Of a stretch of DNA of 64,000 bases, positions 1-64,000 are shown piece after piece; within the stretch, counting starts at the first letter, position 1, and each line of letters opens with the position of its first letter. A program made the position numbers and the translations under genes. This DNA comes from Xanthobacter aminoxidans (lineage in GTDB: Bacteria; Pseudomonadota; Alphaproteobacteria; Rhizobiales; Xanthobacteraceae): contig NZ_JAMJXC010000005.1 of NCBI RefSeq assembly GCF_023571765.1, positions 62,001 to 126,000 on the forward strand, in the 5' to 3' direction. The notes beneath the pieces are model-generated. The model was not told the DNA's origin. It saw only the letters and a list, made by a program, of their open reading frames with translations, and did no database searches.

Positions 1-144
1 GCATTCCCGCGAGCCGATGCGGCCGGCGCACCACTCTTCTTCGATTTCCTGCCAGCCCCCATCCGCGAATGTCGCGAGCAGAAGATCCGTGGTGTCGACG
101 AGGCTTATGGTGCCGTCAAAATCGAGAGCGAAGTGAAGTTGCAT
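1..144 (-). CDS. MtnX-like HAD-IB family phosphatase, 5' part
   Basis: Only the first 48 residues lie in the window; the rest continues past the left edge. The ATG is at 144. Residues 8-12 read DFDGT, the HAD motif I with the nucleophilic first Asp, followed by a Ser and a DTTDLLL segment. Further on, a W-x-x-IE-x-x-W pattern leads into GRIGSREC. This combination is what MtnX-type phosphatases (2-hydroxy-3-keto-5-methylthiopentenyl-1-phosphate phosphatase and relatives) look like at their N-terminus. The true substrate cannot be decided from this fragment, and the methionine-salvage neighbours that would support it are outside the window. Confidence 0.8.
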   Translation of the reverse strand, partial: MQLHFALDFDGTISLVDTTDLLLATFADGGWQEIEEEWCAGRIGSREC

Positions 145-350
145 TTGGCCTCACGAACTGCGTCCCTTCCCAACGCAAGCGTGGTGCCAGTTGCTAACTG
201 ACTGATACAATTACGTTATCCGTGGAAGCGTGATGGCGGCCTGCCCCGAGATGCGAAGGTTCCTCCAAAAATTGGAGAGGCGCCCAGGCGGAACGCCATA
301 GAGACGCGCTTCTCGCCCGCGCCGTGATGGGTGCGGCGCATGGATCGAAG

Positions 351-1346
351 TCAGCGCGCCACGCCGCCGGCTTCGATCGATCCGAACTTGCCGCGATAGT
401 CCTGCGGGTTCACGCCCAACCGCCGGCGAAAGGCGCGCCGCATCCTCTCTTCGTCGGCGAAGCCGCAGCGAACCGCGATTTCCTTGATGCTCTGCCGTGT
501 CTCCTCGAGTGCCCGGCGGGCGGCATCGAGCCGCAATTCCTCCACCACCTTCGCCGGTGTGCGGCCGGTCCGCGCCGCATAGAGCCGGGCGAAGGTGCGC
601 GGGCTCATGGATACGCGCTCGGCGAGCGTCTCCACCCGCAGGTCCTGGTCGAGGTGGTCGCTGATCCAGCTGTGCAGGGCCTCGAAGCCGCCGTCGTCCG
701 CCGCCTGCAAGGCCAGCGGAACGCTGAACTGGGTCTGCCCTCCGCCACGCTTCAGGAAGACCACCAGCCGCTTGGCGACGCGGATGGCCTCGGCGTGGCC
801 GCGGTCGTCCTCGATCAGGGCGAGCGCCAGATCGATGCCCGCGGTCACGCCTGCGGAGGTCCAGACGGGACCATCGTGCTCATAGATCGCATCCGGTGAC
901 ACCGTCAGGTCTGGATAGCGATCCTGAAGCAGCCGGCAGGAGCCCCAGTGCGTCACCACCCGCCGCCCGCCCAAAAGCCCGGCTGCCGCCAGCACGAAGG
1001 CGCCCGTGCAGACGGAGCAGACCCGGCGGATGCCCCCGGCGCGATCGGAGATCCATGCCAGCAGGCGGGGCTCGCATGCGGCCAGGTGCACCCCCGGCCC
1101 ACCGACGACCACCAGCGTATCCACCTCACCCACACCGGAGAGCGGCTGGCTCATCAGCTCCAGTCCCGACGACGTTCGCACCAGCCCGCCCGCCACCGAC
1201 GCCACCGTCAGGCGGTAGGGCGGCGCGGCGCCTTCGGAGGTCTCGCAGGACAGCTCGAACGCTGCCAGCGGACCGGAGAGGTCGAGGACCAGGGCGTCGG
1301 GGAACACCACGAAGACGACGTGTCGCTGCTGCAAGCCGCCCTCCAT
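351..1346 (-). CDS. GlxA-family transcriptional regulator (DJ-1/PfpI domain + AraC HTH)
   Basis: A 331-residue protein with a DJ-1/PfpI-like amidotransferase fold at about residues 8-190 and an AraC-type double helix-turn-helix at about 225-320 (two HTH units, the second with CGFADEERMRRAF). The pseudo-catalytic nucleophile elbow is present as SVCTGAF with Cys113. This two-domain architecture is the GlxA/FtrA/ArgR-type regulator family. It is transcribed divergently from the isonitrile-hydratase-like gene at 1444, 97 bases apart, which is the usual position for its own target. A second regulator of the same architecture sits at the other end of the block (9225). Ligand unknown; the DJ-1 domain suggests a small metabolite of the neighbouring pathway. 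The start at 1346 is the first in-frame ATG before the conserved region. Confidence 0.9.
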   Translation of the reverse strand: MEGGLQQRHVVFVVFPDALVLDLSGPLAAFELSCETSEGAAPPYRLTVASVAGGLVRTSSGLELMSQPLSGVGEVDTLVVVGGPGVHLAACEPRLLAWISDRAGGIRRVCSVCTGAFVLAAAGLLGGRRVVTHWGSCRLLQDRYPDLTVSPDAIYEHDGPVWTSAGVTAGIDLALALIEDDRGHAEAIRVAKRLVVFLKRGGGQTQFSVPLALQAADDGGFEALHSWISDHLDQDLRVETLAERVSMSPRTFARLYAARTGRTPAKVVEELRLDAARRALEETRQSIKEIAVRCGFADEERMRRAFRRRLGVNPQDYRGKFGSIEAGGVAR

Positions 1347-1376
1347 CGCGTTGCCGGTCGTTGGCAGGAAAGGTGG

Positions 1377-1386
1377 GTAGAATGTC
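1377..1386 (+). promoter_or_regulatory. GTAGAATGTC motif, copy 1
   Basis: This 10-base word lies in the 97-base gap between the divergent GlxA regulator (starts 1346) and the PfpI protein (starts 1444). The identical word occurs twice more, in the equivalent gap at 9137-9224. It contains TAGAAT, which resembles a -10 hexamer, but no good -35 is seen 16-18 bases upstream. Operator or promoter element is therefore open. A short 21-codon frame (1382-1447) begins at the ATG inside the motif and its TGA overlaps the GTG start of the next gene. Confidence 0.4.
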
Positions 1387-1443
1387 GTTTCCGCCGCGCC
1401 CTGTCATGCCCAATCTCATGCCGCAGCATCGAGAGGGAACGAC

Positions 1444-2190
1444 GTGACTAAAACAACATTGGACATCGGACTTCTCTTTTTCCCCGGCATGACCCAGCTG
1501 GACGTCACGGGACCATTTGAAGTCCTGGCCCGCCTGCCCGGCGCCCGGATGCATCTGCTCTGGAAATCTATCGAGCCGATCACGAGCGACGTGGGGCTTA
1601 CCCTCATGCCGACGACCACTTTTGCGGACTGCCCGCAACTGGATGTGCTCTGCGTCGGTGGCGGTCCGGGGCAGATGGCGCTGATGGATGACGAGGAGGT
1701 CATGGCCTTCGTCGCCCGGGCGGGCGCGGGTGCGCGCTATGTGACGTCCGTGTGCGCCGGGTGTTTCATCCTCGCGGGTGCCGGGCTGCTCGATGGCTAC
1801 AAGTCCGCGTGCCATTGGCTGTCGCGCGATCAGCTCGCAATCCTCGGTGCCATTCCGGTCAAGGAGCGCATCGTGGTGGATCGCAACCGCATCTCCGGCG
1901 GCGGCGTCACGGCGGGAATCGACTTTGCATTCCAGGTGGCGGCCGAGCTGTGCGGCGATGATGTCGCCAAGCGCCTCCAGCTGATGCTGGAGTATGACCC
2001 AAAGCCGCCCTTCGACATCACCGAGGACAACGCTCCGGCAGCGCTTTTGGCCGAGGTCCGGTCCGCCGCCCGCCCGCTGCTCGAGGAGCGGCTTCGCTCC
2101 AGCCAGCGGGCCGTCGCGCGGATGCAGCAGGGCAGGGGCCCGCAGGAGGCTGATCCCGCCGCGTTCCCGTCCAGCACCGGGGCATCGTGA
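1444..2190 (+). CDS. DJ-1/PfpI family protein, isonitrile-hydratase-like (copy 1)
   Basis: 248 residues, GTG start. Single DJ-1/PfpI domain at about residues 6-190 followed by a charged, proline-rich tail. The nucleophile elbow is SVCAGCF with Cys104, and Asp20 sits in the MTQLDVTGP segment that lines the active site in this subfamily. Overall it matches isonitrile (isocyanide) hydratase InhA, which adds water to R-NC to give an N-formamide. In the second copy of this window the residue after the nucleophile is Thr; here it is Ala105, so activity or substrate may differ. It begins a plus-strand run: the leucine-dehydrogenase-like gene starts on the last base of its stop codon. Other DJ-1 functions (chaperone, protease-like) cannot be excluded. 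Confidence 0.8.
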   Translation: MTKTTLDIGLLFFPGMTQLDVTGPFEVLARLPGARMHLLWKSIEPITSDVGLTLMPTTTFADCPQLDVLCVGGGPGQMALMDDEEVMAFVARAGAGARYVTSVCAGCFILAGAGLLDGYKSACHWLSRDQLAILGAIPVKERIVVDRNRISGGGVTAGIDFAFQVAAELCGDDVAKRLQLMLEYDPKPPFDITEDNAPAALLAEVRSAARPLLEERLRSSQRAVARMQQGRGPQEADPAAFPSSTGAS

Positions 2191-3266
2191 TGACCTTGCA
2201 ACTGACCCGCATGGAGGAAGACGGCCAGCTCATCTTCCGGTTCGAGGATCCCGACTGCGACCTGTCGGGGGTCATCGTGGTGGACTCGCTGGCGCTGGGG
2301 CCGGCGACGGGAGGCTGCCGCTTCTGGCACTATGACGATGCGGCCGCCATGCTCTCGGACGCCCGCCGTCTCGCGCGCGGCATGAGCTACAAGAACGCGA
2401 TGGCGGGTCTGCCGCTCGGCGGCGGCAAGTCCGTCATCCGGCGGCCCAATGGCGCCTTCGACCGCGCCGCCCTGTTCCGCGCGTTCGGTCGGGTCCTGGA
2501 GGAGATCGGCGGCGACTATCTGGCGGCCGAGGACGTGGGCACGACGCCGCGCGACATGGAAGTCGTGCGCTCGCAGACGCCTTTCGTCTTCGGGCTTCCG
2601 GCCGATGCAGATCAGGCCGGCGGCGATCCCTCGCCGTGGACCGCCCTCGGCGTGTTCCTCAGCATTGCCCATGTGTGCGCACGGCGGGGCCGTCCGCTTT
2701 CGCAGAGCCGGATCGCGGTGCAGGGCCTCGGCAGCGTCGGCGCGGACCTCTGCCGGCGCCTGCACGGGGCCGGCGCCGCGCTGGTGGTCGCCGACGTGCA
2801 CCCGGAGGCGGCGGAGCGCCTGCGTACGACGATCCCCGTGGAGGTGGTGTCGCCGGAGGCGATCCATGCGTCCGACGTCGACCTTTTCGCGCCCTGCGCG
2901 CTCGGTGCCGGGCTGAACCAGGTCACCATTCCGCAGATGCGCGCGCGGCTCGTCGCCGGCGCGGCGAACAACCAGCTCGCGACGGAGGCGGATGCCGCCC
3001 TCCTGCACGAGCGGGGCATTCTCTACGTGCCCGACTTCGTCGCAAATGCCGGGGGCATCATCAATGTCGCGGCAGAATATCTCGGGCACGACCGCGGCAT
3101 GGTCCATGACGCCGTGCACCGCATTCCCGGCCGCCTCGCGCAGGTGCTCGACCGCGCTGAGGCAAGCCGGACGTCGCCTGCGCTGGTCGCGGACGTCATG
3201 GCCCGGGAATTGATCACACGGGCCTCTGGGGCGATGGCAGAAAATGAGGGAAAACGGCCGTTGTAG
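2190..3266 (+). CDS. Leucine/Glu/Phe/Val dehydrogenase family
   Basis: 358 residues from the ATG at 2190, which shares one base with the upstream TGA (TGATG), so translation is probably coupled; an in-frame GTG three bases earlier is an alternative. The N-terminal catalytic domain has the MSYKNAMAGLPLGGGK segment carrying the two catalytic lysines (Lys68 and Lys80). A Rossmann NAD site follows with GLGSVG near residue 180 and Asp at the end of the next strand (VVADVHP), indicating NAD preference. Size matches leucine dehydrogenase (350-366). It oxidatively deaminates a branched or aromatic amino acid to the 2-oxo acid. Placed after the PfpI gene and before a binding protein and an N-acyl-amino-acid hydrolase, it likely handles the amino acid released by that hydrolase. 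Confidence 0.88.
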   Translation: MTLQLTRMEEDGQLIFRFEDPDCDLSGVIVVDSLALGPATGGCRFWHYDDAAAMLSDARRLARGMSYKNAMAGLPLGGGKSVIRRPNGAFDRAALFRAFGRVLEEIGGDYLAAEDVGTTPRDMEVVRSQTPFVFGLPADADQAGGDPSPWTALGVFLSIAHVCARRGRPLSQSRIAVQGLGSVGADLCRRLHGAGAALVVADVHPEAAERLRTTIPVEVVSPEAIHASDVDLFAPCALGAGLNQVTIPQMRARLVAGAANNQLATEADAALLHERGILYVPDFVANAGGIINVAAEYLGHDRGMVHDAVHRIPGRLAQVLDRAEASRTSPALVADVMARELITRASGAMAENEGKRPL

Positions 3267-3389
3267 CCTTTCGCCTCACAGCGCAGGATTTGCAAAGGAC
3301 CAGGCGACGGCGGACCATTTTGCCCGGTTCCACCCGCCGCCTGCAACCAATCCAGGAAGCCGATACGGCTCGCAGGGGAACACCGGAAA

Positions 3390-4649
3390 ATGAACCACGA
3401 TCAAGGCATGCGGAGCCGCAGGGGTCTCCTGCGCGCGTTCTGGATATCAGGTGTCGGCGCCCTCATGGCCCTGGCCCTCGCGGCGACGCCGTCGGCTGCG
3501 GAAATCTCGGACGGAGTCGTGAAGATTGGCATCATCAATGACCAGTCCGGCCCGCTATCGGATCTTTCCGGCAAGGGGTCTGTGGTCGCCGCCAAGCTTG
3601 CCATAGAGGATTTCAGGAAACGCTCGCCCGACATCAAGGTGGAACTCCTCGTCGCCGATCACCAGAACAAGGCGGACGTGGGCGCCCAGATCGTGCGGCG
3701 CTGGTTCTCCGAAGGTGTCGACATGGTGGCCGACATCGGAAATTCGGCAGTTGCCCTCGCCATCCAGTCTCTCGGGCGAGAAAAGAACAAGCTGGTCATG
3801 TACTCCGCCGTGGGCACGGTGGAGATCACCGGCAAGCAGTGCGCGCCGACCGGGCTGGCGTGGCTCCACGACAATTACAACCTGGTCGCAGGCCCCATCC
3901 GCAAGCTGGTCGGCCAGGGGCAGGACAAATGGTTCTTCATCGCGGCCGATTACGCCTTCGGGCGCAACATGGTGGCTGAGTCCGAACGCATGCTGGGCAC
4001 CGTGGGCGGCACGTCCGTCGGCTCGGTGTTCCACCCGCTTGGCAATGCGGACTATTCCTCCTTCCTCCTCCAGGCGCAGAGCTCGGGCGCCAAGGTCGTC
4101 GCCTTCGCCAACGCAGGTGAGCAGCTCGTTTCTTCCATCAAGCAGTGGAACGAGTTCAACATGAATGCCGGTCCGCAGACCCCGGTCGCGCTGCTGATGT
4201 TCCTCACCGACATCCACGGCATGGGCCTGGAGATGGCGAAGGGCCTGACGGGTGTCACCGCCTGGTATTGGGACTTGAACGACAACACCCGCGCCTTCGC
4301 CAAGCGCTTCTATGCGCTGCACGGCGCCATGCCGACGGCGCCGCAGGCCGCGGTCTATTCCGCCGTGTTCCACTATCTGAAGGCGGTGGCGGCCATCAAT
4401 TCCGACGACACGGATCGCGTGATCGAGAAGATGCGCGCGATGCCGGTCGACGACTTCTACGCCCCGGGCGCCAGGCTCAGGGCCGACAACAAGCTGATCC
4501 ACGATTTCTATCTGGTGCAGGTGAAGGAGCCGAAGGAACTGGAAAAGCCCTGGGCCTACTACAAGGTCCTGGAGACGATCACCGCCGATGTCGCCTATCG
4601 CCCCTTAAGCGAGAGCGACTGCCCGCTGGTTGCCGGCAAGCCGAAATAG
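3390..4649 (+). CDS. ABC transporter substrate-binding protein, branched-chain-amino-acid type (orphan)
   Basis: 419 residues. The N-terminus has a basic stretch (RSRRGLLR) and a hydrophobic core ending at ATPSAAE, a typical export signal. The mature part begins with VVKIGIINDQSG, the first strand of the periplasmic-binding-protein type 1 fold of LivJ/LivK-like proteins. The C-terminus carries the pattern YRPLSESDCPLV. Two other proteins in this window (17971 and 63329) share this C-terminal R-P-x-S-x-x-x-C-P signature, so all belong to one subfamily. No permease or ATPase gene is adjacent, so it must dock to a transporter elsewhere. 123 bases separate it from the dehydrogenase gene; a weak GGGGAA lies before the ATG. 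Confidence 0.88.
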   Translation: MNHDQGMRSRRGLLRAFWISGVGALMALALAATPSAAEISDGVVKIGIINDQSGPLSDLSGKGSVVAAKLAIEDFRKRSPDIKVELLVADHQNKADVGAQIVRRWFSEGVDMVADIGNSAVALAIQSLGREKNKLVMYSAVGTVEITGKQCAPTGLAWLHDNYNLVAGPIRKLVGQGQDKWFFIAADYAFGRNMVAESERMLGTVGGTSVGSVFHPLGNADYSSFLLQAQSSGAKVVAFANAGEQLVSSIKQWNEFNMNAGPQTPVALLMFLTDIHGMGLEMAKGLTGVTAWYWDLNDNTRAFAKRFYALHGAMPTAPQAAVYSAVFHYLKAVAAINSDDTDRVIEKMRAMPVDDFYAPGARLRADNKLIHDFYLVQVKEPKELEKPWAYYKVLETITADVAYRPLSESDCPLVAGKPK

Positions 4650-4730
4650 ACCGAGCGCGCCACTCCTGCCCCCGGCGCCTGCAAAAGTGGCGGGGGTGGG
4701 CGGGCATTTGAAGACGGAAGGCGGAACGTC

Positions 4731-6251
4731 GTGCCGAGCGAAGCTTTCGATTGCATCATTTCCGGGGGCCGGCTGATCGATCCCGAGACCGGCCGCGACG
4801 AGGTCGCCGATGTCGGGGTGAGGGACGGCGGCATCGTGCGGATCGGACGCATTCCGGAAGCGGACGGGACGCGCCGGATCGATGCGGGCGGACGCGTCGT
4901 GTGCCCCGGCTTCATCGATCTCCACGCCCACGGCCAGTGTGTCGCCGCGGACTGGATGCAGGCGTTCGACGGGGTGACGACGACGCTCGAGCTGGAGGTT
5001 GGCGTCCTTCCGGTCGGCGCCTGGTACGAGCGGCAGGAGAATGCCGGGCGGGTGCTCAACTACGGGGCTTCCGCCAGCTGGATCTTCGCCCGCAAGCAGG
5101 TGATGGCCGGCATCGTGCCCGATCCGGGCCGGCACCCGATGGAAATGATGGGGGAGGGGGCCGACAATCGCGGCGGGTGGTCGAGCGAGGTTGCGGGGGC
5201 GCGCGCGGTCGAGGACATCTGCTCCGTCATCGAGGCCGGACTGCGTGAAGGGGGGATCGGCATCGGCATCGCCCACGGCTACGCGCCGGGCGCCGGCATC
5301 AAGGAGATGACGCGGGTCTGCGACCTCGCGGCCCGCCATGCGGCGCCAACCTTCACGCACATCGCCCATATGGCCAATGCGGATCCGCTGAGTTCCGAAG
5401 ACTCCTATGTCCGCATCATCGGCCTCGCCGCCGCCACCGGTGCGCACATGCACATCTGCCACCTCAATTCGACCTCGCTGCACGACATCGCGCGTTGCCG
5501 GGCGCTGATCCAGCACGCGCAGGCGCGCGGTCTGCCGGTCACGGTGGAGGCCTATCCCTATGGGACAGGCTCGACGGTGATTTCGGCGAGCTTCTTCGCG
5601 GCCACGGATTTTCCGGAGCGGACCGGGTCGGGATATGACAGCATCGAGCTGATCCACAATCGTCAGCACCTGAGGGACAGGGCCGACCTCCTTTCGGCGC
5701 GGGACGCGGACCCCGCCGCGCTGGTGGCGTGGCATTTCCTCGATATCGAGAGCGAACCGGCGTTCCAGAACCTTCTCGACCTGTCGGTGCTCTACCCCGG
5801 CGGCATCATCGCCTCGGATGCAATGCCATGGGTGGAGCCCGACGGCACCATCTATCGCGGCGAGGAATGGCCGCTGCCCCGGCGCCTGTCGTCCCACCCG
5901 CGCTCAGCCGGAACCTTCACCAAGTTCATCGGCGAGTATTGCCGCGACCGCGGCAAGATCGGCCTCGTGGAGGCGCTGGCCAAGTGCACGGTGTTGCCGG
6001 CCCGCCTGATCGAAAGTTGCTTGTCCAAAATGAAGCGGAAGGGGCGCCTCCAGGAAGGCTGCGACGCGGATATCCTCGTGTTCGATCCGGCAACCATCGC
6101 CGCCCAGGCCAGCTTTTCCCACATGACGGCGCCGGCCGCAGGGGTCGAGGCGCTGCTGGTGGGCGGGCGACCGGTCATTCTGGACGGCCGGCTCGACGCG
6201 CGCGCCCGGCCGGGGCGTGCGCTGCGTGGCCGAGGGCCGGCGCATGCATGA
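4731..6251 (+). CDS. Amidohydrolase, N-acyl-D-amino-acid deacylase type
   Basis: 506 residues, GTG start preceded by GGAAGGCGG. The fold is that of D-aminoacylase/dihydroorotase-like amidohydrolases: a small beta-sandwich at the N-terminus (residues 1-60), then the metal-binding GFIDLHAHG (HxH), later histidines in FTHIAHM and HICHLNSTS, and a C-terminal sandwich with ADILVFDP. The Asp that completes the active site is in the IIASDAMPW segment. In classical D-aminoacylase a Cys follows the VTT strand; here the segment reads VTTTLELEVG, with Glu instead, as in the N-acyl-D-glutamate-deacylase-like branch. It cleaves an N-acyl (possibly N-formyl) group from an amino acid. Its end overlaps the CobW gene by eight bases, hinting that the chaperone supplies its metal. 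Confidence 0.8.
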   Translation: MPSEAFDCIISGGRLIDPETGRDEVADVGVRDGGIVRIGRIPEADGTRRIDAGGRVVCPGFIDLHAHGQCVAADWMQAFDGVTTTLELEVGVLPVGAWYERQENAGRVLNYGASASWIFARKQVMAGIVPDPGRHPMEMMGEGADNRGGWSSEVAGARAVEDICSVIEAGLREGGIGIGIAHGYAPGAGIKEMTRVCDLAARHAAPTFTHIAHMANADPLSSEDSYVRIIGLAAATGAHMHICHLNSTSLHDIARCRALIQHAQARGLPVTVEAYPYGTGSTVISASFFAATDFPERTGSGYDSIELIHNRQHLRDRADLLSARDADPAALVAWHFLDIESEPAFQNLLDLSVLYPGGIIASDAMPWVEPDGTIYRGEEWPLPRRLSSHPRSAGTFTKFIGEYCRDRGKIGLVEALAKCTVLPARLIESCLSKMKRKGRLQEGCDADILVFDPATIAAQASFSHMTAPAAGVEALLVGGRPVILDGRLDARARPGRALRGRGPAHA

Positions 6252-7173
6252 GGACCGTGCCGCGCGTCCTGTTCCCGTTGTCGTCGTCGCGGGCGCGCTC
6301 GGAGCCGGAAAGACGAGCCTGATCAATGCCATGCTGGACGGTGACGTGAAGTTGTCCCTGGCTGTCATCGTCAATGATTTCGGCGCCATCGCCATCGACG
6401 AGGCGATCCTCTCCGCCACCGGCCTTCCGGTCTTTGCATTGAAGAACGGATGCATCTGCTGCTCGTTGCAGGGCGATCTGCTGCGCACCCTTGCAGGGGT
6501 GCTGTCGGCCGGCCGGCCAATCGATGCCGTCGTGATCGAGGCAAGCGGCGTGTCCGACCCGCGCGGGATCATCGAGGCGCTGCATGATCCCGTCTTGCAG
6601 AAGGCCGTGCGGCTCGACGTCGTGGTGACGGTGGTGGATGCCGAGGCGCATGATGTTGCCGACGACCTCTGGCAGGCCCAGGTCCGGGCTGCCGACATCA
6701 TTGTCCTCGCCAAGGTCGGCGAGACGGCCGCCGCCGATCATGCAAGCTTGCGGGCGAGGCTGGAGGGCATGGGCAAGTCGCTGGTTTTCGTCGCGGACGA
6801 GGACGGCGGCGTTCCGCTGGAGCTTCTTCTCGGCCAGCCCTTTCCGCGCGAACCGGCCGCTCCCGCCGAGGCCCCTGTGATCCGCGACGATCGCTTCGTC
6901 CATGTCGAATGGACGTCGCCGCGTGCCGTGGTCCTCGCGCGGTTCAGGGCCGTCATCGAAAACCTCGCGCCGCGTCTCGTGCGGGCCAAGGGCCTGATCC
7001 GCGTCGCCGAGCGGCCGGGCGAGACCTTCCTGTTCCAGCTCGTCGGCCGCCGCGCAAGCCTGCTGCCCTCGGATCTGCCCGTGGAGGGCGCGCGGCTGGT
7101 GCTCATCGGACGCACGGGCATCTTCGACGCAGCGGCGGCAACGGCCGAGCTCGAAGCGATGGCTCAGGAATAA
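6244..7173 (+). CDS. CobW/G3E-family GTPase, metal chaperone
   Basis: 309 residues from the ATG at 6244, inside the end of the amidohydrolase gene; a GTG at 6217 is the alternative. P-loop AGALGAGKTS near residue 14, the family hallmark metal site GCICC near residue 70, and a SGVSDP switch segment. A C-terminal CobW_C domain (from about residue 215) begins with FVHVEWTSPRAV. G3E GTPases of the COG0523 group load metal (often zinc) into partner enzymes. Fusion-like packing between a metal-dependent amidohydrolase and a flavin dehydrogenase suggests a dedicated chaperone for the hydrolase; that partner assignment is inference. No zinc-uptake regulator site was recognised. Confidence 0.88.
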   Translation: MHEDRAARPVPVVVVAGALGAGKTSLINAMLDGDVKLSLAVIVNDFGAIAIDEAILSATGLPVFALKNGCICCSLQGDLLRTLAGVLSAGRPIDAVVIEASGVSDPRGIIEALHDPVLQKAVRLDVVVTVVDAEAHDVADDLWQAQVRAADIIVLAKVGETAAADHASLRARLEGMGKSLVFVADEDGGVPLELLLGQPFPREPAAPAEAPVIRDDRFVHVEWTSPRAVVLARFRAVIENLAPRLVRAKGLIRVAERPGETFLFQLVGRRASLLPSDLPVEGARLVLIGRTGIFDAAAATAELEAMAQE

Positions 7174-7219
7174 CAGTACAGTCTGCGGCCCTCACGCGGG
7201 CGGCTCTCGGGGAAGCAGC

Positions 7220-8434
7220 ATGGCTGAAATTGCAGTTCTGGGTGCCGGCATGGTCGGCGTCGCCACGGCGCTGGCTCTGCAGGAGCGGGGACACGACTGT
7301 GTCGTCATCGATCGCGCGCCACCCGGCTCGGAAACGAGCTACGGCAATGCGGGCATCATCCAGGCGGAAGCTGTCGAGCCGTATGCGCTGCCGACAAGTC
7401 CGCTGGCGCTCCTCGCGATTGCGGGAGGCGCCAGGAACGCCGTCAACCTGCACTGGCCATCTTTGCCCGGGCAGGCGCCCGCGCTGTTCGGCTATTGGCG
7501 GTCATCCCTGCCCGGTCCGCTGGGCAGGGTCATTCCGCTCTGGCGCCAACTGGTATCGGAGGCCGTGCCCCGTCACGCCGCCCTCATTGAGGCGGCGGGC
7601 GCCGACGAGCTGATCCGCCGGGACGGCTATTGGGAGGTCCATGATACGGAGCAGGGCCTTGCAGCCGCCGTGCGGGAGGCGGAGCGCAAGGGGCGCGAGC
7701 ATGGTGTCACCTTCTCCGTCGCCGACAGGGCGGGGCTTGCCGCAGCCGAGCCTGCCTTGCGGCGGGCGCCGGCAGGGGCCGTTCACTGGACAGCGCCCTG
7801 GACCTGCCTTGCACCGGGAGGGCTGGTCGACGCCTACGCGCGGCTGTTTGAGGATCGCGGCGGTCGGATCGTCGCCGGCGATGCACGGACCCTCCAGCGC
7901 TCCGGCGCCGGCTGGCAGGTCGCGGGAATGAACGCGAAAATCGTCGTCGTGGCGCTCGGGCCCTGGGCGCCGGAGTTGCTCCGGCCCCTCGGCTATCGCG
8001 TGCCGATGGTGCGCAAGCGCGGCTATCATCGCCACTATGGCGGCACCCACGGCCTCACCCGGCCCATGTTGCTCGCCGACCACTCCGTGGTGCTGTCGCC
8101 CATGCGCGACGGCCTGCGCATTGCCACCGCCGCAGAGCTGTCCGCCGCTGCACCCGCCACCAGCCCGCGCCAACTCGCGCGGGGGGAGGCCGCAGCCCGG
8201 TCCCTCGTGGATCTGGGATCGCCCGTGGAAGCAAGGCCCTGGTCCGGCACGCGCCCCTGTCTGCCGGGCCTGCTGCCGCTCGCCTGCCGCGCGACGCGCC
8301 ACACCGGCCTGTGGTTCCATTTCGGCCACGGCCACCAGGGGTTTACCCTTGGGCCTGTCACGGCCGAGCGTCTGGCACGGGCCATTGACGGCGATGCGGC
8401 CGCGGTCGACGGTCTCGACCGCGGGGTCACATAG
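7220..8434 (+). CDS. FAD-dependent oxidoreductase, D-amino-acid dehydrogenase (DadA) type
   Basis: 404 residues. The N-terminal dinucleotide fold has GAGMVGVATALAL (GxGxxG) and an acidic end of the second strand (VVIDRAPPG), so FAD is bound. ETSYGNAGII is the conserved segment that follows in DadA. The C-terminal part has GTRPCLPGLLP and the HFGHGHQGFTLGP segment, both typical of glycine/D-amino-acid oxidases and dehydrogenases. It converts a D-amino acid (or sarcosine-like secondary amine) to the oxo acid. It is 46 bases behind the CobW gene and ends just before the convergent PfpI gene, so it is probably the last gene of the plus-strand run from 1444. Substrate unproven; with an N-acyl-D-amino-acid hydrolase upstream a D-amino acid is reasonable. 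Confidence 0.85.
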   Translation: MAEIAVLGAGMVGVATALALQERGHDCVVIDRAPPGSETSYGNAGIIQAEAVEPYALPTSPLALLAIAGGARNAVNLHWPSLPGQAPALFGYWRSSLPGPLGRVIPLWRQLVSEAVPRHAALIEAAGADELIRRDGYWEVHDTEQGLAAAVREAERKGREHGVTFSVADRAGLAAAEPALRRAPAGAVHWTAPWTCLAPGGLVDAYARLFEDRGGRIVAGDARTLQRSGAGWQVAGMNAKIVVVALGPWAPELLRPLGYRVPMVRKRGYHRHYGGTHGLTRPMLLADHSVVLSPMRDGLRIATAAELSAAAPATSPRQLARGEAAARSLVDLGSPVEARPWSGTRPCLPGLLPLACRATRHTGLWFHFGHGHQGFTLGPVTAERLARAIDGDAAAVDGLDRGVT

Positions 8435-8449
8435 CCGCCGATGGCCGGC

Positions 8450-9136
8450 TCACCGCGCGCGGGCCGCTGCCGCTCTGGCAATGTCGAGCCGGCGCGCCTT
8501 CGCCACCTTCATCCTCGCCTGAAGCAGCGCCAGAACGTCGGCCGGGGCCGTCTCGGGCGATCCGGCATTGAACGGGGGCGCGGGGTTGTACTCCAGGCGC
8601 AGCTGGATGGCTTCGGCGGTCCTGCGGTCGACCAGCTCGGAAATCACAGTCAGGCCGAGATCGATGCCGGCGGTGATGCCGCCGCCCGTGATGCGGTTTC
8701 CGTCGATACATACCCGCTCGCGGCTCGCGGTCACGCCGAAGACGGGCAGGACATCGATGGCGCTCCAGTGGGTGGCGGCCTTGCGACCCTCCAGCAGCCC
8801 GGCCGCGGCAAGCACCAGCGAGCCCGTGCAGACCGAGGTGACGAACTTGGCGCCGGCGGCCTGCGCGCGCAGGAAATTCAGCACCTCGTCATCGCCCATC
8901 AGGTCGTCGGTGCCGTAGCCGCCCGGAACACAGATGACGTCGAACTGGGGGCAGTCGGCGAAGGCGGTGGTGGGCAGGATGGACAGCACCGTGTCGCTCT
9001 GCACCGCCTCGATGCGCTTCCAGACCAGATGGACCTCAGCGCCGGGCAGGCTGGAGAACACCTGCAGGGGCCCGGTCATGTCGAGCTGCGTGATGCGGGG
9101 AAAGACGAGCAAGCCGAATTTCAGGGATGAAGACAT
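8450..9136 (-). CDS. DJ-1/PfpI family protein, isonitrile-hydratase-like (copy 2)
   Basis: 228 residues from the ATG at 9136; a start 13 codons upstream would add residues with no family counterpart. Nucleophile elbow SVCTGSLVLA with Cys103 and Thr104, Asp19 in the TQLDMTGP segment, and the IDGNRITGGGITAGID segment shared with copy 1. These are the residues known to matter in isocyanide hydratase, so this copy looks fully equipped to hydrate isonitriles to N-formamides. It diverges from the GlxA regulator at 9225 with an 88-base gap. Its ATG lies inside a GTAGAATGTC word. It converges on the DadA-like gene with 15 bases between stop codons. Confidence 0.82.
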   Translation of the reverse strand: MSSSLKFGLLVFPRITQLDMTGPLQVFSSLPGAEVHLVWKRIEAVQSDTVLSILPTTAFADCPQFDVICVPGGYGTDDLMGDDEVLNFLRAQAAGAKFVTSVCTGSLVLAAAGLLEGRKAATHWSAIDVLPVFGVTASRERVCIDGNRITGGGITAGIDLGLTVISELVDRRTAEAIQLRLEYNPAPPFNAGSPETAPADVLALLQARMKVAKARRLDIARAAAARAR

Positions 9137-9141
9137 TCTAC
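9132..9141 (-). promoter_or_regulatory. GTAGAATGTC motif, copy 2 (over the start codon)
   Basis: Read on the minus strand this is the same 10-mer as at 1377 and 9194; the ATG within it is the start codon of the PfpI gene ending at 8450. With copy 3 it forms an inverted pair, 52 bases apart, flanking the divergent control region. A regulator bound here could block both genes. Confidence 0.4.
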
Positions 9142-9193
9142 GACCTTCGGGGTCCGATCTTGACCCGCCGAGCATGGCATGGTGCGATCATAT

Positions 9194-9203
9194 GTAGAAT
9201 GTC
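9194..9203 (+). promoter_or_regulatory. GTAGAATGTC motif, copy 3
   Basis: Same word in the opposite orientation to copy 2, 22 bases before the ATG of the GlxA-type regulator. TAGAAT inside it could act as a -10 element for that gene, but no convincing -35 is present, so an activator-dependent promoter or an operator are both possible. Confidence 0.4.
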
Positions 9204-9224
9204 ACGGTTCCCTCGTTTTCGGCC

Positions 9225-10169
9225 ATGGCGATGATCGGCATCCTGATCTTCCCGGATTTCCAGCTTCTGGACGCATCGGGCCCGGCATCGGTGTTCGAGA
9301 TCGCGCGCCGCCTGGTTCCCACCGCGCCGAACGTGCAGATGATCGCCGCACAGCCCGGGCCGGTCCGCAGCTCCTGTGGCGTGGAGGTGGTGGCCTCCAG
9401 CCTCAAGTCGGCCAAGTCCATCACGACGCTCGTCGTCGCCGGCGGGCTGGGGGTCGAGGCCGCCATCGACTGCCGGACGACCCTCGCCTTCGTCCGCCGC
9501 CATGCCACGCGTGGCGGGCGGGTGGCGAGCGTGTGCTCCGGCGCCTATGTCCTGGCGGCGGCGGGACTGCTGGACGGCCGCAAGGCAACGACCCACTGGT
9601 GCCGCACCCAGGATTTCGTCTCCCGCTATCCAAAGGTGCGGCTTGATCCCGATCGCATCTTCCTGCGCGACGGCAACGTCTGGACCTCTGCCGGCATCAC
9701 CGCCGGGATCGACCTCGCGCTGGCCATCGCCGCGGAGGAGCACGGCGATGCGGTTGCAAAGGACATCGCCTGCCAGCTGGTGCTCTACCATCGCCGCAGC
9801 GGCGGGCAGTCGCAATTCTCCTCGCTGCTGGAACTGAAGACCCCGAACGGACGGTTCGGCACCCTGCTCACCTGGGTTCGGGAGCATCTGGACAAGCCGC
9901 TCACCGTCGACATGCTGGCCGACCGGGCGGGGCTGAGCCCCCGCCATTTCGCGCGCATTTTCACCGCCGAGACCGGGACGACGCCCTCCAAGGCCATAGA
10001 GCGCTTGCGCCTGGAAGTCGCGCGAGAGTACGTGCAGTCATCTTCGGACCCCATCGAACGCGTCGCTGAAGTGACCGGCTTTCGCGATCCGGAGCGCATG
10101 CGCCGCGCCTTCGTCCGCGCCTTCGGACAAGCCCCGCAGTCGCTGCGGCGAGCGGCTCGGACCATTTAG
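9225..10169 (+). CDS. GlxA-family transcriptional regulator (DJ-1/PfpI domain + AraC HTH), second copy
   Basis: 314 residues. DJ-1/PfpI-like domain at about 1-180 (SVCSGAYVLAAAG nucleophile elbow, then GITAGIDLALA) and an AraC-type DNA-binding domain at about 210-310, ending with DPERMRRAFVRAFG. Architecture is the same as that of the protein encoded at 351-1346, and both stand divergent to an isonitrile-hydratase-like gene, giving the block a mirrored appearance. The ATG at 9225 and one at 9231 are both usable; the second overlaps the TGA of a 11-residue frame that starts within the GTAGAATGTC word. Likely an activator or repressor of the adjacent PfpI gene; ligand unknown. Confidence 0.9.
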   Translation: MAMIGILIFPDFQLLDASGPASVFEIARRLVPTAPNVQMIAAQPGPVRSSCGVEVVASSLKSAKSITTLVVAGGLGVEAAIDCRTTLAFVRRHATRGGRVASVCSGAYVLAAAGLLDGRKATTHWCRTQDFVSRYPKVRLDPDRIFLRDGNVWTSAGITAGIDLALAIAAEEHGDAVAKDIACQLVLYHRRSGGQSQFSSLLELKTPNGRFGTLLTWVREHLDKPLTVDMLADRAGLSPRHFARIFTAETGTTPSKAIERLRLEVAREYVQSSSDPIERVAEVTGFRDPERMRRAFVRAFGQAPQSLRRAARTI

Positions 10170-10474
10170 GACCGCGCTTGAACTCTTACCCTGGCTTTCA
10201 GGTTCGAGAACCTGCGCCTCGATTGGCACCGTTGTGCTGGATGCCGGTGGAGGCGCAGCCGCTTTCCCAGTTCGGGGTCATCCAAGGCACCGCTGCGGCA
10301 TCCATCCCCGCAGGTGGCTCCACCGCCGACAAGGCGCTGGAGGTGATCGACCAGGCGCAGGGGGGCATTGACAGGATCTCTCCGGCGACGAATGCCGCCC
10401 CTGGTACCGGCAGCGCAGGCAGTAACGGTTATGGCGCATGCGGTATCGTTCGAAGACTTCGTCGCGCAGGCCTG
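10170..10474 (+). other. Convergent intergenic stretch with a 16-base dyad
   Basis: No convincing gene. The only structure seen is the near-palindrome CAGGTTC-GA-GAACCTG at 10199-10214, 30 bases after the stop of the GlxA gene. Open frames crossing the rest continue as shadows of the cytochrome gene and have no recognisable family. Confidence 0.5.
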
Positions 10475-12835
10475 TCAGCGCGCTCGGAGCCGTGCGGCAA
10501 TGCGTGCCACTTCGGGATTGTCCGGCTGAAGGCCCGCCAGGCGTTCCGCAAGCGTGCGGGCGCGGCTTACGTCTCCGGCGCCCAGCGCCGCATTGAGGAC
10601 AAGTCCGATCAGCGCCGGATCGTTCGGGCTCTGCTCAAGCCCCTGCCGGGCCACGTCCTGTGCTTCGGATTGGCGGCCGAGCGATTGCAGGGCGATCGCC
10701 TCCACATAGGCGTAGCGCGCTTCGGCGGGCGCCAGCGCGCGGGCGGCGGCCAGCGCCACGAGCGCGTCGTCATAACGCTTCTGCCGCACGAGGGTGAGCC
10801 CGAGCGCATGGTGGAGGGCGGCGTCATTGCGCATGGCGAGCCCCTCGCGCAGCACCGTTTCGGCCTCCGCCTCGCGCTTCTGCCGCCGATAGAGGTCCGC
10901 CATGTTGACGCGCAGGGGCGCGAAGGTCGGATCGAGCTTGAGACCGGCGCGGAACTCCATCTCCGCCCCGGCTCCATCGCCCCGGCGCAGAAGGAAGGTG
11001 CCGAGATTGGACCGCGCATCCGCCCGGTCCGCATTCAGCCTCTGGGCTGCCTCGTATTCGCTGAACGCAGCGAGGAGGCGGCTGCGCTCAGGCTCGCCCA
11101 CCTCATCCAGCGGGACATCGGCGAGCTGGTCCGCCGCCTCCAGCCGCACCGCGGCGGACGGATCTGACAGAAGCGGCGATGCTCTCCGCCAGCGCTCCGC
11201 GCGCGGCAGGCCGGCCGCCGCCCGCAGCCCCGCCACCCGAACCATGGGATCGGGATCGGCGAGGGCTGCCCGAACCGCGTCGTCGCTTGTGCGCGCCGGG
11301 AACTGCGCCAGCGCCCCGACGGCGGTGGCCCGAACGAGGCCCGGCACGTCCCGATTTCCAGCCAGCGCGACAAGGGCCGCACGGGCCTCTGCTGCCCCAA
11401 GGCGCGCGGCATGAAACGCCGGCCCCCAGCTTTGGAAGCCCTTGCGCTCCGGCCCATGCCAGCGCTCGACCGCCTCGGCGGCCCAGATCGCAGGCTTTTT
11501 CGTGTGGCAATCGGTGCAGGCATTGGGCGTGCCGAGCGCAACGGAGAGATCCGGGCGCGGAATGCGGAAGGAATGGTCGTGGCGCGCGTCGACCACCATG
11601 TAGGTGCGCTTCGGCATATGGCAGCCGATGCAGTCCGGCGCGCCGGGTCCCGGGACGTGGCCAGTGTGGCTCTGGACCGCGAAGCGCTCCGGCAGGTGAC
11701 ACTGGCTGCACACAGCCGCGCCGGGCGCTTTCAGGGCCGCAGTGTGCGGGTCGTGGCAATCGGTGCAGGCGACGCCGCGCTTGTACATCAGGCTCTGCTT
11801 GAAGGCGTGATCGTTGAACACCTCGTCCTGATTCTGCCCGTCGGGCTCGAACAGGCCCTGCTCCAGCAGCACGGGCATGTGGGTTTGCGTCAGCTGCTGG
11901 CCGGGCTGCCAGCTCTCGGACGAGACGCCGCGGCGGGCGTGGCAGCGCGCGCAGGTCTCGACAACGTCCCCAGCCGGCCGGTCCACACCATGGGCCGGGC
12001 TTCCGGTCTTCGGATCGGGAGTCCAGTCCACGACGGGCCGGGGTGCGGCCGCACTGGCAAATCCCGCATGAGATATCGCGCGATCGCGCGGCCCCTTCGC
12101 CCAGGCGAGGTGTCCGGCCCCGGCGCCGTGGCAGCTCTCGCAGCCGACGCTGATCTCGGAGAGGCGCGTGTCGAAGCGGTCGGCCGCCGCATCGTAGGCC
12201 TTGCGTAGCGCCGTGGAATGGCATTCCGCGCACATGTGGTTCCAGTTCTGCTGCGGCCCGGTCCAGAACAGAGGGTCGCCGGGCATGGGCGGATCATCCT
12301 CATAAAGATGGAACCAGCGCTGGCCGCCCTCGGACGCGGGACGCGTATCATAGGCGAAGGGCAGCGCCTGCACCCGCCCGTCCGGCATGGCGACCAGATA
12401 TTGCTGGAGCGGGTAGAGCCCGAACGTATAGGCGATGGGGTAGACCGTCCGCTTCCCGTCCGAGCCGGCGATCTCCACGCGATAGCCCGTCCCCTCCCGG
12501 AAGAAGCGAGCGCTCGCCGGACCTTGACCGACCTCCCCCCCGTCGAAGCGACCCTTGACGGTTGCTTCCGTTGGAAGGCTCATGGCGCCGGAGTGCTGCG
12601 AGGCCAGCCAGGCCTTGGCCTCCGCCGCATGACAGCCCGCGCATGCCGCCGAGCCGACATATCCCTCCGGCGCCTGCGGCGTTAACGCCCCGATGCCGCC
12701 GGATGAAAGTTCGGCAGGTGCGGCCAGGGCACCCGCTTGGCGGTCTCGGTCGCTCCGCGCCGCCGCGATGAACGAGATCATCAAGGCTGCGAGGACGCCA
12801 GCCAACAAGACTGACAGGATGCTCCTGAGCCGCAT
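10475..12835 (-). CDS. Octaheme c-type cytochrome with HEAT and TPR repeats
   Basis: 786 residues. An N-terminal hydrophobic segment (residues 5-25) is an export signal or anchor. Eight CXXCH haem-attachment motifs follow, starting near residues 65, 202, 232, 295, 357, 376, 402 and 440. About residues 480-600 are HEAT-like helical repeats (PGLVRATAVGALAQF, DPMVRVAGLRAAAG), and 600-786 are tetratricopeptide repeats (DARSNLGTFLLRRGDGAGAE and following). Multihaem proteins of this build (cytochrome c554/c'-like domains with a C-terminal TPR scaffold) act in the periplasm in electron transfer or as redox enzymes with a docking surface. It is divergent from the arylsulfatase gene with a 501-base gap. 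Partner and electron acceptor are unknown. Confidence 0.88.
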   Translation of the reverse strand: MRLRSILSVLLAGVLAALMISFIAAARSDRDRQAGALAAPAELSSGGIGALTPQAPEGYVGSAACAGCHAAEAKAWLASQHSGAMSLPTEATVKGRFDGGEVGQGPASARFFREGTGYRVEIAGSDGKRTVYPIAYTFGLYPLQQYLVAMPDGRVQALPFAYDTRPASEGGQRWFHLYEDDPPMPGDPLFWTGPQQNWNHMCAECHSTALRKAYDAAADRFDTRLSEISVGCESCHGAGAGHLAWAKGPRDRAISHAGFASAAAPRPVVDWTPDPKTGSPAHGVDRPAGDVVETCARCHARRGVSSESWQPGQQLTQTHMPVLLEQGLFEPDGQNQDEVFNDHAFKQSLMYKRGVACTDCHDPHTAALKAPGAAVCSQCHLPERFAVQSHTGHVPGPGAPDCIGCHMPKRTYMVVDARHDHSFRIPRPDLSVALGTPNACTDCHTKKPAIWAAEAVERWHGPERKGFQSWGPAFHAARLGAAEARAALVALAGNRDVPGLVRATAVGALAQFPARTSDDAVRAALADPDPMVRVAGLRAAAGLPRAERWRRASPLLSDPSAAVRLEAADQLADVPLDEVGEPERSRLLAAFSEYEAAQRLNADRADARSNLGTFLLRRGDGAGAEMEFRAGLKLDPTFAPLRVNMADLYRRQKREAEAETVLREGLAMRNDAALHHALGLTLVRQKRYDDALVALAAARALAPAEARYAYVEAIALQSLGRQSEAQDVARQGLEQSPNDPALIGLVLNAALGAGDVSRARTLAERLAGLQPDNPEVARIAARLRAR

Positions 12836-13109
12836 CCTCTTCTACCTTCCACGGTACAGGTCCAGCAACGAAGACTATGTCCCGGAGCGGTCTCGCCGCC
12901 CCGCCGGGGCCGACCGCATCTCTACCGCACTCATCGCCCCCACGCATCAGCCAAGATCGTGTACCGACAGGCGATGGTAGCTGATTTCGCCTTTAGAGAT
13001 AATTGGATGGCCGTGATCGGAGGCGAGGGCGGCCGACGCGACCTTCTCCTCGCCCAGCCAGCGCAGTCCCCTCGCGTGGCACGACCAAAGCGCTCAAATT
13101 TTAAGTGAA

Positions 13110-13132
13110 TTGACTGACGTCAAGGCTATAAT
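13110..13132 (+). promoter_or_regulatory. Candidate promoter with overlapping dyad for the arylsulfatase gene
   Basis: TATAAT at 13127-13132 is a consensus -10. Directly upstream is TTGACTGACGTCAA (13110-13123), a perfect inverted repeat TTGAC-N4-GTCAA. Its TTGACT is only 11 bases from the -10, too close to be the -35, so it looks like an operator or activator site next to a promoter that lacks a good -35. The gene starts 205 bases downstream. Confidence 0.45.
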
Positions 13133-13242
13133 CGGACCTGTGACATCCTGATCGACATGTAATTATGTTCAGCGGTTCCAGAGTAACGACGCCAGGCTGA
13201 GCATGTAGTGATGGTAAATTCGACACGCGGGATAAAAGCGGG

Positions 13243-13260
13243 TCCGCTGACGTGAGCGGA
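13243..13260 (+). repeat. Inverted repeat TCCGCT-N6-AGCGGA
   Basis: Perfect 6-base arms around GACGTG, 77 bases before the arylsulfatase start and therefore in its probable leader. It could form a short hairpin in the mRNA or be a second binding site. No terminator-like T run follows. Confidence 0.35.
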
Positions 13261-13336
13261 TATCTGGTCCGGCGCCGGCCAATGCCATGCACGAGAAGAA
13301 GAACGCGATCACAATCGCCAACCAGGGAGGTCCGCC

Positions 13337-15760
13337 ATGAAGCCAGCCACTCTCCTTTCGATGGCCTGCATCGGCCTCGGCGTGGCCATCGCCGGCCCCG
13401 CCGAGGCCCAGCAGACCCAGCCTGTGGGGCCTTACAAGGACTTCAAGGGCAAGATCGAGCTTGATGTGCGCGACTCTGTGGCGGATTGGGGTCCATTCAC
13501 GCCCAGGAAGGCGCCGGAAGGTGCGCCCAACATCCTGTTCGTGCTCTATGACGACACCGGCCTGGCCGCGTGGTCGCCCTATGGCGGGCGGATCAATATG
13601 CCGACGTTGGACAAGCTGGCTGCGGAAGGGCTGACCTATACGCAATGGCATACGGCCGCGCTGTGCTCGCCCACGCGTTCGACGCTGCTGACCGGCCGCA
13701 ACCACACGCTCAACGGCATGGCCGCGATCACCGAGGGGGCCAACGGATTCCCCGGGGCGAGCGGGCGTATTCCGCCGCAGGCTGCGACCATCGCCGAAAT
13801 CCTCAAGGACAACGGCTACAGCACCTTCTGGCTGGGCAAGAACCACAATGTGCCGGAGCAGGACGTGGCTTCGGGCGGAAATCGCAGCACCTGGCCCCTG
13901 GGCATGGGCTTCGACCGCTTCTACGGCTTCATCGGCGGCGAGACCAATCAATGGTATCCCGATCTCGTCGAAGACAATCGCTTCATCGAGCCGCCTTCTG
14001 CCCCGCAGGACGGCTACCATTTCTCGAAGGATCTGGCCGATCAGGCCATCCGCATGATCCGCGACCAGAAGGCCACCAACCCTTCGAAGCCGTGGTTCAT
14101 GTGGTACAACCCCGGCGCCAATCACGCGCCGCATCAGGCGCCGCAAGACTTTATCGACAAGTACAAGGGCAAGTTCGACGACGGCTACGAGGCCTATCGC
14201 AGCTGGGTGCTGGCGCGCATGATCGAACGGGCCGTCCTGCCCAAGGACACGCAGCTGACGCCGCTCAACCCGCTGCCGGCGGACGCGGCCTATGCCCCGG
14301 ACATGGTGCGGCCCTGGGACAGCCTCTCGCCCGACGAGAAGAAGCTGTTCTCGCGCCTCGCCGAGGTCTATGCTGCCTTCTCGGAATATACCGATGTCCA
14401 GATCGGTCGCATCATCGACTATCTGGAAAAGTCCGGCCAGCTTGACAACACCATCGTCATCTACGCGGCGGACAATGGCGCCTCGGGCGAGGGCTCGCCG
14501 AACGGCTCGGTCAACGAGAACAAGTTCTTCAACGGTTATCCCGACGATATCGCCGAGAACATGAAGCTGATCGACAAGCTCGGCGGCCCCGACACCTACG
14601 AGCATTTCCCCACCGGCTGGGCTGCGGCGTTCTCGACCCCGTTCCAGATGTTCAAGCGCTATTCGCAATATTCGGGCGGCACGGCGGACCCCCTGGTCAT
14701 TTCCTGGCCGAAGGGCATCAAGGCGCGCGGCGAGATCCGCAATCAATACCACCACTCGGTGGACATCGTGCCGACCTTGCTTGATATCATCGGCATCGAG
14801 ATGCCCAAGGTCTATCGGGGCGTGGAGCAGTTCCCCCTGTCCGGCGTCTCCATGCGGTATACGTTCGATGCCGCGCCCGACGCCCCCACGCAGAAGAAGC
14901 GGCAGTTCTATGCGATGCTGGGCACGCGCGGCATCTGGGAGAACGGCTGGCTGGCGTCCGCCGTGCACGCGCCGTTCACGGGCAAGGGCAAGTTCGATCA
15001 GGACCGCTGGCAGCTTTACAACGTCGAGGCGGACCGCTCGGAATCAAAGGATCTGGCCGACGCGCACCCCGAAAAGCTCGCGGCGCTGATCAAGGCCTGG
15101 AACGAGGAAGCGCGCACCAATCTGGCGCTGCCGCTCGATGACCGCACCGCGCCGGAGATGCTCGGCGTGGAGCGACCCAGTGCCGAGCCGGCGCGCGACC
15201 GCTACATCTATTACCCCGGCACGGCGCCGGTGCCGGAGGGCGTGGCGGTCAACGTGCGCAACCGGTCCTACAAGATCCTCGCCAATGTGGAGATCGACAC
15301 CCCCGATGCGTCCGGCGTGATCTTCGCCCACGGCTCGCGTTTCGGCGGACATGCCTTGTTCATCAAGGATCACAAGCTCTACTACGTCTACAACTTCCTC
15401 GGCATCAAGCCGGAGCAGACCTTCATTTCCAATGTCGATCTGAAGCCCGGCAAATACACGCTGGGAATGGAGTTTACCCGCACAGGTGCCGGCCCGCACA
15501 GTGAATCGCTCGGCACCACCAAGCTTTACATCGACGACAAGGTCGTGGCCGAAGGACCCATGCGGACCCAGCCGGCCAAGTTCACGCTCTCCGGCGACGG
15601 CCTCTGTATCGGCTATGACAGCGGCGACGCGGTGAGCCAGGACTATACGTCGCCCGGCACGTTCAGGGGTGGCACCATTCAGGGCGTGGCCGTGACCGTG
15701 GAGAAGGCCGCCTACACCGATCTTGCCCAGGAGGCCCAGCGTGCGCTTGCCCGCGACTGA
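13337..15760 (+). CDS. Type I arylsulfatase, exported
   Basis: 807 residues. Sec-type signal peptide with cleavage likely after PAEAQ (residue 25). The sulfatase core starts at NILFVLYDDTG (metal-binding Asp pair at 72-73). The formylglycine motif is LCSPTRSTLLTGR with Cys110 as the residue converted by formylglycine-generating enzyme. The calcium-site segment IVIYAADNGASGEG (Asp-Asn-Gly) follows near residue 380. A long C-terminal beta-rich extension reaches to 807, as in the large AtsA-like bacterial arylsulfatases. It hydrolyses sulfate esters in the periplasm. RBS GGGAGG (13324-13329) precedes the ATG. No formylglycine-generating enzyme gene lies in the window. It is divergent from the octaheme cytochrome gene. 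Confidence 0.92.
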   Translation: MKPATLLSMACIGLGVAIAGPAEAQQTQPVGPYKDFKGKIELDVRDSVADWGPFTPRKAPEGAPNILFVLYDDTGLAAWSPYGGRINMPTLDKLAAEGLTYTQWHTAALCSPTRSTLLTGRNHTLNGMAAITEGANGFPGASGRIPPQAATIAEILKDNGYSTFWLGKNHNVPEQDVASGGNRSTWPLGMGFDRFYGFIGGETNQWYPDLVEDNRFIEPPSAPQDGYHFSKDLADQAIRMIRDQKATNPSKPWFMWYNPGANHAPHQAPQDFIDKYKGKFDDGYEAYRSWVLARMIERAVLPKDTQLTPLNPLPADAAYAPDMVRPWDSLSPDEKKLFSRLAEVYAAFSEYTDVQIGRIIDYLEKSGQLDNTIVIYAADNGASGEGSPNGSVNENKFFNGYPDDIAENMKLIDKLGGPDTYEHFPTGWAAAFSTPFQMFKRYSQYSGGTADPLVISWPKGIKARGEIRNQYHHSVDIVPTLLDIIGIEMPKVYRGVEQFPLSGVSMRYTFDAAPDAPTQKKRQFYAMLGTRGIWENGWLASAVHAPFTGKGKFDQDRWQLYNVEADRSESKDLADAHPEKLAALIKAWNEEARTNLALPLDDRTAPEMLGVERPSAEPARDRYIYYPGTAPVPEGVAVNVRNRSYKILANVEIDTPDASGVIFAHGSRFGGHALFIKDHKLYYVYNFLGIKPEQTFISNVDLKPGKYTLGMEFTRTGAGPHSESLGTTKLYIDDKVVAEGPMRTQPAKFTLSGDGLCIGYDSGDAVSQDYTSPGTFRGGTIQGVAVTVEKAAYTDLAQEAQRALARD

Positions 15761-15826
15761 TGCCATCGGCACATCGCAAGCGGCCAGTGGCCATCTGGGT
15801 GCGACCGCTGGGCGGCGGCGCGGGGC

Positions 15827-16441
15827 GTGCGCGCGGTCATGATCCCGACCGCAATCCTGATCGTCGCGCTCGTCATCGTCGCGCTGAGCGCGCTGATCGT
15901 GGTGGACATCCGAACCGGCGGCGAGAACCCGCAACTGGGTCTGCTGCGTCAGTGGCAGACGCTGATCGGCACCATGCTTGGCTTCGTGACCGGCGCGGGC
16001 ATCCTGGCCATCTCCACCGCCATTTCTGCGGAAACCGAACAGGCGCGCAAGGCCGACGAACTGCGGCGTGTCGGCGAGGCCCTGCTTGTGGAAGCCAGCA
16101 CGCTCAACGAGGTCCTGAAGCGGGCCGAGGGGCTGCAGGCCAGGATCGACAGTGCCAATGGCTCCTGCCCCTCGCAGGTGCTGGACATCAACGCCTCCAT
16201 GGCGCGCGACACGCCCATGTTCGATGCGGCCGTTCCGCATTTCGTCGCCGTAGGCGCACCCAACCTGTCGCTCTTCGTCGGCTTCTACGCCACCTATGGC
16301 GAGCTGCGGCGCAATCTGGCGTCGTATGTGAGTCACGGCTGCCCGCCGGTCAGCCATGGGACTGCGGTATCGGTATTCGAGAAGCTGGCGTCGGCACGAA
16401 AGGCGTTTGACGTGATCGAGGCGCATTACCGCAAGGGGTAG
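15827..16441 (+). CDS. Small membrane protein of unknown function
   Basis: 204 residues from a GTG (an ATG at 15839 is equally possible). Two hydrophobic segments, about residues 5-27 and 45-65, are separated by a short polar loop; the remaining 140 residues are soluble, contain an alpha-helical charged stretch (EQARKADELRRVGEALL) and two cysteines (in NGSCPSQ and SHGCPPV). No known family recognised. It follows the arylsulfatase by 66 bases on the same strand and may be co-transcribed. Function not inferred. Confidence 0.65.
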   Translation: MRAVMIPTAILIVALVIVALSALIVVDIRTGGENPQLGLLRQWQTLIGTMLGFVTGAGILAISTAISAETEQARKADELRRVGEALLVEASTLNEVLKRAEGLQARIDSANGSCPSQVLDINASMARDTPMFDAAVPHFVAVGAPNLSLFVGFYATYGELRRNLASYVSHGCPPVSHGTAVSVFEKLASARKAFDVIEAHYRKG

Positions 16442-16601
16442 GTTCCGTTGCAAACGTGACCACCTCGCGGACAGACAGCCACCGTTCCGAGCAGCGTGAA
16501 CAGAGCCGGCAGCGTCACGATCGCCTCACCGAAAAACCGAACAGCTTCGTCGATCGCCCATCAGGCCCGGGAGCCGGCGTTTTGCGTGAACAAGCTGGTC
16601 C

Positions 16602-16733
16602 TTAGAGGGAGCCGCGCTTCAGTCCACGCCGGAAACCCTCCGGCGCAAGGCCGATTGCCTTACTAATCAGGGTGATCGCTTTATACTTTCTGTTTAGATA
16701 GTTCAGATTGTCGTTTTTGATGGGTGTCGGCAT
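16602..16733 (-). CDS. Possible small basic protein, 43 residues
   Basis: An ATG at 16733 opens a frame to TAA at 16602-16604. The peptide is rich in Lys, Arg and Asn at the start and ends with a segment reading AIGLAPEGFRRGLKRG. The composition looks protein-like and differs from the GC-driven shadow frames around it. No ribosome-binding site stands out and no family is recognised. It may be a real small gene or the C-terminal relic of a longer one. Confidence 0.3.
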   Translation of the reverse strand: MPTPIKNDNLNYLNRKYKAITLISKAIGLAPEGFRRGLKRGSL

Positions 16734-16803
16734 TCGTTGGAATTTTCAGTGCTCAATCCGCGCTGCACGACGGCGCGATTCGCGCGACGAGACGATTGGT
16801 TGA

Positions 16804-16814
16804 TACTATAAGTA
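16804..16814 (+). promoter_or_regulatory. TACT-ATA-AGTA dyad upstream of the HxlR gene
   Basis: Perfect 4-base arms around ATA, 12 bases before the first ATG of the HxlR gene, and close to GATAAT at 16818-16823. DUF24/HxlR-type regulators bind dyads with TACT/AGTA half-sites in their own promoters, so autoregulation is plausible. Confidence 0.35.
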
Positions 16815-16826
16815 GACGATAATCCG

Positions 16827-17981
16827 ATGCATGGAGTCTGCGTCCAGATGCCGAACGAAAAGCGTGCGGGCCCTGCATCGAATGCGAAGGCCGCATCGCG
16901 GAACCGTGCCGTGCTTCAGCTGTTTGAGCGCAACTGCTCGGTGGGCCGCACGATCTCGATCATGTCGGATGCGTGGAGCTTCCTGGTTATCCGCGAGGCG
17001 TTCTTCGGCGCGCGTCGCTTCGAGGAGTTCCGCACCGCGCTCGGGCTGCCCCGCGGCACCCTGGCGGAACGGCTCAAGCGCCTCACGGTGCGGGGAATTT
17101 TTCGGCAGGTCAGCTATTCGGCCAGTTCCAGCCGGGCGGAGTATCACCTCACCCGCTGCGGGATGGAGCTTTATCCGAGCTTCGTCGCGCTCATCCGGTT
17201 CGGTGACCGCTGGCTGTCGGGTCCAGAGGGGCCGCCGCTCAAGCTCATCCACGCCACCTGCGGGCAGGAATGCGAACCCTATGTGGCGTGTTCCCACTGC
17301 CTCGGCGAGGTGAAGGCGAACCGCGTGCGCTACCGCGACGGGCCGGGCGCCGGCCGCACTCCCGTGGAACCTGCGAAACGGGCGCGGCGCACCGCGGAAT
17401 CCGCGAGCTTCTCGCGTGGGCGCCCGAGCTCGGTGTCGCGCTCCCTGGAGATCATCGGCGACCGCTGGAGCTTTCTCATCCTGCGCGAGGCATTCTTCGG
17501 CGTGCGGCGCTTCGACCGGATGCAGACCGAGCTGCGAATCGCGCCCAACATCCTCACCGAGCGGCTCGGCCGGCTCGTGGCGCGCGGGGTATTCGATCGG
17601 GTCAAGTATCAGGATCTGCCCGAACGCTACGAATATCGGCTGACCGAGATGGGCAAGGACCTCTACGGCGCGTTCATCACCATGGGCGCCTGGGGCGACC
17701 GCTGGCTGTCCTCCGGCGATCCGCCTCTCATCCTGACCCATCTCGACTGCGGCCACGATTTTTCCGCCGTTGTCGTCTGCGACAAGTGTCGCAAGCCGAT
17801 CGAGGCGCCGGACATGCGCTACCGCCTCAATTACGATCCTGCGCGGTATGGCGCCCCGCAGGCCGGCGACCGGATGGTTGCGGTTCTGGTGCCGGGCGAG
17901 GATGCGCCGGCGCAGGATGTGACCCGGCCGGAGAAGCAGGCGGCCCCGCGCCGGGGCCGCCCGGCGCGCGCTACTTCTTGA
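16827..17981 (+). CDS. Tandem HxlR-family regulator with two winged-helix domains
   Basis: 384 residues, twice the usual HxlR length. Repeat 1 covers about residues 35-165 and repeat 2 about 200-330; both have the wHTH core (DAWSFLVIREAFFGARRF and DRWSFLILREAFFGVRRF). The sensor-type Cys37 in NCSVGR exists only in repeat 1; repeat 2 has Ser. Each repeat ends in a possible zinc ribbon: Cys145, 149, 155, 158 in the first and Cys308, His310, Cys318, Cys321 in the second. HxlR proteins normally dimerise; here one chain may act as a pseudo-dimer. A second ATG at 16848 is an alternative start with GGAG upstream. Its stop overlaps the convergent binding-protein gene by 11 bases. Probable regulator of the adjacent CoA-ester and hydroxylase operons (inference). 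Confidence 0.87.
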   Translation: MHGVCVQMPNEKRAGPASNAKAASRNRAVLQLFERNCSVGRTISIMSDAWSFLVIREAFFGARRFEEFRTALGLPRGTLAERLKRLTVRGIFRQVSYSASSSRAEYHLTRCGMELYPSFVALIRFGDRWLSGPEGPPLKLIHATCGQECEPYVACSHCLGEVKANRVRYRDGPGAGRTPVEPAKRARRTAESASFSRGRPSSVSRSLEIIGDRWSFLILREAFFGVRRFDRMQTELRIAPNILTERLGRLVARGVFDRVKYQDLPERYEYRLTEMGKDLYGAFITMGAWGDRWLSSGDPPLILTHLDCGHDFSAVVVCDKCRKPIEAPDMRYRLNYDPARYGAPQAGDRMVAVLVPGEDAPAQDVTRPEKQAAPRRGRPARATS

Positions 17982-19212
17982 CCAGCGGGCACTGGCTCTG
18001 GGACAGCGGGCGGAACGCCTGCTCGCCCGGGATGACCTGCACCAGCTTGTAATAGTCCCACGGGCCCTTCGATTCCGACGGGCTCTTCACCTGATAGACG
18101 TACATGTCGTGGATGAACCGGCCATCCGCGCGAATGTAGCCGTTCTTGGCGAAGAAGTCGTTGACCTTCATCTCGCGCATCTTGGCCATGACGGCCTGCG
18201 CGTCGTCGGTCCCCGCCGCCTCGACGGCCTTCAGATAGTGCATGGTGGAGGAATAGTCGCCCGCGTCGCCCATGTGCGGCTTGCGGCCCATGCGCGCCTC
18301 GAAGCGCTTGGAGAAGGCGCGGGTCTCGTCGTCCCGATCCCAGTAGAAGGCATTGGTGAGCACGAGGCCCTGGGCATTTTCGAGACCCATGGAATGGATG
18401 TCGGTGATCCACACTAGAAGCCCGGCAAGGGACTGCTTGCCGGACTGCGTCAGCCCGAAATCATGCGCAGCCTTGACCGCATTGATGAAGACGGTACCGG
18501 AGCCGGCAACCGCGATCACGTCCGCGCCCGATCCCTGCGCCTGAAGCATGAAGGAGCCGTGATCGAGCGTGTTGATGGGGTAGCGGACCGAGCCCACCAC
18601 GTTGCCGCCGCCGGCCTTCACCACCGACGCGGTGTCGGCCTCCAGGGCGTGGCCGAAGGCGTAGTCCGCGGTCAGGAAGAACCAGTTCTTCTTGCCCTGC
18701 TTGATGAGCGCATTGCCGGTGCCGACGGCCAGCGCGTAGGTGTCGTAGGCATAATGGATCGAGTTCGGCGTGCACATGTCGCCGGTGAGGCGCGAGGAGC
18801 CCGAGCCGTTGATGATGGCGATGCCGTTCTTCTCCTTCGCCACCCCGGCGACGCCGATGGCCACGGCCGAATTGATGAGGTTGGCGATCATGTCGACCTT
18901 GTCGACGTCGAACCATTCCTTCGCCTTGGCGATGGCGACTTCGGTCTTATTCTGGTGGTCGGCGACGATGACCTCGATGGGCTTGCCGAGGACCTTCCCG
19001 CCGAAGTCCTCGACGGCCATCTTCACCGCCGTGACGGATCCCTCGCCCGCTTCGTGGGAGAACTGCCCCGACATGTCGGTGAGAACACCGATCTTCACCA
19101 CGTCGTTGGAAATCTTGCCGGCGGCTGGCGGAGCCGCGGGGCTCTGGGCATAGGCCGGCAGCGACATGGCAAGCGCGGCGCAAATCGTCGCCACGTGTGC
19201 GATCCTGGACAT
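17971..19212 (-). CDS. ABC transporter substrate-binding protein, branched-chain-amino-acid type (orphan)
   Basis: 413 residues. Signal peptide with hydrophobic core to SLPAYAQ (residue 23). Mature start KISNDVVKIGVLTDMSG is the LivJ-like first strand, and the C-terminus reads AFRPLSQSQCPLVKK, the signature it shares with the proteins at 3390 and 63329. No membrane components are adjacent. It diverges from the thioesterase operon across 349 bases and converges on the HxlR gene with an 11-base overlap. RBS GGAGGAAG precedes the ATG. Its place suggests that it captures the substrate of the neighbouring CoA-dependent pathway, with a transporter encoded elsewhere. Confidence 0.88.
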   Translation of the reverse strand: MSRIAHVATICAALAMSLPAYAQSPAAPPAAGKISNDVVKIGVLTDMSGQFSHEAGEGSVTAVKMAVEDFGGKVLGKPIEVIVADHQNKTEVAIAKAKEWFDVDKVDMIANLINSAVAIGVAGVAKEKNGIAIINGSGSSRLTGDMCTPNSIHYAYDTYALAVGTGNALIKQGKKNWFFLTADYAFGHALEADTASVVKAGGGNVVGSVRYPINTLDHGSFMLQAQGSGADVIAVAGSGTVFINAVKAAHDFGLTQSGKQSLAGLLVWITDIHSMGLENAQGLVLTNAFYWDRDDETRAFSKRFEARMGRKPHMGDAGDYSSTMHYLKAVEAAGTDDAQAVMAKMREMKVNDFFAKNGYIRADGRFIHDMYVYQVKSPSESKGPWDYYKLVQVIPGEQAFRPLSQSQCPLVKK

Positions 19213-19561
19213 CCGTCTTCCTCCTGCATGATCCGGCGCGCCTTTCCGGCTTAGCGTCCGGCTGGTCTGTCCCTGCGCCGACCGATGTCTTTCATAAATG
19301 GACGTTTGAATTGCCGCGTCTCGGTCGCCCTATCCTGCAATGCAGTATGGACTGGTGCTTGCTGCAGGAAATGCTGTCGAAGGCCGGGCAGTTGGTCCCG
19401 TGTCGGTCGGTGCGGCATTGACAACAGCACTTTCAGTCTATTAATGCAAGTTACGAATTGATCAGCGGAACCGATCACCGCGGTCGCCATCGAGCGGCCT
19501 GGAGCGGCGGGCAAAAGCCGCAGGTGCCTGCCCGCGGGCAGTCCTTGGAGGGAGGCGTCAG
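19213..19561 (+). other. Divergent control region between binding protein and thioesterase operon
   Basis: 349 bases, no gene. Contains the promoter module listed at 19418-19454 and an 11-base palindrome CTGCA-A-TGCAG at 19335-19345. The last 70 bases are GC-rich leader ending in GGAGGGAGG before the GTG start at 19562. Confidence 0.6.
19418..19454 (+). promoter_or_regulatory. Promoter module of the CoA-ester operon (shared with 27857-27893)
   Basis: TTGACA at 19418-19423 is a consensus -35; ATTAAT at 19440-19445, 16 bases on, is a fair -10. The block AGTCTATTAATGCAAGTTAC (19435-19454) matches AGTCTAATAATGCAAGTCAC on the minus strand at 27876-27857 in 18 of 20 positions, with the same 11-base distance from TTGACA. 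Two independent operons therefore carry the same promoter plus probable operator. The block is not palindromic. Confidence 0.65.
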
Positions 19562-20029
19562 GTGAGCGCACGCACAACGCCGGACCGGAGGCAGGACTAC
19601 CCACACTTCCGGGAAATCGCGACGCGGTGGATGGACAATGACGTCTACCAGCACGTGAACAACGTGGTTTACTACTCGTTCTTCGATACGGCTGTCGGCC
19701 ATTACCTGATCGAGACGGGCGCGCTGGATGTCCAGGCAAGTCCTGTCATCGGGCTCGTGGTGGAGACGCGCTGCCAGTATTTCTCATCCCTGTCGTTTCC
19801 CTCGATGGTGCATGCGGGGCTGCGCGTCGGGCGTCTCGGCACCACCAGCGTGCGATACGAGATCGGCATCTTCCGCGATGCGGACCAAGTCGCGGCCGCG
19901 CAGGGGCATTTCATCCACGTCTATGTGGACCGCGCCACCAACCGGCCTGTTCCACTCCCGGACAAGCTGCGCCAAGTTCTTGCGCCCCTCGTCGTCGACG
20001 AGGCGGGCACCGGGGCCAAGGAGGGCTGA
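19562..20029 (+). CDS. Acyl-CoA thioesterase, hotdog fold (4HBT/YbgC type)
   Basis: 155 residues, GTG start 3 to 12 bases after GGAGGGAGG. Single hotdog domain. The catalytic segment is TRWMDNDVYQHVNNVVY, with the Asp and HVNN pattern of 4-hydroxybenzoyl-CoA-thioesterase-like enzymes, near residues 20-36. It hydrolyses an acyl-CoA to the free acid. First gene of a five-gene run (thioesterase, crotonase, MBL hydrolase, SDR, CoA ligase) with gaps of 0 to 47 bases, driven by the promoter module at 19418. A thioesterase and a ligase in the same operon suggest control over the CoA pool or processing of product esters. Confidence 0.85.
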   Translation: MSARTTPDRRQDYPHFREIATRWMDNDVYQHVNNVVYYSFFDTAVGHYLIETGALDVQASPVIGLVVETRCQYFSSLSFPSMVHAGLRVGRLGTTSVRYEIGIFRDADQVAAAQGHFIHVYVDRATNRPVPLPDKLRQVLAPLVVDEAGTGAKEG

Positions 20030-20803
20030 ATGGCGGATATCGAAGTCGCCGTCGAGGACCACATCGCGACTGTCACGCTCAATCGTCCGGCGCAGCGCAA
20101 TGCCATGACGCTTGCCATGTGGCGGGACGTGGCGCGGATATTTTCCGAACTCGGCGCGGACCGTGACGTGCGGGCGATCCTGCTCGCGGGGGCTGGCGCG
20201 GATTTCAGCGTCGGCGCCGACATTTCCGAATTTCCGGTGGTGCGCCATACGCTTGAGCAGAGCGTGGACTACGAGGTCGCGGTGGATGCGTCGTCCGACG
20301 CCATCGCCGGGGCGGGCAAGCCGACCATCGCCGTGGTCTCCGGCTATTGCCTCGGCGGGGGCTGCCACCTCTCCATGTCCTGCGATTTCCGTATCGCCGC
20401 GCCAACCGCCATTTTCGGCATTCCGGCGGCGAAGCTGTCCATCGTCTACGGCGTGCGCAGCACCCAGCGCCTGCTGTCCCTCGTCGGGCTCACGCAGGCG
20501 AAGCGCATTCTCTACACTGCCGATCGCATCCCCGCCGGGGAGGCCCTGCGCATCGGCTTCGCGGACGAGATGGCCGACGACCCGATGGCTGCGGCCCGGA
20601 GCCTTGCTGGACGCATCGCGGCCAATGCACCGCTCTCGGTGAGCGGGGCGAAGTTCATCCTCGATGGCCTCGCCATGGGGCCCGGCGCGCTCGATCTCGA
20701 TGCCGCCCAGGCGCGCATCGACGGCGCATCCCGCAGCTTCGACTATCAGGAGGGGCGCAACGCCTTCGCCGAGAAGCGCCCGCCGCGCTTCGAGGGGCGG
20801 TGA
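20030..20803 (+). CDS. Crotonase-fold protein with both catalytic glutamates replaced
   Basis: 257 residues, ATG directly after the thioesterase stop. Crotonase fold: oxyanion segments near residues 62-70 (DFSVGADISEF) and 104-111 (CLGGGCHLSMSCD). In enoyl-CoA hydratase the position after GGGC or GGGN is Glu (Glu144 of rat crotonase); here it is His. The second catalytic Glu, in GxPE, is also absent: the segment reads FGIPAAKLS. Simple hydration of an enoyl-CoA by the standard mechanism is therefore unlikely. Other crotonase chemistries (decarboxylation, C-C hydrolysis as in 6-oxocamphor hydrolase, isomerisation) use different residues and are candidates. The rest of the fold is intact, so decay is not indicated. 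Confidence 0.8.
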   Translation: MADIEVAVEDHIATVTLNRPAQRNAMTLAMWRDVARIFSELGADRDVRAILLAGAGADFSVGADISEFPVVRHTLEQSVDYEVAVDASSDAIAGAGKPTIAVVSGYCLGGGCHLSMSCDFRIAAPTAIFGIPAAKLSIVYGVRSTQRLLSLVGLTQAKRILYTADRIPAGEALRIGFADEMADDPMAAARSLAGRIAANAPLSVSGAKFILDGLAMGPGALDLDAAQARIDGASRSFDYQEGRNAFAEKRPPRFEGR

Positions 20804-20828
20804 GCGGTCCCGCACGGGAGGAACAGCC

Positions 20829-21590
20829 ATGAAGATGCACGTGCTTTCGGGCGGCCGCCTCCGGATGAAGCGGCATATCTACCAGCCTGACGCCGACCGC
20901 AGCGAGAGCATCGAGCTGCCGGTTGCCTCCATCCTGCTGCGCCACGCCCAGGGCAACGTCCTGTTCGACACGGGCTGCCACCCGTCCGTGGTGGACGACG
21001 CCGAGGCCCGCTGGGGCGGGATGGCGCGGGCCATGACGCCGATCATGGGGCGCGAGGACAATGTGGTCTCCCAGCTCTCCTGCGTCGGCCTCGGGGCCGA
21101 CGACATCGACGTGGTGGTGTGCTCGCACTTCCATCCCGACCATTGCGGCTGCAACGGCTTTTTCCGCAAGGCGACGGTTGTCGTGCACGCGGCGGAACTC
21201 GCCGCGGCGAAGGCGGAGAATGCAGCTTCCGCGGGCTATCTCCCGGTGGAGTGGGATCAGGGCAATCCGCTTGAGCTGATCGAGGGGGAGAAGGATCTTT
21301 TCGGCGACGGCCGCATCACCCTCATCCCGTTTCCCGGCCACACGCCGGGCCTCACCGGCGCGCTCGTCGCGCTGGACCGCGACGGCCCCTTCCTGCTGGC
21401 CTCGGACGCGGTGAGCGTGCGCACCAGCCTCGACCCCGGCGTGGTGCCGAAGAACACCTGGAACGTCGATCTGCACAACCGCTCCATCGCAGAAATCCGC
21501 AGGATCGAGGCGGGCGGCGCCACCGTCCTGTGCGGCCATGACGATGCCCAGTGGCAGACCCTGCGGAAAGGGGCGGACGCCTACGAGTGA
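20829..21590 (+). CDS. Metallo-beta-lactamase-fold hydrolase, lactonase-like
   Basis: 253 residues from the ATG at 20829 with GGGAGGA just upstream; a longer frame starting at 20664 only overlaps the crotonase gene. The zinc motif is SHFHPDHCG (HxHxDH) near residue 103, followed by GHTPG, the bridging Asp in LLASDAVS, and the final His in LCGHDD. This is the N-acyl-homoserine-lactone lactonase (AttM/AiiA-like) branch of the superfamily, which opens lactones or other cyclic esters. In this operon it may open a lactone intermediate; a role in quorum quenching is possible but not suggested by neighbours. Confidence 0.82.
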   Translation: MKMHVLSGGRLRMKRHIYQPDADRSESIELPVASILLRHAQGNVLFDTGCHPSVVDDAEARWGGMARAMTPIMGREDNVVSQLSCVGLGADDIDVVVCSHFHPDHCGCNGFFRKATVVVHAAELAAAKAENAASAGYLPVEWDQGNPLELIEGEKDLFGDGRITLIPFPGHTPGLTGALVALDRDGPFLLASDAVSVRTSLDPGVVPKNTWNVDLHNRSIAEIRRIEAGGATVLCGHDDAQWQTLRKGADAYE

Positions 21591-21637
21591 GGCGCGGGCC
21601 CGTTTCCATCCATCATCTCACGCAAGGCGGATTTTCC

Positions 21638-22390
21638 ATGGATCTCAATCTGAAGGGCAAGGTTGCGCTGGTCACCGGCGGCGCGCGCGATGTGGGGCGC
21701 GAGATCTCGCTCGCCCTCGCCGCCGAGGGGGCGACGGTCGCGCTCAACTATCGCAATTCGGCGGAAGAGGCGCAGGCGGTCGTGGATGAAATCCGCGCGC
21801 GCGGCGGCGAGGCGAAGGCCTACAAGGCGGACGTGGCGGATTTTGCCGCCGTCAAGGCGATGGTCGAGGCCATCGTCACCGATTTCGGCGGCCTGAATAT
21901 CGTGGTCAACAATGCCGGCCTCGCCATCCGGCAGAAATTCACCGACTCCACCGAGAAGGAGTGGAAGGCGCAGATCGATACCTGCCTCTATGGCGCCATC
22001 CATCTCGCCCACGCGGCCGTCCCGCATCTGGAGAAGGCGGGCGACGGGCGCCTCATCGCCATCGTCGGCGACTCCTCGCGCGTGGGCGAATCCGGCCTCG
22101 CCATCGTTGCGGCGGCACGGGCAGGCACCATCGCCCTCATGAAGTCGCTGGCACGGGAGCTGGGCCGCAGCGGCGTGACGGCCAACACCGTGTCCCTCGG
22201 CCTCGTCGAGACCGCCCATGACCGCTCGTGGGTGGAAGCCAACCGCGACAAGCTTACCAAATTCTATCCGCTGCGCCGTCTCGGCCAGCCGGAGGACATC
22301 GCACCCACAGTTGCCTTGCTCGCCTCGCCCAAGGGCTCGTGGATCACCGGGCAGGTGATCTCCATCTCCGGTGGTTTCTGCATGGTGTGA
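21638..22390 (+). CDS. SDR-family protein lacking the catalytic Tyr and Lys
   Basis: 250 residues from the ATG at 21638 (AAGGCGG upstream). Rossmann fold with TGGARDVG in place of TGxxxGxG, and NNAGLAI near residue 92, so a nucleotide site is present. The classical YxxxK catalytic pair should fall in the segment IVAAARAGTIAL: Tyr is replaced by Val157 and Lys by Arg161, and the Ser is shifted. The C-terminus (ITGQVISISGGFCMV) is normal for the family. It may bind NAD(P) without oxidoreductase activity, or catalyse something else, for example dehydration or aldol cleavage. Position between the lactonase-like and CoA ligase genes. No sign of frameshift, so it is a maintained protein. Confidence 0.82.
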   Translation: MDLNLKGKVALVTGGARDVGREISLALAAEGATVALNYRNSAEEAQAVVDEIRARGGEAKAYKADVADFAAVKAMVEAIVTDFGGLNIVVNNAGLAIRQKFTDSTEKEWKAQIDTCLYGAIHLAHAAVPHLEKAGDGRLIAIVGDSSRVGESGLAIVAAARAGTIALMKSLARELGRSGVTANTVSLGLVETAHDRSWVEANRDKLTKFYPLRRLGQPEDIAPTVALLASPKGSWITGQVISISGGFCMV

Positions 22391-22434
22391 GGACAGCCGC
22401 GCACAAGAACGCGGTGATCAATGGGGAGGAACGG

Positions 22435-23973
22435 ATGCTCAAGGCCGATCTGATCGCTCCGGTACCGGAGCTGTTGCGGCGGCATGCGACGGAACGCGGC
22501 GCGAAAGTCGCGTTCCGCGATACGCGGCGCGCCGTCACCTATGCCGAGCTGGAGCGGCGCACGGCGAACCTCGCCGGCCATCTCGCCGGGCTCGGCGTCG
22601 GGGCCGGGGACCGGGTGGCGATCCTGCTGCCGAACTGCGTCGCTTGGGTGGAGGCCTGCCTTGCCATCGTCCGGGCCGGGGCCGTCGCGGTGCCCATCAG
22701 CGCCGATGCGGCGCCGGGCGAAGTCTCCTACCGCCTGTCCGATGCCGCATGCCGGATCGTCATCACCACCGCCGCCCGCGCGGAGATGGTGGAGACATTG
22801 CGCGGCGAGGCGCCCAGCGTCGCCGGCCTGCTATTGGTGGACGCCCCCGCCGGCGACCTGCGCAGTTTCGAGGCGCTGGCGGAGCTGCCGCCCGCCACGC
22901 CTGCTCGCGATCTCGCAGATATCGATGCGGCGTCCTTCATCATCTACACGTCCGGGACGACGGGGCGCGCGAAGGGCGTGCTGCTCACCTGCCGCAGCAT
23001 GCTGTGGGTGACGGCGGCGTGCTGGAGCTCCGTGGTGGGCCTCGGCAGCGAGGACAATGTGCTCTCGCCGCTGCCCCTGTTCCACTCCTACGCCCTCAAC
23101 TTCTCGGTGCTGTCCATCCTCGCCACCGGTGCGAGCGAATACATTCTGGAGAAATATTCGACGCGCGAGGCCATGCGCCTGCTCGAGACTGGCGACTTCA
23201 CCGTCTTCCCCGGCGTGCCCACCATGTTCCATTATCTGATGGAGGCGGCGCAGGCGGAAGGGCGCGACACGCTGCCGGGCCTGCGCGTCTGTGTCTCCGC
23301 CGGAGCCATCATGCCGGCGACGCTCAACACCGCGTTCGAGGGGGCCTTCGGCGTGCCGCTGCTGGATGGCTACGGCATCACCGAGACCTCCACGATGGTG
23401 ACGATGAACGCCGCCTCATCCTCGCGCGTCATGGGATCGTGCGGCCTCCCCCTGCCGGGCGTGGCGCTGCGCATCGTCGATCCGGCCAGCCTGCGCGATC
23501 TTGATGCGGGACAGGAGGGTGAGCTGATCGTGCGCGGGCCGAATGTCATGCTCGGCTATCACAACAAGCCGGAGGAGACGGCCAAGGCCCTGCGCAACGG
23601 CTGGTACCATACCGGCGACCTCGCCCGCGCCGACCGCAACGGCTTCGTCACCATCACCGGACGGCTGAAGGAGCTGATCATCCGCGGCGGGCAGAACATC
23701 GCGCCAGCAGAGATCGAGGAGGTGGTGCTGCTGTTCTCCACCGTGCTCGATTGCGCGGTCGCGGGCGTGCCCCATCCGCAACTCGGCGAGGTGCCCGCGC
23801 TGTACGTGGTTCCGCGCGATGGCAGTTTCGATGCCGACCTGCTGCTCGACCACTGCCGCCATCACCTCTCATCCTACAAGGTGCCCCATGTGGTGCATCA
23901 GGTGGACGAGATCCCGCGCACCGGCTCCGGCAAGATCATCCGCTTCCGGCTGAAGGAGATGGTGCAGTCTTAG
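22435..23973 (+). CDS. Class I adenylate-forming acyl-CoA synthetase
   Basis: 512 residues from the ATG at 22435, five bases after GGGGAGGA; the frame is open further upstream but has no family similarity there. ANL-superfamily motifs in order: A3 IIYTSGTTGRAKGV near residue 172, A5 DGYGITETSTM near 310, A7 YHTGDLARAD near 392, A8 GRLKELIIRGGQNIAP near 410, and the catalytic Lys in the C-terminal segment TGSGKIIRFRLKE. It activates a carboxylic acid with ATP and CoA; substrate class (medium/long chain, aromatic) cannot be read from the sequence. Last gene of the operon that starts at 19562. Two hairpins follow its stop. Confidence 0.9.
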   Translation: MLKADLIAPVPELLRRHATERGAKVAFRDTRRAVTYAELERRTANLAGHLAGLGVGAGDRVAILLPNCVAWVEACLAIVRAGAVAVPISADAAPGEVSYRLSDAACRIVITTAARAEMVETLRGEAPSVAGLLLVDAPAGDLRSFEALAELPPATPARDLADIDAASFIIYTSGTTGRAKGVLLTCRSMLWVTAACWSSVVGLGSEDNVLSPLPLFHSYALNFSVLSILATGASEYILEKYSTREAMRLLETGDFTVFPGVPTMFHYLMEAAQAEGRDTLPGLRVCVSAGAIMPATLNTAFEGAFGVPLLDGYGITETSTMVTMNAASSSRVMGSCGLPLPGVALRIVDPASLRDLDAGQEGELIVRGPNVMLGYHNKPEETAKALRNGWYHTGDLARADRNGFVTITGRLKELIIRGGQNIAPAEIEEVVLLFSTVLDCAVAGVPHPQLGEVPALYVVPRDGSFDADLLLDHCRHHLSSYKVPHVVHQVDEIPRTGSGKIIRFRLKEMVQS

Positions 23974-24010
23974 CCCTGACACGGCTGCATCGACCTTCCC
24001 GTGGAGCGAC

Positions 24011-24057
24011 GGGCGCCGGATCCTCAGGGTTCGGCGCCCGATCCGCTTCTGCGGATC
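24011..24057. terminator. Tandem hairpins between convergent operons
   Basis: Two perfect stems back to back: GGGCGCCG (24011-24018) with CGGCGCCC (24032-24039), then GATCCGC-TTCT-GCGGATC (24040-24057). They lie between the stop of the CoA ligase (23973) and that of the Mo-hydroxylase large subunit (24074). No strong T run, so termination may be only partly intrinsic. Confidence 0.5.
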
Positions 24058-24073
24058 ACAGCCGGAGCCTGTT

Positions 24074-26458
24074 TCAAAGGCGCGCCGAGCCTCGCGCGGC
24101 CTGCACCAGCCGGAACAGGCGATCCGGCGTTACCGGCAGGGTGTCCACCTCGATGCCGAGCGGCGCGAGGGCGTCCGACACCGCATTGGCGATGGCCGCC
24201 GGCGCGCCAATGGTGCCGCCCTCTCCCATGCCACGGAACCCGCCGATATTGTTCGGCAGGTCCGCCTCCACATGGAGGATCTCGATCTCAGGCATGGTGC
24301 TGGCGATGGGTACGAGATAGTCGGCGAGGCTCGCGGTCAGCAATTGGCCTCCCTCATCGTGAACCACTTCCTCCAGCAGGGCGGCGCCGATGCCCTGGGC
24401 GACGGCGCCGTGTACCTGCCCGTCGACGATGAGTGGATTGATGATGCGCCCGCAATCCTCCGCCACGGCGAAGCGCTTCACCGTCACCGCAAAGGTCGCG
24501 GGATCGACCTCCACCATGGCAAGATGGGTGGAGGCGCAGGCCGTGCCGAGATAGGGGTCGTAGCTCTCGGAGCCGACGAGATCCTCCCGCTGCTCGTGGG
24601 GGATGCGCCCCATCTGCGCATAGACCGCGTGGGCGACTTCCCGGAAGGTCATTGTCGCATTGGAGGAGCGGGCGCGGATGATGCCGCCTTCGGCCTCAAG
24701 GTCGTCCACCGGAACGTCCATGAGGAAGGCGGCGGCCTTCAGCACCTTCGCCTTCACCACGCGCGCGGTCTTGGTGGCGGCGCCGCCGCCGAGCACCGCC
24801 GACCGGCTGGCATAGGTGCCTGTGCCCATGGGCACGAGGGCGCTGTCGCCGTGCTGGATCTCGATGTCCTCCATGCGGCAGCCGAGCTCGTCGGCGACCA
24901 CCTGGGCGAGTGTCGTCTCCAGCCCCTGGCCGTGGGAGGAGATGCCGAACGCGGCCGTCACGGCACCGGTGGCATCGATGCGGATGGAGGCGGTCTCCGT
25001 GCCTGTGTTGATGGGCATGCCCGGCGCGACGGCGATGCGCGAGCCGATGCCCGTCAGCTCCGCATAGCTTGCGAGCCCGATGCCCACCCATCGCCCCTCG
25101 GCCCGGGCCGCGTCGCGCTGGCGCAGGAGGGCAGGGTAGTCCACCAGCTCGCAAACGCCCTGAAGGCATTCCTGGAATGCTGAGCGGTCCCAGATGATGC
25201 CGGAGCCGGTGCGGTAGGGAAATTCCTCGGCCGTCACCAGGTTGCGGCGCCGGATTTCGGAGGGGTCCATGCCGAGCTTGCGGGCCGCCATGTCCATCAG
25301 CCGTTCCATGGCGAAGGTGGAGGAGGGGCGGCCGACGCCGCGATAGGGGCCGGTGGGCGGCTTGGGGGTGAGCACGCCGCGCACCCGGCCGCGATAATGC
25401 TCCATGCGGTAGGGGCCGGGTAGGAAGCTCACCACCTGCACGGGTTCCAGCGCGCCGGTCCATGGGTAGATGGAATAGGCGCCGATATCGCCGATCACGT
25501 CCGCCCGGAGGCCGAGCAGGCGCCCGTCCGCATCCACCGCCAGCTCCGCCTCGATGGTTTCATCGAAGGCCTGGCTCATGGCGGTGAGGTCTTCCATGCG
25601 GTCGGCGACGAACTTCACCGGCCGCTCCAGCTTGCGCGCGAGCACGCAGACCAGCATCTCCTCATGGTTCAACGAGCCCTTGCCGCCGAAGCTGCCACCC
25701 ACGTCGGGCGCCACCACCCGTACCCGGTTGCCCGGAAGGTCGAGGCAGGAGCCGAGCACGTCGCAGATGATGCCGGGGATGTTGGTGGAGGAATGCAGGG
25801 TGAGGGCCTGTCGCCGCCGGTCCCACTCGGCCAGGTAGGAGCGGGTTTCCATGGGCATGGGCGTCTTGCGCGTCATGCGGAAGCGCCCCTTCACCACCAC
25901 TGCCGCCGCGGCGATGGCCGCGTCCACGTCGCCGCGGGCGAAGGTGCGGGAGATGATGACGTTGGTACCGGCCTCGTCATGCAGGAGCGGGGCGTCATCC
26001 ATAGCTGCGTCGTCTTTTGAGACGGCGACGGGCAGCGGCTCGTAATCGATGGAGATCAGCTCCAACGCGTCCTCGGCGGCGTATCGGCTTTCGGCGACCA
26101 CCGCGACCACGGGCTCGCCGACATAGCGCACCTTGCCCTCGGCGAGGGGGCGGAAGGGCGTCGCGTAATAGCCCTTCATGCGGGAGGTGGGGATGGCCGG
26201 CTTGAAGTCTCCGGCGATGTCTCCCGCATCGAAGATCGCGACCACGCCGGGCACCGCGAAGGCCTCCCCGACATCGATGGACCGGATGCGCGCATGGGGC
26301 TGGTCGCTGCGCAGGACCGCCACATGCAGAAGGCCCTGCGGGGCCATGTCGTCCACATAGCGGCCCGAGCCGGTCAGCAGGCGCGGGTCCTCGGTGCGCT
26401 TGATGCGCTGGCCGACCAGCCGGGGGCGCATCTCCACGGAAGCGTCGAAGGCGGTCAT
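24074..26458 (-). CDS. Mo-hydroxylase large subunit, xanthine dehydrogenase family (form II type)
   Basis: 794 residues. Begins with the small Ald_Xan_dh domain (KRTEDPRLLTGSGRYVDD), then the two molybdopterin-binding domains. The active-site loop reads GPYRGVGRP, the form II version of the CoxL signature, not the AYRCSFR of true CO dehydrogenase, so it hydroxylates an organic substrate. QGxE-type GHGQGLET binds the cofactor, and the catalytic Glu is in GMGEGGTIGAPAAI near the C-terminus. Partners are the 2Fe-2S protein (26455) and FAD protein (26937), both joined by ATGA overlaps, in the order FAD, Fe-S, Mo from one promoter. Likely hydroxylates a ring carbon or aldehyde of the substrate handled by the adjacent CoA pathway; exact substrate unknown. 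Confidence 0.9.
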   Translation of the reverse strand: MTAFDASVEMRPRLVGQRIKRTEDPRLLTGSGRYVDDMAPQGLLHVAVLRSDQPHARIRSIDVGEAFAVPGVVAIFDAGDIAGDFKPAIPTSRMKGYYATPFRPLAEGKVRYVGEPVVAVVAESRYAAEDALELISIDYEPLPVAVSKDDAAMDDAPLLHDEAGTNVIISRTFARGDVDAAIAAAAVVVKGRFRMTRKTPMPMETRSYLAEWDRRRQALTLHSSTNIPGIICDVLGSCLDLPGNRVRVVAPDVGGSFGGKGSLNHEEMLVCVLARKLERPVKFVADRMEDLTAMSQAFDETIEAELAVDADGRLLGLRADVIGDIGAYSIYPWTGALEPVQVVSFLPGPYRMEHYRGRVRGVLTPKPPTGPYRGVGRPSSTFAMERLMDMAARKLGMDPSEIRRRNLVTAEEFPYRTGSGIIWDRSAFQECLQGVCELVDYPALLRQRDAARAEGRWVGIGLASYAELTGIGSRIAVAPGMPINTGTETASIRIDATGAVTAAFGISSHGQGLETTLAQVVADELGCRMEDIEIQHGDSALVPMGTGTYASRSAVLGGGAATKTARVVKAKVLKAAAFLMDVPVDDLEAEGGIIRARSSNATMTFREVAHAVYAQMGRIPHEQREDLVGSESYDPYLGTACASTHLAMVEVDPATFAVTVKRFAVAEDCGRIINPLIVDGQVHGAVAQGIGAALLEEVVHDEGGQLLTASLADYLVPIASTMPEIEILHVEADLPNNIGGFRGMGEGGTIGAPAAIANAVSDALAPLGIEVDTLPVTPDRLFRLVQAARGSARL

Positions 26459-26937
26459 GTCAGCGGCCCCCGTTCGCGCGCCAGCTCACGCACCGCATCC
26501 ACGATGTGCTGATAGCCCGTGCAGCGGCAGATGTTGCCGGAGAGCGCCTCGCGGATCGCGTCGTCGGTCTCCAGCGGGTGGTGGCGCAGCATGTCGGTGA
26601 TGGTCATCAGGAAGCCCGGCGTGCAGAAGCCGCACTGGAGGCCGTGGTGCTCGCGAAAGGCCTGCTGGACGCGGCCGAGATCGCTCATCCGGCCGAGCCC
26701 TTCCACCGTCTCGATGGTCGCGCCGTCTGCCTGAATGGCTAGGGTCAGGCAGGAGCGGGCGCTGCGCCCGTCCATAAGAATGGTGCAGGCGCCGCACACG
26801 CCGTGTTCGCAGCCCACGTGCGTGCCTGTCAGGCCAAGCTCGTGGCGCAGGAAATCGCTCAGCAACAGCCGCGCGTCCACCGCGCGGGTATAGGTGAGCC
26901 CGTTGATGGTGAGCGTGATGGTGGCCTGGTCCTGCAT
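26455..26937 (-). CDS. 2Fe-2S subunit of the Mo-hydroxylase (CoxS/XdhC-like small subunit)
   Basis: 160 residues from the ATG at 26937, which overlaps the FAD-subunit stop (ATGA). A start 13 codons upstream is possible but lies inside that gene. Plant-type ferredoxin cluster: CEHGVCGACTILMDG with a fourth Cys in RSCLTLA. The second cluster uses QCGFCTPGF and ICRCTGY in the C-terminal helical domain. These eight cysteines carry the two 2Fe-2S clusters that pass electrons from the Mo centre to FAD. Its own stop overlaps the large-subunit start by four bases. Confidence 0.93.
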   Translation of the reverse strand: MQDQATITLTINGLTYTRAVDARLLLSDFLRHELGLTGTHVGCEHGVCGACTILMDGRSARSCLTLAIQADGATIETVEGLGRMSDLGRVQQAFREHHGLQCGFCTPGFLMTITDMLRHHPLETDDAIREALSGNICRCTGYQHIVDAVRELARERGPLT

Positions 26938-27821
26938 CACGCCGCCCCGCCGGTGGTTTCGCCCGTCCGTTGCCACGCCTCGGCGAGCGCGCGCCGTGCG
27001 AGCGCGCCTGCGAGGTGGCGGCGATAGTCGGCGGAGGCATTGAGATCGGAGTTCGGCTGGATGGCCGCCTGGAGCAGGGCTGCGGCCTCATCGAAGGCCG
27101 CAGGAGTGCCCTCGCGCCCCTCCAGAGCCGCTTCCACGTCTGCGAACCGCAATGCCGTGTCCGCGATGCCCATCATGGCGATGCGTACGTTCCGCATCCG
27201 TCCATCCGCCCGCGCCATGAGCACGGCGATGGCTGCCAGCGCATAGTCGCCATGGCGGCGCGAAAACTCCTCGAATGCCCAGCCCGTGCCGTCCTCGGGA
27301 ATGGCCAGATCGACGGCCACGACCATCTCGTCCGGCTCCAATGCGGTGGAGAGGGAGCCGACCAGAAAGTCCCGTGCCGCCATGGTCCGGTCGCCGCGCG
27401 GGGAAGCGATATGGATCGTGCCGTCGAGCAGCAGCGTCATCATGGGCATCTCGGCGGCGGGGTCCGCGTGGCACACGCTGCCGCAGAAGGTGCCGCGGTT
27501 GCGCACCGTGAGATGCGCCACGTGCTTCATGGCGGCGTGGAGCACCGGGATGTGCCGCGCCACCAGCCCGTCCTCCGCCGTCATGCGGTGGCGCACCAGC
27601 GCGCCGAGGCGCAACACGCCGGCCTCTTGCGTGATGCGGTCGAGGTCCGGGATGCGGTTGATGTCCACGAGGACCGACGGCTTCACGAGGCGAAAATTCA
27701 TCATGGGCATGAGGCTCTGCCCGCCCGCGAGCACCTTCCCGTCGCCGCCCGCGCCCGCAAGCGCCTCCACCGCGTGGGCGATGCTCTCGGCGCGCACATA
27801 GTCGAACCGGGCGGGCTTCAT
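26937..27821 (-). CDS. FAD-binding subunit of the Mo-hydroxylase (CoxM-like)
   Basis: 294 residues. FAD_binding_5 domain with AGGQSLMPMMNFRL (residues 32-45) and the second FAD motif in the segment RGTFCGSVCHADPAAE, where the more usual TxGG is changed to FCGS. A CO-dehydrogenase-flavoprotein C-terminal domain covers residues 175-280. First gene of the hydroxylase operon, starting 45 bases after the -10 of the promoter module at 27857-27893. Divergent from the alcohol dehydrogenase gene (gap 127 bases). Confidence 0.91.
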   Translation of the reverse strand: MKPARFDYVRAESIAHAVEALAGAGGDGKVLAGGQSLMPMMNFRLVKPSVLVDINRIPDLDRITQEAGVLRLGALVRHRMTAEDGLVARHIPVLHAAMKHVAHLTVRNRGTFCGSVCHADPAAEMPMMTLLLDGTIHIASPRGDRTMAARDFLVGSLSTALEPDEMVVAVDLAIPEDGTGWAFEEFSRRHGDYALAAIAVLMARADGRMRNVRIAMMGIADTALRFADVEAALEGREGTPAAFDEAAALLQAAIQPNSDLNASADYRRHLAGALARRALAEAWQRTGETTGGAA

Positions 27822-27856
27822 CGGCGCATTTCCGGCATGTCTGGTTCCGTTCCCTA

Positions 27857-27893
27857 GTGACTTGCATTATTAGACTATGATAGATCGTGTCAA
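27857..27893 (-). promoter_or_regulatory. Promoter module of the Mo-hydroxylase operon (shared with 19418-19454)
   Basis: On the minus strand TTGACA (27893-27888), 16 bases, then AATAAT (27871-27866): a near-consensus sigma-70 promoter. The block AGTCTAATAATGCAAGTCAC spans 27876-27857 and repeats, in 18 of 20 positions and at identical spacing from the -35, the block upstream of the thioesterase operon. The conservation continues past the -10, so a regulator site overlapping the transcription start is likely. Confidence 0.65.
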
Positions 27894-27948
27894 GCTGCCC
27901 GGAGTTGGCGGCAGGCGCGTTCGACGACCGTCAGGGAGCCTCAAAGCC

Positions 27949-29079
27949 ATGAAGATCAAAGCCGCCGTCCTGCGCAGCATGGGCGCGCCGATGCCCTACG
28001 CGCAGAGCCAGCCGCTCCACATCGAGGAGGTGGAGCTGGACCGGCCCGGCCGCGACGAGGTGCTGGTGAAGATCGCGGCGGCGGGCCTGTGCCACTCGGA
28101 CCTTTCCGTCATCAACGGCAGCCGCCCCCGGCCTATGCCCATGGCCATCGGCCACGAGGCGGCGGGTGTCGTGGTCGAGGCCGGCGACGGGGTGGACGAC
28201 CTGAAGCCGGGCGACCACGTGGTCATGGTGTTCATGCCCAGTTGCGGCCATTGCCAGCCCTGCTCGCAGGGCCGCCCCGCCCTGTGCGAGCCCGGCGCGG
28301 TGGCCAACGGCAAGGGCGAACTGCTGACCGGCGCGATCCGCCTGCACGAGGGCGAGGAGACCATCCATCATCACCTGGGATGCTCGGCCTTCGCTGACCA
28401 TGCGGTGGTTTCGCGTCGCTCATTGGTCCGGATAGACAAGGATATCCCCCTCGATGTCGCTGCGCTGTTCGGCTGCGCGGTGCTGACGGGGGTCGGTGCC
28501 GTGGTGAACACGGCCCGTGTGCAGGCGGGCGAGACGGTGGCTGTGGTCGGTCTTGGGGGCGTGGGCCTCGCCGCCGTCCTCGGGGCTCTGGCGGCGGGCG
28601 CCGCGCGGGTGGTCGCGGTGGACCTGTCGCCGGAAAAGCTGCAACTGGCCAAGGACTTCGGCGCCACCGGCGTCGTGGATGCCCGCGCGCCCGATGCCAT
28701 CGAGCAGGTGCGCGCGCTCACCGGCGGCGGGGCCGACTTCGTGTTTGAGTTCGCCGGCTCCGCGCGGGCGCTGGAGAATGCCTACAAGATGACCAAGCGC
28801 GGCGGCACCACTGTCACCGCCGGCTTGCCGCCGCCGGATGCGGTGCTGCCGGTGAACATCGTCAGCCTCGTCGCGGAAGAGCGCACGGTGAAGGGCAGTT
28901 ATATCGGCACCTGCGTCCCGGTGCGCGACGTGCCGCGCTACGTCGAGCTCTACAAGGCCGGCCGCCTGCCCGTGGACCGCCTGATGAGCGGGCGCATCCC
29001 GCTTGAGGACATCAACGAAGGCTTCGACCGGCTGCACGACGGCTCCGTCGTGCGGCTGGTGGTGGACTTCCAGGGCTGA
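27949..29079 (+). CDS. Zinc-dependent alcohol dehydrogenase (MDR family)
   Basis: 376 residues from the ATG at 27949 (GGGAG upstream). Catalytic zinc ligands: Cys in AAGLCHSDL, His-Glu in IGHEAAG. Structural zinc lobe: four Cys in PSCGHCQPCSQGRPALC. Rossmann GLGGVG near residue 200 followed by VVAVDLSPEK, so NAD is preferred. Class III-like/benzyl-alcohol-dehydrogenase-like group. It oxidises a primary alcohol to an aldehyde, which could then be a substrate for the adjacent Mo-hydroxylase. Divergent from that operon; a 23-residue frame and the CoxG-like gene follow it. Confidence 0.9.
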   Translation: MKIKAAVLRSMGAPMPYAQSQPLHIEEVELDRPGRDEVLVKIAAAGLCHSDLSVINGSRPRPMPMAIGHEAAGVVVEAGDGVDDLKPGDHVVMVFMPSCGHCQPCSQGRPALCEPGAVANGKGELLTGAIRLHEGEETIHHHLGCSAFADHAVVSRRSLVRIDKDIPLDVAALFGCAVLTGVGAVVNTARVQAGETVAVVGLGGVGLAAVLGALAAGAARVVAVDLSPEKLQLAKDFGATGVVDARAPDAIEQVRALTGGGADFVFEFAGSARALENAYKMTKRGGTTVTAGLPPPDAVLPVNIVSLVAEERTVKGSYIGTCVPVRDVPRYVELYKAGRLPVDRLMSGRIPLEDINEGFDRLHDGSVVRLVVDFQG

Positions 29080-29090
29080 GAGGACGCGAT

Positions 29091-29162
29091 ATGACCGACA
29101 AGCATTCCGCCACCCTGCTCGGTCTCGCGGGCGGCCTCGGCGGCATTGACGCCCCGGCCTGA
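29091..29162 (+). CDS. Possible 23-residue peptide or gene relic
   Basis: ATG at 29091, eight bases after GAGAGGA, and TGA at 29160-29162, 20 bases before the CoxG-like gene. The residues after the start are hydrophobic and glycine-rich (LLGLAGGLGG). It has a plausible ribosome-binding site and fits neatly in the gap, but no family is recognised. It may be a translated leader or the N-terminus of a deleted gene. Confidence 0.25.
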   Translation: MTDKHSATLLGLAGGLGGIDAPA

Positions 29163-29182
29163 AGGGGAAGGGAGACACGCAC

Positions 29183-29971
29183 ATGGACATGAGCGGCGAA
29201 CAGTTGATCCCGGCCCCGCGCGAGGTGGTCTGGCAGGCGCTCAACGATCCGGAGATCCTCAAGCTCTGCATTCCGGGCTGCCAGGAGCTGGTGAAAAGCT
29301 CCGACACGCAGATGAGCGCCAAGGTGGTGCTCAAGGTGGGGCCGGTCAGCGCCCGTTTCGAGGGGGCCGTGACCCTTTCGGACCTCGATCCGCCCAACGG
29401 CTATCGCATCAGCGGCGAAGGCCAGGGCGGCATGGCCGGCTTCGCCAAGGGCGAGGCGAGGGTCACGCTTGAGGCGGCCGGGGCGGACACCATCCTGCGA
29501 TACGAGGTCAATGCGCAGGTGGGGGGGAAGCTGGCTCAGCTCGGCGCCCGCCTCATCGACGCGACCGCGAAGCAGATGTCGGGCGCCTTCTTCAAGCGTT
29601 TCGCGCAGGAGATCATCGCGCGCCGGCCTCTCGGACAAGGGGATGGGCCGGCATCGGCTGCCATGCCTCCTCCGCCACTCAGCCCTGCCGCTCCTGTCGT
29701 GCATTCGCTTGGCGCACCTTCTCCCGCAGCGCCTCGGCCCCATGCCACGTCCGCCGGAATGCGCCTCGCCGGGCTCGGTATCTTCGCGGCCGCGCTCGTC
29801 GCTTCCGCCTATTTCCTTTCAGGGGCAGGGGAGCATGGCGGTCGAACGGGAGTCTCTCCCGACTTTTCGGCGGCGGTGATCCTCCTCCTGACGACAGGCT
29901 TGGGATACCTTCTTGGTCGCCTGCAAGGCGTCGTGACGACAGTCGTCACGATCAGGCATGAGGCAAGTTAG
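29183..29971 (+). CDS. CoxG-like SRPBCC protein with C-terminal membrane segments
   Basis: 262 residues. Residues 1-150 are the CO-dehydrogenase subunit G fold (PREVVWQALNDPEILKLCIPG, VKVGPVSARFEG, YEVNAQVGGKLAQLGARL). A proline-rich linker (150-190) is followed by two hydrophobic helices, about 195-212 and 228-247. CoxG recruits or helps mature Mo-hydroxylases at the membrane, so it fits the hydroxylase encoded at 24074-27821 although it is on the opposite strand. GGGAAGGGAG lies upstream of the ATG. Its stop codon overlaps the end of a minus-strand amidase-like fragment by four bases, a tight convergent junction. Confidence 0.85.
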   Translation: MDMSGEQLIPAPREVVWQALNDPEILKLCIPGCQELVKSSDTQMSAKVVLKVGPVSARFEGAVTLSDLDPPNGYRISGEGQGGMAGFAKGEARVTLEAAGADTILRYEVNAQVGGKLAQLGARLIDATAKQMSGAFFKRFAQEIIARRPLGQGDGPASAAMPPPPLSPAAPVVHSLGAPSPAAPRPHATSAGMRLAGLGIFAAALVASAYFLSGAGEHGGRTGVSPDFSAAVILLLTTGLGYLLGRLQGVVTTVVTIRHEAS

Positions 29972-30060
29972 ACCAGGGCCGGCGCGGGGGCCGAATGCGG
30001 CGCTGGGCCGGGCGAGGCGGGGCCGGAGATGAAGGCGCCGAACGCATCGGCACCGCTCAT
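29968..30060 (-). pseudogene. Amidase N-terminal relic, coupled to the amidohydrolase gene
   Basis: A 30-codon frame whose ATG overlaps the TGA of the amidohydrolase gene (ATGA), a hallmark of a real next gene in an operon. It begins MSGADAFGAFISGP, which resembles the extreme N-terminus of amidase-signature enzymes of the AtzE/AtzF kind, then runs into alanine-proline sequence and stops at 29968, exactly where the CoxG-like gene ends. This looks like the stump of an amidase gene lost when the two clusters were joined. The resemblance is by eye and short. Confidence 0.35.
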
Positions 30061-31298
30061 TGTCCGCACCCGCAGCCGGGAAAGTGCAGTTTCGCCCGCT
30101 CCCGCGTCAAGGTGCGCCGGCCGCCCTTGAAGGCCGCGAGGACAGGGGACAACTCGGCCACCGCATCGCGCGGGGAGGGGCTGTCGATGATGACGAAATC
30201 CGCCGCCTTGCCGACCGCCAGCCCGTAGTCGGGAAGGTTCATGAGGCGGGCGGGGCGGCTCGTCACCATGTGGAAGCACTCGGTCATGTCGTGGGCCGAG
30301 CCCACGTGGCAGATGTTGGCGTTGAGGTTCGCCATCCGCAATTGCGAGCAGTCGCCGAACGGGGTGAAGGGGTTCAGCACATTGTTGGTGGAGAGCGAGC
30401 AGTTCACCCCCTGCTGCAGCAGCAGGTGCGCCGGGGTGACGCCGCGCGTCTTGGCGAAGGTGCGATCCCGGCCCATCAGGAACAGGTCGGTGGAGGGCAG
30501 CACGGTGAGCGCGACGCCGGCATCGCGCATGCGCGTGGCGATCTCCACCAGCCGCTCCGGTTCCACATAGGCGAGCTTGGTGACATGGCCGATGGCCACC
30601 CGTCCGCCCCAGCCGAAGCGTTCGGTGAGCGCGCAGACATATTCGAGATCGAGCGCCGTGGGATCGGCGCCGAAATCCAGATGCATGTCGATGTCCACGT
30701 CGAAGTCGCGGGCCATCTGGAACACCCGGTCGATCTGTCCGTGCGGGTCGGTGTCCGTATAGGGCGCCGCGCCCACCGCTTTCGCCCCGCGTTGCAGCGC
30801 CTCCACCATCAGCTCTGCGGTGCCCGGATTGTTGGTGAGGCCCTCCTGCGGGAACACGCAGACCTCGATGTCGATGGCCCAGCGATAATCCGCCACCAGT
30901 TGCATCACCCCCTCGAAGCCGCGCAGGCCGATGCCGGGGTCCACCTCCAGGTGGGTGCGCATGTGGGTGGTGCCCTGGGCGATGGCTTTCTCGATGGTGC
31001 GCCGGCCTCGGGCGTACACATCCTCCGGGGTGAAGTCCTTCTTGGCGCGGGCCACCTCGGCGATGGCCTCCTCCAGATCGCCCCGCCGGGAAGAGCAGCG
31101 ATCGAGGATGCAGGACTTGTCGAGGTGGATGTGGGTTTCCACGAAACCGGGGGCGACGAGGCATCCCCCGGCATCCACCACCTCGGCGTCAGCCGTGATC
31201 TCGGGCGCGATGGCTTCGATCCGGCCGGCGGTGATGGCGATATCGACGATATGGTCCGGCGCGTCCGGCAGGCGGGCGTTCTTGACAATCAGGTCCAT
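30057..31298 (-). CDS. Cytosine-deaminase-like amidohydrolase
   Basis: 413 residues. Metal-binding HxH in VETHIHLDK (about residue 57), a catalytic Glu-containing strand is less clear, His in DIDMHLDFG and IGHVTKL, and the Asp position is represented near LSTNNVLNPFTPFGDC. The overall layout is that of CodA/AtzC-type deaminases acting on cyclic amidines or N-alkyl-triazines and pyrimidines. The C-terminus has an unusual Cys-Gly-Cys (PGCGCGQ). The canonical HTDE-like Asp motif is altered to STNNV, so deaminase activity on cytosine itself is doubtful. Located 40 bases behind a LysR gene on the same strand; its stop overlaps an amidase-like stump. Confidence 0.8.
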   Translation of the reverse strand: MDLIVKNARLPDAPDHIVDIAITAGRIEAIAPEITADAEVVDAGGCLVAPGFVETHIHLDKSCILDRCSSRRGDLEEAIAEVARAKKDFTPEDVYARGRRTIEKAIAQGTTHMRTHLEVDPGIGLRGFEGVMQLVADYRWAIDIEVCVFPQEGLTNNPGTAELMVEALQRGAKAVGAAPYTDTDPHGQIDRVFQMARDFDVDIDMHLDFGADPTALDLEYVCALTERFGWGGRVAIGHVTKLAYVEPERLVEIATRMRDAGVALTVLPSTDLFLMGRDRTFAKTRGVTPAHLLLQQGVNCSLSTNNVLNPFTPFGDCSQLRMANLNANICHVGSAHDMTECFHMVTSRPARLMNLPDYGLAVGKAADFVIIDSPSPRDAVAELSPVLAAFKGGRRTLTRERAKLHFPGCGCGQ

Positions 31299-31338
31299 GG
31301 GGGGCCTCGACGGCTGGCAGGGGTTGATTTCCGCGATT

Positions 31339-32286
31339 TCACTTCACGCTGGCGCGGGCCTTCTCGCCCTTGAGCTTGGCGCGCCAGGTTCCGGCTTCGA
31401 CCATCTCGGCGATGACATTGGCCATCACCTTGGCCACCGCCTCGGAGCCGCGCGGGTTCATGCTGCGCTGGGAGACGACGACGGACAGCCGCCAGGACGG
31501 CGTCGGGTCGAGAATGGGGACGGCAACCATCTCGCCGCGCGCCATCTCGTCCATGAAAGCGAAATGTGGCATCACCCCCAACGCCCGGCCGGAGCGCACC
31601 AGACGGGCGATGGTGGGCAGGCTGTCGCAGGCCGTGGCGATGGGCTCCACGTCGTTGCGGGCAGCGAACTGCTCGATCACCGTGCGCATCACGTTGGGCG
31701 CGCCGGGCAACACGATGGGCCACGCGAACATGTCGCGGAACGCGATGGCGCCCTTGGCTGCCAGAGGGTGATCGGGCGCTGTGAACAGCATGAGGTCCTC
31801 GACCATCATCTCGGTCCAGGCCACGTGCTCGAACGCCTTGTGGTCGTACAGCAGGGCCACGTCCAGCCGGCCGGCCTGGAGGAGATCGTCGAGATAGCCG
31901 GTCATGGCCTCCACCACGTGGAGGGCGATCTTGGGCTGCTGTTCGGCCATCGCGGAGATCAGCGGCAGTCCGAGGCCCCGGCAGGCAGAGGTGGGCAGCC
32001 CCACCGACACCCGTCCCGATGGATTGAGCGACGTGGAGCGAACCTGGTCCTTCACCCGGTCCACCTCCTCAAGGATGCGGCGGGCATGGTCGTAGAATTG
32101 CTGTCCCAGCTCGGAGGGCGTGACGCCGCGCGCATGGCGCATGAGCAGTTCGACGCCCAGCTCTTCCTCCAGATTCTTCATCTGCTGGCTCAGCGAGGGC
32201 TGAGCAATGCGCAAAACCTCTGCCGCACGCGAGAAATTCCCGCTCTCTGCAATCTGGACGAAGTATTTGAGCTGACGAAGGTCCAT
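31339..32286 (-). CDS. LysR-family transcriptional regulator
   Basis: 315 residues. N-terminal wHTH MDLRQLKYFVQIAESGNFSR with helix 3 in QPSLSQQMKNLEEELG, then the two-lobed effector domain to residue 300 (CynR/CbbR/nac-like group). Read in the same direction as the amidohydrolase gene, which it precedes by 40 bases, and divergent from the ABC importer operon at 32584. A dyad with T-N11-A layout lies 29 bases upstream of its start (32315-32330). It probably controls both directions. Confidence 0.92.
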   Translation of the reverse strand: MDLRQLKYFVQIAESGNFSRAAEVLRIAQPSLSQQMKNLEEELGVELLMRHARGVTPSELGQQFYDHARRILEEVDRVKDQVRSTSLNPSGRVSVGLPTSACRGLGLPLISAMAEQQPKIALHVVEAMTGYLDDLLQAGRLDVALLYDHKAFEHVAWTEMMVEDLMLFTAPDHPLAAKGAIAFRDMFAWPIVLPGAPNVMRTVIEQFAARNDVEPIATACDSLPTIARLVRSGRALGVMPHFAFMDEMARGEMVAVPILDPTPSWRLSVVVSQRSMNPRGSEAVAKVMANVIAEMVEAGTWRAKLKGEKARASVK

Positions 32287-32314
32287 GGCTCACCTTTGCA
32301 TTATCTGAAATGGC

Positions 32315-32330
32315 ATTGCCTAAAGGCGAT
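32315..32330. promoter_or_regulatory. Candidate LysR box
   Basis: ATTGCC-TAAA-GGCGAT, a 6-base dyad with one mismatch, containing T-N11-A, 29 bases before the LysR gene start and overlapping TTGACA on the minus strand at 32336-32331. A typical autoregulatory site for a LysR protein. Confidence 0.45.
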
Positions 32331-32347
32331 TGTCAAATTGCATGATA

Positions 32348-32511
32348 TATAGCCATATGCACAAACTATGGGCTATAAAGTGGCATAAATCGATAATAAT
32401 CAATGGTTTGATACGGTCGATTTGGGTTCGGTGCAGCCTATTAAAGCATCCTATAGGCTGGGCCTATATATGTGATCGGAAAATAATCTTTGTCCTGAGG
32501 CAGCGCCTATA
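32348..32511. repeat. Repeated GCCTATA/TATAGGC half-sites
   Basis: TATAGCC at 32348, GGCTATA at 32371, GCCTATT at 32435, TATAGGC at 32452, GCCTATA at 32462 and again at 32505. The pair 32452-32468 is a perfect dyad (TATAGGC-TGG-GCCTATA); the pair 32348-32377 is a wider one. This looks like a multi-site operator or an AT-rich bendable region for an unknown regulator of the importer operon. Confidence 0.45.
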
Positions 32512-32583
32512 TCAGCCTCATCTCGCAGATGATTTTCGGGCGGTCATGCCCGGCGCGTCCTGTACACGGCAGGAGAAACAGAC

Positions 32584-33783
32584 ATGCCTCCACAGAGCAT
32601 TTTGCGCGGCCAGCTCCTGGCCGCGACGGTGGCGCTCGGCCTTTGCACCGGCCTCTCGGCCACGGCGCTGGCCGATCAGGAACCCTGTATCGGCAATTCC
32701 GCCGCCGTCACCGGCCCGGCCGCCTTCTCGGGCCTCGCCATCAAGATGGGCGCCGAGATCGCCATCGACGAGATCAACGCGGCCGGCGGCGTGCTCGGCA
32801 AGAAGCTGCGGCTGGTGCAGTATGACGATGCCGGTGCCCCGCCGCGCGGCGTCGACAACACCCGCCGCATCGCGCTGGCGGACAAGTGCATCGCCGTGCT
32901 CGGCGGCTTCCATTCCACCGTCGCTCTGGCGCAGGTGGACCCGATCCACGAGATCGGCATTCCCTACATGGGCGTGTGGGCGGCCAACACCAAGGCCATC
33001 GAGAACGGGCGCGATCCCAACTTCATGTTCCGCGTCTCCGCCAAGGACAAGTGGGTCGCCCGCTTCCTGGTGGACGAGGCCCTGAAGGCGTCGAAGACCG
33101 GCAAGGTGGCGTTCTTCTACGAGAACACCGGCTGGGGCAACGGCGCCTTGCCGGACGTGAAGGCCGCGCTTGCCGCCAAGGGCAAGGAGCTGGTCGCCGC
33201 CGAGACCTTCAACTGGAACGACCAGGACATGTCGCCCCAGGTGATCCGCGCCCGCGACGCCGGGGCGGACGTGGTCATCGTGTGGTCCCTCGACCGCGAG
33301 GCCAACCAGATCCTGCGGTCCATGGACAAGGCGAGCTGGAAGCCGGCCATCATCGGCGCCTGGGGCATCTCCGGCAATCTCGGCGAGCTGGCCGGGCCTC
33401 TCGCCAACGGCGTGCGGGTGATGCAGACCTACTCCTTCCTCACCCCGCAGAGCGAGGCCGGCAAGAAGCTGCTTGCCGCCGTCGAGGCCAAGACCGGCAT
33501 CAAGGACCCGAAGGACATCAAGGCGCCGTCCGGCATCGCGAATTCCTATGACGCGGTCTACGTGCTGGCCGACGCCATCAAGATCGCCGGCTCCTTCGAC
33601 TGGAAGAAGGTGCAGCAGGCCCTCTACCAGGTGAGCCGCGACGGCCTCGTCGCCCCCTACAAGCCCGCCTTCGACAAGGCCGATCCCGAGCGCCAGGACG
33701 CCATCCTGCCGCAATACTACCTGCTGACCGTCTGGCACGACGGCAAGCTGATCCCCCTCAAGGGCTCGCCCTACGACAAGTGA
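32584..33783 (+). CDS. ABC transporter substrate-binding protein of the Liv-type importer
   Basis: 399 residues. Signal peptide to SATALADQ (about residue 27), mature start with EPCIGNSAAVTGPAAFSG, then the two-lobed type 1 periplasmic binding fold. It heads a complete import operon: livH (33898), a livM-livG fusion (34770) and livF (36575). GGAGAAAC precedes the ATG. A strong hairpin separates it from livH, the usual way for the binding protein to be made in excess. With cyclase, amidase and aldolase genes downstream the ligand is probably a cyclic amide or an aromatic acid, not a branched-chain amino acid (inference). Confidence 0.9.
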   Translation: MPPQSILRGQLLAATVALGLCTGLSATALADQEPCIGNSAAVTGPAAFSGLAIKMGAEIAIDEINAAGGVLGKKLRLVQYDDAGAPPRGVDNTRRIALADKCIAVLGGFHSTVALAQVDPIHEIGIPYMGVWAANTKAIENGRDPNFMFRVSAKDKWVARFLVDEALKASKTGKVAFFYENTGWGNGALPDVKAALAAKGKELVAAETFNWNDQDMSPQVIRARDAGADVVIVWSLDREANQILRSMDKASWKPAIIGAWGISGNLGELAGPLANGVRVMQTYSFLTPQSEAGKKLLAAVEAKTGIKDPKDIKAPSGIANSYDAVYVLADAIKIAGSFDWKKVQQALYQVSRDGLVAPYKPAFDKADPERQDAILPQYYLLTVWHDGKLIPLKGSPYDK

Positions 33784-33789
33784 GCCCGC

Positions 33790-33820
33790 GCGGGAGGCGG
33801 TTTCCCTCGCCGCCTCCCGC
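33790..33820 (+). terminator. Intercistronic hairpin after the binding-protein gene
   Basis: Perfect 11-base stem GCGGGAGGCGG / CCGCCTCCCGC with a 9-base loop, 7 bases after the stop at 33783. Without a T run it would act as a 3'-end stabiliser or partial terminator, leaving less transcript for the permease genes. Confidence 0.55.
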
Positions 33821-33897
33821 TTCTGCCTCTCCCGCGCAGCCGCCCCGCGCCTCGACCGGCCACGGCCGGGCCCCCTCCCATCGACAGGTCGCCCGCA

Positions 33898-34773
33898 ATG
33901 ACCACAGTGGTGCAATACATCCTGTCCGGCCTTGCCATCGGCGGCATCTACGCCCTGGTGGCCCTCGGCTTCCACATCATGTGGTCGTCCGCCAAGGCCG
34001 TGAACTTCGCCCATGGCGACACGCTGATGATCGGTGGCCTGCTGGCCGTCTATCTGCTCGCGGCCGGCCTGCCGCTGGGCCTCGCCTGCCTCGTGGCGGT
34101 GCTGGCCGGCGGCCTGTTCGGGCTGGTGCTGGAGCGCATCGCGGTGCGCCCCTTCCTGTCCCAGCAGGGCTCGGTGGGGTGGATGCTCACCACCATCGCC
34201 GTGGGCATCATGGTGGAGAGCTTCGCCACCATCCAGACCCAGGGCTACGCCCGGCCGCTGCCCTCGCCGGGCGTGGCTTCCTCGGTGCATATCCTCGGCG
34301 CCGGCATCTATCCGCAGGAATTGGTGATCCCGCTGGTGGCGGTGGTGGCCATGCTTGGCCTGCGGGCCCTCCAACGCCACACCCTGGTCGGCCGCGCCAT
34401 GCGGGCGGTGGCCCATAACAAGAATGCCGCGGCCCTCATGGGCATCAACGTGAATGCGGTGGTCGCCTTCTCCTTCGCCCTTGCCGGGCTTCTGGGCGCG
34501 GCGGCCGGTGTGCTGGTCGCTCCGGTTGTGCAGGCCTCCGCCGCCATGGGCGTGCTGCCGGGCCTGAAGGGCTTCGCCGTGGCCATCATCGGCGGCATCA
34601 CCTCGGCGCCGGGGGTGGTCATCACCGGCCTCGTCTACGGGGTGATGGAGAAGTTCGTCGAGGGCTACATCTCCACCGCCGCGCGCGAGATCATCGGCTT
34701 CTCCCTCATGATCCTCACTTTGCTGGTGTTCCCCCAGGGCCTGTTCGGCAAGCGGGAGGTGATGAAGGTATGA
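33898..34773 (+). CDS. livH: Branched-chain-type ABC transporter permease LivH
   Basis: 291 residues, about eight hydrophobic helices. N-terminus MTTVVQYILSGLAIGGIYAL is standard for LivH, and the coupling-helix region AVAHNKNAAALMGINVN (residues 168-184) contacts the ATPases. It ends with an ATGA overlap into the fused permease-ATPase gene. Second gene of the importer operon. Confidence 0.92.
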   Translation: MTTVVQYILSGLAIGGIYALVALGFHIMWSSAKAVNFAHGDTLMIGGLLAVYLLAAGLPLGLACLVAVLAGGLFGLVLERIAVRPFLSQQGSVGWMLTTIAVGIMVESFATIQTQGYARPLPSPGVASSVHILGAGIYPQELVIPLVAVVAMLGLRALQRHTLVGRAMRAVAHNKNAAALMGINVNAVVAFSFALAGLLGAAAGVLVAPVVQASAAMGVLPGLKGFAVAIIGGITSAPGVVITGLVYGVMEKFVEGYISTAAREIIGFSLMILTLLVFPQGLFGKREVMKV

Positions 34774-36578
34774 GACACCTCACCCGCCATCTCACCCTGC
34801 TGGGTTTCGCGGCCCTCGCCGCCATCCTGGTGATCGTGCCGCTCACCTCCGGCAACGAGTATGAGCTGCGCCTGTTCATGCTGTTCCTGATCTACGGCAT
34901 CATCGCCGTGGGCCTGAACGTGCTGGTGGGGCTGACCGGCCTCGTCTCCCTCGGACAGGCGGGCCTGTTCGCGCTCGGCTCCTACACCGGCGCCATCGTG
35001 GCAACGCGGCTGGGCTTCGACATGATCTCGTCGAGCCTCATCGCCGCGATCGTGGCGGCCGGGTTCGGCGTGCTCCTCGCCTATCCCACGGTGCGGGTGC
35101 GCGGGGTCTATCTCGCCGTGGTCACCATCGCCTTCGGCCTCATCGTGGAGAATGTCGCCATCGAATGGCAGTCGCTCACGGGCGGCACCACCGGCATCAC
35201 CTCCATTCCCTCGGCCAATGCGTTCGGGGTGCGGCTGTCCGGCTATGCCTTCTACGGCGTGCTGGCCGTGGTGCTGTTCCTCGCCACCGCCGCCGCGCAC
35301 AATCTCAAGGTCTCGCGCTACGGCCGCGCCATGCTGGCGGTGTCCCAGAGCGAGATCGCGGCGCGGGCGCTGGGCGTGGACGCCACCGCCATGCGCACGC
35401 TGGCCTTCGTTGCGGCGGCTGTGACGGCTGGCCTCGCCGGCACCTTCTACGCCTTCCTCAATTCCTACATCTCGCCCGACATCTTCACCTTCTCGGACAG
35501 CGTGCGCTTCCTGCTCATGGTGATCCTGGGCGGCGCCGCCTCCACCTTCGGGCCGGTGCTGGGCGCCTATATCCTCACCTATCTGCCGGAATATCTGCAG
35601 GAGTTCGCGGTGTGGCAGAAGTTCGCCTATGGCGCGCTGCTGCTCATCGTGATGTTCGTGATGCCGCGCGGCATCATGGGCTCGCTCGCCGCCGGCCTGA
35701 AGCGGCTGGTGCCTGTGCCGCGCGCGGTCGCCGCGTCCGAAGGCCTGCCCGCCGAGGACACGCTGCGGCTCGATCCCCGCGCGCAGAAATCCGAGCTGGT
35801 GGCGCGCGACCTCACCGTGCGGTTCGGCGGGCTCACGGCGCTGGCGAAAGCCTCGCTGCGGGTGAAGCCGGGCGAGGTGCATGCCCTCATCGGGCCGAAC
35901 GGCGCCGGCAAGTCCACCTTCGTCAACACCATCTCCGGCTTCTACCAGCCGAGCGAGGGCGCCTTCGAGCTGGACGGCATCCAGCTTGCCGGCAAGGCCT
36001 CCCACGAGATCGCCCGCGCCGGCCTCTCCCGCACCTTCCAGAACACCGAATTGTTCGGCGAGATGACCGTGCTGGAAAACGTGATGGTGGGCTACCAGCA
36101 GCGCCTCGGCTACGGGCTCCTCGCCGCGGTGCTCCGCACCGGGGCCATGCGGCGGCAGGACGAGGAATGCCGGCGCGCCGCCATCGGCCTGCTCGTGTTC
36201 GTGGGGCTTGAGGACTATGCCAACGAGGAGGCGCGCTTCCTGCCCTTCGGCCTCCAGCGCCGCCTTGAGATCGCCCGCGCATTGGCCCCCCGGCCGCGCC
36301 TGCTGCTGCTGGACGAGCCCGCCGCCGGGCTCACCACGCAGGAGATCGACGAGCTGGAAGCCATGATCCGGCGCATCGCGGCGCTGGGGGTCTCGGTGCT
36401 GCTCATCGAGCACCATGTGGAGCTCATCATGGCGGTGGCCGACACGGTGACTGTGCTGGACTACGGCCAGGTGATCGCCAGCGACACGCCCGCCGTGGTG
36501 CAGGAGAACCCGCGCGTCATCGAGGCCTATTTCGGCACCTCCCTCGACCACGCGAACCCGGCCGAGGTGACGGCATGA
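34770..36578 (+). CDS. livM: Fused permease-ATPase LivM-LivG
   Basis: 602 residues. Residues 1-310 are the LivM permease (eight or so helices; coupling segment SEIAARALGVDATAMR). After a linker at about 310-345, residues 345-595 are the LivG ATPase: Walker A GPNGAGKST, the Q-loop near SRTFQNTELF, the signature LPFGLQRRLEIARAL, Walker B LLLLDEPAAGL and a switch His. Separate livM and livG genes are normal (a pair exists at 51624 and 54177), so this is a natural fusion; no frameshift is needed. It pairs with LivH and LivF. Confidence 0.92.
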   Translation: MRHLTRHLTLLGFAALAAILVIVPLTSGNEYELRLFMLFLIYGIIAVGLNVLVGLTGLVSLGQAGLFALGSYTGAIVATRLGFDMISSSLIAAIVAAGFGVLLAYPTVRVRGVYLAVVTIAFGLIVENVAIEWQSLTGGTTGITSIPSANAFGVRLSGYAFYGVLAVVLFLATAAAHNLKVSRYGRAMLAVSQSEIAARALGVDATAMRTLAFVAAAVTAGLAGTFYAFLNSYISPDIFTFSDSVRFLLMVILGGAASTFGPVLGAYILTYLPEYLQEFAVWQKFAYGALLLIVMFVMPRGIMGSLAAGLKRLVPVPRAVAASEGLPAEDTLRLDPRAQKSELVARDLTVRFGGLTALAKASLRVKPGEVHALIGPNGAGKSTFVNTISGFYQPSEGAFELDGIQLAGKASHEIARAGLSRTFQNTELFGEMTVLENVMVGYQQRLGYGLLAAVLRTGAMRRQDEECRRAAIGLLVFVGLEDYANEEARFLPFGLQRRLEIARALAPRPRLLLLDEPAAGLTTQEIDELEAMIRRIAALGVSVLLIEHHVELIMAVADTVTVLDYGQVIASDTPAVVQENPRVIEAYFGTSLDHANPAEVTA

Positions 36579-37333
36579 CCCCTCCCGATACCCACACGGC
36601 GGACGTGCTGCTCGACATCCAGTCCATGGAATTGCGATACGGCGCGGCGGTGGCGGTCCGCGACATCTCCCTCAAGGTGAAGCGCGGCCAATTGGTGGCG
36701 GTGATCGGCAACAACGGGGCCGGAAAGTCGTCCATGGTGAAGGGCGCGACCGGCCTCGTCGCCCCCTCCGGCGGCAAGGTGCTGTTTCGCGGCGCCGATA
36801 CCACCCGCATGAGCGCCAACGCCAAGGTGGGCCAAGGCATCGTCATGGTGCCGGAAGGCCGGCTGATCTTCCCCGACCAGAGCGTGGAGGACAATCTCAT
36901 CCTCGGCGCCTATGTCCATGGCGGGCTGAAGGGCGCGCGGGCGAAACAGACCCGCGACAAGGTGCTGGAGCTGTTCCCGCGCCTCAAGGAGCGCCTTACC
37001 CAGCAGGCCGGCTCCATGTCCGGCGGCGAACAGCAGATGCTGGCCATCGCCCGCGGGCTGATGGCCGAGCCTGAGCTGCTCATCATCGACGAGCTGTCGC
37101 TCGGCCTCGCGCCCAAGATCGTCGACCAGCTCATGGGCGTGCTCTCCACCCTCAACAAGGCCGGCCTCACCATCCTTCTGGTGGAACAGCTCGCCTCCTA
37201 TGCGCTGGCCATCGCCGACCATGCCTATGTCATCGCCAACGGCCGCGTCGCGCGGGAGGGGCCGAGCCAGGTGCTCGCCCGCGATCCCGAGGTGATGGAA
37301 GCCTTCCTCGGCCGCAAGAAACCGGCGGCCTGA
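36575..37333 (+). CDS. livF: Branched-chain-type ABC transporter ATPase LivF
   Basis: 252 residues, ATG overlapping the upstream stop (ATGA). Walker A GNNGAGKSS, signature MSGGEQQMLAIARGL, Walker B LLIIDELSLGLAPK; the Walker B Glu is shown in IIDE. LivF-type C-terminus (MEAFLGRKK). Final ATPase of the importer operon; the cyclase gene follows after 41 bases. Confidence 0.93.
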   Translation: MTPPDTHTADVLLDIQSMELRYGAAVAVRDISLKVKRGQLVAVIGNNGAGKSSMVKGATGLVAPSGGKVLFRGADTTRMSANAKVGQGIVMVPEGRLIFPDQSVEDNLILGAYVHGGLKGARAKQTRDKVLELFPRLKERLTQQAGSMSGGEQQMLAIARGLMAEPELLIIDELSLGLAPKIVDQLMGVLSTLNKAGLTILLVEQLASYALAIADHAYVIANGRVAREGPSQVLARDPEVMEAFLGRKKPAA

Positions 37334-37374
37334 GCCTCATCATTTTGCAAGTCCGTCCAGTCCAAGGAGCCCCC

Positions 37375-38070
37375 ATGTCCAGAATCGTCGATCTCAGCCT
37401 GCTCATCGAAGACAACATGCCGGCCCACAAGCTGTTTCAGCGGCCGGTCATCACCACCCACATGAGCCACGAAAGCTCGAAGGCGCTGGGCCTCGGCGTG
37501 CCCGGCGACGCCATGACCTTCCAGACGAATTTCATCGCCATGCTCGACCACGTGGGCACCCATGTGGATGCCTTCCGCCATGTGAAGCCGGACGGCGCGC
37601 CCATCGACGAGATGCCGCTGGAGATGTTCATGGGCAAGGCCGTGTGCTTCGACCTGCGCCACATCCCGGACCTCGGCGAGATCACCGTCGAGGATATGGA
37701 GAAGGCCGAGGCGGCCGCCGGCGTGAAGGTGGACGGGCACATCGTGCTGTTGTGCACGGGCTTCCACAACCGCAACTATCCGAGCCTGGATTCCGTGTGG
37801 AAGAATCCGCTGCTCACGGCGGAAGCCACCAAGTGGCTGTATGACCGCGGCTCGAAGATGCAGGGCGTGGAAGGCCCCTCCACCGACAAGCCCTCCGACA
37901 ACATCTTCGCCCAGCACCGCCTGTGCCGCGACCTCGGCATGAGCCACTGGGAATGGTTGGTGAATCTGGAAGAGCTGGTGGGCAAGGGCGAATTCCAGTT
38001 CTTCGGCGTGCCGCTGAAGTTCAAGGGCGGCTCCGGATCGCCAGTGCGCGCCTTCGCCATCCTCAACTGA
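37375..38070 (+). CDS. Cyclase-family metal hydrolase (kynurenine-formamidase/isatin-hydrolase fold)
   Basis: 231 residues from the ATG at 37375 (AAGGAG upstream). The metal-binding motif LDHVGTHVDAFRH (HxGTHxDxxxH) is near residue 58. Cyclase-fold enzymes open cyclic amides or hydrolyse formyl-amides using Mn or Zn. A second, divergent member is encoded at 41295. It sits at the end of the importer operon, suggesting that the imported compound is its substrate. A perfect hairpin follows 44 bases after the stop. Confidence 0.85.
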   Translation: MSRIVDLSLLIEDNMPAHKLFQRPVITTHMSHESSKALGLGVPGDAMTFQTNFIAMLDHVGTHVDAFRHVKPDGAPIDEMPLEMFMGKAVCFDLRHIPDLGEITVEDMEKAEAAAGVKVDGHIVLLCTGFHNRNYPSLDSVWKNPLLTAEATKWLYDRGSKMQGVEGPSTDKPSDNIFAQHRLCRDLGMSHWEWLVNLEELVGKGEFQFFGVPLKFKGGSGSPVRAFAILN

Positions 38071-38113
38071 TCATTGCGAATACGTCTCTTCTGCCCTGAC
38101 TAGACGTATGGGT

Positions 38114-38145
38114 CTGCTGGATGGTCACTGCCGACCATCCAGCAG
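38114..38145 (+). terminator. Perfect 13-base-pair hairpin after the cyclase gene
   Basis: CTGCTGGATGGTC (38114-38126), loop ACTGCC, GACCATCCAGCAG (38133-38145), then CGCTCATTTTG. Strong stem with a weak T tract; likely terminator of the importer operon or an attenuator for the amidase gene at 38197. Confidence 0.6.
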
Positions 38146-38196
38146 CGCTCATTTTGCGGTCTTCACCCAAGATCAATCCCGCGCCGGAGCAGCCCC

Positions 38197-39603
38197 ATGT
38201 CCGCGGAGTTCGACACCCTGAGCGCGACGGTCCTGCGCACGCTGGTGGCCCGGCGCGACGTCTCACCGGTGGAGCTGACGCGCCGCGCCCTTGATCGCGC
38301 CATCGCCACCCAGCCGACCCTCAACGCCTTCTTCGTCATCCTGGAGGAGGAGGCCATGGCCGCCGCCCGCGTCGCCGAGGATGCGGTGATGAAGGGCGCG
38401 CCGCTCGGCCTCATCCACGGACTGCCGTTTTCCGCCAAGGACCTGATGGCGGTGAAGGGGGTGCGCTATGCCTCCGGCTCCCGCGCCATGGCCGACAACA
38501 TCGCTGAGGTGGACGCCCCCGCCGTGGAGCGGGCGAAGGCGCAGGGCGGCATCCTCATCGGCAAGACCACCACCAGCGAATTCGGCTGCAAGCCCATCGG
38601 CGACAGCCCGCTCACCGGCATCACCCGCAACCCGTGGAACCTCGCCATGACGCCGGGCGGGTCGAGCGCGGGGGCCGCGGCCTCGGTGGCGGCCGGCATC
38701 ACCCCGTTCGCGCTGGGCACCGACGGCGGCGGGTCCATCCGCATTCCCTGTGCCTTCAGCGGGCTTTCGGGGCTGAAGGGCCAGTTCGGCCGGGTGCCGG
38801 TCTGGCCCACCTCGGCGACGCCGACGCTGGCCCATGTGGGTCCCATCGCCCGCTCCATGAGCGATGCGGCGCTGCTGTTTTCCGCCGTGGCCGGGCACGA
38901 CCGGCGCGATCCCTTCGCCGTCGCCGGCCCGGTGCCGGATGTGATGGGCGCGGCGCAGGCCTCGGTGGCCGGCATGCGCGTCGCCTACAGCCCCACCTTC
39001 GGCTACGCCCGCCCCGCGCCCGAGGTGATTGCCGCGACCGACCGTGCCGCCCAGACCTTCGAGGCGCTGGGCTGCCATGTGGAGCAGGTGGATGCGGTGT
39101 TCGACACCGACCCGGCCGATTTGTGGACCGCGGAATTCTATGCCGGTGTCGGCACCCGCCTGCGCGATGTGCTGGAAAACCGCCGCGCGCTTCTGGACCC
39201 GGCGGTGGCGGACATCCTGATGCCGGCCCTCCGCCAGGAGATGAAGAGCTACTATGCCAGCGTCTTCGCCCGCTACGCCTTGCGCGAGAAAATGCGCCTG
39301 TTCTTCGAGCGCTACGACCTGCTGATCTCCCCGGTGCTCCCGGTGAGCGCGCTTGAGGCCGGGCGGAACCTGCCGGAGGGGCTGGAGGACCGCAATCTTG
39401 TGTCCTGGGTGTTCTACACTTACCCCTTCAACCTCACCGGCCAGCCCGCCGGGGCGGTCTGCGCCGGCCTCTCGCCGCAGGGCATGCCCATCGGCCTTCA
39501 GATCGTCGGCCGTTCCTATTGCGAGGACGATGTGGTGCGCGCGGCGGCGGCGTTCGAGCGCGCCCAGCCGCCCGGCTACAACCGCCCGCCGGCTGGGGCC
39601 TGA
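38197..39603 (+). CDS. Amidase-signature family hydrolase
   Basis: 468 residues. The Ser-cisSer-Lys triad is visible: Lys in PFSAKDLMAVKG (about residue 81), cis-Ser and its Gly/Ser-rich stretch TPGGSSAGAAASVAAG (about 151-166), and the nucleophile Ser in TDGGGSIRIPC (about 174-184). AS-family enzymes cleave amide bonds of small amides or peptides (indoleacetamide, AtzF-like allophanate, glutamyl-tRNA). With the Mn-dependent cyclases nearby, the likely job is release of ammonia from a ring-opened amide. Gap of 126 bases from the cyclase gene holds a hairpin. Confidence 0.88.
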   Translation: MSAEFDTLSATVLRTLVARRDVSPVELTRRALDRAIATQPTLNAFFVILEEEAMAAARVAEDAVMKGAPLGLIHGLPFSAKDLMAVKGVRYASGSRAMADNIAEVDAPAVERAKAQGGILIGKTTTSEFGCKPIGDSPLTGITRNPWNLAMTPGGSSAGAAASVAAGITPFALGTDGGGSIRIPCAFSGLSGLKGQFGRVPVWPTSATPTLAHVGPIARSMSDAALLFSAVAGHDRRDPFAVAGPVPDVMGAAQASVAGMRVAYSPTFGYARPAPEVIAATDRAAQTFEALGCHVEQVDAVFDTDPADLWTAEFYAGVGTRLRDVLENRRALLDPAVADILMPALRQEMKSYYASVFARYALREKMRLFFERYDLLISPVLPVSALEAGRNLPEGLEDRNLVSWVFYTYPFNLTGQPAGAVCAGLSPQGMPIGLQIVGRSYCEDDVVRAAAAFERAQPPGYNRPPAGA

Positions 39604-39617
39604 GACGGCCCGGTCCC

Positions 39618-39658
39618 GAAACGGCCCGTACCCAAGGCCGACGTGCGGCGGCCGTTTC
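39618..39658. terminator. Dyad between convergent amidase and aldolase genes
   Basis: GAAACGGCC (39618-39626) and GGCCGTTTC (39650-39658), a perfect 9-base stem with a 23-base loop, in the 102-base convergent gap. Confidence 0.4.
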
Positions 39659-39705
39659 CGGTGCGCCTGATGTGATTGGCTCGCCGGCCTAAATCCAGCG
39701 CTGGT

Positions 39706-40467
39706 CTAGCGGAAGGCCGCGAGCGCCTGCTCCGACTGGCGCGCGAGGATGCCCGCGTCGACGCCGATGGCCGTGAAGGTGGTGCCGAGATCGATGCAGC
39801 GCTTGGCGAAGGCGGGGTCGCCCGTGAGGATGCCCGCCGGCTTGCCGGTGGCGCGGATGCGGACGATGGCATTTTCCACGGCATCCACCACGCGGGCATG
39901 CTTCAGGTCGCCCACATGGCCGAGGCTCGCGGCAAGGTCGCCGGGGCCGATGAAGATGCCGTCGACACCCTCGACAGCGGCGATGGCGTCGATCTGGTCG
40001 AGCGCCTCCTGCGTTTCCACCTGAACCAGCAGGCACAATTCCTGCGCGGCAGCGTGGGCATAGTTCTTCACCCGGCCGAAGCGGGTGGCGCGGGTGAGGG
40101 CGGATACGCCCCGGATACCATCGGGCGGATACCGGGTGGCGGCCACCGCGGCGCGGGCCTCCTCGGCATTCTGGACGTAGGGGATCAGCACGCTCTGCGC
40201 GCCGATGTCGAGCAGGCGCTTGATGAGCACGGTGTCATTGGCCGCCGGCCGCACCACCGGGGACACCGGATAGGCCGAGACCGCCTGCAACTGGGCGAGG
40301 ACCGTCGTCAGCTCGGCCGGGGAATGTTCCGTATCGAGGAGCAGCCAGTCGTAACCGGCGCCGGCCACCACCTCGGTGGCATAGGCGCTGGAGAGGGTGC
40401 ACCAGAGGCCGAGCTGCTGGCGGCCCTCGATCAGGGCCGCCTTGAAGGCGTTGCGGGGCAGGTCCAT
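39706..40467 (-). CDS. hpaI: HpaI-type aldolase (4-hydroxy-2-oxo-heptane-1,7-dioate aldolase)
   Basis: 253 residues. Class II, HpcH/HpaI family: LGLWCTLSSAYATEV start, LLLDTEHSP, VVRPAANDTVLIKRLLDIGAQ with the substrate Arg, metal Glu in VQVETQEA and Asp in IGPGDLAASLG. The family splits 4-hydroxy-2-oxo diacids into pyruvate and a semialdehyde. The gene directly downstream of the HpaH hydratase (gap 22) so the two catalyse consecutive steps. Confidence 0.9.
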   Translation of the reverse strand: MDLPRNAFKAALIEGRQQLGLWCTLSSAYATEVVAGAGYDWLLLDTEHSPAELTTVLAQLQAVSAYPVSPVVRPAANDTVLIKRLLDIGAQSVLIPYVQNAEEARAAVAATRYPPDGIRGVSALTRATRFGRVKNYAHAAAQELCLLVQVETQEALDQIDAIAAVEGVDGIFIGPGDLAASLGHVGDLKHARVVDAVENAIVRIRATGKPAGILTGDPAFAKRCIDLGTTFTAIGVDAGILARQSEQALAAFR

Positions 40468-40489
40468 GGGAAAGCCTCAGGTGAAAGCC

Positions 40490-41272
40490 TCAGGTGAAGG
40501 AGACGCTGATGGCGCCCACCGGTCCATAATCGGCGGTTATCACGTCGCCAGCGGCGATGTCCACGGGCCGGGTGAAGGAGCCCGCCAGTACGATCTGCCC
40601 CTTCTCCAGCTTCGCGCCCACGGCGGAAAGCTTGTTCACCAGCCAGGCGATACCGGCCGCCGGATGGCCCATGATGGCGGCCGAGACGCCGCTCTCCTCG
40701 ATGATGCCGTTCTTGGAGAGCGTTGCGCCCACCCAGCGGATGTCGATGTCCATGGGGCGGATGACGCGGCCGCCCACCACGATGGCCGCGAAGGCGGCGT
40801 TGTCGGCGATGGTGTCCACGATGGCGCGGGGCACCTCGGTGCGATAGTCGATGATCTCCAGCGCCGGCACGACGAACTCGGTGGCGCGCATCACGTCATA
40901 GATGCGCACGCCCGGCCCTTCGAGGTCCTCACCCATCACGAAGGCCAGCTCTACCTCCAGGCGCGGCTTGATGAAGCGCGCGGCGGGAATCTGGGCGCCG
41001 TCATTGAACAGCGCGTCGTCGAGGATGCGGCCATAGTCCGGCTCGGTCATCTTCGAGGCCATCTGCATGGCGCGGGAGGTGAGGCCGATCTTGTGCCCGG
41101 CCACGCGGGCGCCGTTGGCGATGCGCGCCTGCGCCCACAGATCCTGCACGCGGTAGGCGTCCTCGATCTCCATGTGTGGGAAGGTGCGGCTGAGCTGGAC
41201 GACGGGCTTGCCCTCGCGCTCGGCCTTGAGAATGGATTCTGCGCCGAGGCGGCGCTCCTCTTCGGTCATCAT
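40490..41272 (-). CDS. hpaH: HpaH-type 2-oxo-hept-4-ene-1,7-dioate hydratase
   Basis: 260 residues (an ATG one codon in is equally good). Matches the vinylpyruvate-hydratase branch of the FAH superfamily: HKIGLTSRAMQ, metal-binding EVELAFVMGEDL, and the GHPAAGIAWLVNKL segment. In the homoprotocatechuate meta-pathway it hydrates 2-oxo-hept-4-ene-1,7-dioate before HpaI. The ring-cleavage and isomerase steps are not in the window. Between the second cyclase gene and hpaI, all on the minus strand. Confidence 0.88.
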   Translation of the reverse strand: MMTEEERRLGAESILKAEREGKPVVQLSRTFPHMEIEDAYRVQDLWAQARIANGARVAGHKIGLTSRAMQMASKMTEPDYGRILDDALFNDGAQIPAARFIKPRLEVELAFVMGEDLEGPGVRIYDVMRATEFVVPALEIIDYRTEVPRAIVDTIADNAAFAAIVVGGRVIRPMDIDIRWVGATLSKNGIIEESGVSAAIMGHPAAGIAWLVNKLSAVGAKLEKGQIVLAGSFTRPVDIAAGDVITADYGPVGAISVSFT

Positions 41273-41294
41273 GGGTGCGTGTTCCGGCGCGGGG

Positions 41295-42134
41295 TCACAG
41301 GAGGGCGAGGGGGCGGACCGGCGAGCCCGTGGCGCCGGTGATCCGCAGCGGCTGGGCGACGAAGGCGAAGGAGCCCTGACCCGCCGCGCCCAGCTCGTCG
41401 AGGGTGAGGTTCTCGATGATGTGGATGCCGTTCTGGGCGATGAGGATCATGTGCACCTCCAACGTGATGTTGTGGTGGTTCATCACCTCGAACGCCGACG
41501 TGTCGGAGCCCACGGAGAACGGTTTGCGCGCCGCAAGCCAGCGCCCGCCCTCGACGCCCGGTCCCGGCGCGCCGGCGGAATCGAGGCCGAGATATTTCGG
41601 CGAATCTTGCCAGTAGGCCGCCCAGCCGGTGCGCACCAGCACCACGTCGCCCGCGCCCACACGGGAGCCGGATGCGGCCTCGGCCGCCTCCAGCTCCGCC
41701 ACGGTGATCTCGTGGGCGGGATCGAGCGCCTCGACACCAAGCGCGCGCGCCACGTCGAGCAGCACGCCGCGCCGGAAGATGGGGGCGATGGTCTCCGCCC
41801 CGTGCACCTTGAACAGGCCGGTGCCCTGCTGCTCCTTGCCCGCATCATACTTGCCATAGAGCGCGCCATGCTCGGAGACGTGGCACAGGGCATCGATGTG
41901 GGTGGACGAGTGGGTGCTCGTCACCATCAGCTCGTTGGACGAGGAGTGGCCGCAGGAGCGCAGCACGTCGCCGTGCCGGTTGTTGAGGGTGATGTGGAAG
42001 GGGGGATGCGCCGGGTGGATGGGCATTCCCTTCTGCATGGGGTGGCTGAGGTCGATGCTGCGGGCAGCCTCGGCGGCCTTCAGCCAGTCCTCGAAATCGA
42101 AGCTGCGGGACGGCGCGGAAGTGACGGCATTCAT
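41295..42134 (-). CDS. Cyclase-family metal hydrolase, second copy
   Basis: 279 residues from the ATG at 42134, which overlaps the stop of the MFS gene (ATGA). Metal motif in VTSTHSSTHIDALCH (HxSTHxDxxxH, near residue 74-85). It is longer and divergent from the cyclase at 37375, so it is not a recent duplicate. Probably opens a cyclic amide or lactone, or hydrolyses a formamide, early in the path that ends with HpaH and HpaI. Confidence 0.85.
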   Translation of the reverse strand: MNAVTSAPSRSFDFEDWLKAAEAARSIDLSHPMQKGMPIHPAHPPFHITLNNRHGDVLRSCGHSSSNELMVTSTHSSTHIDALCHVSEHGALYGKYDAGKEQQGTGLFKVHGAETIAPIFRRGVLLDVARALGVEALDPAHEITVAELEAAEAASGSRVGAGDVVLVRTGWAAYWQDSPKYLGLDSAGAPGPGVEGGRWLAARKPFSVGSDTSAFEVMNHHNITLEVHMILIAQNGIHIIENLTLDELGAAGQGSFAFVAQPLRITGATGSPVRPLALL

Positions 42135-43390
42135 TGGAGCTTGGCTCCCTTCGTCTCGGGCAGGAAGATGAGGACGATGAGGCCGGCGAGCAGGAAGAAG
42201 CCGGCCGTGAAGGCGAGGGCACCGGAGAGGCCGTAGCTTGTCGCAAGGAAGCCCACCATCATGGGGGCGAGGGCGCTCACCGCGCGGCCCGCGTTGTAGA
42301 TGAAGCCCTGCGCCGTGGCCCGCACGTTGGTGGGGAACATCTCGGCGAAGGTGGGGGCGAAGCCGGAATAGAAGCCGGTGCCGAAGAAGGCGACGATAGG
42401 GCCGAAGGCCAGCAGCGCCGTGGGCGTGGAGATCATCGTGTAGACCGGCACCGCGATAGCCGACAGCACGAAGTAGACGATGAACGCCACCTTGCGGCCC
42501 AGCGAATCCGCCACGTAGCCGAAGGAGATGAAGCCGAGCGCCGCGCCCACCTGCATCACCACGATCCAGGTGGTGGACTTCACGAGATCGAGGCCGGGAC
42601 CGCCATTGGCCACGGGGGTCGCGAGCCAGGTGGGAATCCAGGTGAACAGACCCCAGTAGCCGCACATGGCCGCCGCGGTGAAGGCGAAGCACACCAGCGT
42701 GCTGCGTCCATGCTCGCCGCTCAGCATCCGCACGGTTTCCATGAAGGTCAGGCGGCGGGTCTGCTGCTTCCAGATCTCCGGCTCCGGCGTGTGGCGGCGG
42801 ATCCAGAAGGCGAGCATCGCCGGGGCGATGCCGAAGAAGAACACGCCGCGCCAGCCGATCACCGGCAGCAGCACCGCCGCGACGATGGCCGCCAGCGCAT
42901 AGCCCGAGGCAAACGCGCTCTGCACCCAGGCCATCACCTTGCCGCGGTGCTGGGCGGGCCAGGTCTCGGTGATGAGGGCCGCGCCGGCCGACCACTCGCC
43001 GCCGACACCGAGGCCGACGACAACGCGGAACAGCAGCAACTGCGCGATGCTCTGGGAGAAGCCGCACAGCAGGGTGCCCACCGAGTAGCACAGGATGGAG
43101 AGCACCATGGACCGGGTGCGGCCGATGCGGTCGGCCAGGAAGCCGAAGACGAGGCCGCCGAAGGCGGTGGCCACGAGGCTCGCGGAGGCGATCATGCCGG
43201 CGGTGGACCGCTCCATGCCGAGGTCCGCGCTGATGTGGCTGATCAGCATCGCGAACAGCAGCAGGTCCATGATGTCGAGGGCCCAGCCGAGATAGGCGGA
43301 CCAGAACGACTGCCATTGGGCCTTGGTGGCGCCCACATACCAGCGCGCGCCGGCGGCCGCAGGGCGGCTGCCAGAGACATCGAGGCTCAT
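42131..43390 (-). CDS. MFS transporter, aromatic/dicarboxylic acid:H+ symporter type
   Basis: 419 residues from the ATG at 43390 with GTGGAGG upstream; a longer frame to 43519 is not family-like. Twelve hydrophobic helices, with GFLADRIGRTRSM between helices 2 and 3 and a second repeat motif SFGYVADSLGRK between 8 and 9. First gene of the minus-strand run MFS, cyclase, hpaH, hpaI. Imports the substrate of that path. Divergent from the GcvA-like LysR gene. Confidence 0.88.
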   Translation of the reverse strand: MSLDVSGSRPAAAGARWYVGATKAQWQSFWSAYLGWALDIMDLLLFAMLISHISADLGMERSTAGMIASASLVATAFGGLVFGFLADRIGRTRSMVLSILCYSVGTLLCGFSQSIAQLLLFRVVVGLGVGGEWSAGAALITETWPAQHRGKVMAWVQSAFASGYALAAIVAAVLLPVIGWRGVFFFGIAPAMLAFWIRRHTPEPEIWKQQTRRLTFMETVRMLSGEHGRSTLVCFAFTAAAMCGYWGLFTWIPTWLATPVANGGPGLDLVKSTTWIVVMQVGAALGFISFGYVADSLGRKVAFIVYFVLSAIAVPVYTMISTPTALLAFGPIVAFFGTGFYSGFAPTFAEMFPTNVRATAQGFIYNAGRAVSALAPMMVGFLATSYGLSGALAFTAGFFLLAGLIVLIFLPETKGAKLQ

Positions 43391-43509
43391 CGGTATTCCT
43401 CCACGATTATTGCTTGCCGCGCCTTTTGCGCGGGCCTTTCCGCCTCGGCCACGAAATGCCTTGGCGAACAGGGCTTTGGACCTTGATAGGAATGGCGGGT
43501 GCGCGCCGC

Positions 43510-43526
43510 AATTGGTCAATTTTCAA
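43510..43526. promoter_or_regulatory. Candidate LysR box between MFS and LysR genes
   Basis: AATTG-GT-CAATT (43510-43521) is a perfect dyad, and TTG-N9-CAA (43512-43526) overlaps it with T-N11-A spacing. It lies 120 bases from the MFS start and 84 from the LysR start, central in the divergent gap. Confidence 0.45.
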
Positions 43527-43609
43527 GCGGGATGTGAGCGGAATTGACATGCGGGCGGCGGGGCCCCATGCCTCAAGGGCATTTGTCCGTGGCCGCGTGT
43601 GAAATTGGA

Positions 43610-44506
43610 ATGTCTCAACTCTATCGCTCCCTGCCGTCGCTCCAGACGCTGCGCTGCTTCGAGGCGGCGGCGCGCCTTGGCAGCTTCACGTCGGCGGCCG
43701 AGGAGATGTGCATCACCCACAGCGCCGTGAGCCACCAGATCCGCGCCATGGAGGAGGCCGTTGGCCAGCCGCTGTTCACACGGCAGGGCAACCGCATGGC
43801 GCTCACCGTGGTCGGCCGGAGCCTCGCGGCAGAGACGAGGCGTGCGCTCGACTATCTCAGCCAGGCCTATGCGGTGGCCCACGCCCAGGCGGTGCCGCGG
43901 CCGCAGATGCTGAACCTGTCGCTCCAGGTGGCGCTGGCGGAGCATTTCCTGCTGCCGCGCCTCAATGAGTTCAAGCAGGTGCTCGGCCCCGTCGTGCTGC
44001 GCATGACGAGCCTCGCGGACCTTGAGGAAAAGTGCCCGGATGACACCGACATCGCGCTGGTCTACGGCACCGGCGACGTGCCCGGCATGATCGTGGAGAA
44101 GATCGCGGACGAGGAGGTGTTTCCGGTCTGCAGCCCCGCCTTCCTCGCGCGCTATCCGGACCTGTCGCTGGAGCGCATGCCCGAGGTGCCGCTGCTGCTG
44201 CATTCCCAGGTGACGTGGAACCTGTGGCTGGAAAAGGCGGACCTGCCCATCGTCTACCCCACCCAGTCCACGCTTCTGGACGACATCGCCCTCACCATCC
44301 GCGGCGCGCTGGCCGGGCAGGGCATCGCCATGGCGCGCTCCCTCGTGGTGCGGGACTATCTCAGGACCGGCGAACTCGTGCGCCTGTTCGACCTCTCGGT
44401 GCCCGGCATCTTCTCCTATCACCTCGCCTGCCGCAGCCAGGACGTGCGCACGCACTATGCGCCGCAGATCGACTGGATCGTCCGCGCCATGCGCGCGCTG
44501 CGATAG
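43610..44506 (+). CDS. LysR-family regulator, GcvA-like
   Basis: 298 residues from the ATG at 43610; further upstream codons are open but not family-like. wHTH with LQTLRCFEAAARLGSFTSAA and THSAVSHQIRAMEEAVGQPLF, as in GcvA. Divergent from the MFS-cyclase-hpaH-hpaI operon, with a LysR-box dyad between, so it is the likely regulator of that operon. Confidence 0.9.
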   Translation: MSQLYRSLPSLQTLRCFEAAARLGSFTSAAEEMCITHSAVSHQIRAMEEAVGQPLFTRQGNRMALTVVGRSLAAETRRALDYLSQAYAVAHAQAVPRPQMLNLSLQVALAEHFLLPRLNEFKQVLGPVVLRMTSLADLEEKCPDDTDIALVYGTGDVPGMIVEKIADEEVFPVCSPAFLARYPDLSLERMPEVPLLLHSQVTWNLWLEKADLPIVYPTQSTLLDDIALTIRGALAGQGIAMARSLVVRDYLRTGELVRLFDLSVPGIFSYHLACRSQDVRTHYAPQIDWIVRAMRALR

Positions 44507-44541
44507 GCGCGCGGCGACGGAGCGGGCGACGCCGGCCGCTG

Positions 44542-45477
44542 TCAGGCCGTAGCGCGGGCGCCCCCCGCCTGGTGGCCCAATCCCAGCTCTTTCCGCAGTT
44601 GCTGCAGCGCGCGGGATGCGGCGACCGTCAGCAAGCTGTTGGTCCGGCAATAGATCGAGAAGCTCCGGCTCGATTGCATCTGCGCCTGTCTCACATCCAG
44701 CGCGACGAGAGGCGAAGCGACCCCCTCAAACAGCATCGGTGGTAGCCAGGTCAAAAAGCCGGCCCGCTCCACCAGGGCCTTCATGACCAGCAGGGATTGC
44801 GTCTCGACGCGAACCTCGGGGGCGGGAACGCCGTTGCGGGCGAACACCTCGCTGACTTGGGAGCGCACCGAAGTGCCTTCGGGCGGAAGCACCCAATTTG
44901 CCTCCCGGATATCCTCCAGCGACAGGTTGGCGCGCGATGCGAGCGCGTGCCCCCTGCCGGAGACGAAGCAGCAGCCCTCGTGCGAGGGGCCGCGGACAAG
45001 ACACTGAATGTCCTGTCCCTCCGGCAAATGGAAGGCCACCGCCAGATCCAGCTCGCCGTGCACGAGGCGCACGGCCAATTCGTCTTCGAGCCCGACGACG
45101 ATGGAGAACACCGTCTCCGGAAATGCGGTCCCCATGCGCATGATCGACGGCGGAAGAAGGACTTCGGCTGCGCTGGACACAACCCCGAGCCGGACGCTGC
45201 CCTGCCCGATACCCCGCAGCGCACGGATCTCCGAGAGCGTGGTCTGGGTCTCGCTTTCAAGGATGCGCGCGCGGCGCAGCAGCACTTCGCCGTAGGCGGT
45301 CAGCGTCATACCGGTCGGCTGGCGCTCGAACAGTGGCGCGCCCACCTGGGCCTCCAGGCGCTTGATCGTGCGGGTCAGGGCGGGCTGGGTCAGGTTGAGC
45401 ACCTGAGCCGCGCGGCTGAGAGAGCCCTGCTCGGCGACCGCGAGGAACGCCGTGACCAATCTCGAATCCAGGGGCAT
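44542..45477 (-). CDS. LysR-family transcriptional regulator
   Basis: 311 residues. wHTH DSRLVTAFLAVAEQGSLSRAA and TQPALTRTIKRLEAQVGAPLF, effector domain to residue 300. Divergent from the class II aldolase gene (gap 112 bases) and convergent with the GcvA-like gene. Probable regulator of the aldolase and MFS genes. Confidence 0.92.
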   Translation of the reverse strand: MPLDSRLVTAFLAVAEQGSLSRAAQVLNLTQPALTRTIKRLEAQVGAPLFERQPTGMTLTAYGEVLLRRARILESETQTTLSEIRALRGIGQGSVRLGVVSSAAEVLLPPSIMRMGTAFPETVFSIVVGLEDELAVRLVHGELDLAVAFHLPEGQDIQCLVRGPSHEGCCFVSGRGHALASRANLSLEDIREANWVLPPEGTSVRSQVSEVFARNGVPAPEVRVETQSLLVMKALVERAGFLTWLPPMLFEGVASPLVALDVRQAQMQSSRSFSIYCRTNSLLTVAASRALQQLRKELGLGHQAGGARATA

Positions 45478-45589
45478 GATTTTTGGTTATGTCCTTAGCT
45501 CACACGGCATTGGATTTCGCAGGACGGCTGCTGCAGCTTCACCCCCGCCCAAACATGGCTGAAAGAGATGATAGGGAGCATCCTGGGTG

Positions 45590-46375
45590 ATGAACAACGA
45601 TAAAATGCAGCAGTCACTGCTGCGTCGCGCCACCTTGCGCCACCGGGTCAGCGATGGGGAATGGGCGGCGCGCGTCGAGCTTGCCGCATGCTACCATCTG
45701 TGCGCCCACTACGGGATGACCGATATGATCTACAATCATATCTCCCTGCGCATCCCCGGCGAGAACGAGCATTTCCTCATCAATGCCTTCGGCCTGCTCT
45801 ATGAGGAGGTGAATGCATCGAACCTGGTGAAGGTGGATATCGACGGCAACCAACTGGATGACGACCCGCTGGATGTCAGCCCCGCCGGCTTCGTCATCCA
45901 CTCGGCCATACACCGCGCGCGACCGGACGCACGATGCATCTTCCACACGCACACGGCCGCCGGCGTCGCCGTCTCCGCGCGGAAGGAGGGGCTGCTGCCC
46001 ATCTCTCAGCACGCCCTGCGCTTCTTCGAGCGGATCGGCTATCATCCGTTCGAAGGCATCGCCCTCGATCTCGACGAGCAGACGCGTCTCGTGCGCGATA
46101 TCGGCTCGCACAACGCACTCATTCTTGAAAATCACGGGCTTCTGACGTGCGGAAAGACGGTCCGGGACGCGTTCGAGCTCATGTATTACCTGGAGACGGC
46201 CTGCAAGATCCAGGTGGCCGCCCAGTCTGCCGGCTCGTCCCTCATCTTCCCGTCCGAGGCCGTCGCCCGGCGGACGGCGAAGCAGTTCGAGGATATCGAC
46301 CCCTTCATCGACGAGCGCGACTGGAAAGCTCTGCTGCGCCTGCTGGAGCGCCGGCAGTCGAGATACGCGGCGTGA
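45590..46375 (+). CDS. Class II aldolase/adducin-family protein
   Basis: 261 residues from the ATG at 45590 (a GTG one codon earlier is possible). Zinc-site histidines in FHTHTAAGV and in LENHGLLTCG; catalytic Glu position precedes. The family includes L-fuculose-1-phosphate aldolase and also decarboxylases and 3-oxo-tetronate phosphate enzymes. No kinase or sugar enzyme is nearby; the other neighbour is an ACS-type MFS carrier, so it may act on an imported organic acid. Confidence 0.82.
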   Translation: MNNDKMQQSLLRRATLRHRVSDGEWAARVELAACYHLCAHYGMTDMIYNHISLRIPGENEHFLINAFGLLYEEVNASNLVKVDIDGNQLDDDPLDVSPAGFVIHSAIHRARPDARCIFHTHTAAGVAVSARKEGLLPISQHALRFFERIGYHPFEGIALDLDEQTRLVRDIGSHNALILENHGLLTCGKTVRDAFELMYYLETACKIQVAAQSAGSSLIFPSEAVARRTAKQFEDIDPFIDERDWKALLRLLERRQSRYAA

Positions 46376-46413
46376 CGTGCAAACAACGATAATATGAATT
46401 CGGGGGAAGCCAC

Positions 46414-47724
46414 ATGAGCTCCGATACAACAGCAATCGCCAGCGCGGGCGCCAGTGACGAGGACGGGAGCCTGTTCGCAAGAATAAGCTGGAAATTCATC
46501 CCGTTCATCATGCTGTGCTACCTGTTCGCCTATATCGACCGGGTGAACGTGTCGTTCGCGAAGATATCCATGGCGAAGGACCTGCAATTCAGCGACTCCG
46601 TGTACGGGTTCGGCGCAAGTATTTTCTTTATCGGATACTTCTTCCTCGAGGTGCCGAGCAACCTCATCCTCGATCGCGTCGGCGCCCGGCTCTGGCTGGC
46701 GCGCATCATGATCAGCTGGGGCGCCATCAGCTGTGCGACACTTTTCGTGCAGGGCGAGGTCTCATTCTACATCCTGCGTTTCCTGCTCGGGGTTGCGGAA
46801 GCCGGGTTCTTTCCGGGTATCATCTACTTCCTGACCACATGGTACCCGAGCAGGCTGCGCGGGCGCATCATGGCGGCCCTGATCTGCGCCATTCCCATCT
46901 CCGGCCTGATCGGCGGCCCGGTCTCCGGTTGGCTCCTCGATGCGCTGCATCAGGTCGGTGGGCTGAAGGGGTGGCAGTGGCTCTTCCTGGTCGAGGGCTT
47001 TCCGTCCATTCTCCTGGGAATTGCCTGCCTTTTCATCCTGCGCGACGGGCCTGATGATGCCGAATGGCTTTCGCCGGACGACCGGGGGCGGCTGAAGCAG
47101 ATCAAGGTGGAGGAAGCCCATGCGACCCCGGGCCATTCATTCCGCGACGCGCTGACGTCCCTGGCGCTGTGGAAGCTGACCTTCATCTACTTTTCGCTGG
47201 GCGCCGGCTTCCTCGGAATTGCATTCTGGATGCCCACCCTGCTCAAGGAGGCGGGAGCCGGGTCGAATACGATGATCGGCCTTCTGTCTGCCATTCCGCA
47301 CCTGTTCTCCATCGTTGTCATCATCGGTGCGGGGTGGTCTTCGGATCGCTTTCGCGAGCGGCGCCTGCACCTCGTCGTGCCCATCCTCGTCGGAGCCCTG
47401 GGCATCGTGATCGCCGTCAAGTCCAGCGGCGATCTCACCACGGTGCTGATCGGGCTGACGATGGGTGTGGCGGGAATAAGCTCGGCCATCGCCACGTTCT
47501 GGACGCTGCCGGGCCTTGTCCTCGGCGCCCCAGCATTGGCGGGCGGCCTCGCGCTCATCAATTCCGCCCTCGCGCTGGGCGGGTTCGCCGCGCCTTTCGC
47601 GATCGGGTGGCTGCGCGATCACGTCGTTGATGGTGGCATGGTTGCCCTGCACACCCTGGCGGCAATTCTGGTGATCGGTGCGTTGATGGTCCTGACCTTC
47701 AGCGGCCGCGTCGTGAACCGCTAG
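46414..47724 (+). CDS. MFS transporter, anion:cation symporter family
   Basis: 436 residues, twelve helices. ACS-family features: YIDRVNVSFAKISMAKDL in helix 1 to loop 1 and RFLLGVAEAGFFPG in helix 4, typical of tartrate, phthalate and hydroxy-phenylacetate carriers. 38 bases after the aldolase gene and co-directional, so it likely imports the aldolase substrate or a precursor. A nested dyad begins at its stop. Confidence 0.9.
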   Translation: MSSDTTAIASAGASDEDGSLFARISWKFIPFIMLCYLFAYIDRVNVSFAKISMAKDLQFSDSVYGFGASIFFIGYFFLEVPSNLILDRVGARLWLARIMISWGAISCATLFVQGEVSFYILRFLLGVAEAGFFPGIIYFLTTWYPSRLRGRIMAALICAIPISGLIGGPVSGWLLDALHQVGGLKGWQWLFLVEGFPSILLGIACLFILRDGPDDAEWLSPDDRGRLKQIKVEEAHATPGHSFRDALTSLALWKLTFIYFSLGAGFLGIAFWMPTLLKEAGAGSNTMIGLLSAIPHLFSIVVIIGAGWSSDRFRERRLHLVVPILVGALGIVIAVKSSGDLTTVLIGLTMGVAGISSAIATFWTLPGLVLGAPALAGGLALINSALALGGFAAPFAIGWLRDHVVDGGMVALHTLAAILVIGALMVLTFSGRVVNR

Positions 47725-47790
47725 CTTTGGCGGGCGTGTCTCAGGGCTCGCACGGCCGTCCTGGCCAGGCGCGAGCCCTGAGCGCCAAAG
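47725..47790. terminator. Nested dyad between convergent genes
   Basis: Outer arms CTTTGGCG (47725-47732) and CGCCAAAG (47783-47790); inner arms CTCAGGGCTCGC (47740-47751) and GCGAGCCCTGAG (47771-47782). Both are perfect; a 7-base bulge lies on the left side only. Starts one base after the MFS stop and precedes the convergent flavin reductase stop at 47834. Confidence 0.55.
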
Positions 47791-47833
47791 GGACCTGAGA
47801 TTGTTGGCGCACGCCTGAACCCGCGGCGTGCGT

Positions 47834-48361
47834 TCACCGCCAAGACGGAGGGGCGCCATCCGCCGCCGCGAGCCGCCGATAGCTGCCGTCGAAATAGAGC
47901 AGCGGCTCGGCACCGCGGCAGCTGACGCCGACCACCTCGCCGACGAAGATGGTGTGCGTGCCGGCGTGGTGGCGCTCGCGCAGCCGGCACTCGATCACGG
48001 CCACCGCCTCGGCGAGGAGGGGACAGCCGGTCTCGCCCAGTCCATGCGCCACATCCTCGAATGGCCGGTCGAGCCGGCGGGCGAAGCGGCCCGCCAATTC
48101 CTGCTGGTGTGCGGCGAGAATGTTCACCGCGAAGGCGCCGCTGTCGGCGATCAGGCCGTGGGAGGTGGTCTCGCGGTTCACCACGGCGAGGATCTGCGGC
48201 GGGGCAGTGCTGACGCTGCACACCGCCGTCGCCGTCATGCCATTGAGCTGGTCGCCGCGGCGCGAGGTGATGACCGTGACGCTCGCCGCCAGCACGCGCA
48301 TGGCGGCCTTGAAGTCGGCCGCATCCACGGGCTGCGTCGCGAGGGGAGCGGCGCGGCTCAT
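47834..48361 (-). CDS. Flavin reductase (FMN reductase component)
   Basis: 175 residues from the ATG at 48361, sharing one base with the monooxygenase stop (TGATG). HpaC/NtaB-like flavin_reduct domain: FKAAMRVLAASVTVIT, GMTATAVCSVS, FAVNIL. It supplies reduced FMN to the flavin-dependent monooxygenase encoded immediately upstream. Confidence 0.9.
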   Translation of the reverse strand: MSRAAPLATQPVDAADFKAAMRVLAASVTVITSRRGDQLNGMTATAVCSVSTAPPQILAVVNRETTSHGLIADSGAFAVNILAAHQQELAGRFARRLDRPFEDVAHGLGETGCPLLAEAVAVIECRLRERHHAGTHTIFVGEVVGVSCRGAEPLLYFDGSYRRLAAADGAPPSWR

Positions 48362-49680
48362 CAGGCCGCCCCCTCTGCGAGGAGGTCGCGCAACTGGCCC
48401 CCGGCATATCCGCGCCGCAGGTAGCCGCGGGCCTGCAGGAGCGGCACGACCCCGCGCACGAAGTCCTCGAACGTGTCGGGCAGGAAGGCGGGCGACACCA
48501 CGAAGCCGTCCGCCGCCCCGCTGTCGATGATGGCGATGAGCTGGTCCGCCACCTCCGCTGCCGTGCCCACCGCGCGCGGGCACATGACGCCGCGCGCATA
48601 GACGCCGCCCGCCTCGGCGATGGTCATGCCGCCATCGGGCGTGATGCTGCGGAGCGCGGCGAGGTTGCCCTGACTGCCCGAGGCGGCGATCTCCTTCACC
48701 GTGGCCTCCATCGGCAGGCTGGAGAAGTCGGTGTTGGCGTGTGCCGCCAGTGTGGAGAGGCCGGCGACCGGATCAGCCAGGGAATCGTGCAGGGCCTCCT
48801 TCGCCTCCGCCTCGGCGCGGGTGGCGCCGATGAAGGGCATGATGGCCATCAGCACCTTGCTCGCCCCCGGCGGACGGCCCGCCGCTTCGAGCGCGCCCGC
48901 CACATCGGCCTTGAAGGCGCGCATCCGCTCCATATTGGGCTGGAGCGCGAAAATCACGTCGGACCAGCGCGCCGCGAACGCCTTGCCGCGCCCGGAGGAG
49001 CCCGCCTGCACGATCACCGGCCGGCCCTGCGGGCTGCGCGGGATGTTGAGCGGCCCGCGCGACTGGAACCACGGCCCGCGATGGTTCACGTAATGCACCT
49101 TGGCGGGATCGGCATAGATGCCCGCCGCCCGATCGAGGACGAGGGCATCTTCGTCCCAGCTGTCCCAGAGGCGGAAGGCGAGTTCCATGAACTCGTCGGC
49201 GCGGTCGTAGCGCTCGTCATGGCCGAGATGCGGCACGGTGCCGAAGTTCAGCGCCTCGCCGTCGTTCATGGAGGTGACAACGTTCCACGCCGCCCGTCCG
49301 CCGGAGATGTGGTCCAGCGTCGCGAACTCGCGGGCGATGTTGTAGGGCGCGTCATAGGTGGTGGAGCGTGTGGCGCCGAGGCCGATGTGGCGCGTCACCG
49401 CCGCCATGGCGCCGAGGATCGGCATGGGGTCCATGCGGGTCGCGTCCTGGTCGCCACGGGCGAGGCCGGCGGCATGGCTGTCGCCGTAGCGATCCGCGAT
49501 GGCGAGGCGGTCGGCGAAGAACAGGAAGTCGAAGCAGCCCTGTTCCAGCAGGCGGGCGATGCGCACGTAGTGGTCGAGGCTGAGGAACGGCGTCTCGTGC
49601 GCCGGATTGCGCCAGATGGCGTGGCTGTGCACCACCGGGCCGGCGATGAGGAAGCCGCACAGATGCATGTGTTTCGACAT
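48361..49680 (-). CDS. LLM-class flavin-dependent monooxygenase (NtaA/SnaA/DszA type)
   Basis: 439 residues. Bacterial-luciferase-like TIM barrel: FDFLFFADR, DPMPILGAMAAVTRHIGLGAT, SGGRAAWNVVTS and RPVIVQAGSSGRGKAFAARW are the NtaA/SnaA/DszA hallmarks. Uses FMNH2 from the coupled reductase to oxidise C-N or C-S bonds (nitrilotriacetate, dibenzothiophene sulfone and similar). The gene comes 139 bases after a binding-protein gene for a Liv-type importer, so that importer probably brings the substrate. Confidence 0.9.
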   Translation of the reverse strand: MSKHMHLCGFLIAGPVVHSHAIWRNPAHETPFLSLDHYVRIARLLEQGCFDFLFFADRLAIADRYGDSHAAGLARGDQDATRMDPMPILGAMAAVTRHIGLGATRSTTYDAPYNIAREFATLDHISGGRAAWNVVTSMNDGEALNFGTVPHLGHDERYDRADEFMELAFRLWDSWDEDALVLDRAAGIYADPAKVHYVNHRGPWFQSRGPLNIPRSPQGRPVIVQAGSSGRGKAFAARWSDVIFALQPNMERMRAFKADVAGALEAAGRPPGASKVLMAIMPFIGATRAEAEAKEALHDSLADPVAGLSTLAAHANTDFSSLPMEATVKEIAASGSQGNLAALRSITPDGGMTIAEAGGVYARGVMCPRAVGTAAEVADQLIAIIDSGAADGFVVSPAFLPDTFEDFVRGVVPLLQARGYLRRGYAGGQLRDLLAEGAA

Positions 49681-49782
49681 GGTAGATCCTCCCTGTCCCG
49701 ATCCTGGGCAAGGCTTTCCGGTTCACGCGCCGGATGCCCTGCGCATGCTGATGATGAGACCTTGGTGTTCTGACTGGATGGT

Positions 49783-49807
49783 CATCCCCCGGCCGGGCCG
49801 GGGGATG
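49783..49807 (-). terminator. Perfect 11-base-pair hairpin after the binding-protein gene
   Basis: CATCCCCCGGC-CGG-GCCGGGGGATG, 13 bases past the stop of the binding-protein gene ending at 49820. Very stable, no T run; probable transcript end or stabiliser before the monooxygenase gene. Confidence 0.55.
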
Positions 49808-49819
49808 GGAGCCTGGGCG

Positions 49820-51046
49820 TCAGGTAATGATGCCGAGGGAGACGTTCTTTCCGCCCTTGATCTCCTGAACGAGGAAGGAACGGTTGATCTGGTCGCCCCG
49901 GGCGTCGAAATCGCAGGTGGCGCCGGCACCGACGAACTTGATCTTCTTGCCGGCGCGGATGAGCTCAAGGCCCTTCACCACGTCGTCCACCTCCTCGCCG
50001 GGCGGATTGCAGACCTCGAACACGGATTTCGCCCACACCTTCGCGTCGGAGGACTTGGCGTGCTCCATGGCGAGGGCGGTGACGCACATCTGGTCGTGGG
50101 CGTTGCCGGCGAAGAGGAAGACGGTGCCGGGCGCCGCGCCCATCTCCTTCACGAACTTCTTGTAGGACGGCGAGTCGAGCGGCGGCGCGGGCTGAAGATG
50201 ATAGATGCCGTTCGCCACCTCCGGGCCGACCGCCTGGAGGAACTTGCCCTCCGCATCGGCGCCGATGGACAACGCGACGATCTTGGACTTGAAGCCGCCG
50301 CGATAGACCTCCTTGGCGATGGAGACGAAATCCGTCAGCAGGGAGAGGCAGAACACCGCGTCCGGATCGCCGCCGAATGCCTTCTCGACTTCCGAGCGAT
50401 ACGAGGGCTGGTCCGGGTTGTACATCACCACGTCGAGCACCTTGCCGCCGAGCTTGGCGAACTCCGCCTTGAACGGCTCGATCATGGCCACCACGAAGGG
50501 GTTCTGCTGGGCGAGTACCACCGCCGTCTTGGCGCCGATGGTCTTCATCACCTTGGCGCCGGCCGGGCCCCAGGACGTGCTTTTGGCCTGGAAGCGGAAG
50601 ACCATGCCCTTGGTGTCGCCCTCGGTCACGGCATTGGCCGAGCAGGAGACCATCTGCACCTTGTCGGCGGCGAGGATGATGGGCTTGGCCGCCAGCGCGA
50701 TGGGGCTGCCCCAGAAGCCGCCCACCAGCTCCACCTTGTTCACTTCCAGCAGCTTCTTGGTGCCGGTGACGCCGACGGTGGGATTGGTCTCGGAATCCTC
50801 GATGAACAGCTTCAGCGGGCGTCCGCCGAGGATGCCGCCGGCATCGTTCACCCATTTCACCGCCATCTCGGCGGCCTTCTTCATGTCCGGGCCGTAGGGC
50901 CCGGTGGCGCCAGAAAACGGCAGCACCATGCCGATGGGGATCTCGGCCGCCTGAGCCGCCGCCGGCCGGCCCAGCAGGGCGGCCGCCGGAAGCGAGGCGA
51001 GGCCGGCGACCACGTGCCGGCGAGTGAGGGGCAGACTGCGCGTCAC
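49820..51046 (-). CDS. ABC transporter substrate-binding protein of the second Liv-type importer
   Basis: 408 residues. Signal sequence with a twin-arginine pair (TRRHVVAGL) and a cleavage site near RPAAAQAAE, so Tat export is possible. Mature start IPIGMVLPFSGATGPYG is the Liv-type fold; belongs to a different subgroup from the protein at 32584. Its ATG overlaps the AhpD-like stop (ATGA). Last gene of the run livG, livF, livH, livM, ahpD-like, binding protein. Confidence 0.9.
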   Translation of the reverse strand: MTRSLPLTRRHVVAGLASLPAAALLGRPAAAQAAEIPIGMVLPFSGATGPYGPDMKKAAEMAVKWVNDAGGILGGRPLKLFIEDSETNPTVGVTGTKKLLEVNKVELVGGFWGSPIALAAKPIILAADKVQMVSCSANAVTEGDTKGMVFRFQAKSTSWGPAGAKVMKTIGAKTAVVLAQQNPFVVAMIEPFKAEFAKLGGKVLDVVMYNPDQPSYRSEVEKAFGGDPDAVFCLSLLTDFVSIAKEVYRGGFKSKIVALSIGADAEGKFLQAVGPEVANGIYHLQPAPPLDSPSYKKFVKEMGAAPGTVFLFAGNAHDQMCVTALAMEHAKSSDAKVWAKSVFEVCNPPGEEVDDVVKGLELIRAGKKIKFVGAGATCDFDARGDQINRSFLVQEIKGGKNVSLGIIT

Positions 51047-51624
51047 GGCTGTTCTCCTGCTGCTGTGTCGGGTTCGGGATGGAGGTGGAGCAGCGCCTCG
51101 GCGGCGCCGTCGTCGATCTGCAATGCGTCGTTGAAGCGGTTGAAGAAGCCGGCCAGCGCCGCGCGCAGCGTCAGTTCGACGATCTGCGCCTCGGTGAAAT
51201 GCTGCCGGAGGTCATCGAACATCTGGTCGCGGATGCCCCAGGCGCGCTGGGTGACGAGCCGGGCGTAGTCGATCACTGCGCGGTCGGCCGCATCGAAGGC
51301 GGGGTGGTCGCTCGCGGGGAGGGCGGCCACCGCTTCCTCGGGCACGCCCTCCACCTCCAGCAGGGGGGTGTGGTGGGAGACGCAATAGGGGCAGGCATTG
51401 AGCTTCGAGACGGTCACGACCGCCAGCTCGATGTAGCGGAACGGCACGCCTTCCCGCGCCCGCAGCTCCATCAGCATCCGGTAAAGATGGTCGAGCGCGG
51501 GCGGCACATGGGCGAGCACCGACGCCTGGTCGCGAAAGTCGGCATAGCCGCCGGCGAAGGCTGTGAAGACCTCCGCATAGGGGGGCGGCAGGTCGGCCGC
51601 AGTGAGGGGGGCGACGCGGGGCAT
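51043..51624 (-). CDS. AhpD/carboxymuconolactone-decarboxylase-like protein
   Basis: 193 residues. CMD fold with the redox pair LNACPYCVSHHTP (CxxC plus His), near residue 77. AhpD-type proteins act as alkylhydroperoxidases or thiol-disulfide partners. Placed between permease and binding-protein genes, with one-base and four-base overlaps. Its role in this transport-monooxygenase cluster may be peroxide removal (inference). Confidence 0.85.
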   Translation of the reverse strand: MPRVAPLTAADLPPPYAEVFTAFAGGYADFRDQASVLAHVPPALDHLYRMLMELRAREGVPFRYIELAVVTVSKLNACPYCVSHHTPLLEVEGVPEEAVAALPASDHPAFDAADRAVIDYARLVTQRAWGIRDQMFDDLRQHFTEAQIVELTLRAALAGFFNRFNDALQIDDGAAEALLHLHPEPDTAAGEQP

Positions 51625-52544
51625 CAGGCTTTCTCGCTTTCGGGCGGGAAGAAATCGGCGAAGCGGCGCTTCGGCTCGGAGACGAGGCCTTCCGGCCGCA
51701 GGATCAGCAGAAGGACGATGCCCACCCCGATCATCCCGAGCCGCAGGGCGGAGAGCTGGACGCCATCGACGCCCGGGATCACGTCCTTCAGGAAGCGCGT
51801 CGCTTCCAGGATCAGCATGATGGAGCCGGCGCCGAGGACGAGGCCGAGGTTGGAGCCGCGCCCGCCGGCGATCACCGCCATGAAGGCATAGGCGGTGATG
51901 ATGGGGGTGAACTGGCTCGGGTCGATATAGGTGAGGAAGAACGCGTGGAGCGCCCCCGCCAGCCCCATGATCGCCCCGCCGATGGCGAAGGCGCGCACCC
52001 GCAGGGCCAGCACGGGCTTGCCCAGCGCCGCTGCGGCTGTCGCATCGTCGCGCACCGCCCGCAGGGCCCGGCCGAAGGGCGAGCGGACCAGCGCCTCGCT
52101 AAAGGCGAAGACGATCACCACCAGCCCCAGCGCGAAGGCGAGGATCACCGCATCGCCCCATCCGGCCGGCGTGACGCCCGCGAAGGGACGGGGAATATCG
52201 GCGATGCCGAGCGCTCCGCCGGTCAGCTCGCCGAGATTGAGCAGCAGGATGCGCACGATCTCCGCAAAGCCGATGGTGACGATGGCGAGGTAGTTTTCCT
52301 CCAGTCGGATGGTGAGCAGCGAGAGCAGCATGGAAAGGCCCGCGCAAACGGCCGCGGCCAGCACCATGCCGGCGAGCCAGCCCACGTGCGGCGCGCTGAT
52401 GGCCAGCGTGTAGGCACCCAGCGCGACGAAGCCGGCGACGCCGAAATTGACCAGCCCGGCAAGCCCCCATTGCAGGTTCAGCGCCAGCCCGACGAGGGCT
52501 GCGATGGAGACGAGGATGACGACGGTGACGAGGTAGGAGATCAT
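51624..52544 (-). CDS. livM: Branched-chain-type ABC transporter permease LivM
   Basis: 306 residues from the ATG at 52544; a start 15 codons upstream overlaps livH and is unlike the family. About nine helices; NLQWGLAGLVNFGVAGFVALGAY and the coupling segment LRAVRDDATAAAALGKP. Ends TGATG into the AhpD-like gene. Unlike the first importer, LivM is not fused to an ATPase here. Confidence 0.9.
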   Translation of the reverse strand: MISYLVTVVILVSIAALVGLALNLQWGLAGLVNFGVAGFVALGAYTLAISAPHVGWLAGMVLAAAVCAGLSMLLSLLTIRLEENYLAIVTIGFAEIVRILLLNLGELTGGALGIADIPRPFAGVTPAGWGDAVILAFALGLVVIVFAFSEALVRSPFGRALRAVRDDATAAAALGKPVLALRVRAFAIGGAIMGLAGALHAFFLTYIDPSQFTPIITAYAFMAVIAGGRGSNLGLVLGAGSIMLILEATRFLKDVIPGVDGVQLSALRLGMIGVGIVLLLILRPEGLVSEPKRRFADFFPPESEKA

Positions 52545-52554
52545 TGCCGCGCCC

Positions 52555-53418
52555 TCACTTTCGGATGGCCTTGGCCCCGAACAGGCCATTGGCGCGGAAC
52601 AGGAGGAGCAGCAGGATGACGCCGAAGCTCACGATCTGCCGGAAGGAGACGGGCAGGACGAGGGCCGACATCTCCTCCGCCACGCCGATGAGGAGCGCGC
52701 CCGCCACAGCGCCGATCGGGCTGCCCAGCCCGCCGAGGATGGCGGCGGCGAAGATGGGGATCTGGTAGTTCCAGCCCATCAGCGGATCGATGGCGCGATC
52801 CAGCCCCGCCAGCACGCCGGCGAGCCCGATCAGCGCGCCGGTGAGGGCGAAGGTGATGCGGGCGATGGTGCGCCGCTCCACGCCGCGCACGGCGGCAAGG
52901 GAGGCATTGTCCGCCACCGCTCGCATGGCCCGGCCGAGCGGCGAGGCGGTGATGAGAAGGTGCAGCAGAACGAGCGCGATGATCACCACGCCGGCGGTGA
53001 TGAGCTGTTCGTGGTTGATGCGCAGGCCGTTCCAGCGCATCGGCCGCGCCACCGCGAGATCGAAGCTTCTGGCGGCATTGCCGAAGATGAAGCGGCAGAT
53101 GTTCTCCACCACCAGCGATACGCCCATGGAGGCGACCAATAGCGTGATGGAGCCGCGCGTCCGCAGCCGCTCGAACACCAGCGCATCGGCAATGAGGGAG
53201 GCGAGTGCCACCGTGCCCGCGGCGAAAGCGGCGGCGATGGGCAGCGGCAGGCCGAGCACCACATTCGCCGTATAAGCCGCATAGGCGCCGAGGGTGAGGA
53301 GCGCCCCCACCGCGAAATTGGCGAAGCGCAGGATGCCGAACACCAATGTCAGCGCCAGCGCCGGCAGGGCCAGCAGCAGGCCAGTGACGAGGCCGTTGAG
53401 GAAGAGCTGAAGCGCCAT
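52555..53418 (-). CDS. livH: Branched-chain-type ABC transporter permease LivH
   Basis: 287 residues, N-terminus MALQLFLNGLVTGLLLALPAL, coupling segment MRAVADNASLAAVRGVE. 3 bases separate it from livF and 10 from livM. Eight or so helices. Confidence 0.91.
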   Translation of the reverse strand: MALQLFLNGLVTGLLLALPALALTLVFGILRFANFAVGALLTLGAYAAYTANVVLGLPLPIAAAFAAGTVALASLIADALVFERLRTRGSITLLVASMGVSLVVENICRFIFGNAARSFDLAVARPMRWNGLRINHEQLITAGVVIIALVLLHLLITASPLGRAMRAVADNASLAAVRGVERRTIARITFALTGALIGLAGVLAGLDRAIDPLMGWNYQIPIFAAAILGGLGSPIGAVAGALLIGVAEEMSALVLPVSFRQIVSFGVILLLLLFRANGLFGAKAIRK

Positions 53419-53421
53419 GGC

Positions 53422-54180
53422 TCAGGCCGCCTTTCCGAAGAAGAGGCCGGCGAGGTCCGCCTGGCGGATGTCTGCGGCGGAGGCGCGGAGTGTGAGCCGG
53501 CCGGCGACCAGCACCACCACCTCGTCGGCGATGCCGAGCGCGGCGGCGACGTTCTGCTCCACCAGCAGCACGGTGACGCCGGCCTCCCGCACGCGCACCA
53601 CCGCTTCCATGGTCTCGCCGACGATCTTGGGCGAGAGACCGGCCGAGGGTTCGTCGAGCAGCAGCACTTCGGGATTGGCAAGCAGCGCGCAGGCGAAGGC
53701 CAGCATCTGCCTCTGGCCGCCGGAGAGGTTGCCGGCGAGCGTGCGCGGCCGCTGCCGCAGTTCGGGGAAGAGATCGAGCACCTTCTCCCGCTGCTCCGGC
53801 CCGACGCCGGCGCGCCCGCGCAGGAATTCGGTGGCGAGCTTCAGGTTCTCGGCGATGGTGAGGGTGGCGAAAATGTTGGCTTCCTGAGGCACATAAGCGA
53901 GCCCCGACGCCACCCGGCGTGCCGGCGAGAGCGTGGTGATGTCCCGCCCCGTCACCGCCACCGTTCCGGCCCGCGTCGGCACGAGGCCGGCGATGGTTTT
54001 GATGAAGGACGATTTGCCCGAGCCGTTCGGGCCGATGACGGCGACAATGCTCTCCGCCGTCTGGGCGAGATCGATGCCGCACACGATATCGCCGCCCCGG
54101 CCGTAGCCGGCGCGCAAGCCCGAGACGGCGAGCGCGAGGGAGAGTTCTTCCGCCTTCGGATCGCAGGGGCGCGCAGTCAT
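53422..54180 (-). CDS. livF: Branched-chain-type ABC transporter ATPase LivF
   Basis: 252 residues, ATG at 54180 overlapping the livG stop (ATGA). Walker A GPNGSGKSS, signature LSGGQRQMLAFACAL, Walker B VLLLDEPSAGLSPK. Frame open upstream belongs to no protein. Confidence 0.93.
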   Translation of the reverse strand: MTARPCDPKAEELSLALAVSGLRAGYGRGGDIVCGIDLAQTAESIVAVIGPNGSGKSSFIKTIAGLVPTRAGTVAVTGRDITTLSPARRVASGLAYVPQEANIFATLTIAENLKLATEFLRGRAGVGPEQREKVLDLFPELRQRPRTLAGNLSGGQRQMLAFACALLANPEVLLLDEPSAGLSPKIVGETMEAVVRVREAGVTVLLVEQNVAAALGIADEVVVLVAGRLTLRASAADIRQADLAGLFFGKAA

Positions 54181-54947
54181 GCCGCCACCCCGAGATAGGC
54201 GGAGACGACGCGCGGGTCTGCCGTGGCCTCGGCGAAGGTACCGGAGACGAGGGCGCGCCCCTGGGCGAGGACGTGAACGTGGTCGCACACCTCCTCCACC
54301 AGATGCATGTCGTGCTCGACGATGCCGAAGGACAGGCCTTCCGCCTTCAGCTCCCGCACCAGCCGCACGATCTCCAGCCGCAGCGGCGGCGAGACGCCGG
54401 CGCCCGGCTCGTCGAGCAGGATCAGTCTCGGCTTCATCAGCAGTGCGCGGGCCATTTCCAGCAGCTTCTTCTGGCCGCCGGAGAGCATGGCGGACGACTG
54501 GTCGGCGAGCTTCACGAGCCCCACCCGCTCCAGCAGAGCACGGGCGAGATCGGCATTGGCGCGCTCCTGCGCCCACCATTTGCGGCGACCGAACAGGGCG
54601 CCCGTCACCGTCTCCCCACTCTGGGCCGGCGGGGCGGCGAGAAGGGTCTCGAACACGGTGAGGCTTGAGAGCTCCCGCACGATCTGGAAGGAGCGGACCA
54701 CGCCCTTGCTGGCCATCACATGGGCCGGCAAACCGGTGACATTCTCGCCCTCCAGGAGCACCGTGCCAGCCTCCGGCCGGGCGAGCCCCGTCAGTGCGTT
54801 GAGCAGCGTCGTCTTGCCGGCACCATTGGGGCCGATGAGGCCAGTGACCTGGCCACGGGCGAGATCGAGGGTGACGCCGTCGAGTGCGGCGACGCCGCCA
54901 TAGCGCCGGGTCAGACCGTGGACCTGAAGGAAGGGGCTGGGGTTCAC
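54177..54947 (-). CDS. livG: Branched-chain-type ABC transporter ATPase LivG
   Basis: 256 residues from the GTG at 54947, four bases after GGAGG; the frame is open to 55061 but that part lacks similarity and overlaps the operator. Walker A GPNGAGKTT, signature LSGGQKKLLEMARAL, Walker B LILLDEPGAGVSP. First gene of the second importer operon. Confidence 0.9.
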   Translation of the reverse strand: MNPSPFLQVHGLTRRYGGVAALDGVTLDLARGQVTGLIGPNGAGKTTLLNALTGLARPEAGTVLLEGENVTGLPAHVMASKGVVRSFQIVRELSSLTVFETLLAAPPAQSGETVTGALFGRRKWWAQERANADLARALLERVGLVKLADQSSAMLSGGQKKLLEMARALLMKPRLILLDEPGAGVSPPLRLEIVRLVRELKAEGLSFGIVEHDMHLVEEVCDHVHVLAQGRALVSGTFAEATADPRVVSAYLGVAA

Positions 54948-54997
54948 ATCGCCTCCACGGCGCAGGGCGACAATGCCTTGCGGTTGCGCAAATGCCT

Positions 54998-55015
54998 TTT
55001 TGATGTGCATCAAAA
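54998..55015. promoter_or_regulatory. LysR-box palindrome TTTTGATGTGCATCAAAA
   Basis: A perfect 18-base palindrome (8-base arms, TG centre) with T-N11-A layout, 51 bases before livG and 113 bases before the LysR gene. The strongest regulator site in the window; likely recognised by the divergent LysR protein. Confidence 0.6.
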
Positions 55016-55102
55016 TCGCAGATCTTGAGCAGGTATTGGACAGTCGATCGCGACCGCTCATAGATTAGACAGATGCATTGCGATCAAATCAAATTTATAT
55101 TG

Positions 55103-55119
55103 CTTTGCTCTTGGCAAAG
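55103..55119. promoter_or_regulatory. Second LysR-box-like dyad, next to the LysR gene
   Basis: CTTTGC-TCTTG-GCAAAG, perfect 6-base arms with T-N11-A, ending 8 bases before the ATG at 55128. Its sequence differs from the first box, so it may serve autorepression or be coincidental. Confidence 0.35.
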
Positions 55120-55127
55120 TTATTTTA

Positions 55128-56009
55128 ATGGGCGGCATGTCCCGGCCGCTGGAAATTGCCCTGCTGCGCACCTTCGTTCTCCTGGTGGAGGAGAAGAGCG
55201 TGACCCGTGTCGCCCGGCGCCTGAACCGCACCCAGCCGGCCGTGAGCCTGCAGATCCGGCGGCTGGAGGCGGCGGCGGGCTTTCCCCTGTTCGAGCCGGA
55301 CCTGCGGCATCTCAAGCTGTCGCGGCACGGCGAGATGCTGCTGCCCCATGCGCGCACCATGCTGCGGCTGGATGAGGAAGCCCGGCTGCGGCTTTCCGCC
55401 GACGATGTGGCGGGCCGCGTCACGCTCGGCTGCCCGGATCTCTATGCCGCCTTCCTCCTGCCGGAGACGCTGGCCCGCTTCCGCGATACCTATCCGGGCG
55501 TCGAGGTGACGGTGCGCTGCGCGCTGTCGCGGCAGCTGGCGCAGGACATGACCGAGGGCCTTCTCGACATCGCCATCGCCACCCGCATGCCGGGCGTCTC
55601 CCCGCGCGTCGGCACCGGCACGCTGCTGCGGCCTGAACCGCTCATCTGGCTGGGCGCGGAGGGCGGCAGCGCCCACCTTGCGGACCCCATTCCGCTGGCC
55701 ATGCTGCCGGACGGCAATCTCTACCGGGATTATGCGCTGGCGGCGCTCGACCATATCGGCCGACGCTGGCGCATAGCCTGCATCTCGGAGAGCATCGCCG
55801 GTCTGCAATCCATGGCTCTGGCGGATTCCGCCGTATGCGTCCTCGCGCAATCCGTGCGCACGCCGGGGCTGGTGCGTCTTGGAAGTGCGGAAGGTCTGCC
55901 GCCGCTCGAGAGCGTGGATCTCATCCTGTGGGAGCGCCACCCCGGCGGCTCGTCGGCGGCGGATCATCTCGCCGCCCACATTCGCCGGTCCGTGTCGGAT
56001 CGGGACTGA
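55128..56009 (+). CDS. LysR-family transcriptional regulator
   Basis: 293 residues (ATG at 55137 also possible). wHTH in LLRTFVLLVEEKSVTRVARRLNRTQPAVSLQIRRLEA; effector domain to residue 285. Divergent from the second Liv importer operon with a perfect palindrome between. Probable regulator of import and, through it, of the monooxygenase cluster. Gene converges on mdoH with 24 bases between stop codons. Confidence 0.92.
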   Translation: MGGMSRPLEIALLRTFVLLVEEKSVTRVARRLNRTQPAVSLQIRRLEAAAGFPLFEPDLRHLKLSRHGEMLLPHARTMLRLDEEARLRLSADDVAGRVTLGCPDLYAAFLLPETLARFRDTYPGVEVTVRCALSRQLAQDMTEGLLDIAIATRMPGVSPRVGTGTLLRPEPLIWLGAEGGSAHLADPIPLAMLPDGNLYRDYALAALDHIGRRWRIACISESIAGLQSMALADSAVCVLAQSVRTPGLVRLGSAEGLPPLESVDLILWERHPGGSSAADHLAAHIRRSVSDRD

Positions 56010-56033
56010 TCGCGCCGGTCCCGGGGCGGGCGT

Positions 56034-58157
56034 TCAGGTGAGCGCGAGCAACCGGGCGAGGGCCTGATCGTCGGCGAGGGCAGCGGCCTTTTCCTTGGGC
56101 GAGAGTCCCGCCAGCGCCTCCGCGCGCGAGCGCGCATCCTCGATCTTGGCCCGCGCGACGAGGCGATCGGGGCGGACATCGCCGGGCAGGCGCTTGCCCT
56201 GCGCGGGCAGTGCATTGCGATGGAAGGCGAGCAGGTCGGGATCGCCGGCAAGGTGCGCGACGGCCTCCGCCGGACCGTCGGTTCCGCCGAAGGCGGCGCG
56301 TAGGTCCGTGGCCGCGCGCAGGACGGCCGGAGGGGTCTTCGCCTCCGGCGTTTCCAGAAGTCCGCCGGGACGGCGCGGACGGCTGGTCCACACCGCGAGC
56401 GGCACTGCGGTGAGAAGTCCGAGGATCACCGGCGACATCCACGCCATCAGCGGCCACGCGATGGCGGCGGTCGCGGCCGCAAAGCCGAGGCCGAGGAGCG
56501 TGTGGGGCCAGAAGTGCCGGAACGCCTCCCGCCAGCCGAGGCTGCCGTCGTCCCGCCGCTGCGGATTCCACCCGCCGTCCCGCCCCATGAGGATGCTGAC
56601 CACGGCGAAGGACTGGGACACCATGGTCACCGGCGCCATGAGGCCCGAGAGCAGGATTTCGCTGATCATGCCGAGGAAGGTCCGCCCCGCGCCGCCAAAG
56701 CCGCGTCGCGCCGTGCCATCACCGAGCATCAGCGCGAAGGCGATGAACTTGGGCATCAGCAGCACCGCCATGGTGGCGCCGAACACCCAGGCTGCGCGCA
56801 CCGGATCCTGCGCCGGCCAGACCGGGAAGAGGGCGAAGCCGGAGGGGAAATAATCCGGCGGCACGAAGCGCGCCTGAAGGGAGGTGAGAAGGCCCGCCAG
56901 CAGCATCAGCAACCAAAGCGGCGCCGAGACATAGGAGCCGATGCCGGTGAGCAGATGAATGCGGCTCGCGAAGCGGAGCCCGCGCACCGGCAGCACGGCC
57001 GCGTGCTGGAGATTGCCCTGGCACCAGCGGCGGTCGCGCACGGCGAGATCGGTGAGGGAAGGGGGGCCCTCCTCATAGCTGCCGGGAAGGCCGGCCACCA
57101 TGTGGACGCCCCAGCCTGCGCGCACCAGCAGCGCCGCCTCCACGAAATCGTGGCTCAGGATATGCCCCCCGAACGGCTTGCGCCCCTTGAGGTGCGGCAG
57201 GCCCGCCGCCTCGGCGAAGGCGCGGGTGCGGATGATGGCATTGTGGCCCCAATAATTGCTCTGCGGCCCGTGCCACCAGGCAAGTCCGTGGGCGATGAGC
57301 GGGCCATAGAGGCGTCCGGCAAATTGCTGGAGCCGGGCGAACAGCGTGCGGCCACCCACGATCACCGGCAGTGTCTGGATAAGCCCCGCGTCGGGGGTGC
57401 GCTCCAGCGCGTCGGCGAGGCGGACCATGCAGTCGCCGGTCATAACGCTGTCGGCGTCGAGGATGAGCATCGCCTCATATGCCGCGCCGAAGCGGGTGAC
57501 CCAATCCGCGATGTTGCCGGCCTTACGGTCCGTGTTCTGCGCGCGGCGGCGATAGAAGAAACGGCCGCCGGTGCGCCGGCGCAGGGCGAGGAAGGCGGCT
57601 TCCTCCGCGACCCAGACATCCGGATCGGTGGTGTCGCTCAGGATGAACACGTCGAACAGGCCGGCGCGCCCGGTCGCCTCCAGCGAGCGCCATGTGGCTT
57701 CCAGGCCGGCGAAGACGCGGTTCGGCTCCTCATTGTAGCAGGGCATGAGGAGGGCGGTGCGGATGCTCGGGGCGGGCAGGGGGGCGTCCGGGTCGATGCC
57801 GAGCGCCTTGCGGCCCGACAGAAGGCTGATGGCGCCGCCGAGGGCATTGGTGAAGGCGAGGGCGATCCACGCGAACAGGACGACGAACAGCACCAGCACG
57901 GCGTATTCGAGGTAGGTCAGCCCGCCCACGTCGAGCACCTTGTACATCTCGTAGGCGGCAAGGCCGGTCAGCGCGATGGCCCCGCCGAACACGAAGGCGC
58001 GGCGGGCGATGAGCAATGTACCGAGCCGCGTCCCGGACCTGACTCGCTCCGGCCTGCGGCGGAAATCCTGCGCCGGCATGGCGAGGGGCGCTTCGGGCGG
58101 CAAAGCGGGCTCCGGGGCCTGGCGCGTGGCCGGCCGGGCGTGCGCTAGGGCGTCCAT
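56034..58157 (-). CDS. mdoH: Glucan biosynthesis glucosyltransferase MdoH
   Basis: 707 residues from the ATG at 58157, which lies inside the end of the MdoG/MdoD gene (13-base overlap). GT2-type inner-membrane transferase: two N-terminal helices (about 50-110), catalytic core with MPCYNEEPNRVF, LILDADSVM (DxD), GHILSHDFVEAALLVRAGW and the DRRWCQGN motif, then four to six C-terminal helices. Makes the beta-1,2-linked backbone of osmoregulated periplasmic glucans from UDP-glucose. The frame continues upstream within the partner gene but without similarity. Confidence 0.93.
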   Translation of the reverse strand: MDALAHARPATRQAPEPALPPEAPLAMPAQDFRRRPERVRSGTRLGTLLIARRAFVFGGAIALTGLAAYEMYKVLDVGGLTYLEYAVLVLFVVLFAWIALAFTNALGGAISLLSGRKALGIDPDAPLPAPSIRTALLMPCYNEEPNRVFAGLEATWRSLEATGRAGLFDVFILSDTTDPDVWVAEEAAFLALRRRTGGRFFYRRRAQNTDRKAGNIADWVTRFGAAYEAMLILDADSVMTGDCMVRLADALERTPDAGLIQTLPVIVGGRTLFARLQQFAGRLYGPLIAHGLAWWHGPQSNYWGHNAIIRTRAFAEAAGLPHLKGRKPFGGHILSHDFVEAALLVRAGWGVHMVAGLPGSYEEGPPSLTDLAVRDRRWCQGNLQHAAVLPVRGLRFASRIHLLTGIGSYVSAPLWLLMLLAGLLTSLQARFVPPDYFPSGFALFPVWPAQDPVRAAWVFGATMAVLLMPKFIAFALMLGDGTARRGFGGAGRTFLGMISEILLSGLMAPVTMVSQSFAVVSILMGRDGGWNPQRRDDGSLGWREAFRHFWPHTLLGLGFAAATAAIAWPLMAWMSPVILGLLTAVPLAVWTSRPRRPGGLLETPEAKTPPAVLRAATDLRAAFGGTDGPAEAVAHLAGDPDLLAFHRNALPAQGKRLPGDVRPDRLVARAKIEDARSRAEALAGLSPKEKAAALADDQALARLLALT

Positions 58158-59656
58158 CGATAGAGCCAGGTTTCGGTGAGGGGCACATCGCCCTTCATGA
58201 GACGCGCCCGCAATTCCGAGAGGTTCGCGCCCTTCGGCTCGAAGGCGAAGGAGAGACGGGCGCCGGAGATTTCCGGATTGGGTTGGAGCACCACGTCGCG
58301 GACCTCTCCCGCGCTGGCGGAGACATCCAGCCGGATGCCGTCCGGCGTCAGCCCCGCCATAGGGCCGTCCACCAGATCGATGACGAACAGCCGACGCTCG
58401 TCGGTGCCACCCGCACGCGTGCCGGCCACGCGGCCGAGGGCCGGCGGAGTGGGCATGTCCCACGTCCAGTGCAGGCGATAGGTGTAGGTGTATTCGCTGC
58501 CCTTGCGCAGGGTGTCCTTGGGGCGCCAGAAGGCGACGACGTTGTCGTGGACTTCCTGCGGCGTGGGGATCTCCACCAGATGCACCGCGCCTTCGCCCCA
58601 GTCGCCGATGGGCTCCACCCACACGCTCGGCCGCTTCTCGTAGCGAGCTTCCAGATCCTGATAGTCGAAGAAGGAGCGCTGGCGCTGCATCAGGCCGAAG
58701 CCGCGCATGTTCGAGCCGGAGAACACGCTGATCTGCAATCGCCCCGGATTTGAAAGGGGGCGCCAGAGCTGCTCGCCGGTGCCGTCGGTGATGGCGAGCC
58801 CTTCGGCGTCGCGGACGGCGGGGCGGAAATCGTCGAAGCCGGCATGATCGGCCGGTCCGAACAGGAACATACTGGTGAGCGGCGCGATGCCCGCCTCGGT
58901 CAGGTCCGCACGCGGGTAGAGCGCCATCTCAACCGTCATCACGGTGGCATCGCCGGGGCGGATGGTGAAGCGATGGGCCGCGGTGGCGCTCGGGCTGTCG
59001 AGCAGAGCGTGAACCACGATGGAGGGCACATCCGGTCGTGGCTGCTCCACATAGAAGGCCTTGAAGACAGGGAATTCCTCGCCGGAGGCCGAAGCCGTCT
59101 TCACCGCCAGACCCCGCGCGGAGGTGCCGTAGCCCTGCCCCTTGGCGACGGCGCGGAAATAGCTCGCGCCCTGAAATACCGCGATCTCGTCGAGATAATC
59201 GGGGCGGTTCAGGGGGCCGTGCAGGCGGAAGCCGGAGAAGCCGAGGTCGGTGCCGGGCTGGGGCGTCTTCAGCCCGTGCTCGAAACGGAACAGGCCGGGA
59301 TCATAGGCGATGCGCCGTGCCCGCCCCTCGGCCACCACGAAGACATCCACCTGATCGCGGAACAGGAAGCCTCGATGCAGCAGCTGCATCTCGAACGGCA
59401 ACCGCTGGCCGCGCCAGATCGAACGATCGGCGTTGAAACGGATGTTGCGGTAGTCGTCATAGCTGAGCTTGTCGAGCTCCGCCGGCAACGACTGGTTGCC
59501 CTGCTTGAAGGGTTTGGCGGCAAGCTGGCGCGCCGTGTTGCGTACCGTGTCGGCATCGAACCGCTCGCCCTCCTGGGCAAGCGCGGGATGAGCTGCGGCG
59601 GCCTGAAGAGCCGAAAGCGCAGTCGCACCCAGCATGAATGATCGGCGGTCGAGCAA
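58145..59656 (-). CDS. mdoG: Periplasmic glucan biosynthesis protein MdoG/MdoD family
   Basis: 503 residues if the TTG at 59656 is used; GAAGGGA lies 4 to 11 bases upstream, and the protein then begins with a short twin-arginine signal (LDRRSFMLGATALSAL) ending near PALAQ. The periplasmic domain has KPFKQGNQSLPAELDKLSYDDYRNI, YRLHWTWDMP and the C-terminal Ig-like region. Sec-exported MdoG and Tat-exported MdoD are homologues; the Tat-like signal is MdoD-like, while operon pairing with mdoH is MdoG-like. Upstream ATG codons would put the signal in the middle of the protein and are unlikely. Branches or shapes the glucan made by MdoH. Confidence 0.85.
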   Translation of the reverse strand: MLDRRSFMLGATALSALQAAAAHPALAQEGERFDADTVRNTARQLAAKPFKQGNQSLPAELDKLSYDDYRNIRFNADRSIWRGQRLPFEMQLLHRGFLFRDQVDVFVVAEGRARRIAYDPGLFRFEHGLKTPQPGTDLGFSGFRLHGPLNRPDYLDEIAVFQGASYFRAVAKGQGYGTSARGLAVKTASASGEEFPVFKAFYVEQPRPDVPSIVVHALLDSPSATAAHRFTIRPGDATVMTVEMALYPRADLTEAGIAPLTSMFLFGPADHAGFDDFRPAVRDAEGLAITDGTGEQLWRPLSNPGRLQISVFSGSNMRGFGLMQRQRSFFDYQDLEARYEKRPSVWVEPIGDWGEGAVHLVEIPTPQEVHDNVVAFWRPKDTLRKGSEYTYTYRLHWTWDMPTPPALGRVAGTRAGGTDERRLFVIDLVDGPMAGLTPDGIRLDVSASAGEVRDVVLQPNPEISGARLSFAFEPKGANLSELRARLMKGDVPLTETWLYRWTP

Positions 59657-59814
59657 TGCGTCCCTTCGCCCCCGGATGTTCGGACATGCCTCTGCGGCAT
59701 CTCGGAAGGAAGGCGCGAAGGCGGGTTCGGGTTCCACGGCGGGAGCGCGACATTGGGTCTCGCAGGCGGGGGAGGCGGGCAACGGCGGTTCGTGAAAGAA
59801 CCGCCGCCCCGGTC

Positions 59815-61245
59815 CTAGCGGCCTTGCGTTCCGGTCGGAACTGCCGCGTCGGCGAGGGCGCGGATGCCCGGCCGGTAGGCTTTCCCCGTGGGGCCGGTGG
59901 GAAGCGCGGCCACCACATGGATGGCGTCCGGCACCTTGAACCGCTCGATGCGCGCCGCGCACCACGCCCGCAGTTCATCCGCAGAGGCAGAGCTTCCCGC
60001 CCGCAGCACAACTGCTGCATGGAGCGCCTCGCCGAGGCGCGGGTCGGGCACGCCAGCCGCGAGGGCCTGGGCGACGGCGGGATGGGCGCAGAGCACCGTC
60101 TCGATCTCCGCCGGGGCGATCTTGTTGCCGCCGCGGGAGACGATCTCCTTGATGCGCCCCACGATCTCCACGCACCCATCCGGCCGTCGCCGTGCCACGT
60201 CGCCGGTGCGGAAAAAGCCGTCGCGGAAGGCGGTCTGCGTCAGGTCGGGATTGTCGAGATAGCCGATCATGCCGAAGGGCGTGCGGATGAGCAGTTCGCC
60301 CGCTGCGTCCGGCCCCGCGCCCGTGGCTCCCGCGGCAGGATCGTCCGAGATGAGGTAGTCGATGCCCGGCGTCGGCCGGCCGATGGAGCCGCGTCCCGTC
60401 TCCGCGTCCGCCGGCCTCAGGCAGAAGTCGCAGGAGCCGGTCTCGGTGAGACCGTAGAGGTCGAACACGCCGGCACAGGGCAGTTGCGTCGCGATCGCCC
60501 CGGCCAGATGCGTTCCCAGCCCTTCGCCGCCGGTGAGGATAGTGCGCAATTGCGGTGCCGCCACCTCGCCCTCACCGAACAAGGTGCGCAGCATGGAGGG
60601 GACGGTCGCGAGTACGGTGGTGTCGGGAAGACGCGTCTTGAGGCCGGCGGGCGTGAACTTGCCCACCAGTTCGAGCCGCGCGCCCGTCTTCAGGGAGAGC
60701 AGCGCCACCCACAGGCCGAAGATGAAGATGAGCTGGAGCGGCAGCACCACCTTGTCGTTGGGCGTCAGGGCGAGCAGGTCCTGAAGCGCATCGAGTTTTC
60801 CGGCGAAGCGGTCATGGGCGAGCACCACGCCCTTGGGCTTGCCGGTGGAGCCGGAGGTGAAGACGATGAGCGCCGCGCCGTCGAGCAGCGGGCGGGCCGG
60901 CGGTGGCGTTTCCGCGAGGCGTGTCACGGTGCCATCCGCCACAAGGAACCGGGCGCCGGTCTGCTCGAGGATGGTGGCACGGGTCATCTCGGCCGCGCCG
61001 GCGTGGAGCGGCACCGCGACGCCGCCCGCCTGCCAGACGCCGAAGAAAGAGGCGAGGTCCGCGGCGCGATTGGCCACGGCGACGATCACCGGCTCATCCG
61101 GCGTGAGACCGTCCGCGCGCAGCTGCGCAGCGAGGCTGGAGGCGGCGGCACGCAGAGCGTCGGCGGTGTGAGCCGCGCCGCCGTCCTCGGCCACGGTGCC
61201 GGCCGCTTCGTCCAGAATGCGGCAGAGCGCGCCCGGTTTCGCCAT
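59815..61245 (-). CDS. Class I adenylate-forming acyl-CoA synthetase
   Basis: 476 residues from the ATG at 61245, after GAGGAGG. A3 IVFTSGSTGKPKGVVL near 135, A5 LYGLTETGSCD, A7 FFRTGDVARRR, A8 GRIKEIVSRGGNKIAP and the C-terminal Lys in PTGPTGKAYR. Shorter than typical (N-terminal part reduced). Ten bases behind the enoyl-CoA hydratase gene, in a run with an MFS carrier and a binding protein. Likely activates the imported acid; substrate not evident. Confidence 0.87.
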   Translation of the reverse strand: MAKPGALCRILDEAAGTVAEDGGAAHTADALRAAASSLAAQLRADGLTPDEPVIVAVANRAADLASFFGVWQAGGVAVPLHAGAAEMTRATILEQTGARFLVADGTVTRLAETPPPARPLLDGAALIVFTSGSTGKPKGVVLAHDRFAGKLDALQDLLALTPNDKVVLPLQLIFIFGLWVALLSLKTGARLELVGKFTPAGLKTRLPDTTVLATVPSMLRTLFGEGEVAAPQLRTILTGGEGLGTHLAGAIATQLPCAGVFDLYGLTETGSCDFCLRPADAETGRGSIGRPTPGIDYLISDDPAAGATGAGPDAAGELLIRTPFGMIGYLDNPDLTQTAFRDGFFRTGDVARRRPDGCVEIVGRIKEIVSRGGNKIAPAEIETVLCAHPAVAQALAAGVPDPRLGEALHAAVVLRAGSSASADELRAWCAARIERFKVPDAIHVVAALPTGPTGKAYRPGIRALADAAVPTGTQGR

Positions 61246-61255
61246 CACGGCCTCC

Positions 61256-62077
61256 TCAGCCTTCGCGGGTCGGGAAGCGCGCATCGCGCCAGGCGATGGC
61301 AGCGCGCAGGCCCTCGCGGCGGGCGACATCGAAGAAGGCGATCTTGTCGGCCGAGCCGGCGCCCTCGATGGAAAGGTCGATCTCCAGCGCGCTCTCCAGC
61401 GCCTGCAACATGCCCTGCGTTTCGAGCGCCCGGTTCAGGGCGCGCTTGGTTTCCTTCACGAGGCTGGGATCAATGGCACCGATGTGCCGGGCGATGCGCA
61501 GCGCCTCGTCCTCCAGCCGATCGGCGGGAACGACGCGGTTGATCATGCCGATCTCGGCCGCGCGTTGCGCGCTCACCCGGTCCTCGCCGAGCAGGATGAT
61601 TTCCTTGGCGATCTTGGGGCCGACGATCCACGGCAGCAGCATCACCACGATGCCGGCGCCGAACTTCAGCTCCGGCTCGCCGAAGAAGGCGTCTTCCGAG
61701 GCGATGGTCATGTCGCAGGCCAGCGCCAGCTCGCAGGCGCCAGCGAGGCAGGCGCCACGCACCATGGCGATGGTGGGCTTCGGGCAGTGCCAGAAGCGCA
61801 TCACCGTGTCGAAATCCTTGCGCAACACAGGCCGCCACGCATCGACGCCCACCGGGCGCGCCTCCATCTGCGCCTTCAGGTCGAAGCCGGAAGAGAAGGC
61901 ATTGCCAGCGCCGCGCACGATCACCGCCTTCACGTCCGCATCCGCCTCGGCGCGGTCCATGGCGGCGTTGATCTCGCCCAGCATCTCCTGGTCCAGCGCA
62001 TTGGTGCGCTCGGGCCGGTTGAGGGTGAGGAGGGCGATGCCGTCGCGGGTTTCGTAAGCGATCTTGGTGAAGGTCAT
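61256..62077 (-). CDS. Enoyl-CoA hydratase/isomerase (canonical crotonase)
   Basis: 273 residues, ATG at 62077. Crotonase fold: LLTLNRPERTNALDQ, FSSGFDLKAQ, and both catalytic glutamates in GACELALACD and GEPELKFGAG. This contrasts with the crotonase-fold protein at 20030. In operon with the acyl-CoA synthetase and MFS carrier; likely acts on the CoA ester made by the synthetase (feruloyl-CoA-hydratase/lyase-like use is possible but unproven). Confidence 0.87.
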   Translation of the reverse strand: MTFTKIAYETRDGIALLTLNRPERTNALDQEMLGEINAAMDRAEADADVKAVIVRGAGNAFSSGFDLKAQMEARPVGVDAWRPVLRKDFDTVMRFWHCPKPTIAMVRGACLAGACELALACDMTIASEDAFFGEPELKFGAGIVVMLLPWIVGPKIAKEIILLGEDRVSAQRAAEIGMINRVVPADRLEDEALRIARHIGAIDPSLVKETKRALNRALETQGMLQALESALEIDLSIEGAGSADKIAFFDVARREGLRAAIAWRDARFPTREG

Positions 62078-62097
62078 GAAAGCCTCGTGGAGAGGGA

Positions 62098-63327
62098 TCA
62101 GCGCCGCCCGCCGGCCATGGCAGCGGCTTCCGGCCGGAGCCGCAGGCGCAGCATGGCGAGGACGCCGAGGAAGGGGCCGATGGCGAGAATGAGGAAGGCG
62201 AAGCGCCAGCCGAACGCATCCACCGCGTAGGGCAGCAAGTGGATGCTCACCAGCGTGATGAGAAAGCCGACGCAGGTCTGTACCGTCAGCATGGTGCCGA
62301 TGAGGCTGCGGTCGGACAGCTCCGTCACGGCGGCGGAGAACTGGGCGGAATCGGAAATCACCGTCACGCCCCACACCAGCGCCAGCGGCAGCACCAGCCA
62401 GATCGATGCGCCGAACAGGAAGCCGATGCCCGCCGCGCACAGCCCGCTCACCGCCATGGACAGCGCCGTGACGAAGGTGCGCCCCAGCCGGTCGGCCGCA
62501 AAGCCGCCGCCCAGCGCGCCCACGGCACCGATGGCAACCACGCAGAAGGTGGCGAGGCGCGGGTCGAGGGGCGGGGCATCGCCATAGCGCGCGGCGAAGC
62601 TCGCGGCGAAGAAGGCGCCGATCCACGCCCACATGGCGTAGAGTTCCCACATGTGGCCGAAATAGCCGAGATTGGCGAGCCGGAGCGCCGGCCGACGGAA
62701 CGCATCGAGGGCGTTGGAGAGCTTCAGCGGCGGCGCCTTCGCATGGTTGGGGCCGACCTTGGCGAAGCGGATGAGGAGGGCGGCCACCAGCGCGCTCGCC
62801 GCCGCGCCCGCCACCGGCGCGCGCCAGTCAAGCCCGCCGACCGCCGCCATGGCGTGGGGCGAGGCCGAGCCCAGCGTCAGCGCCGCCACCAGCATGCCGA
62901 TGAGCAGGCCGAGATCGCCCTTGGCCCAGGTGGCCGCGAGCTTCATGCCCACGGGATAGACCCCCGCCATGCACATGCCGGTGAGAAACCGCAGCAGCGG
63001 CACCGCCGGATGGGTGGGCTCGAACAGGAGGATGGCCCCGTTGGCCAGCGCCGCGACCAAGGCCGAGACCGAGAAGAGCGTCCTCAGATCGGCGCGGTCC
63101 GCGAGGGAGAGCAGCGCGCTGAGGAGGGTGCCGGCGACGAAGCCTGCCTGCACGGAACTGGTGAGCAAAGCCTCCTGAAACGGCGACAGGCTCCACTGCG
63201 CCCGGATCGCCCCCAGAGAGGCGGTGGTGGCGAACCAGGTCGCCATCGCCGCCACTTCCGCGACCACGAGGATCGCGAGGGAGAAGGCCTTGCCGTCCGT
63301 GCGGGCGGCTGTCGCCGGCGCTGTCAC
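62098..63327 (-). CDS. MFS transporter
   Basis: 409 residues, GTG start one base after the upstream binding-protein stop. Twelve hydrophobic helices with AADRLGRTFVTAL between helices 8 and 9; helix-1 loop starts WFATTASLGAIRAQW. A putative substrate uptake or export carrier for the CoA-activation pathway downstream. Sub-family not recognised. Confidence 0.83.
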   Translation of the reverse strand: MTAPATAARTDGKAFSLAILVVAEVAAMATWFATTASLGAIRAQWSLSPFQEALLTSSVQAGFVAGTLLSALLSLADRADLRTLFSVSALVAALANGAILLFEPTHPAVPLLRFLTGMCMAGVYPVGMKLAATWAKGDLGLLIGMLVAALTLGSASPHAMAAVGGLDWRAPVAGAAASALVAALLIRFAKVGPNHAKAPPLKLSNALDAFRRPALRLANLGYFGHMWELYAMWAWIGAFFAASFAARYGDAPPLDPRLATFCVVAIGAVGALGGGFAADRLGRTFVTALSMAVSGLCAAGIGFLFGASIWLVLPLALVWGVTVISDSAQFSAAVTELSDRSLIGTMLTVQTCVGFLITLVSIHLLPYAVDAFGWRFAFLILAIGPFLGVLAMLRLRLRPEAAAMAGGRR

Positions 63328-63328
63328 C

Positions 63329-64000
63329 TCAGCCGGCCTTCTTCAGCATCGGGCAGGCCTCGGGCGACATGGGGCGGAAGGCCTCGTCGCCGGGGATGGT
63401 CGCCACCAGCTTCAGATAGTCGTAGGGGCCCTTGGACTCCTCCGGCGTCTTCACCTGCCACAGGTACATGTCGTGGATGGTGCGGCCATCGGCGCGGATG
63501 TGGCCCTTGCCGAAGAGCGGATCGTCGGTGGGCATGGCCTTCATCTGCGCGACCACGGCGGCACCGTCATGGGCCTTCGCCTTGTCCATGGCGGCGATGG
63601 CCTTCATCCAGTGCAGCGTGGCGGCATAGGTGCCGGCCTGGTTCATGGTGGGCATGCGCCCGTTGTTGCGCGCCCCGAACGCCTTGCCGAAGGCGCGTGT
63701 GCCGTCGTTCAGGTCCCAGTAGAAGGCATTGGTCAGCATCAGGCCCTGCGCCGTCTTCAGGCCCAGAGAATGGATGTCTGACAGGAAGATAAGAAGGCTG
63801 ACGAGCTTCTGCTTCTGCGACAGGCCAAACTCCGCGGCCTGCTTCACCGAATTGATGGTGTCGCCGCCGGAATTGGCCAGCGCCACCACCTTCGCGCCAG
63901 AGCCCTGCGCCTGGAGGATGAAGGAGGAGAAATCCGAACTCTGGAACGGTGCGAGCGCATGGCCCAGCACCTTGCCACCGTTGGCCTTCACCACCTCGGC
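63329..64000 (-). CDS. ABC transporter substrate-binding protein, branched-chain type, 3' part
   Basis: 223 residues of the C-terminal half; the start lies beyond the right edge. Reads AEVVKANGGKVLGHALAPFQ at the edge and ends with AFRPMSPEACPMLKKAG, the same C-terminal signature as the proteins at 3390 and 17971. First visible gene of the minus-strand run to 59815, so here the orphan-type binding protein is tied to an MFS carrier and CoA enzymes, with no ABC membrane parts seen. Confidence 0.88.
   Translation of the reverse strand, partial: AEVVKANGGKVLGHALAPFQSSDFSSFILQAQGSGAKVVALANSGGDTINSVKQAAEFGLSQKQKLVSLLIFLSDIHSLGLKTAQGLMLTNAFYWDLNDGTRAFGKAFGARNNGRMPTMNQAGTYAATLHWMKAIAAMDKAKAHDGAAVVAQMKAMPTDDPLFGKGHIRADGRTIHDMYLWQVKTPEESKGPYDYLKLVATIPGDEAFRPMSPEACPMLKKAG

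Follow-up and report, generated by a model that had tools for sequence, protein, structure and literature searches.

An asymmetric 19-bp candidate operator and a double-HxlR regulator linked to two enzyme operons of Xanthobacter aminoxidans

Two enzyme operons of X. aminoxidans, here called the CoA-ester operon and the Mo-hydroxylase operon, share a 20-base block that is very probably the operator of a double-HxlR protein (P0001), which would repress both operons until an inducer releases it. Comparison across genomes established the conservation of the block, its specificity and its linkage to the regulator gene. The sequence-only reading had predicted that the two operons form one regulon, and the comparison strongly supports this: the site is shared, the regulator is linked and the genes of the operons are joined in relatives. 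The predicted regulon reaches beyond the two operons.

The repeated block and its genes

We read the sequence of the window (the whole 64-kb stretch of DNA analysed) directly and found TTGACA-N11-AGTCTAWTAATGCAAGTYAC in both places where the sequence-only reading had put it, as TTGACA-ACAGCACTTTC-AGTCTATTAATGCAAGTTAC on the plus strand (19418–19454) and TTGACA-CGATCTATCAT-AGTCTAATAATGCAAGTCAC on the minus strand (27893–27857; Table 1). The two copies agree at 18 of the 20 block positions and their 11-base spacers are unrelated, as had been claimed, and the flanks of the two operators are also unrelated to each other. A scan of the window allowing up to three mismatches returned these two matches only, and 100 dinucleotide shuffles returned none. 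Both copies contain putative sigma70 promoters (TTGACA N16 ATTAAT and TTGACA N16 AATAAT), with −35 and −10 hexamers within the 16–18 bp separation of this promoter type.

Table 1 Features of the window (operator cores, promoter elements and genes)
Feature	Position	Strand	Remark
Fused double-HxlR regulator P0001	16827..17981	+	384 aa; two wHTH units, Cys-rich tail after each; candidate reader of the operator
ABC transporter substrate-binding protein (Peripla_BP_6)	17971..19212	-	
Weaker third site CGTCCATTTATGAAAGACAT	19285..19304	-	18.5 bits; 72 bp between its near edge and the substrate-binding-protein start codon
-35 hexamer TTGACA, operator 1 promoter	19418..19423	+	Read directly
Operator 1, 19-bp core AGTCTATTAATGCAAGTTA	19435..19453	+	Upstream of CoA-ester operon
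Proposed -10 ATTAAT	19440-19445	+	16-bp spacer; inside operator 1; putative assignment
4HBT-type thioesterase	19562..20029	+	CoA-ester operon gene 1
Enoyl-CoA hydratase/isomerase family	20030..20803	+	
Metallo-beta-lactamase fold hydrolase	20664..21590	+	Longest ORF; true start probably further downstream
Short-chain dehydrogenase	21551..22390	+	
AMP-forming acyl-CoA ligase	22228..23973	+	Longest ORF
Mo-hydroxylase Mo-binding subunit	24074..26458	-	
Mo-hydroxylase [2Fe-2S] subunit	26455..26976	-	
Mo-hydroxylase FAD subunit	26937..27821	-	Operon gene 1
Operator 2, 19-bp core AGTCTAATAATGCAAGTCA	27858..27876	-	Upstream of Mo-hydroxylase operon
Proposed -10 AATAAT	27871-27866	-	16-bp spacer; inside operator 2; putative assignment
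-35 hexamer TTGACA, operator 2 promoter	27888..27893	-	Read directly
Zn-dependent alcohol dehydrogenase	27949..29079	+	Divergent from Mo-hydroxylase operon; inferred start codon, longest ORF from 27877
CoxG family protein	29183..29971	+	In gene set recurring in other genomes

The start of the FAD-subunit gene lies 36 bp past the operator in all six genus copies, and many relatives (for example, L074, L081 and L086) have genes of both operons joined in a single run on one strand. The best NCBIfam models for the hydrolase are lactonases (AttM, AiiA and pyridoxolactonase), all under cut-off; the ligase, hydratase, hydrolase, short-chain dehydrogenase and Mo-hydroxylase fell below every NCBIfam cut-off shown. 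Paper searches found no description of the pathway, and the gene annotations on plasmids are generic. The growth of X. tagetidis (L057) on thiophene-2-carboxylic acid (PMC6624754) is only a lead for pathway identity.

Operator 1 also sits between the CoA-ester operon and the divergent substrate-binding-protein gene, and operator 2 also lies within the divergent gap toward the Zn-alcohol dehydrogenase. The weaker site at 19304–19285, which the sequence-only reading did not include, is present in Xanthobacter sp. YC-JY1 (L055) and absent from the paralogous cluster of the host (L007), L045 and Aquabacter (L056).

A double-HxlR regulator

P0001 matches the HxlR domain (PF01638) in two stretches with a score of 137.9 bits (cut-off, 20.8), and its paralogue in the second cluster (82%) scores 145.9 bits. 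Canonical members of the family are homodimers with one domain per chain, whereas P0001 and the proteins of a 59-row alignment have two; P0001 is a fused sub-type of the HxlR family. The predicted structure comprises two wHTH units (mean pLDDT, 78.3; pTM, 0.75), and the nearest solved structures are HxlR-type wHTH proteins, including PA1374 (4gcv), PA1607 (2f2e), YodB, HypR and HxlR. Among the 50 fold matches listed, none exceeds a TM of 0.28 by query length, indicating that none covers both halves of P0001. Nine predicted recognition-helix residues (R76, T78, L79, R82 and L83, together with N241, L243, R246 and L247) are identical in all 59 tandem proteins; none of the one-unit HxlR controls alignable at these positions has T78 (19 controls) or N241 (20 controls). 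Literature searches returned no description of a natural tandem HxlR.

Distribution of block and regulator

A scan of the host genome (5,823,613 bp, 77 contigs) with the 20-mer at up to three mismatches found five copies—two in the window and three in a second, paralogous cluster—and none in the backward-read control. A looser 18-mer (up to one mismatch) gave six matches, the sixth being the site at 19304–19285, and one match in its control. All six sites are confined to the two paralogous regions (the window and contig C67:193–212 kb), and both operons of the second cluster again carry the block; all five 20-mer copies fall in these clusters, with a site upstream of each operon and nowhere else in the genome. 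Random scatter, which the sequence-only reading had named as counter-evidence, was likewise not seen in 26 whole genomes of relatives, where 23 of 26 matches lie, by coordinates, inside regulator loci (±10 kb). Conservation upstream of orthologous operons, the other expectation of that reading, was found in the genus and across alpha- and betaproteobacteria.

Within the genus Xanthobacter, the regulator (E ≤ 1e-60) occurs in 5 of 14 genomes and the block (up to three mismatches) in the same five; the other nine have neither at these thresholds, and the backward control gave one match, in another genome. Such a coincidence would have a chance of 1/2002 if the two were independent; regulator, operons and sites are mostly inherited jointly, and their co-occurrence is therefore not independent evidence. 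Among 80 loci collected by regulator similarity alone, 74 contained sites of at least 20 bits (137 sites, none within a named gene match), compared with 1 site for the reversed matrix and 0–4 for twenty permuted matrices. Leaving out Xanthobacter and Aquabacter, 131 sites remained in 71 of 77 loci, with the consensus AGTCTAnTWATGCAAGTnA. Control loci of HxlR relatives with one unit (21 loci, 69,678 bp in total) had no site of at least 16 bits. Six of the 80 regulator loci, some on short contigs, had no site of at least 20 bits, and the tandem-HxlR loci L015, L018, L167/L199 and L169/L200 had no site in the DNA examined; L015 nonetheless has all key residues.

All five plasmid loci examined (of 20 plasmid records; none used for the matrix) have sites of at least 20 bits, and in four a site precedes the regulator gene by 85–165 bp, the arrangement expected of an autoregulated gene. 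Autoregulation is not supported in the window, where no site in the 400 bp before 16827 scores above 4.3 bits. The plasmid arrangement argues against the alternative in which another transcription factor for the pathway uses the block as its operator and the tandem HxlR is just a neighbour. In favour of this alternative, most loci have inherited the sites, the regulator and the pathway genes together, and the window cluster has a LysR gene nearby; but LysR matches occur in just 3 of the 80 loci, and L192 and L195 have a tandem HxlR and sites without the pathway genes; we consider a different factor improbable and P0001 the likely reader.

Nine genomes have a site with at most one mismatch and no close regulator match. 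Two of these encode, within 3 kb of the site, a very distant tandem HxlR (29–30% identity) with all nine key residues, and the pathway genes are absent; in the other seven, no tandem HxlR was found in the DNA examined. Five of the seven have a GC content of 0.42 or less, and two (L193 and L194) do not.

In an order-wide scan with a 34-mer (up to three mismatches), 2 of 297 genomes matched, the host and G234; four genomes with a full-length tandem homologue (42–52% identity) were not matched at this setting. The G234 site (L038) was taken as chance, with no HxlR among the three ORFs listed there. Class-wide, the regulator was found in 4 of 385 genomes (E ≤ 1e-60; up to five candidates scored per genome), of which G000 and G674 alone match the block at up to two mismatches; this setting is uninformative for the block (48 of 385 genomes), because the backward control matches in about 60.

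Site architecture, proposed mechanism and related systems

The conserved unit is, by sequence comparison, an asymmetric 19-bp operator over the putative −10. The sequence-only reading had proposed a 37-base module of promoter plus operator, of which the operator part is supported by conservation past the −10 (GCAAGTnA), whereas a rigid module is rejected: among 97 non-redundant sites, 15 have an exact TTGACA ending 11 bp upstream and 11 have one ending 15 bp upstream, and TTGACA with up to one mismatch stands 8–20 bp upstream in only 47. About half of all sites (69 of 137) have no TTGACA-like hexamer 8–20 bp upstream, suggesting that some may not work via a −35/−10 promoter block. A palindromic operator was also rejected; there is no strong axis, and the best axis and direct-repeat offsets of 9 and 14 bp score similarly low, so no half-site model is claimed.

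It is highly improbable that the block is nothing more than a strong promoter (extended −10) that has been conserved and lacks a specific regulator, or that its two copies are left over from a recent duplication. TTGACA with AATAAT or ATTAAT at 16-bp spacing does resemble a sigma70 promoter; however, all 19 bp are conserved, including those past the −10, the −35 distance varies when the block does not, and the block is absent (at up to three mismatches) from the nine genus genomes without the regulator, while operators 1 and 2 have unrelated spacers and unrelated flanking sequences, which speaks against duplication. Chance or a plain promoter as the origin of the block was rejected on the shuffles, the host-genome scan, the permuted matrices and the consensus beyond the −10.

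We infer that P0001 physically binds the site and represses rather than activates. In the proposed mechanism, P0001 would fold as a single chain with two unequal winged-helix heads, forming a built-in pseudo-dimer that reads the asymmetric consensus. As the site covers the −10 and start region of sigma70-type promoters, bound P0001 would block RNA polymerase and shut the CoA-ester and Mo-hydroxylase operons together; it may also control the substrate-binding-protein gene and the divergent dehydrogenase. P0001 would be released by an inducer, for which the transported acid and its CoA ester are the likeliest candidates. P0001 could instead be an activator whose promoter-overlapping operator helps opening, like the formaldehyde-responsive Bacillus HxlR—PMC7835342 describes the founding member of the family as being activated by formaldehyde, the PDB names it 'activator', and many sites lack a TTGACA-like −35—but this is unlikely given that, judged from position, the window blocks overlap the proposed −10 and start of perfect-TTGACA promoters, a repressor geometry.

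The broader reading, to which we give an even chance, is that a natural single-chain HxlR pseudo-dimer with two specialized heads has kept one asymmetric 19-bp operator nearly unchanged from alpha- to betaproteobacteria, even in homologues of 29–30% identity, and controls a CoA-dependent route, so far undescribed, that comprises transport, a CoA ligase, a Mo-hydroxylase, a lactonase-like hydrolase and a thioesterase and whose substrate may be a heterocyclic or lactone-forming acid. If true, such a site, its polarity being fixed, would allow a single protein to act differently on either side of a divergent promoter. For a recurring catabolic gene set of soil- and plant-associated bacteria there is now a predicted operator with a predicted regulator, making regulon, inducer and substrate directly testable, and a natural fused HTH protein with a predicted asymmetric site should be useful for learning how each head reads its half.

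The proposed model resembles that of CouR, a repressor of a CoA-ligase pathway that is released by the CoA ester of the pathway (PMC4737184); CouR is a MarR-type homodimer, whereas P0001 is a single-chain double HxlR whose ligand is a proposal. With the HxlR/DUF24 (MarR-like) regulators HxlR, YodB, HypR, QsrR and CatR, P0001 shares the HxlR domain, matched twice. Those regulators are one-domain chains, in contrast to the two diverged domains of P0001, each with a Cys-rich tail, and the candidate operator of P0001 has no strong palindromic axis; the one-unit relatives tested also lack its key residues T78 and N241. An engineered HxlR–cpYFP–HxlR sensor (PMC7835342) likewise places two HxlR units in a single chain, but it is artificial and joins both subunits of a single HxlR dimer, whereas P0001 is natural and its units are unlike.

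Distribution of the proposed operator block

The sequence-only reading had predicted a single regulon for two operons sharing one promoter module (TTGACA, an 11-base spacer and a 20-base block), and had called for scans of the whole genome and of related genomes. Both 37-base elements were recovered exactly as claimed, are unique in the window and were absent from 100 shuffles. The whole-genome scan identified three further copies (≤3 mismatches), all on one contig (C67). This contig carries a second, diverged paralogous copy of the catabolic cluster of the window (C67:190000–213000; loci L006 and L007), which comprises its own double-HxlR regulator (82% identical to that of the window), a substrate-binding protein, a hydratase/hydrolase/dehydrogenase operon, a Mo-hydroxylase operon, a transporter and operator-like blocks, with copies of the block upstream of both operons. 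The fifth copy in the genome precedes a liv-type ABC transporter operon on C67. A looser pattern gave six matches in 5.8 Mb against one in the backward control; the extra match, a weaker site in the window, is also present in Xanthobacter sp. YC-JY1 and has no counterpart in the paralogous cluster.

Features of the window considered here
Feature	Position	Strand	Context
Double-HxlR regulator (P0001)	16827-17981	+	
Weaker operator-like site	19285-19304	-	Upstream of the substrate-binding-protein gene
37-base element	19418-19454	+	CoA-ester operon (thioesterase first)
37-base element	27893-27857	-	Mo-hydroxylase operon (FAD subunit first)

Within the genus, the regulator (E ≤ 1e-60) was found in 5 of 14 genomes and the block (≤3 mismatches) in the same five, and the backward control gave one match, in another genome. 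YC-JY1 encodes a 91%-identical regulator. All 13 genus copies of the block lie upstream of the same gene types (thioesterase or hydratase, FAD subunit, or LivG); the FAD subunit follows six of them, always 36 bp away. The two sites of genome G309 are on different contigs; it is probably X. tagetidis, because site and flanks are identical to those of that species (L057).

Scanning GTDB genomes with the regulator alignment yielded 80 loci, the best 80 of 116 confirmed relatives. A matrix built from eight genus sites detected 137 sites (≥20 bits) in 74 of these loci, compared with one for the reversed matrix and 0 to 4 for twenty permuted matrices. None of the 137 falls inside a named gene match. 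The gene downstream was a substrate-binding protein (35 sites), FAD subunit (33), hydratase (6), thioesterase (4), LivG (4), the regulator (2) or another gene (4), with none named within range for 49. Excluding L055–L057 left 131 fully flanked sites in 71 of 77 loci, 97 of them non-redundant by flanks (consensus AGTCTAnTWATGCAAGTnA). The information within the block is somewhat inflated because the sites were chosen by the matrix; the site counts against controls are free of this effect. Most flanking positions carry <0.2 bit; the two A/T-rich bases directly 5′ of the block reach 0.34 and 0.57 bit, and a single position in the −35 region 0.21 bit.

Scatter over random genome positions, which the sequence-only reading had named as evidence against its prediction, was not borne out: 26 matches (≤1 mismatch) occurred across the whole genomes of 26 relatives, spread over 22 genomes, and, by coordinates, 23 of them lie within the ±10 kb regulator loci. 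Of the three outside matches, those in G317 and G320 are separated from the regulator by approximately 23 and 12 kb, respectively, and the one in G332 is an additional copy whose flanks are identical. No site of ≥16 bits was detected in 21 control loci of one-unit HxlR relatives (69,678 bp).

The tandem HxlR regulator and its link to the site

In the regulator, two HxlR domains are fused, and a Cys-rich tail follows each of them. An AlphaFold model (59 sequences; mean pLDDT 78.3, pTM 0.75) contains two well-modelled winged-helix units, which we infer to pair as a pseudo-dimer. The best PDB fold matches were HxlR-type chains; among the 50 matches listed, none had a TM score above 0.28 by query length. 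Neither a natural tandem or double HxlR nor one 17-base form of the motif was found in open-access PMC; the three papers with 'two HxlR' appear to concern formaldehyde sensing (PMC7835342 among them).

Nine recognition-helix residues are invariant in all 59 aligned tandem proteins. T78 occurs in none of the 19 one-unit controls alignable at the first head, and N241 in none of the 20 alignable at the second (21 control loci). The link between residues and site is good but not perfect: L018, a tandem protein that lacks a site, has lost N241, L198 has a site and a differing first head, and L015 retains all nine residues, yet no site is present in 3.9 kb.

A class survey revealed nine genomes with a site (≤1 mismatch) but without a close regulator match. 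Two of them (L192 and L195) encode a tandem HxlR of only 29–30% identity ≤3 kb from the site; these proteins retain all nine residues, and no pathway genes are nearby. In L192 (G336), one of the operator-like sites at 9814 and 10876 is just 5′ of the gene for the 29%-identity protein and the other extends over the end of the region that matched. This locus may represent another, distinct regulon of similar type. The remaining seven showed no tandem HxlR in the DNA surrounding the site, including L193 (9788) and L194 (9853–9872), genomes of moderate to high GC with near-perfect blocks (TGTCTAATAATGCAAGTCAG and AGTCTGATAATGCAAGTCAG) and no tandem HxlR within the roughly 20 kb examined. Of the tandem proteins picked independently of the site, L014 and L198 are accompanied by good sites and L016 and L017 by weak ones (~15 bits); for L015, L018, L167/L199 and L169/L200, no site was detected within the DNA covered. 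The second tandem genes of L062 and L064 have no site nearby.

Gene set, promoter geometry and proposed mechanism

The genes of both window operons run together on a single strand in many relatives (for example, L074, L081 and L086). From Afipia and Rhizobium to Burkholderiales, the recurring set comprises the regulator, binding protein, LivGFHM, thioesterase, CoxG, hydratase, Mo-hydroxylase, lactonase-like hydrolase, SDR and ligase. In plasmid loci of Rhizobium, Aminobacter and Agrobacterium, an iron alcohol dehydrogenase and a succinate-semialdehyde dehydrogenase come next; together with the gene set, these make a pathway via a lactone intermediate plausible. Large plasmids of Bradyrhizobium, Rhizobium, Aminobacter, Agrobacterium and Sinorhizobium (L161–L165) also bear the regulator, gene set and operator-like sites, and most plasmid records that encode the regulator (17 of 20) were typed as conjugative.

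In the window, the block covers the proposed −10 (ATTAAT and AATAAT, 16 bp from TTGACA) and the likely start. Among the 97 non-redundant sites, 15 have an exact TTGACA ending 11 bp 5′ of the block and 11 have one ending 15 bp 5′ of it; at either distance, the −10 would be under the block. TTGACA with ≤1 mismatch lies 8–20 bp upstream in 47 of the 97. This arrangement fits a repressor that blocks polymerase and has its site seated inside promoters instead of forming a single fixed promoter module, although some sites may act otherwise. By analogy with CouR (PMC4737184), either the acid or the CoA ester formed from it would release the regulator.
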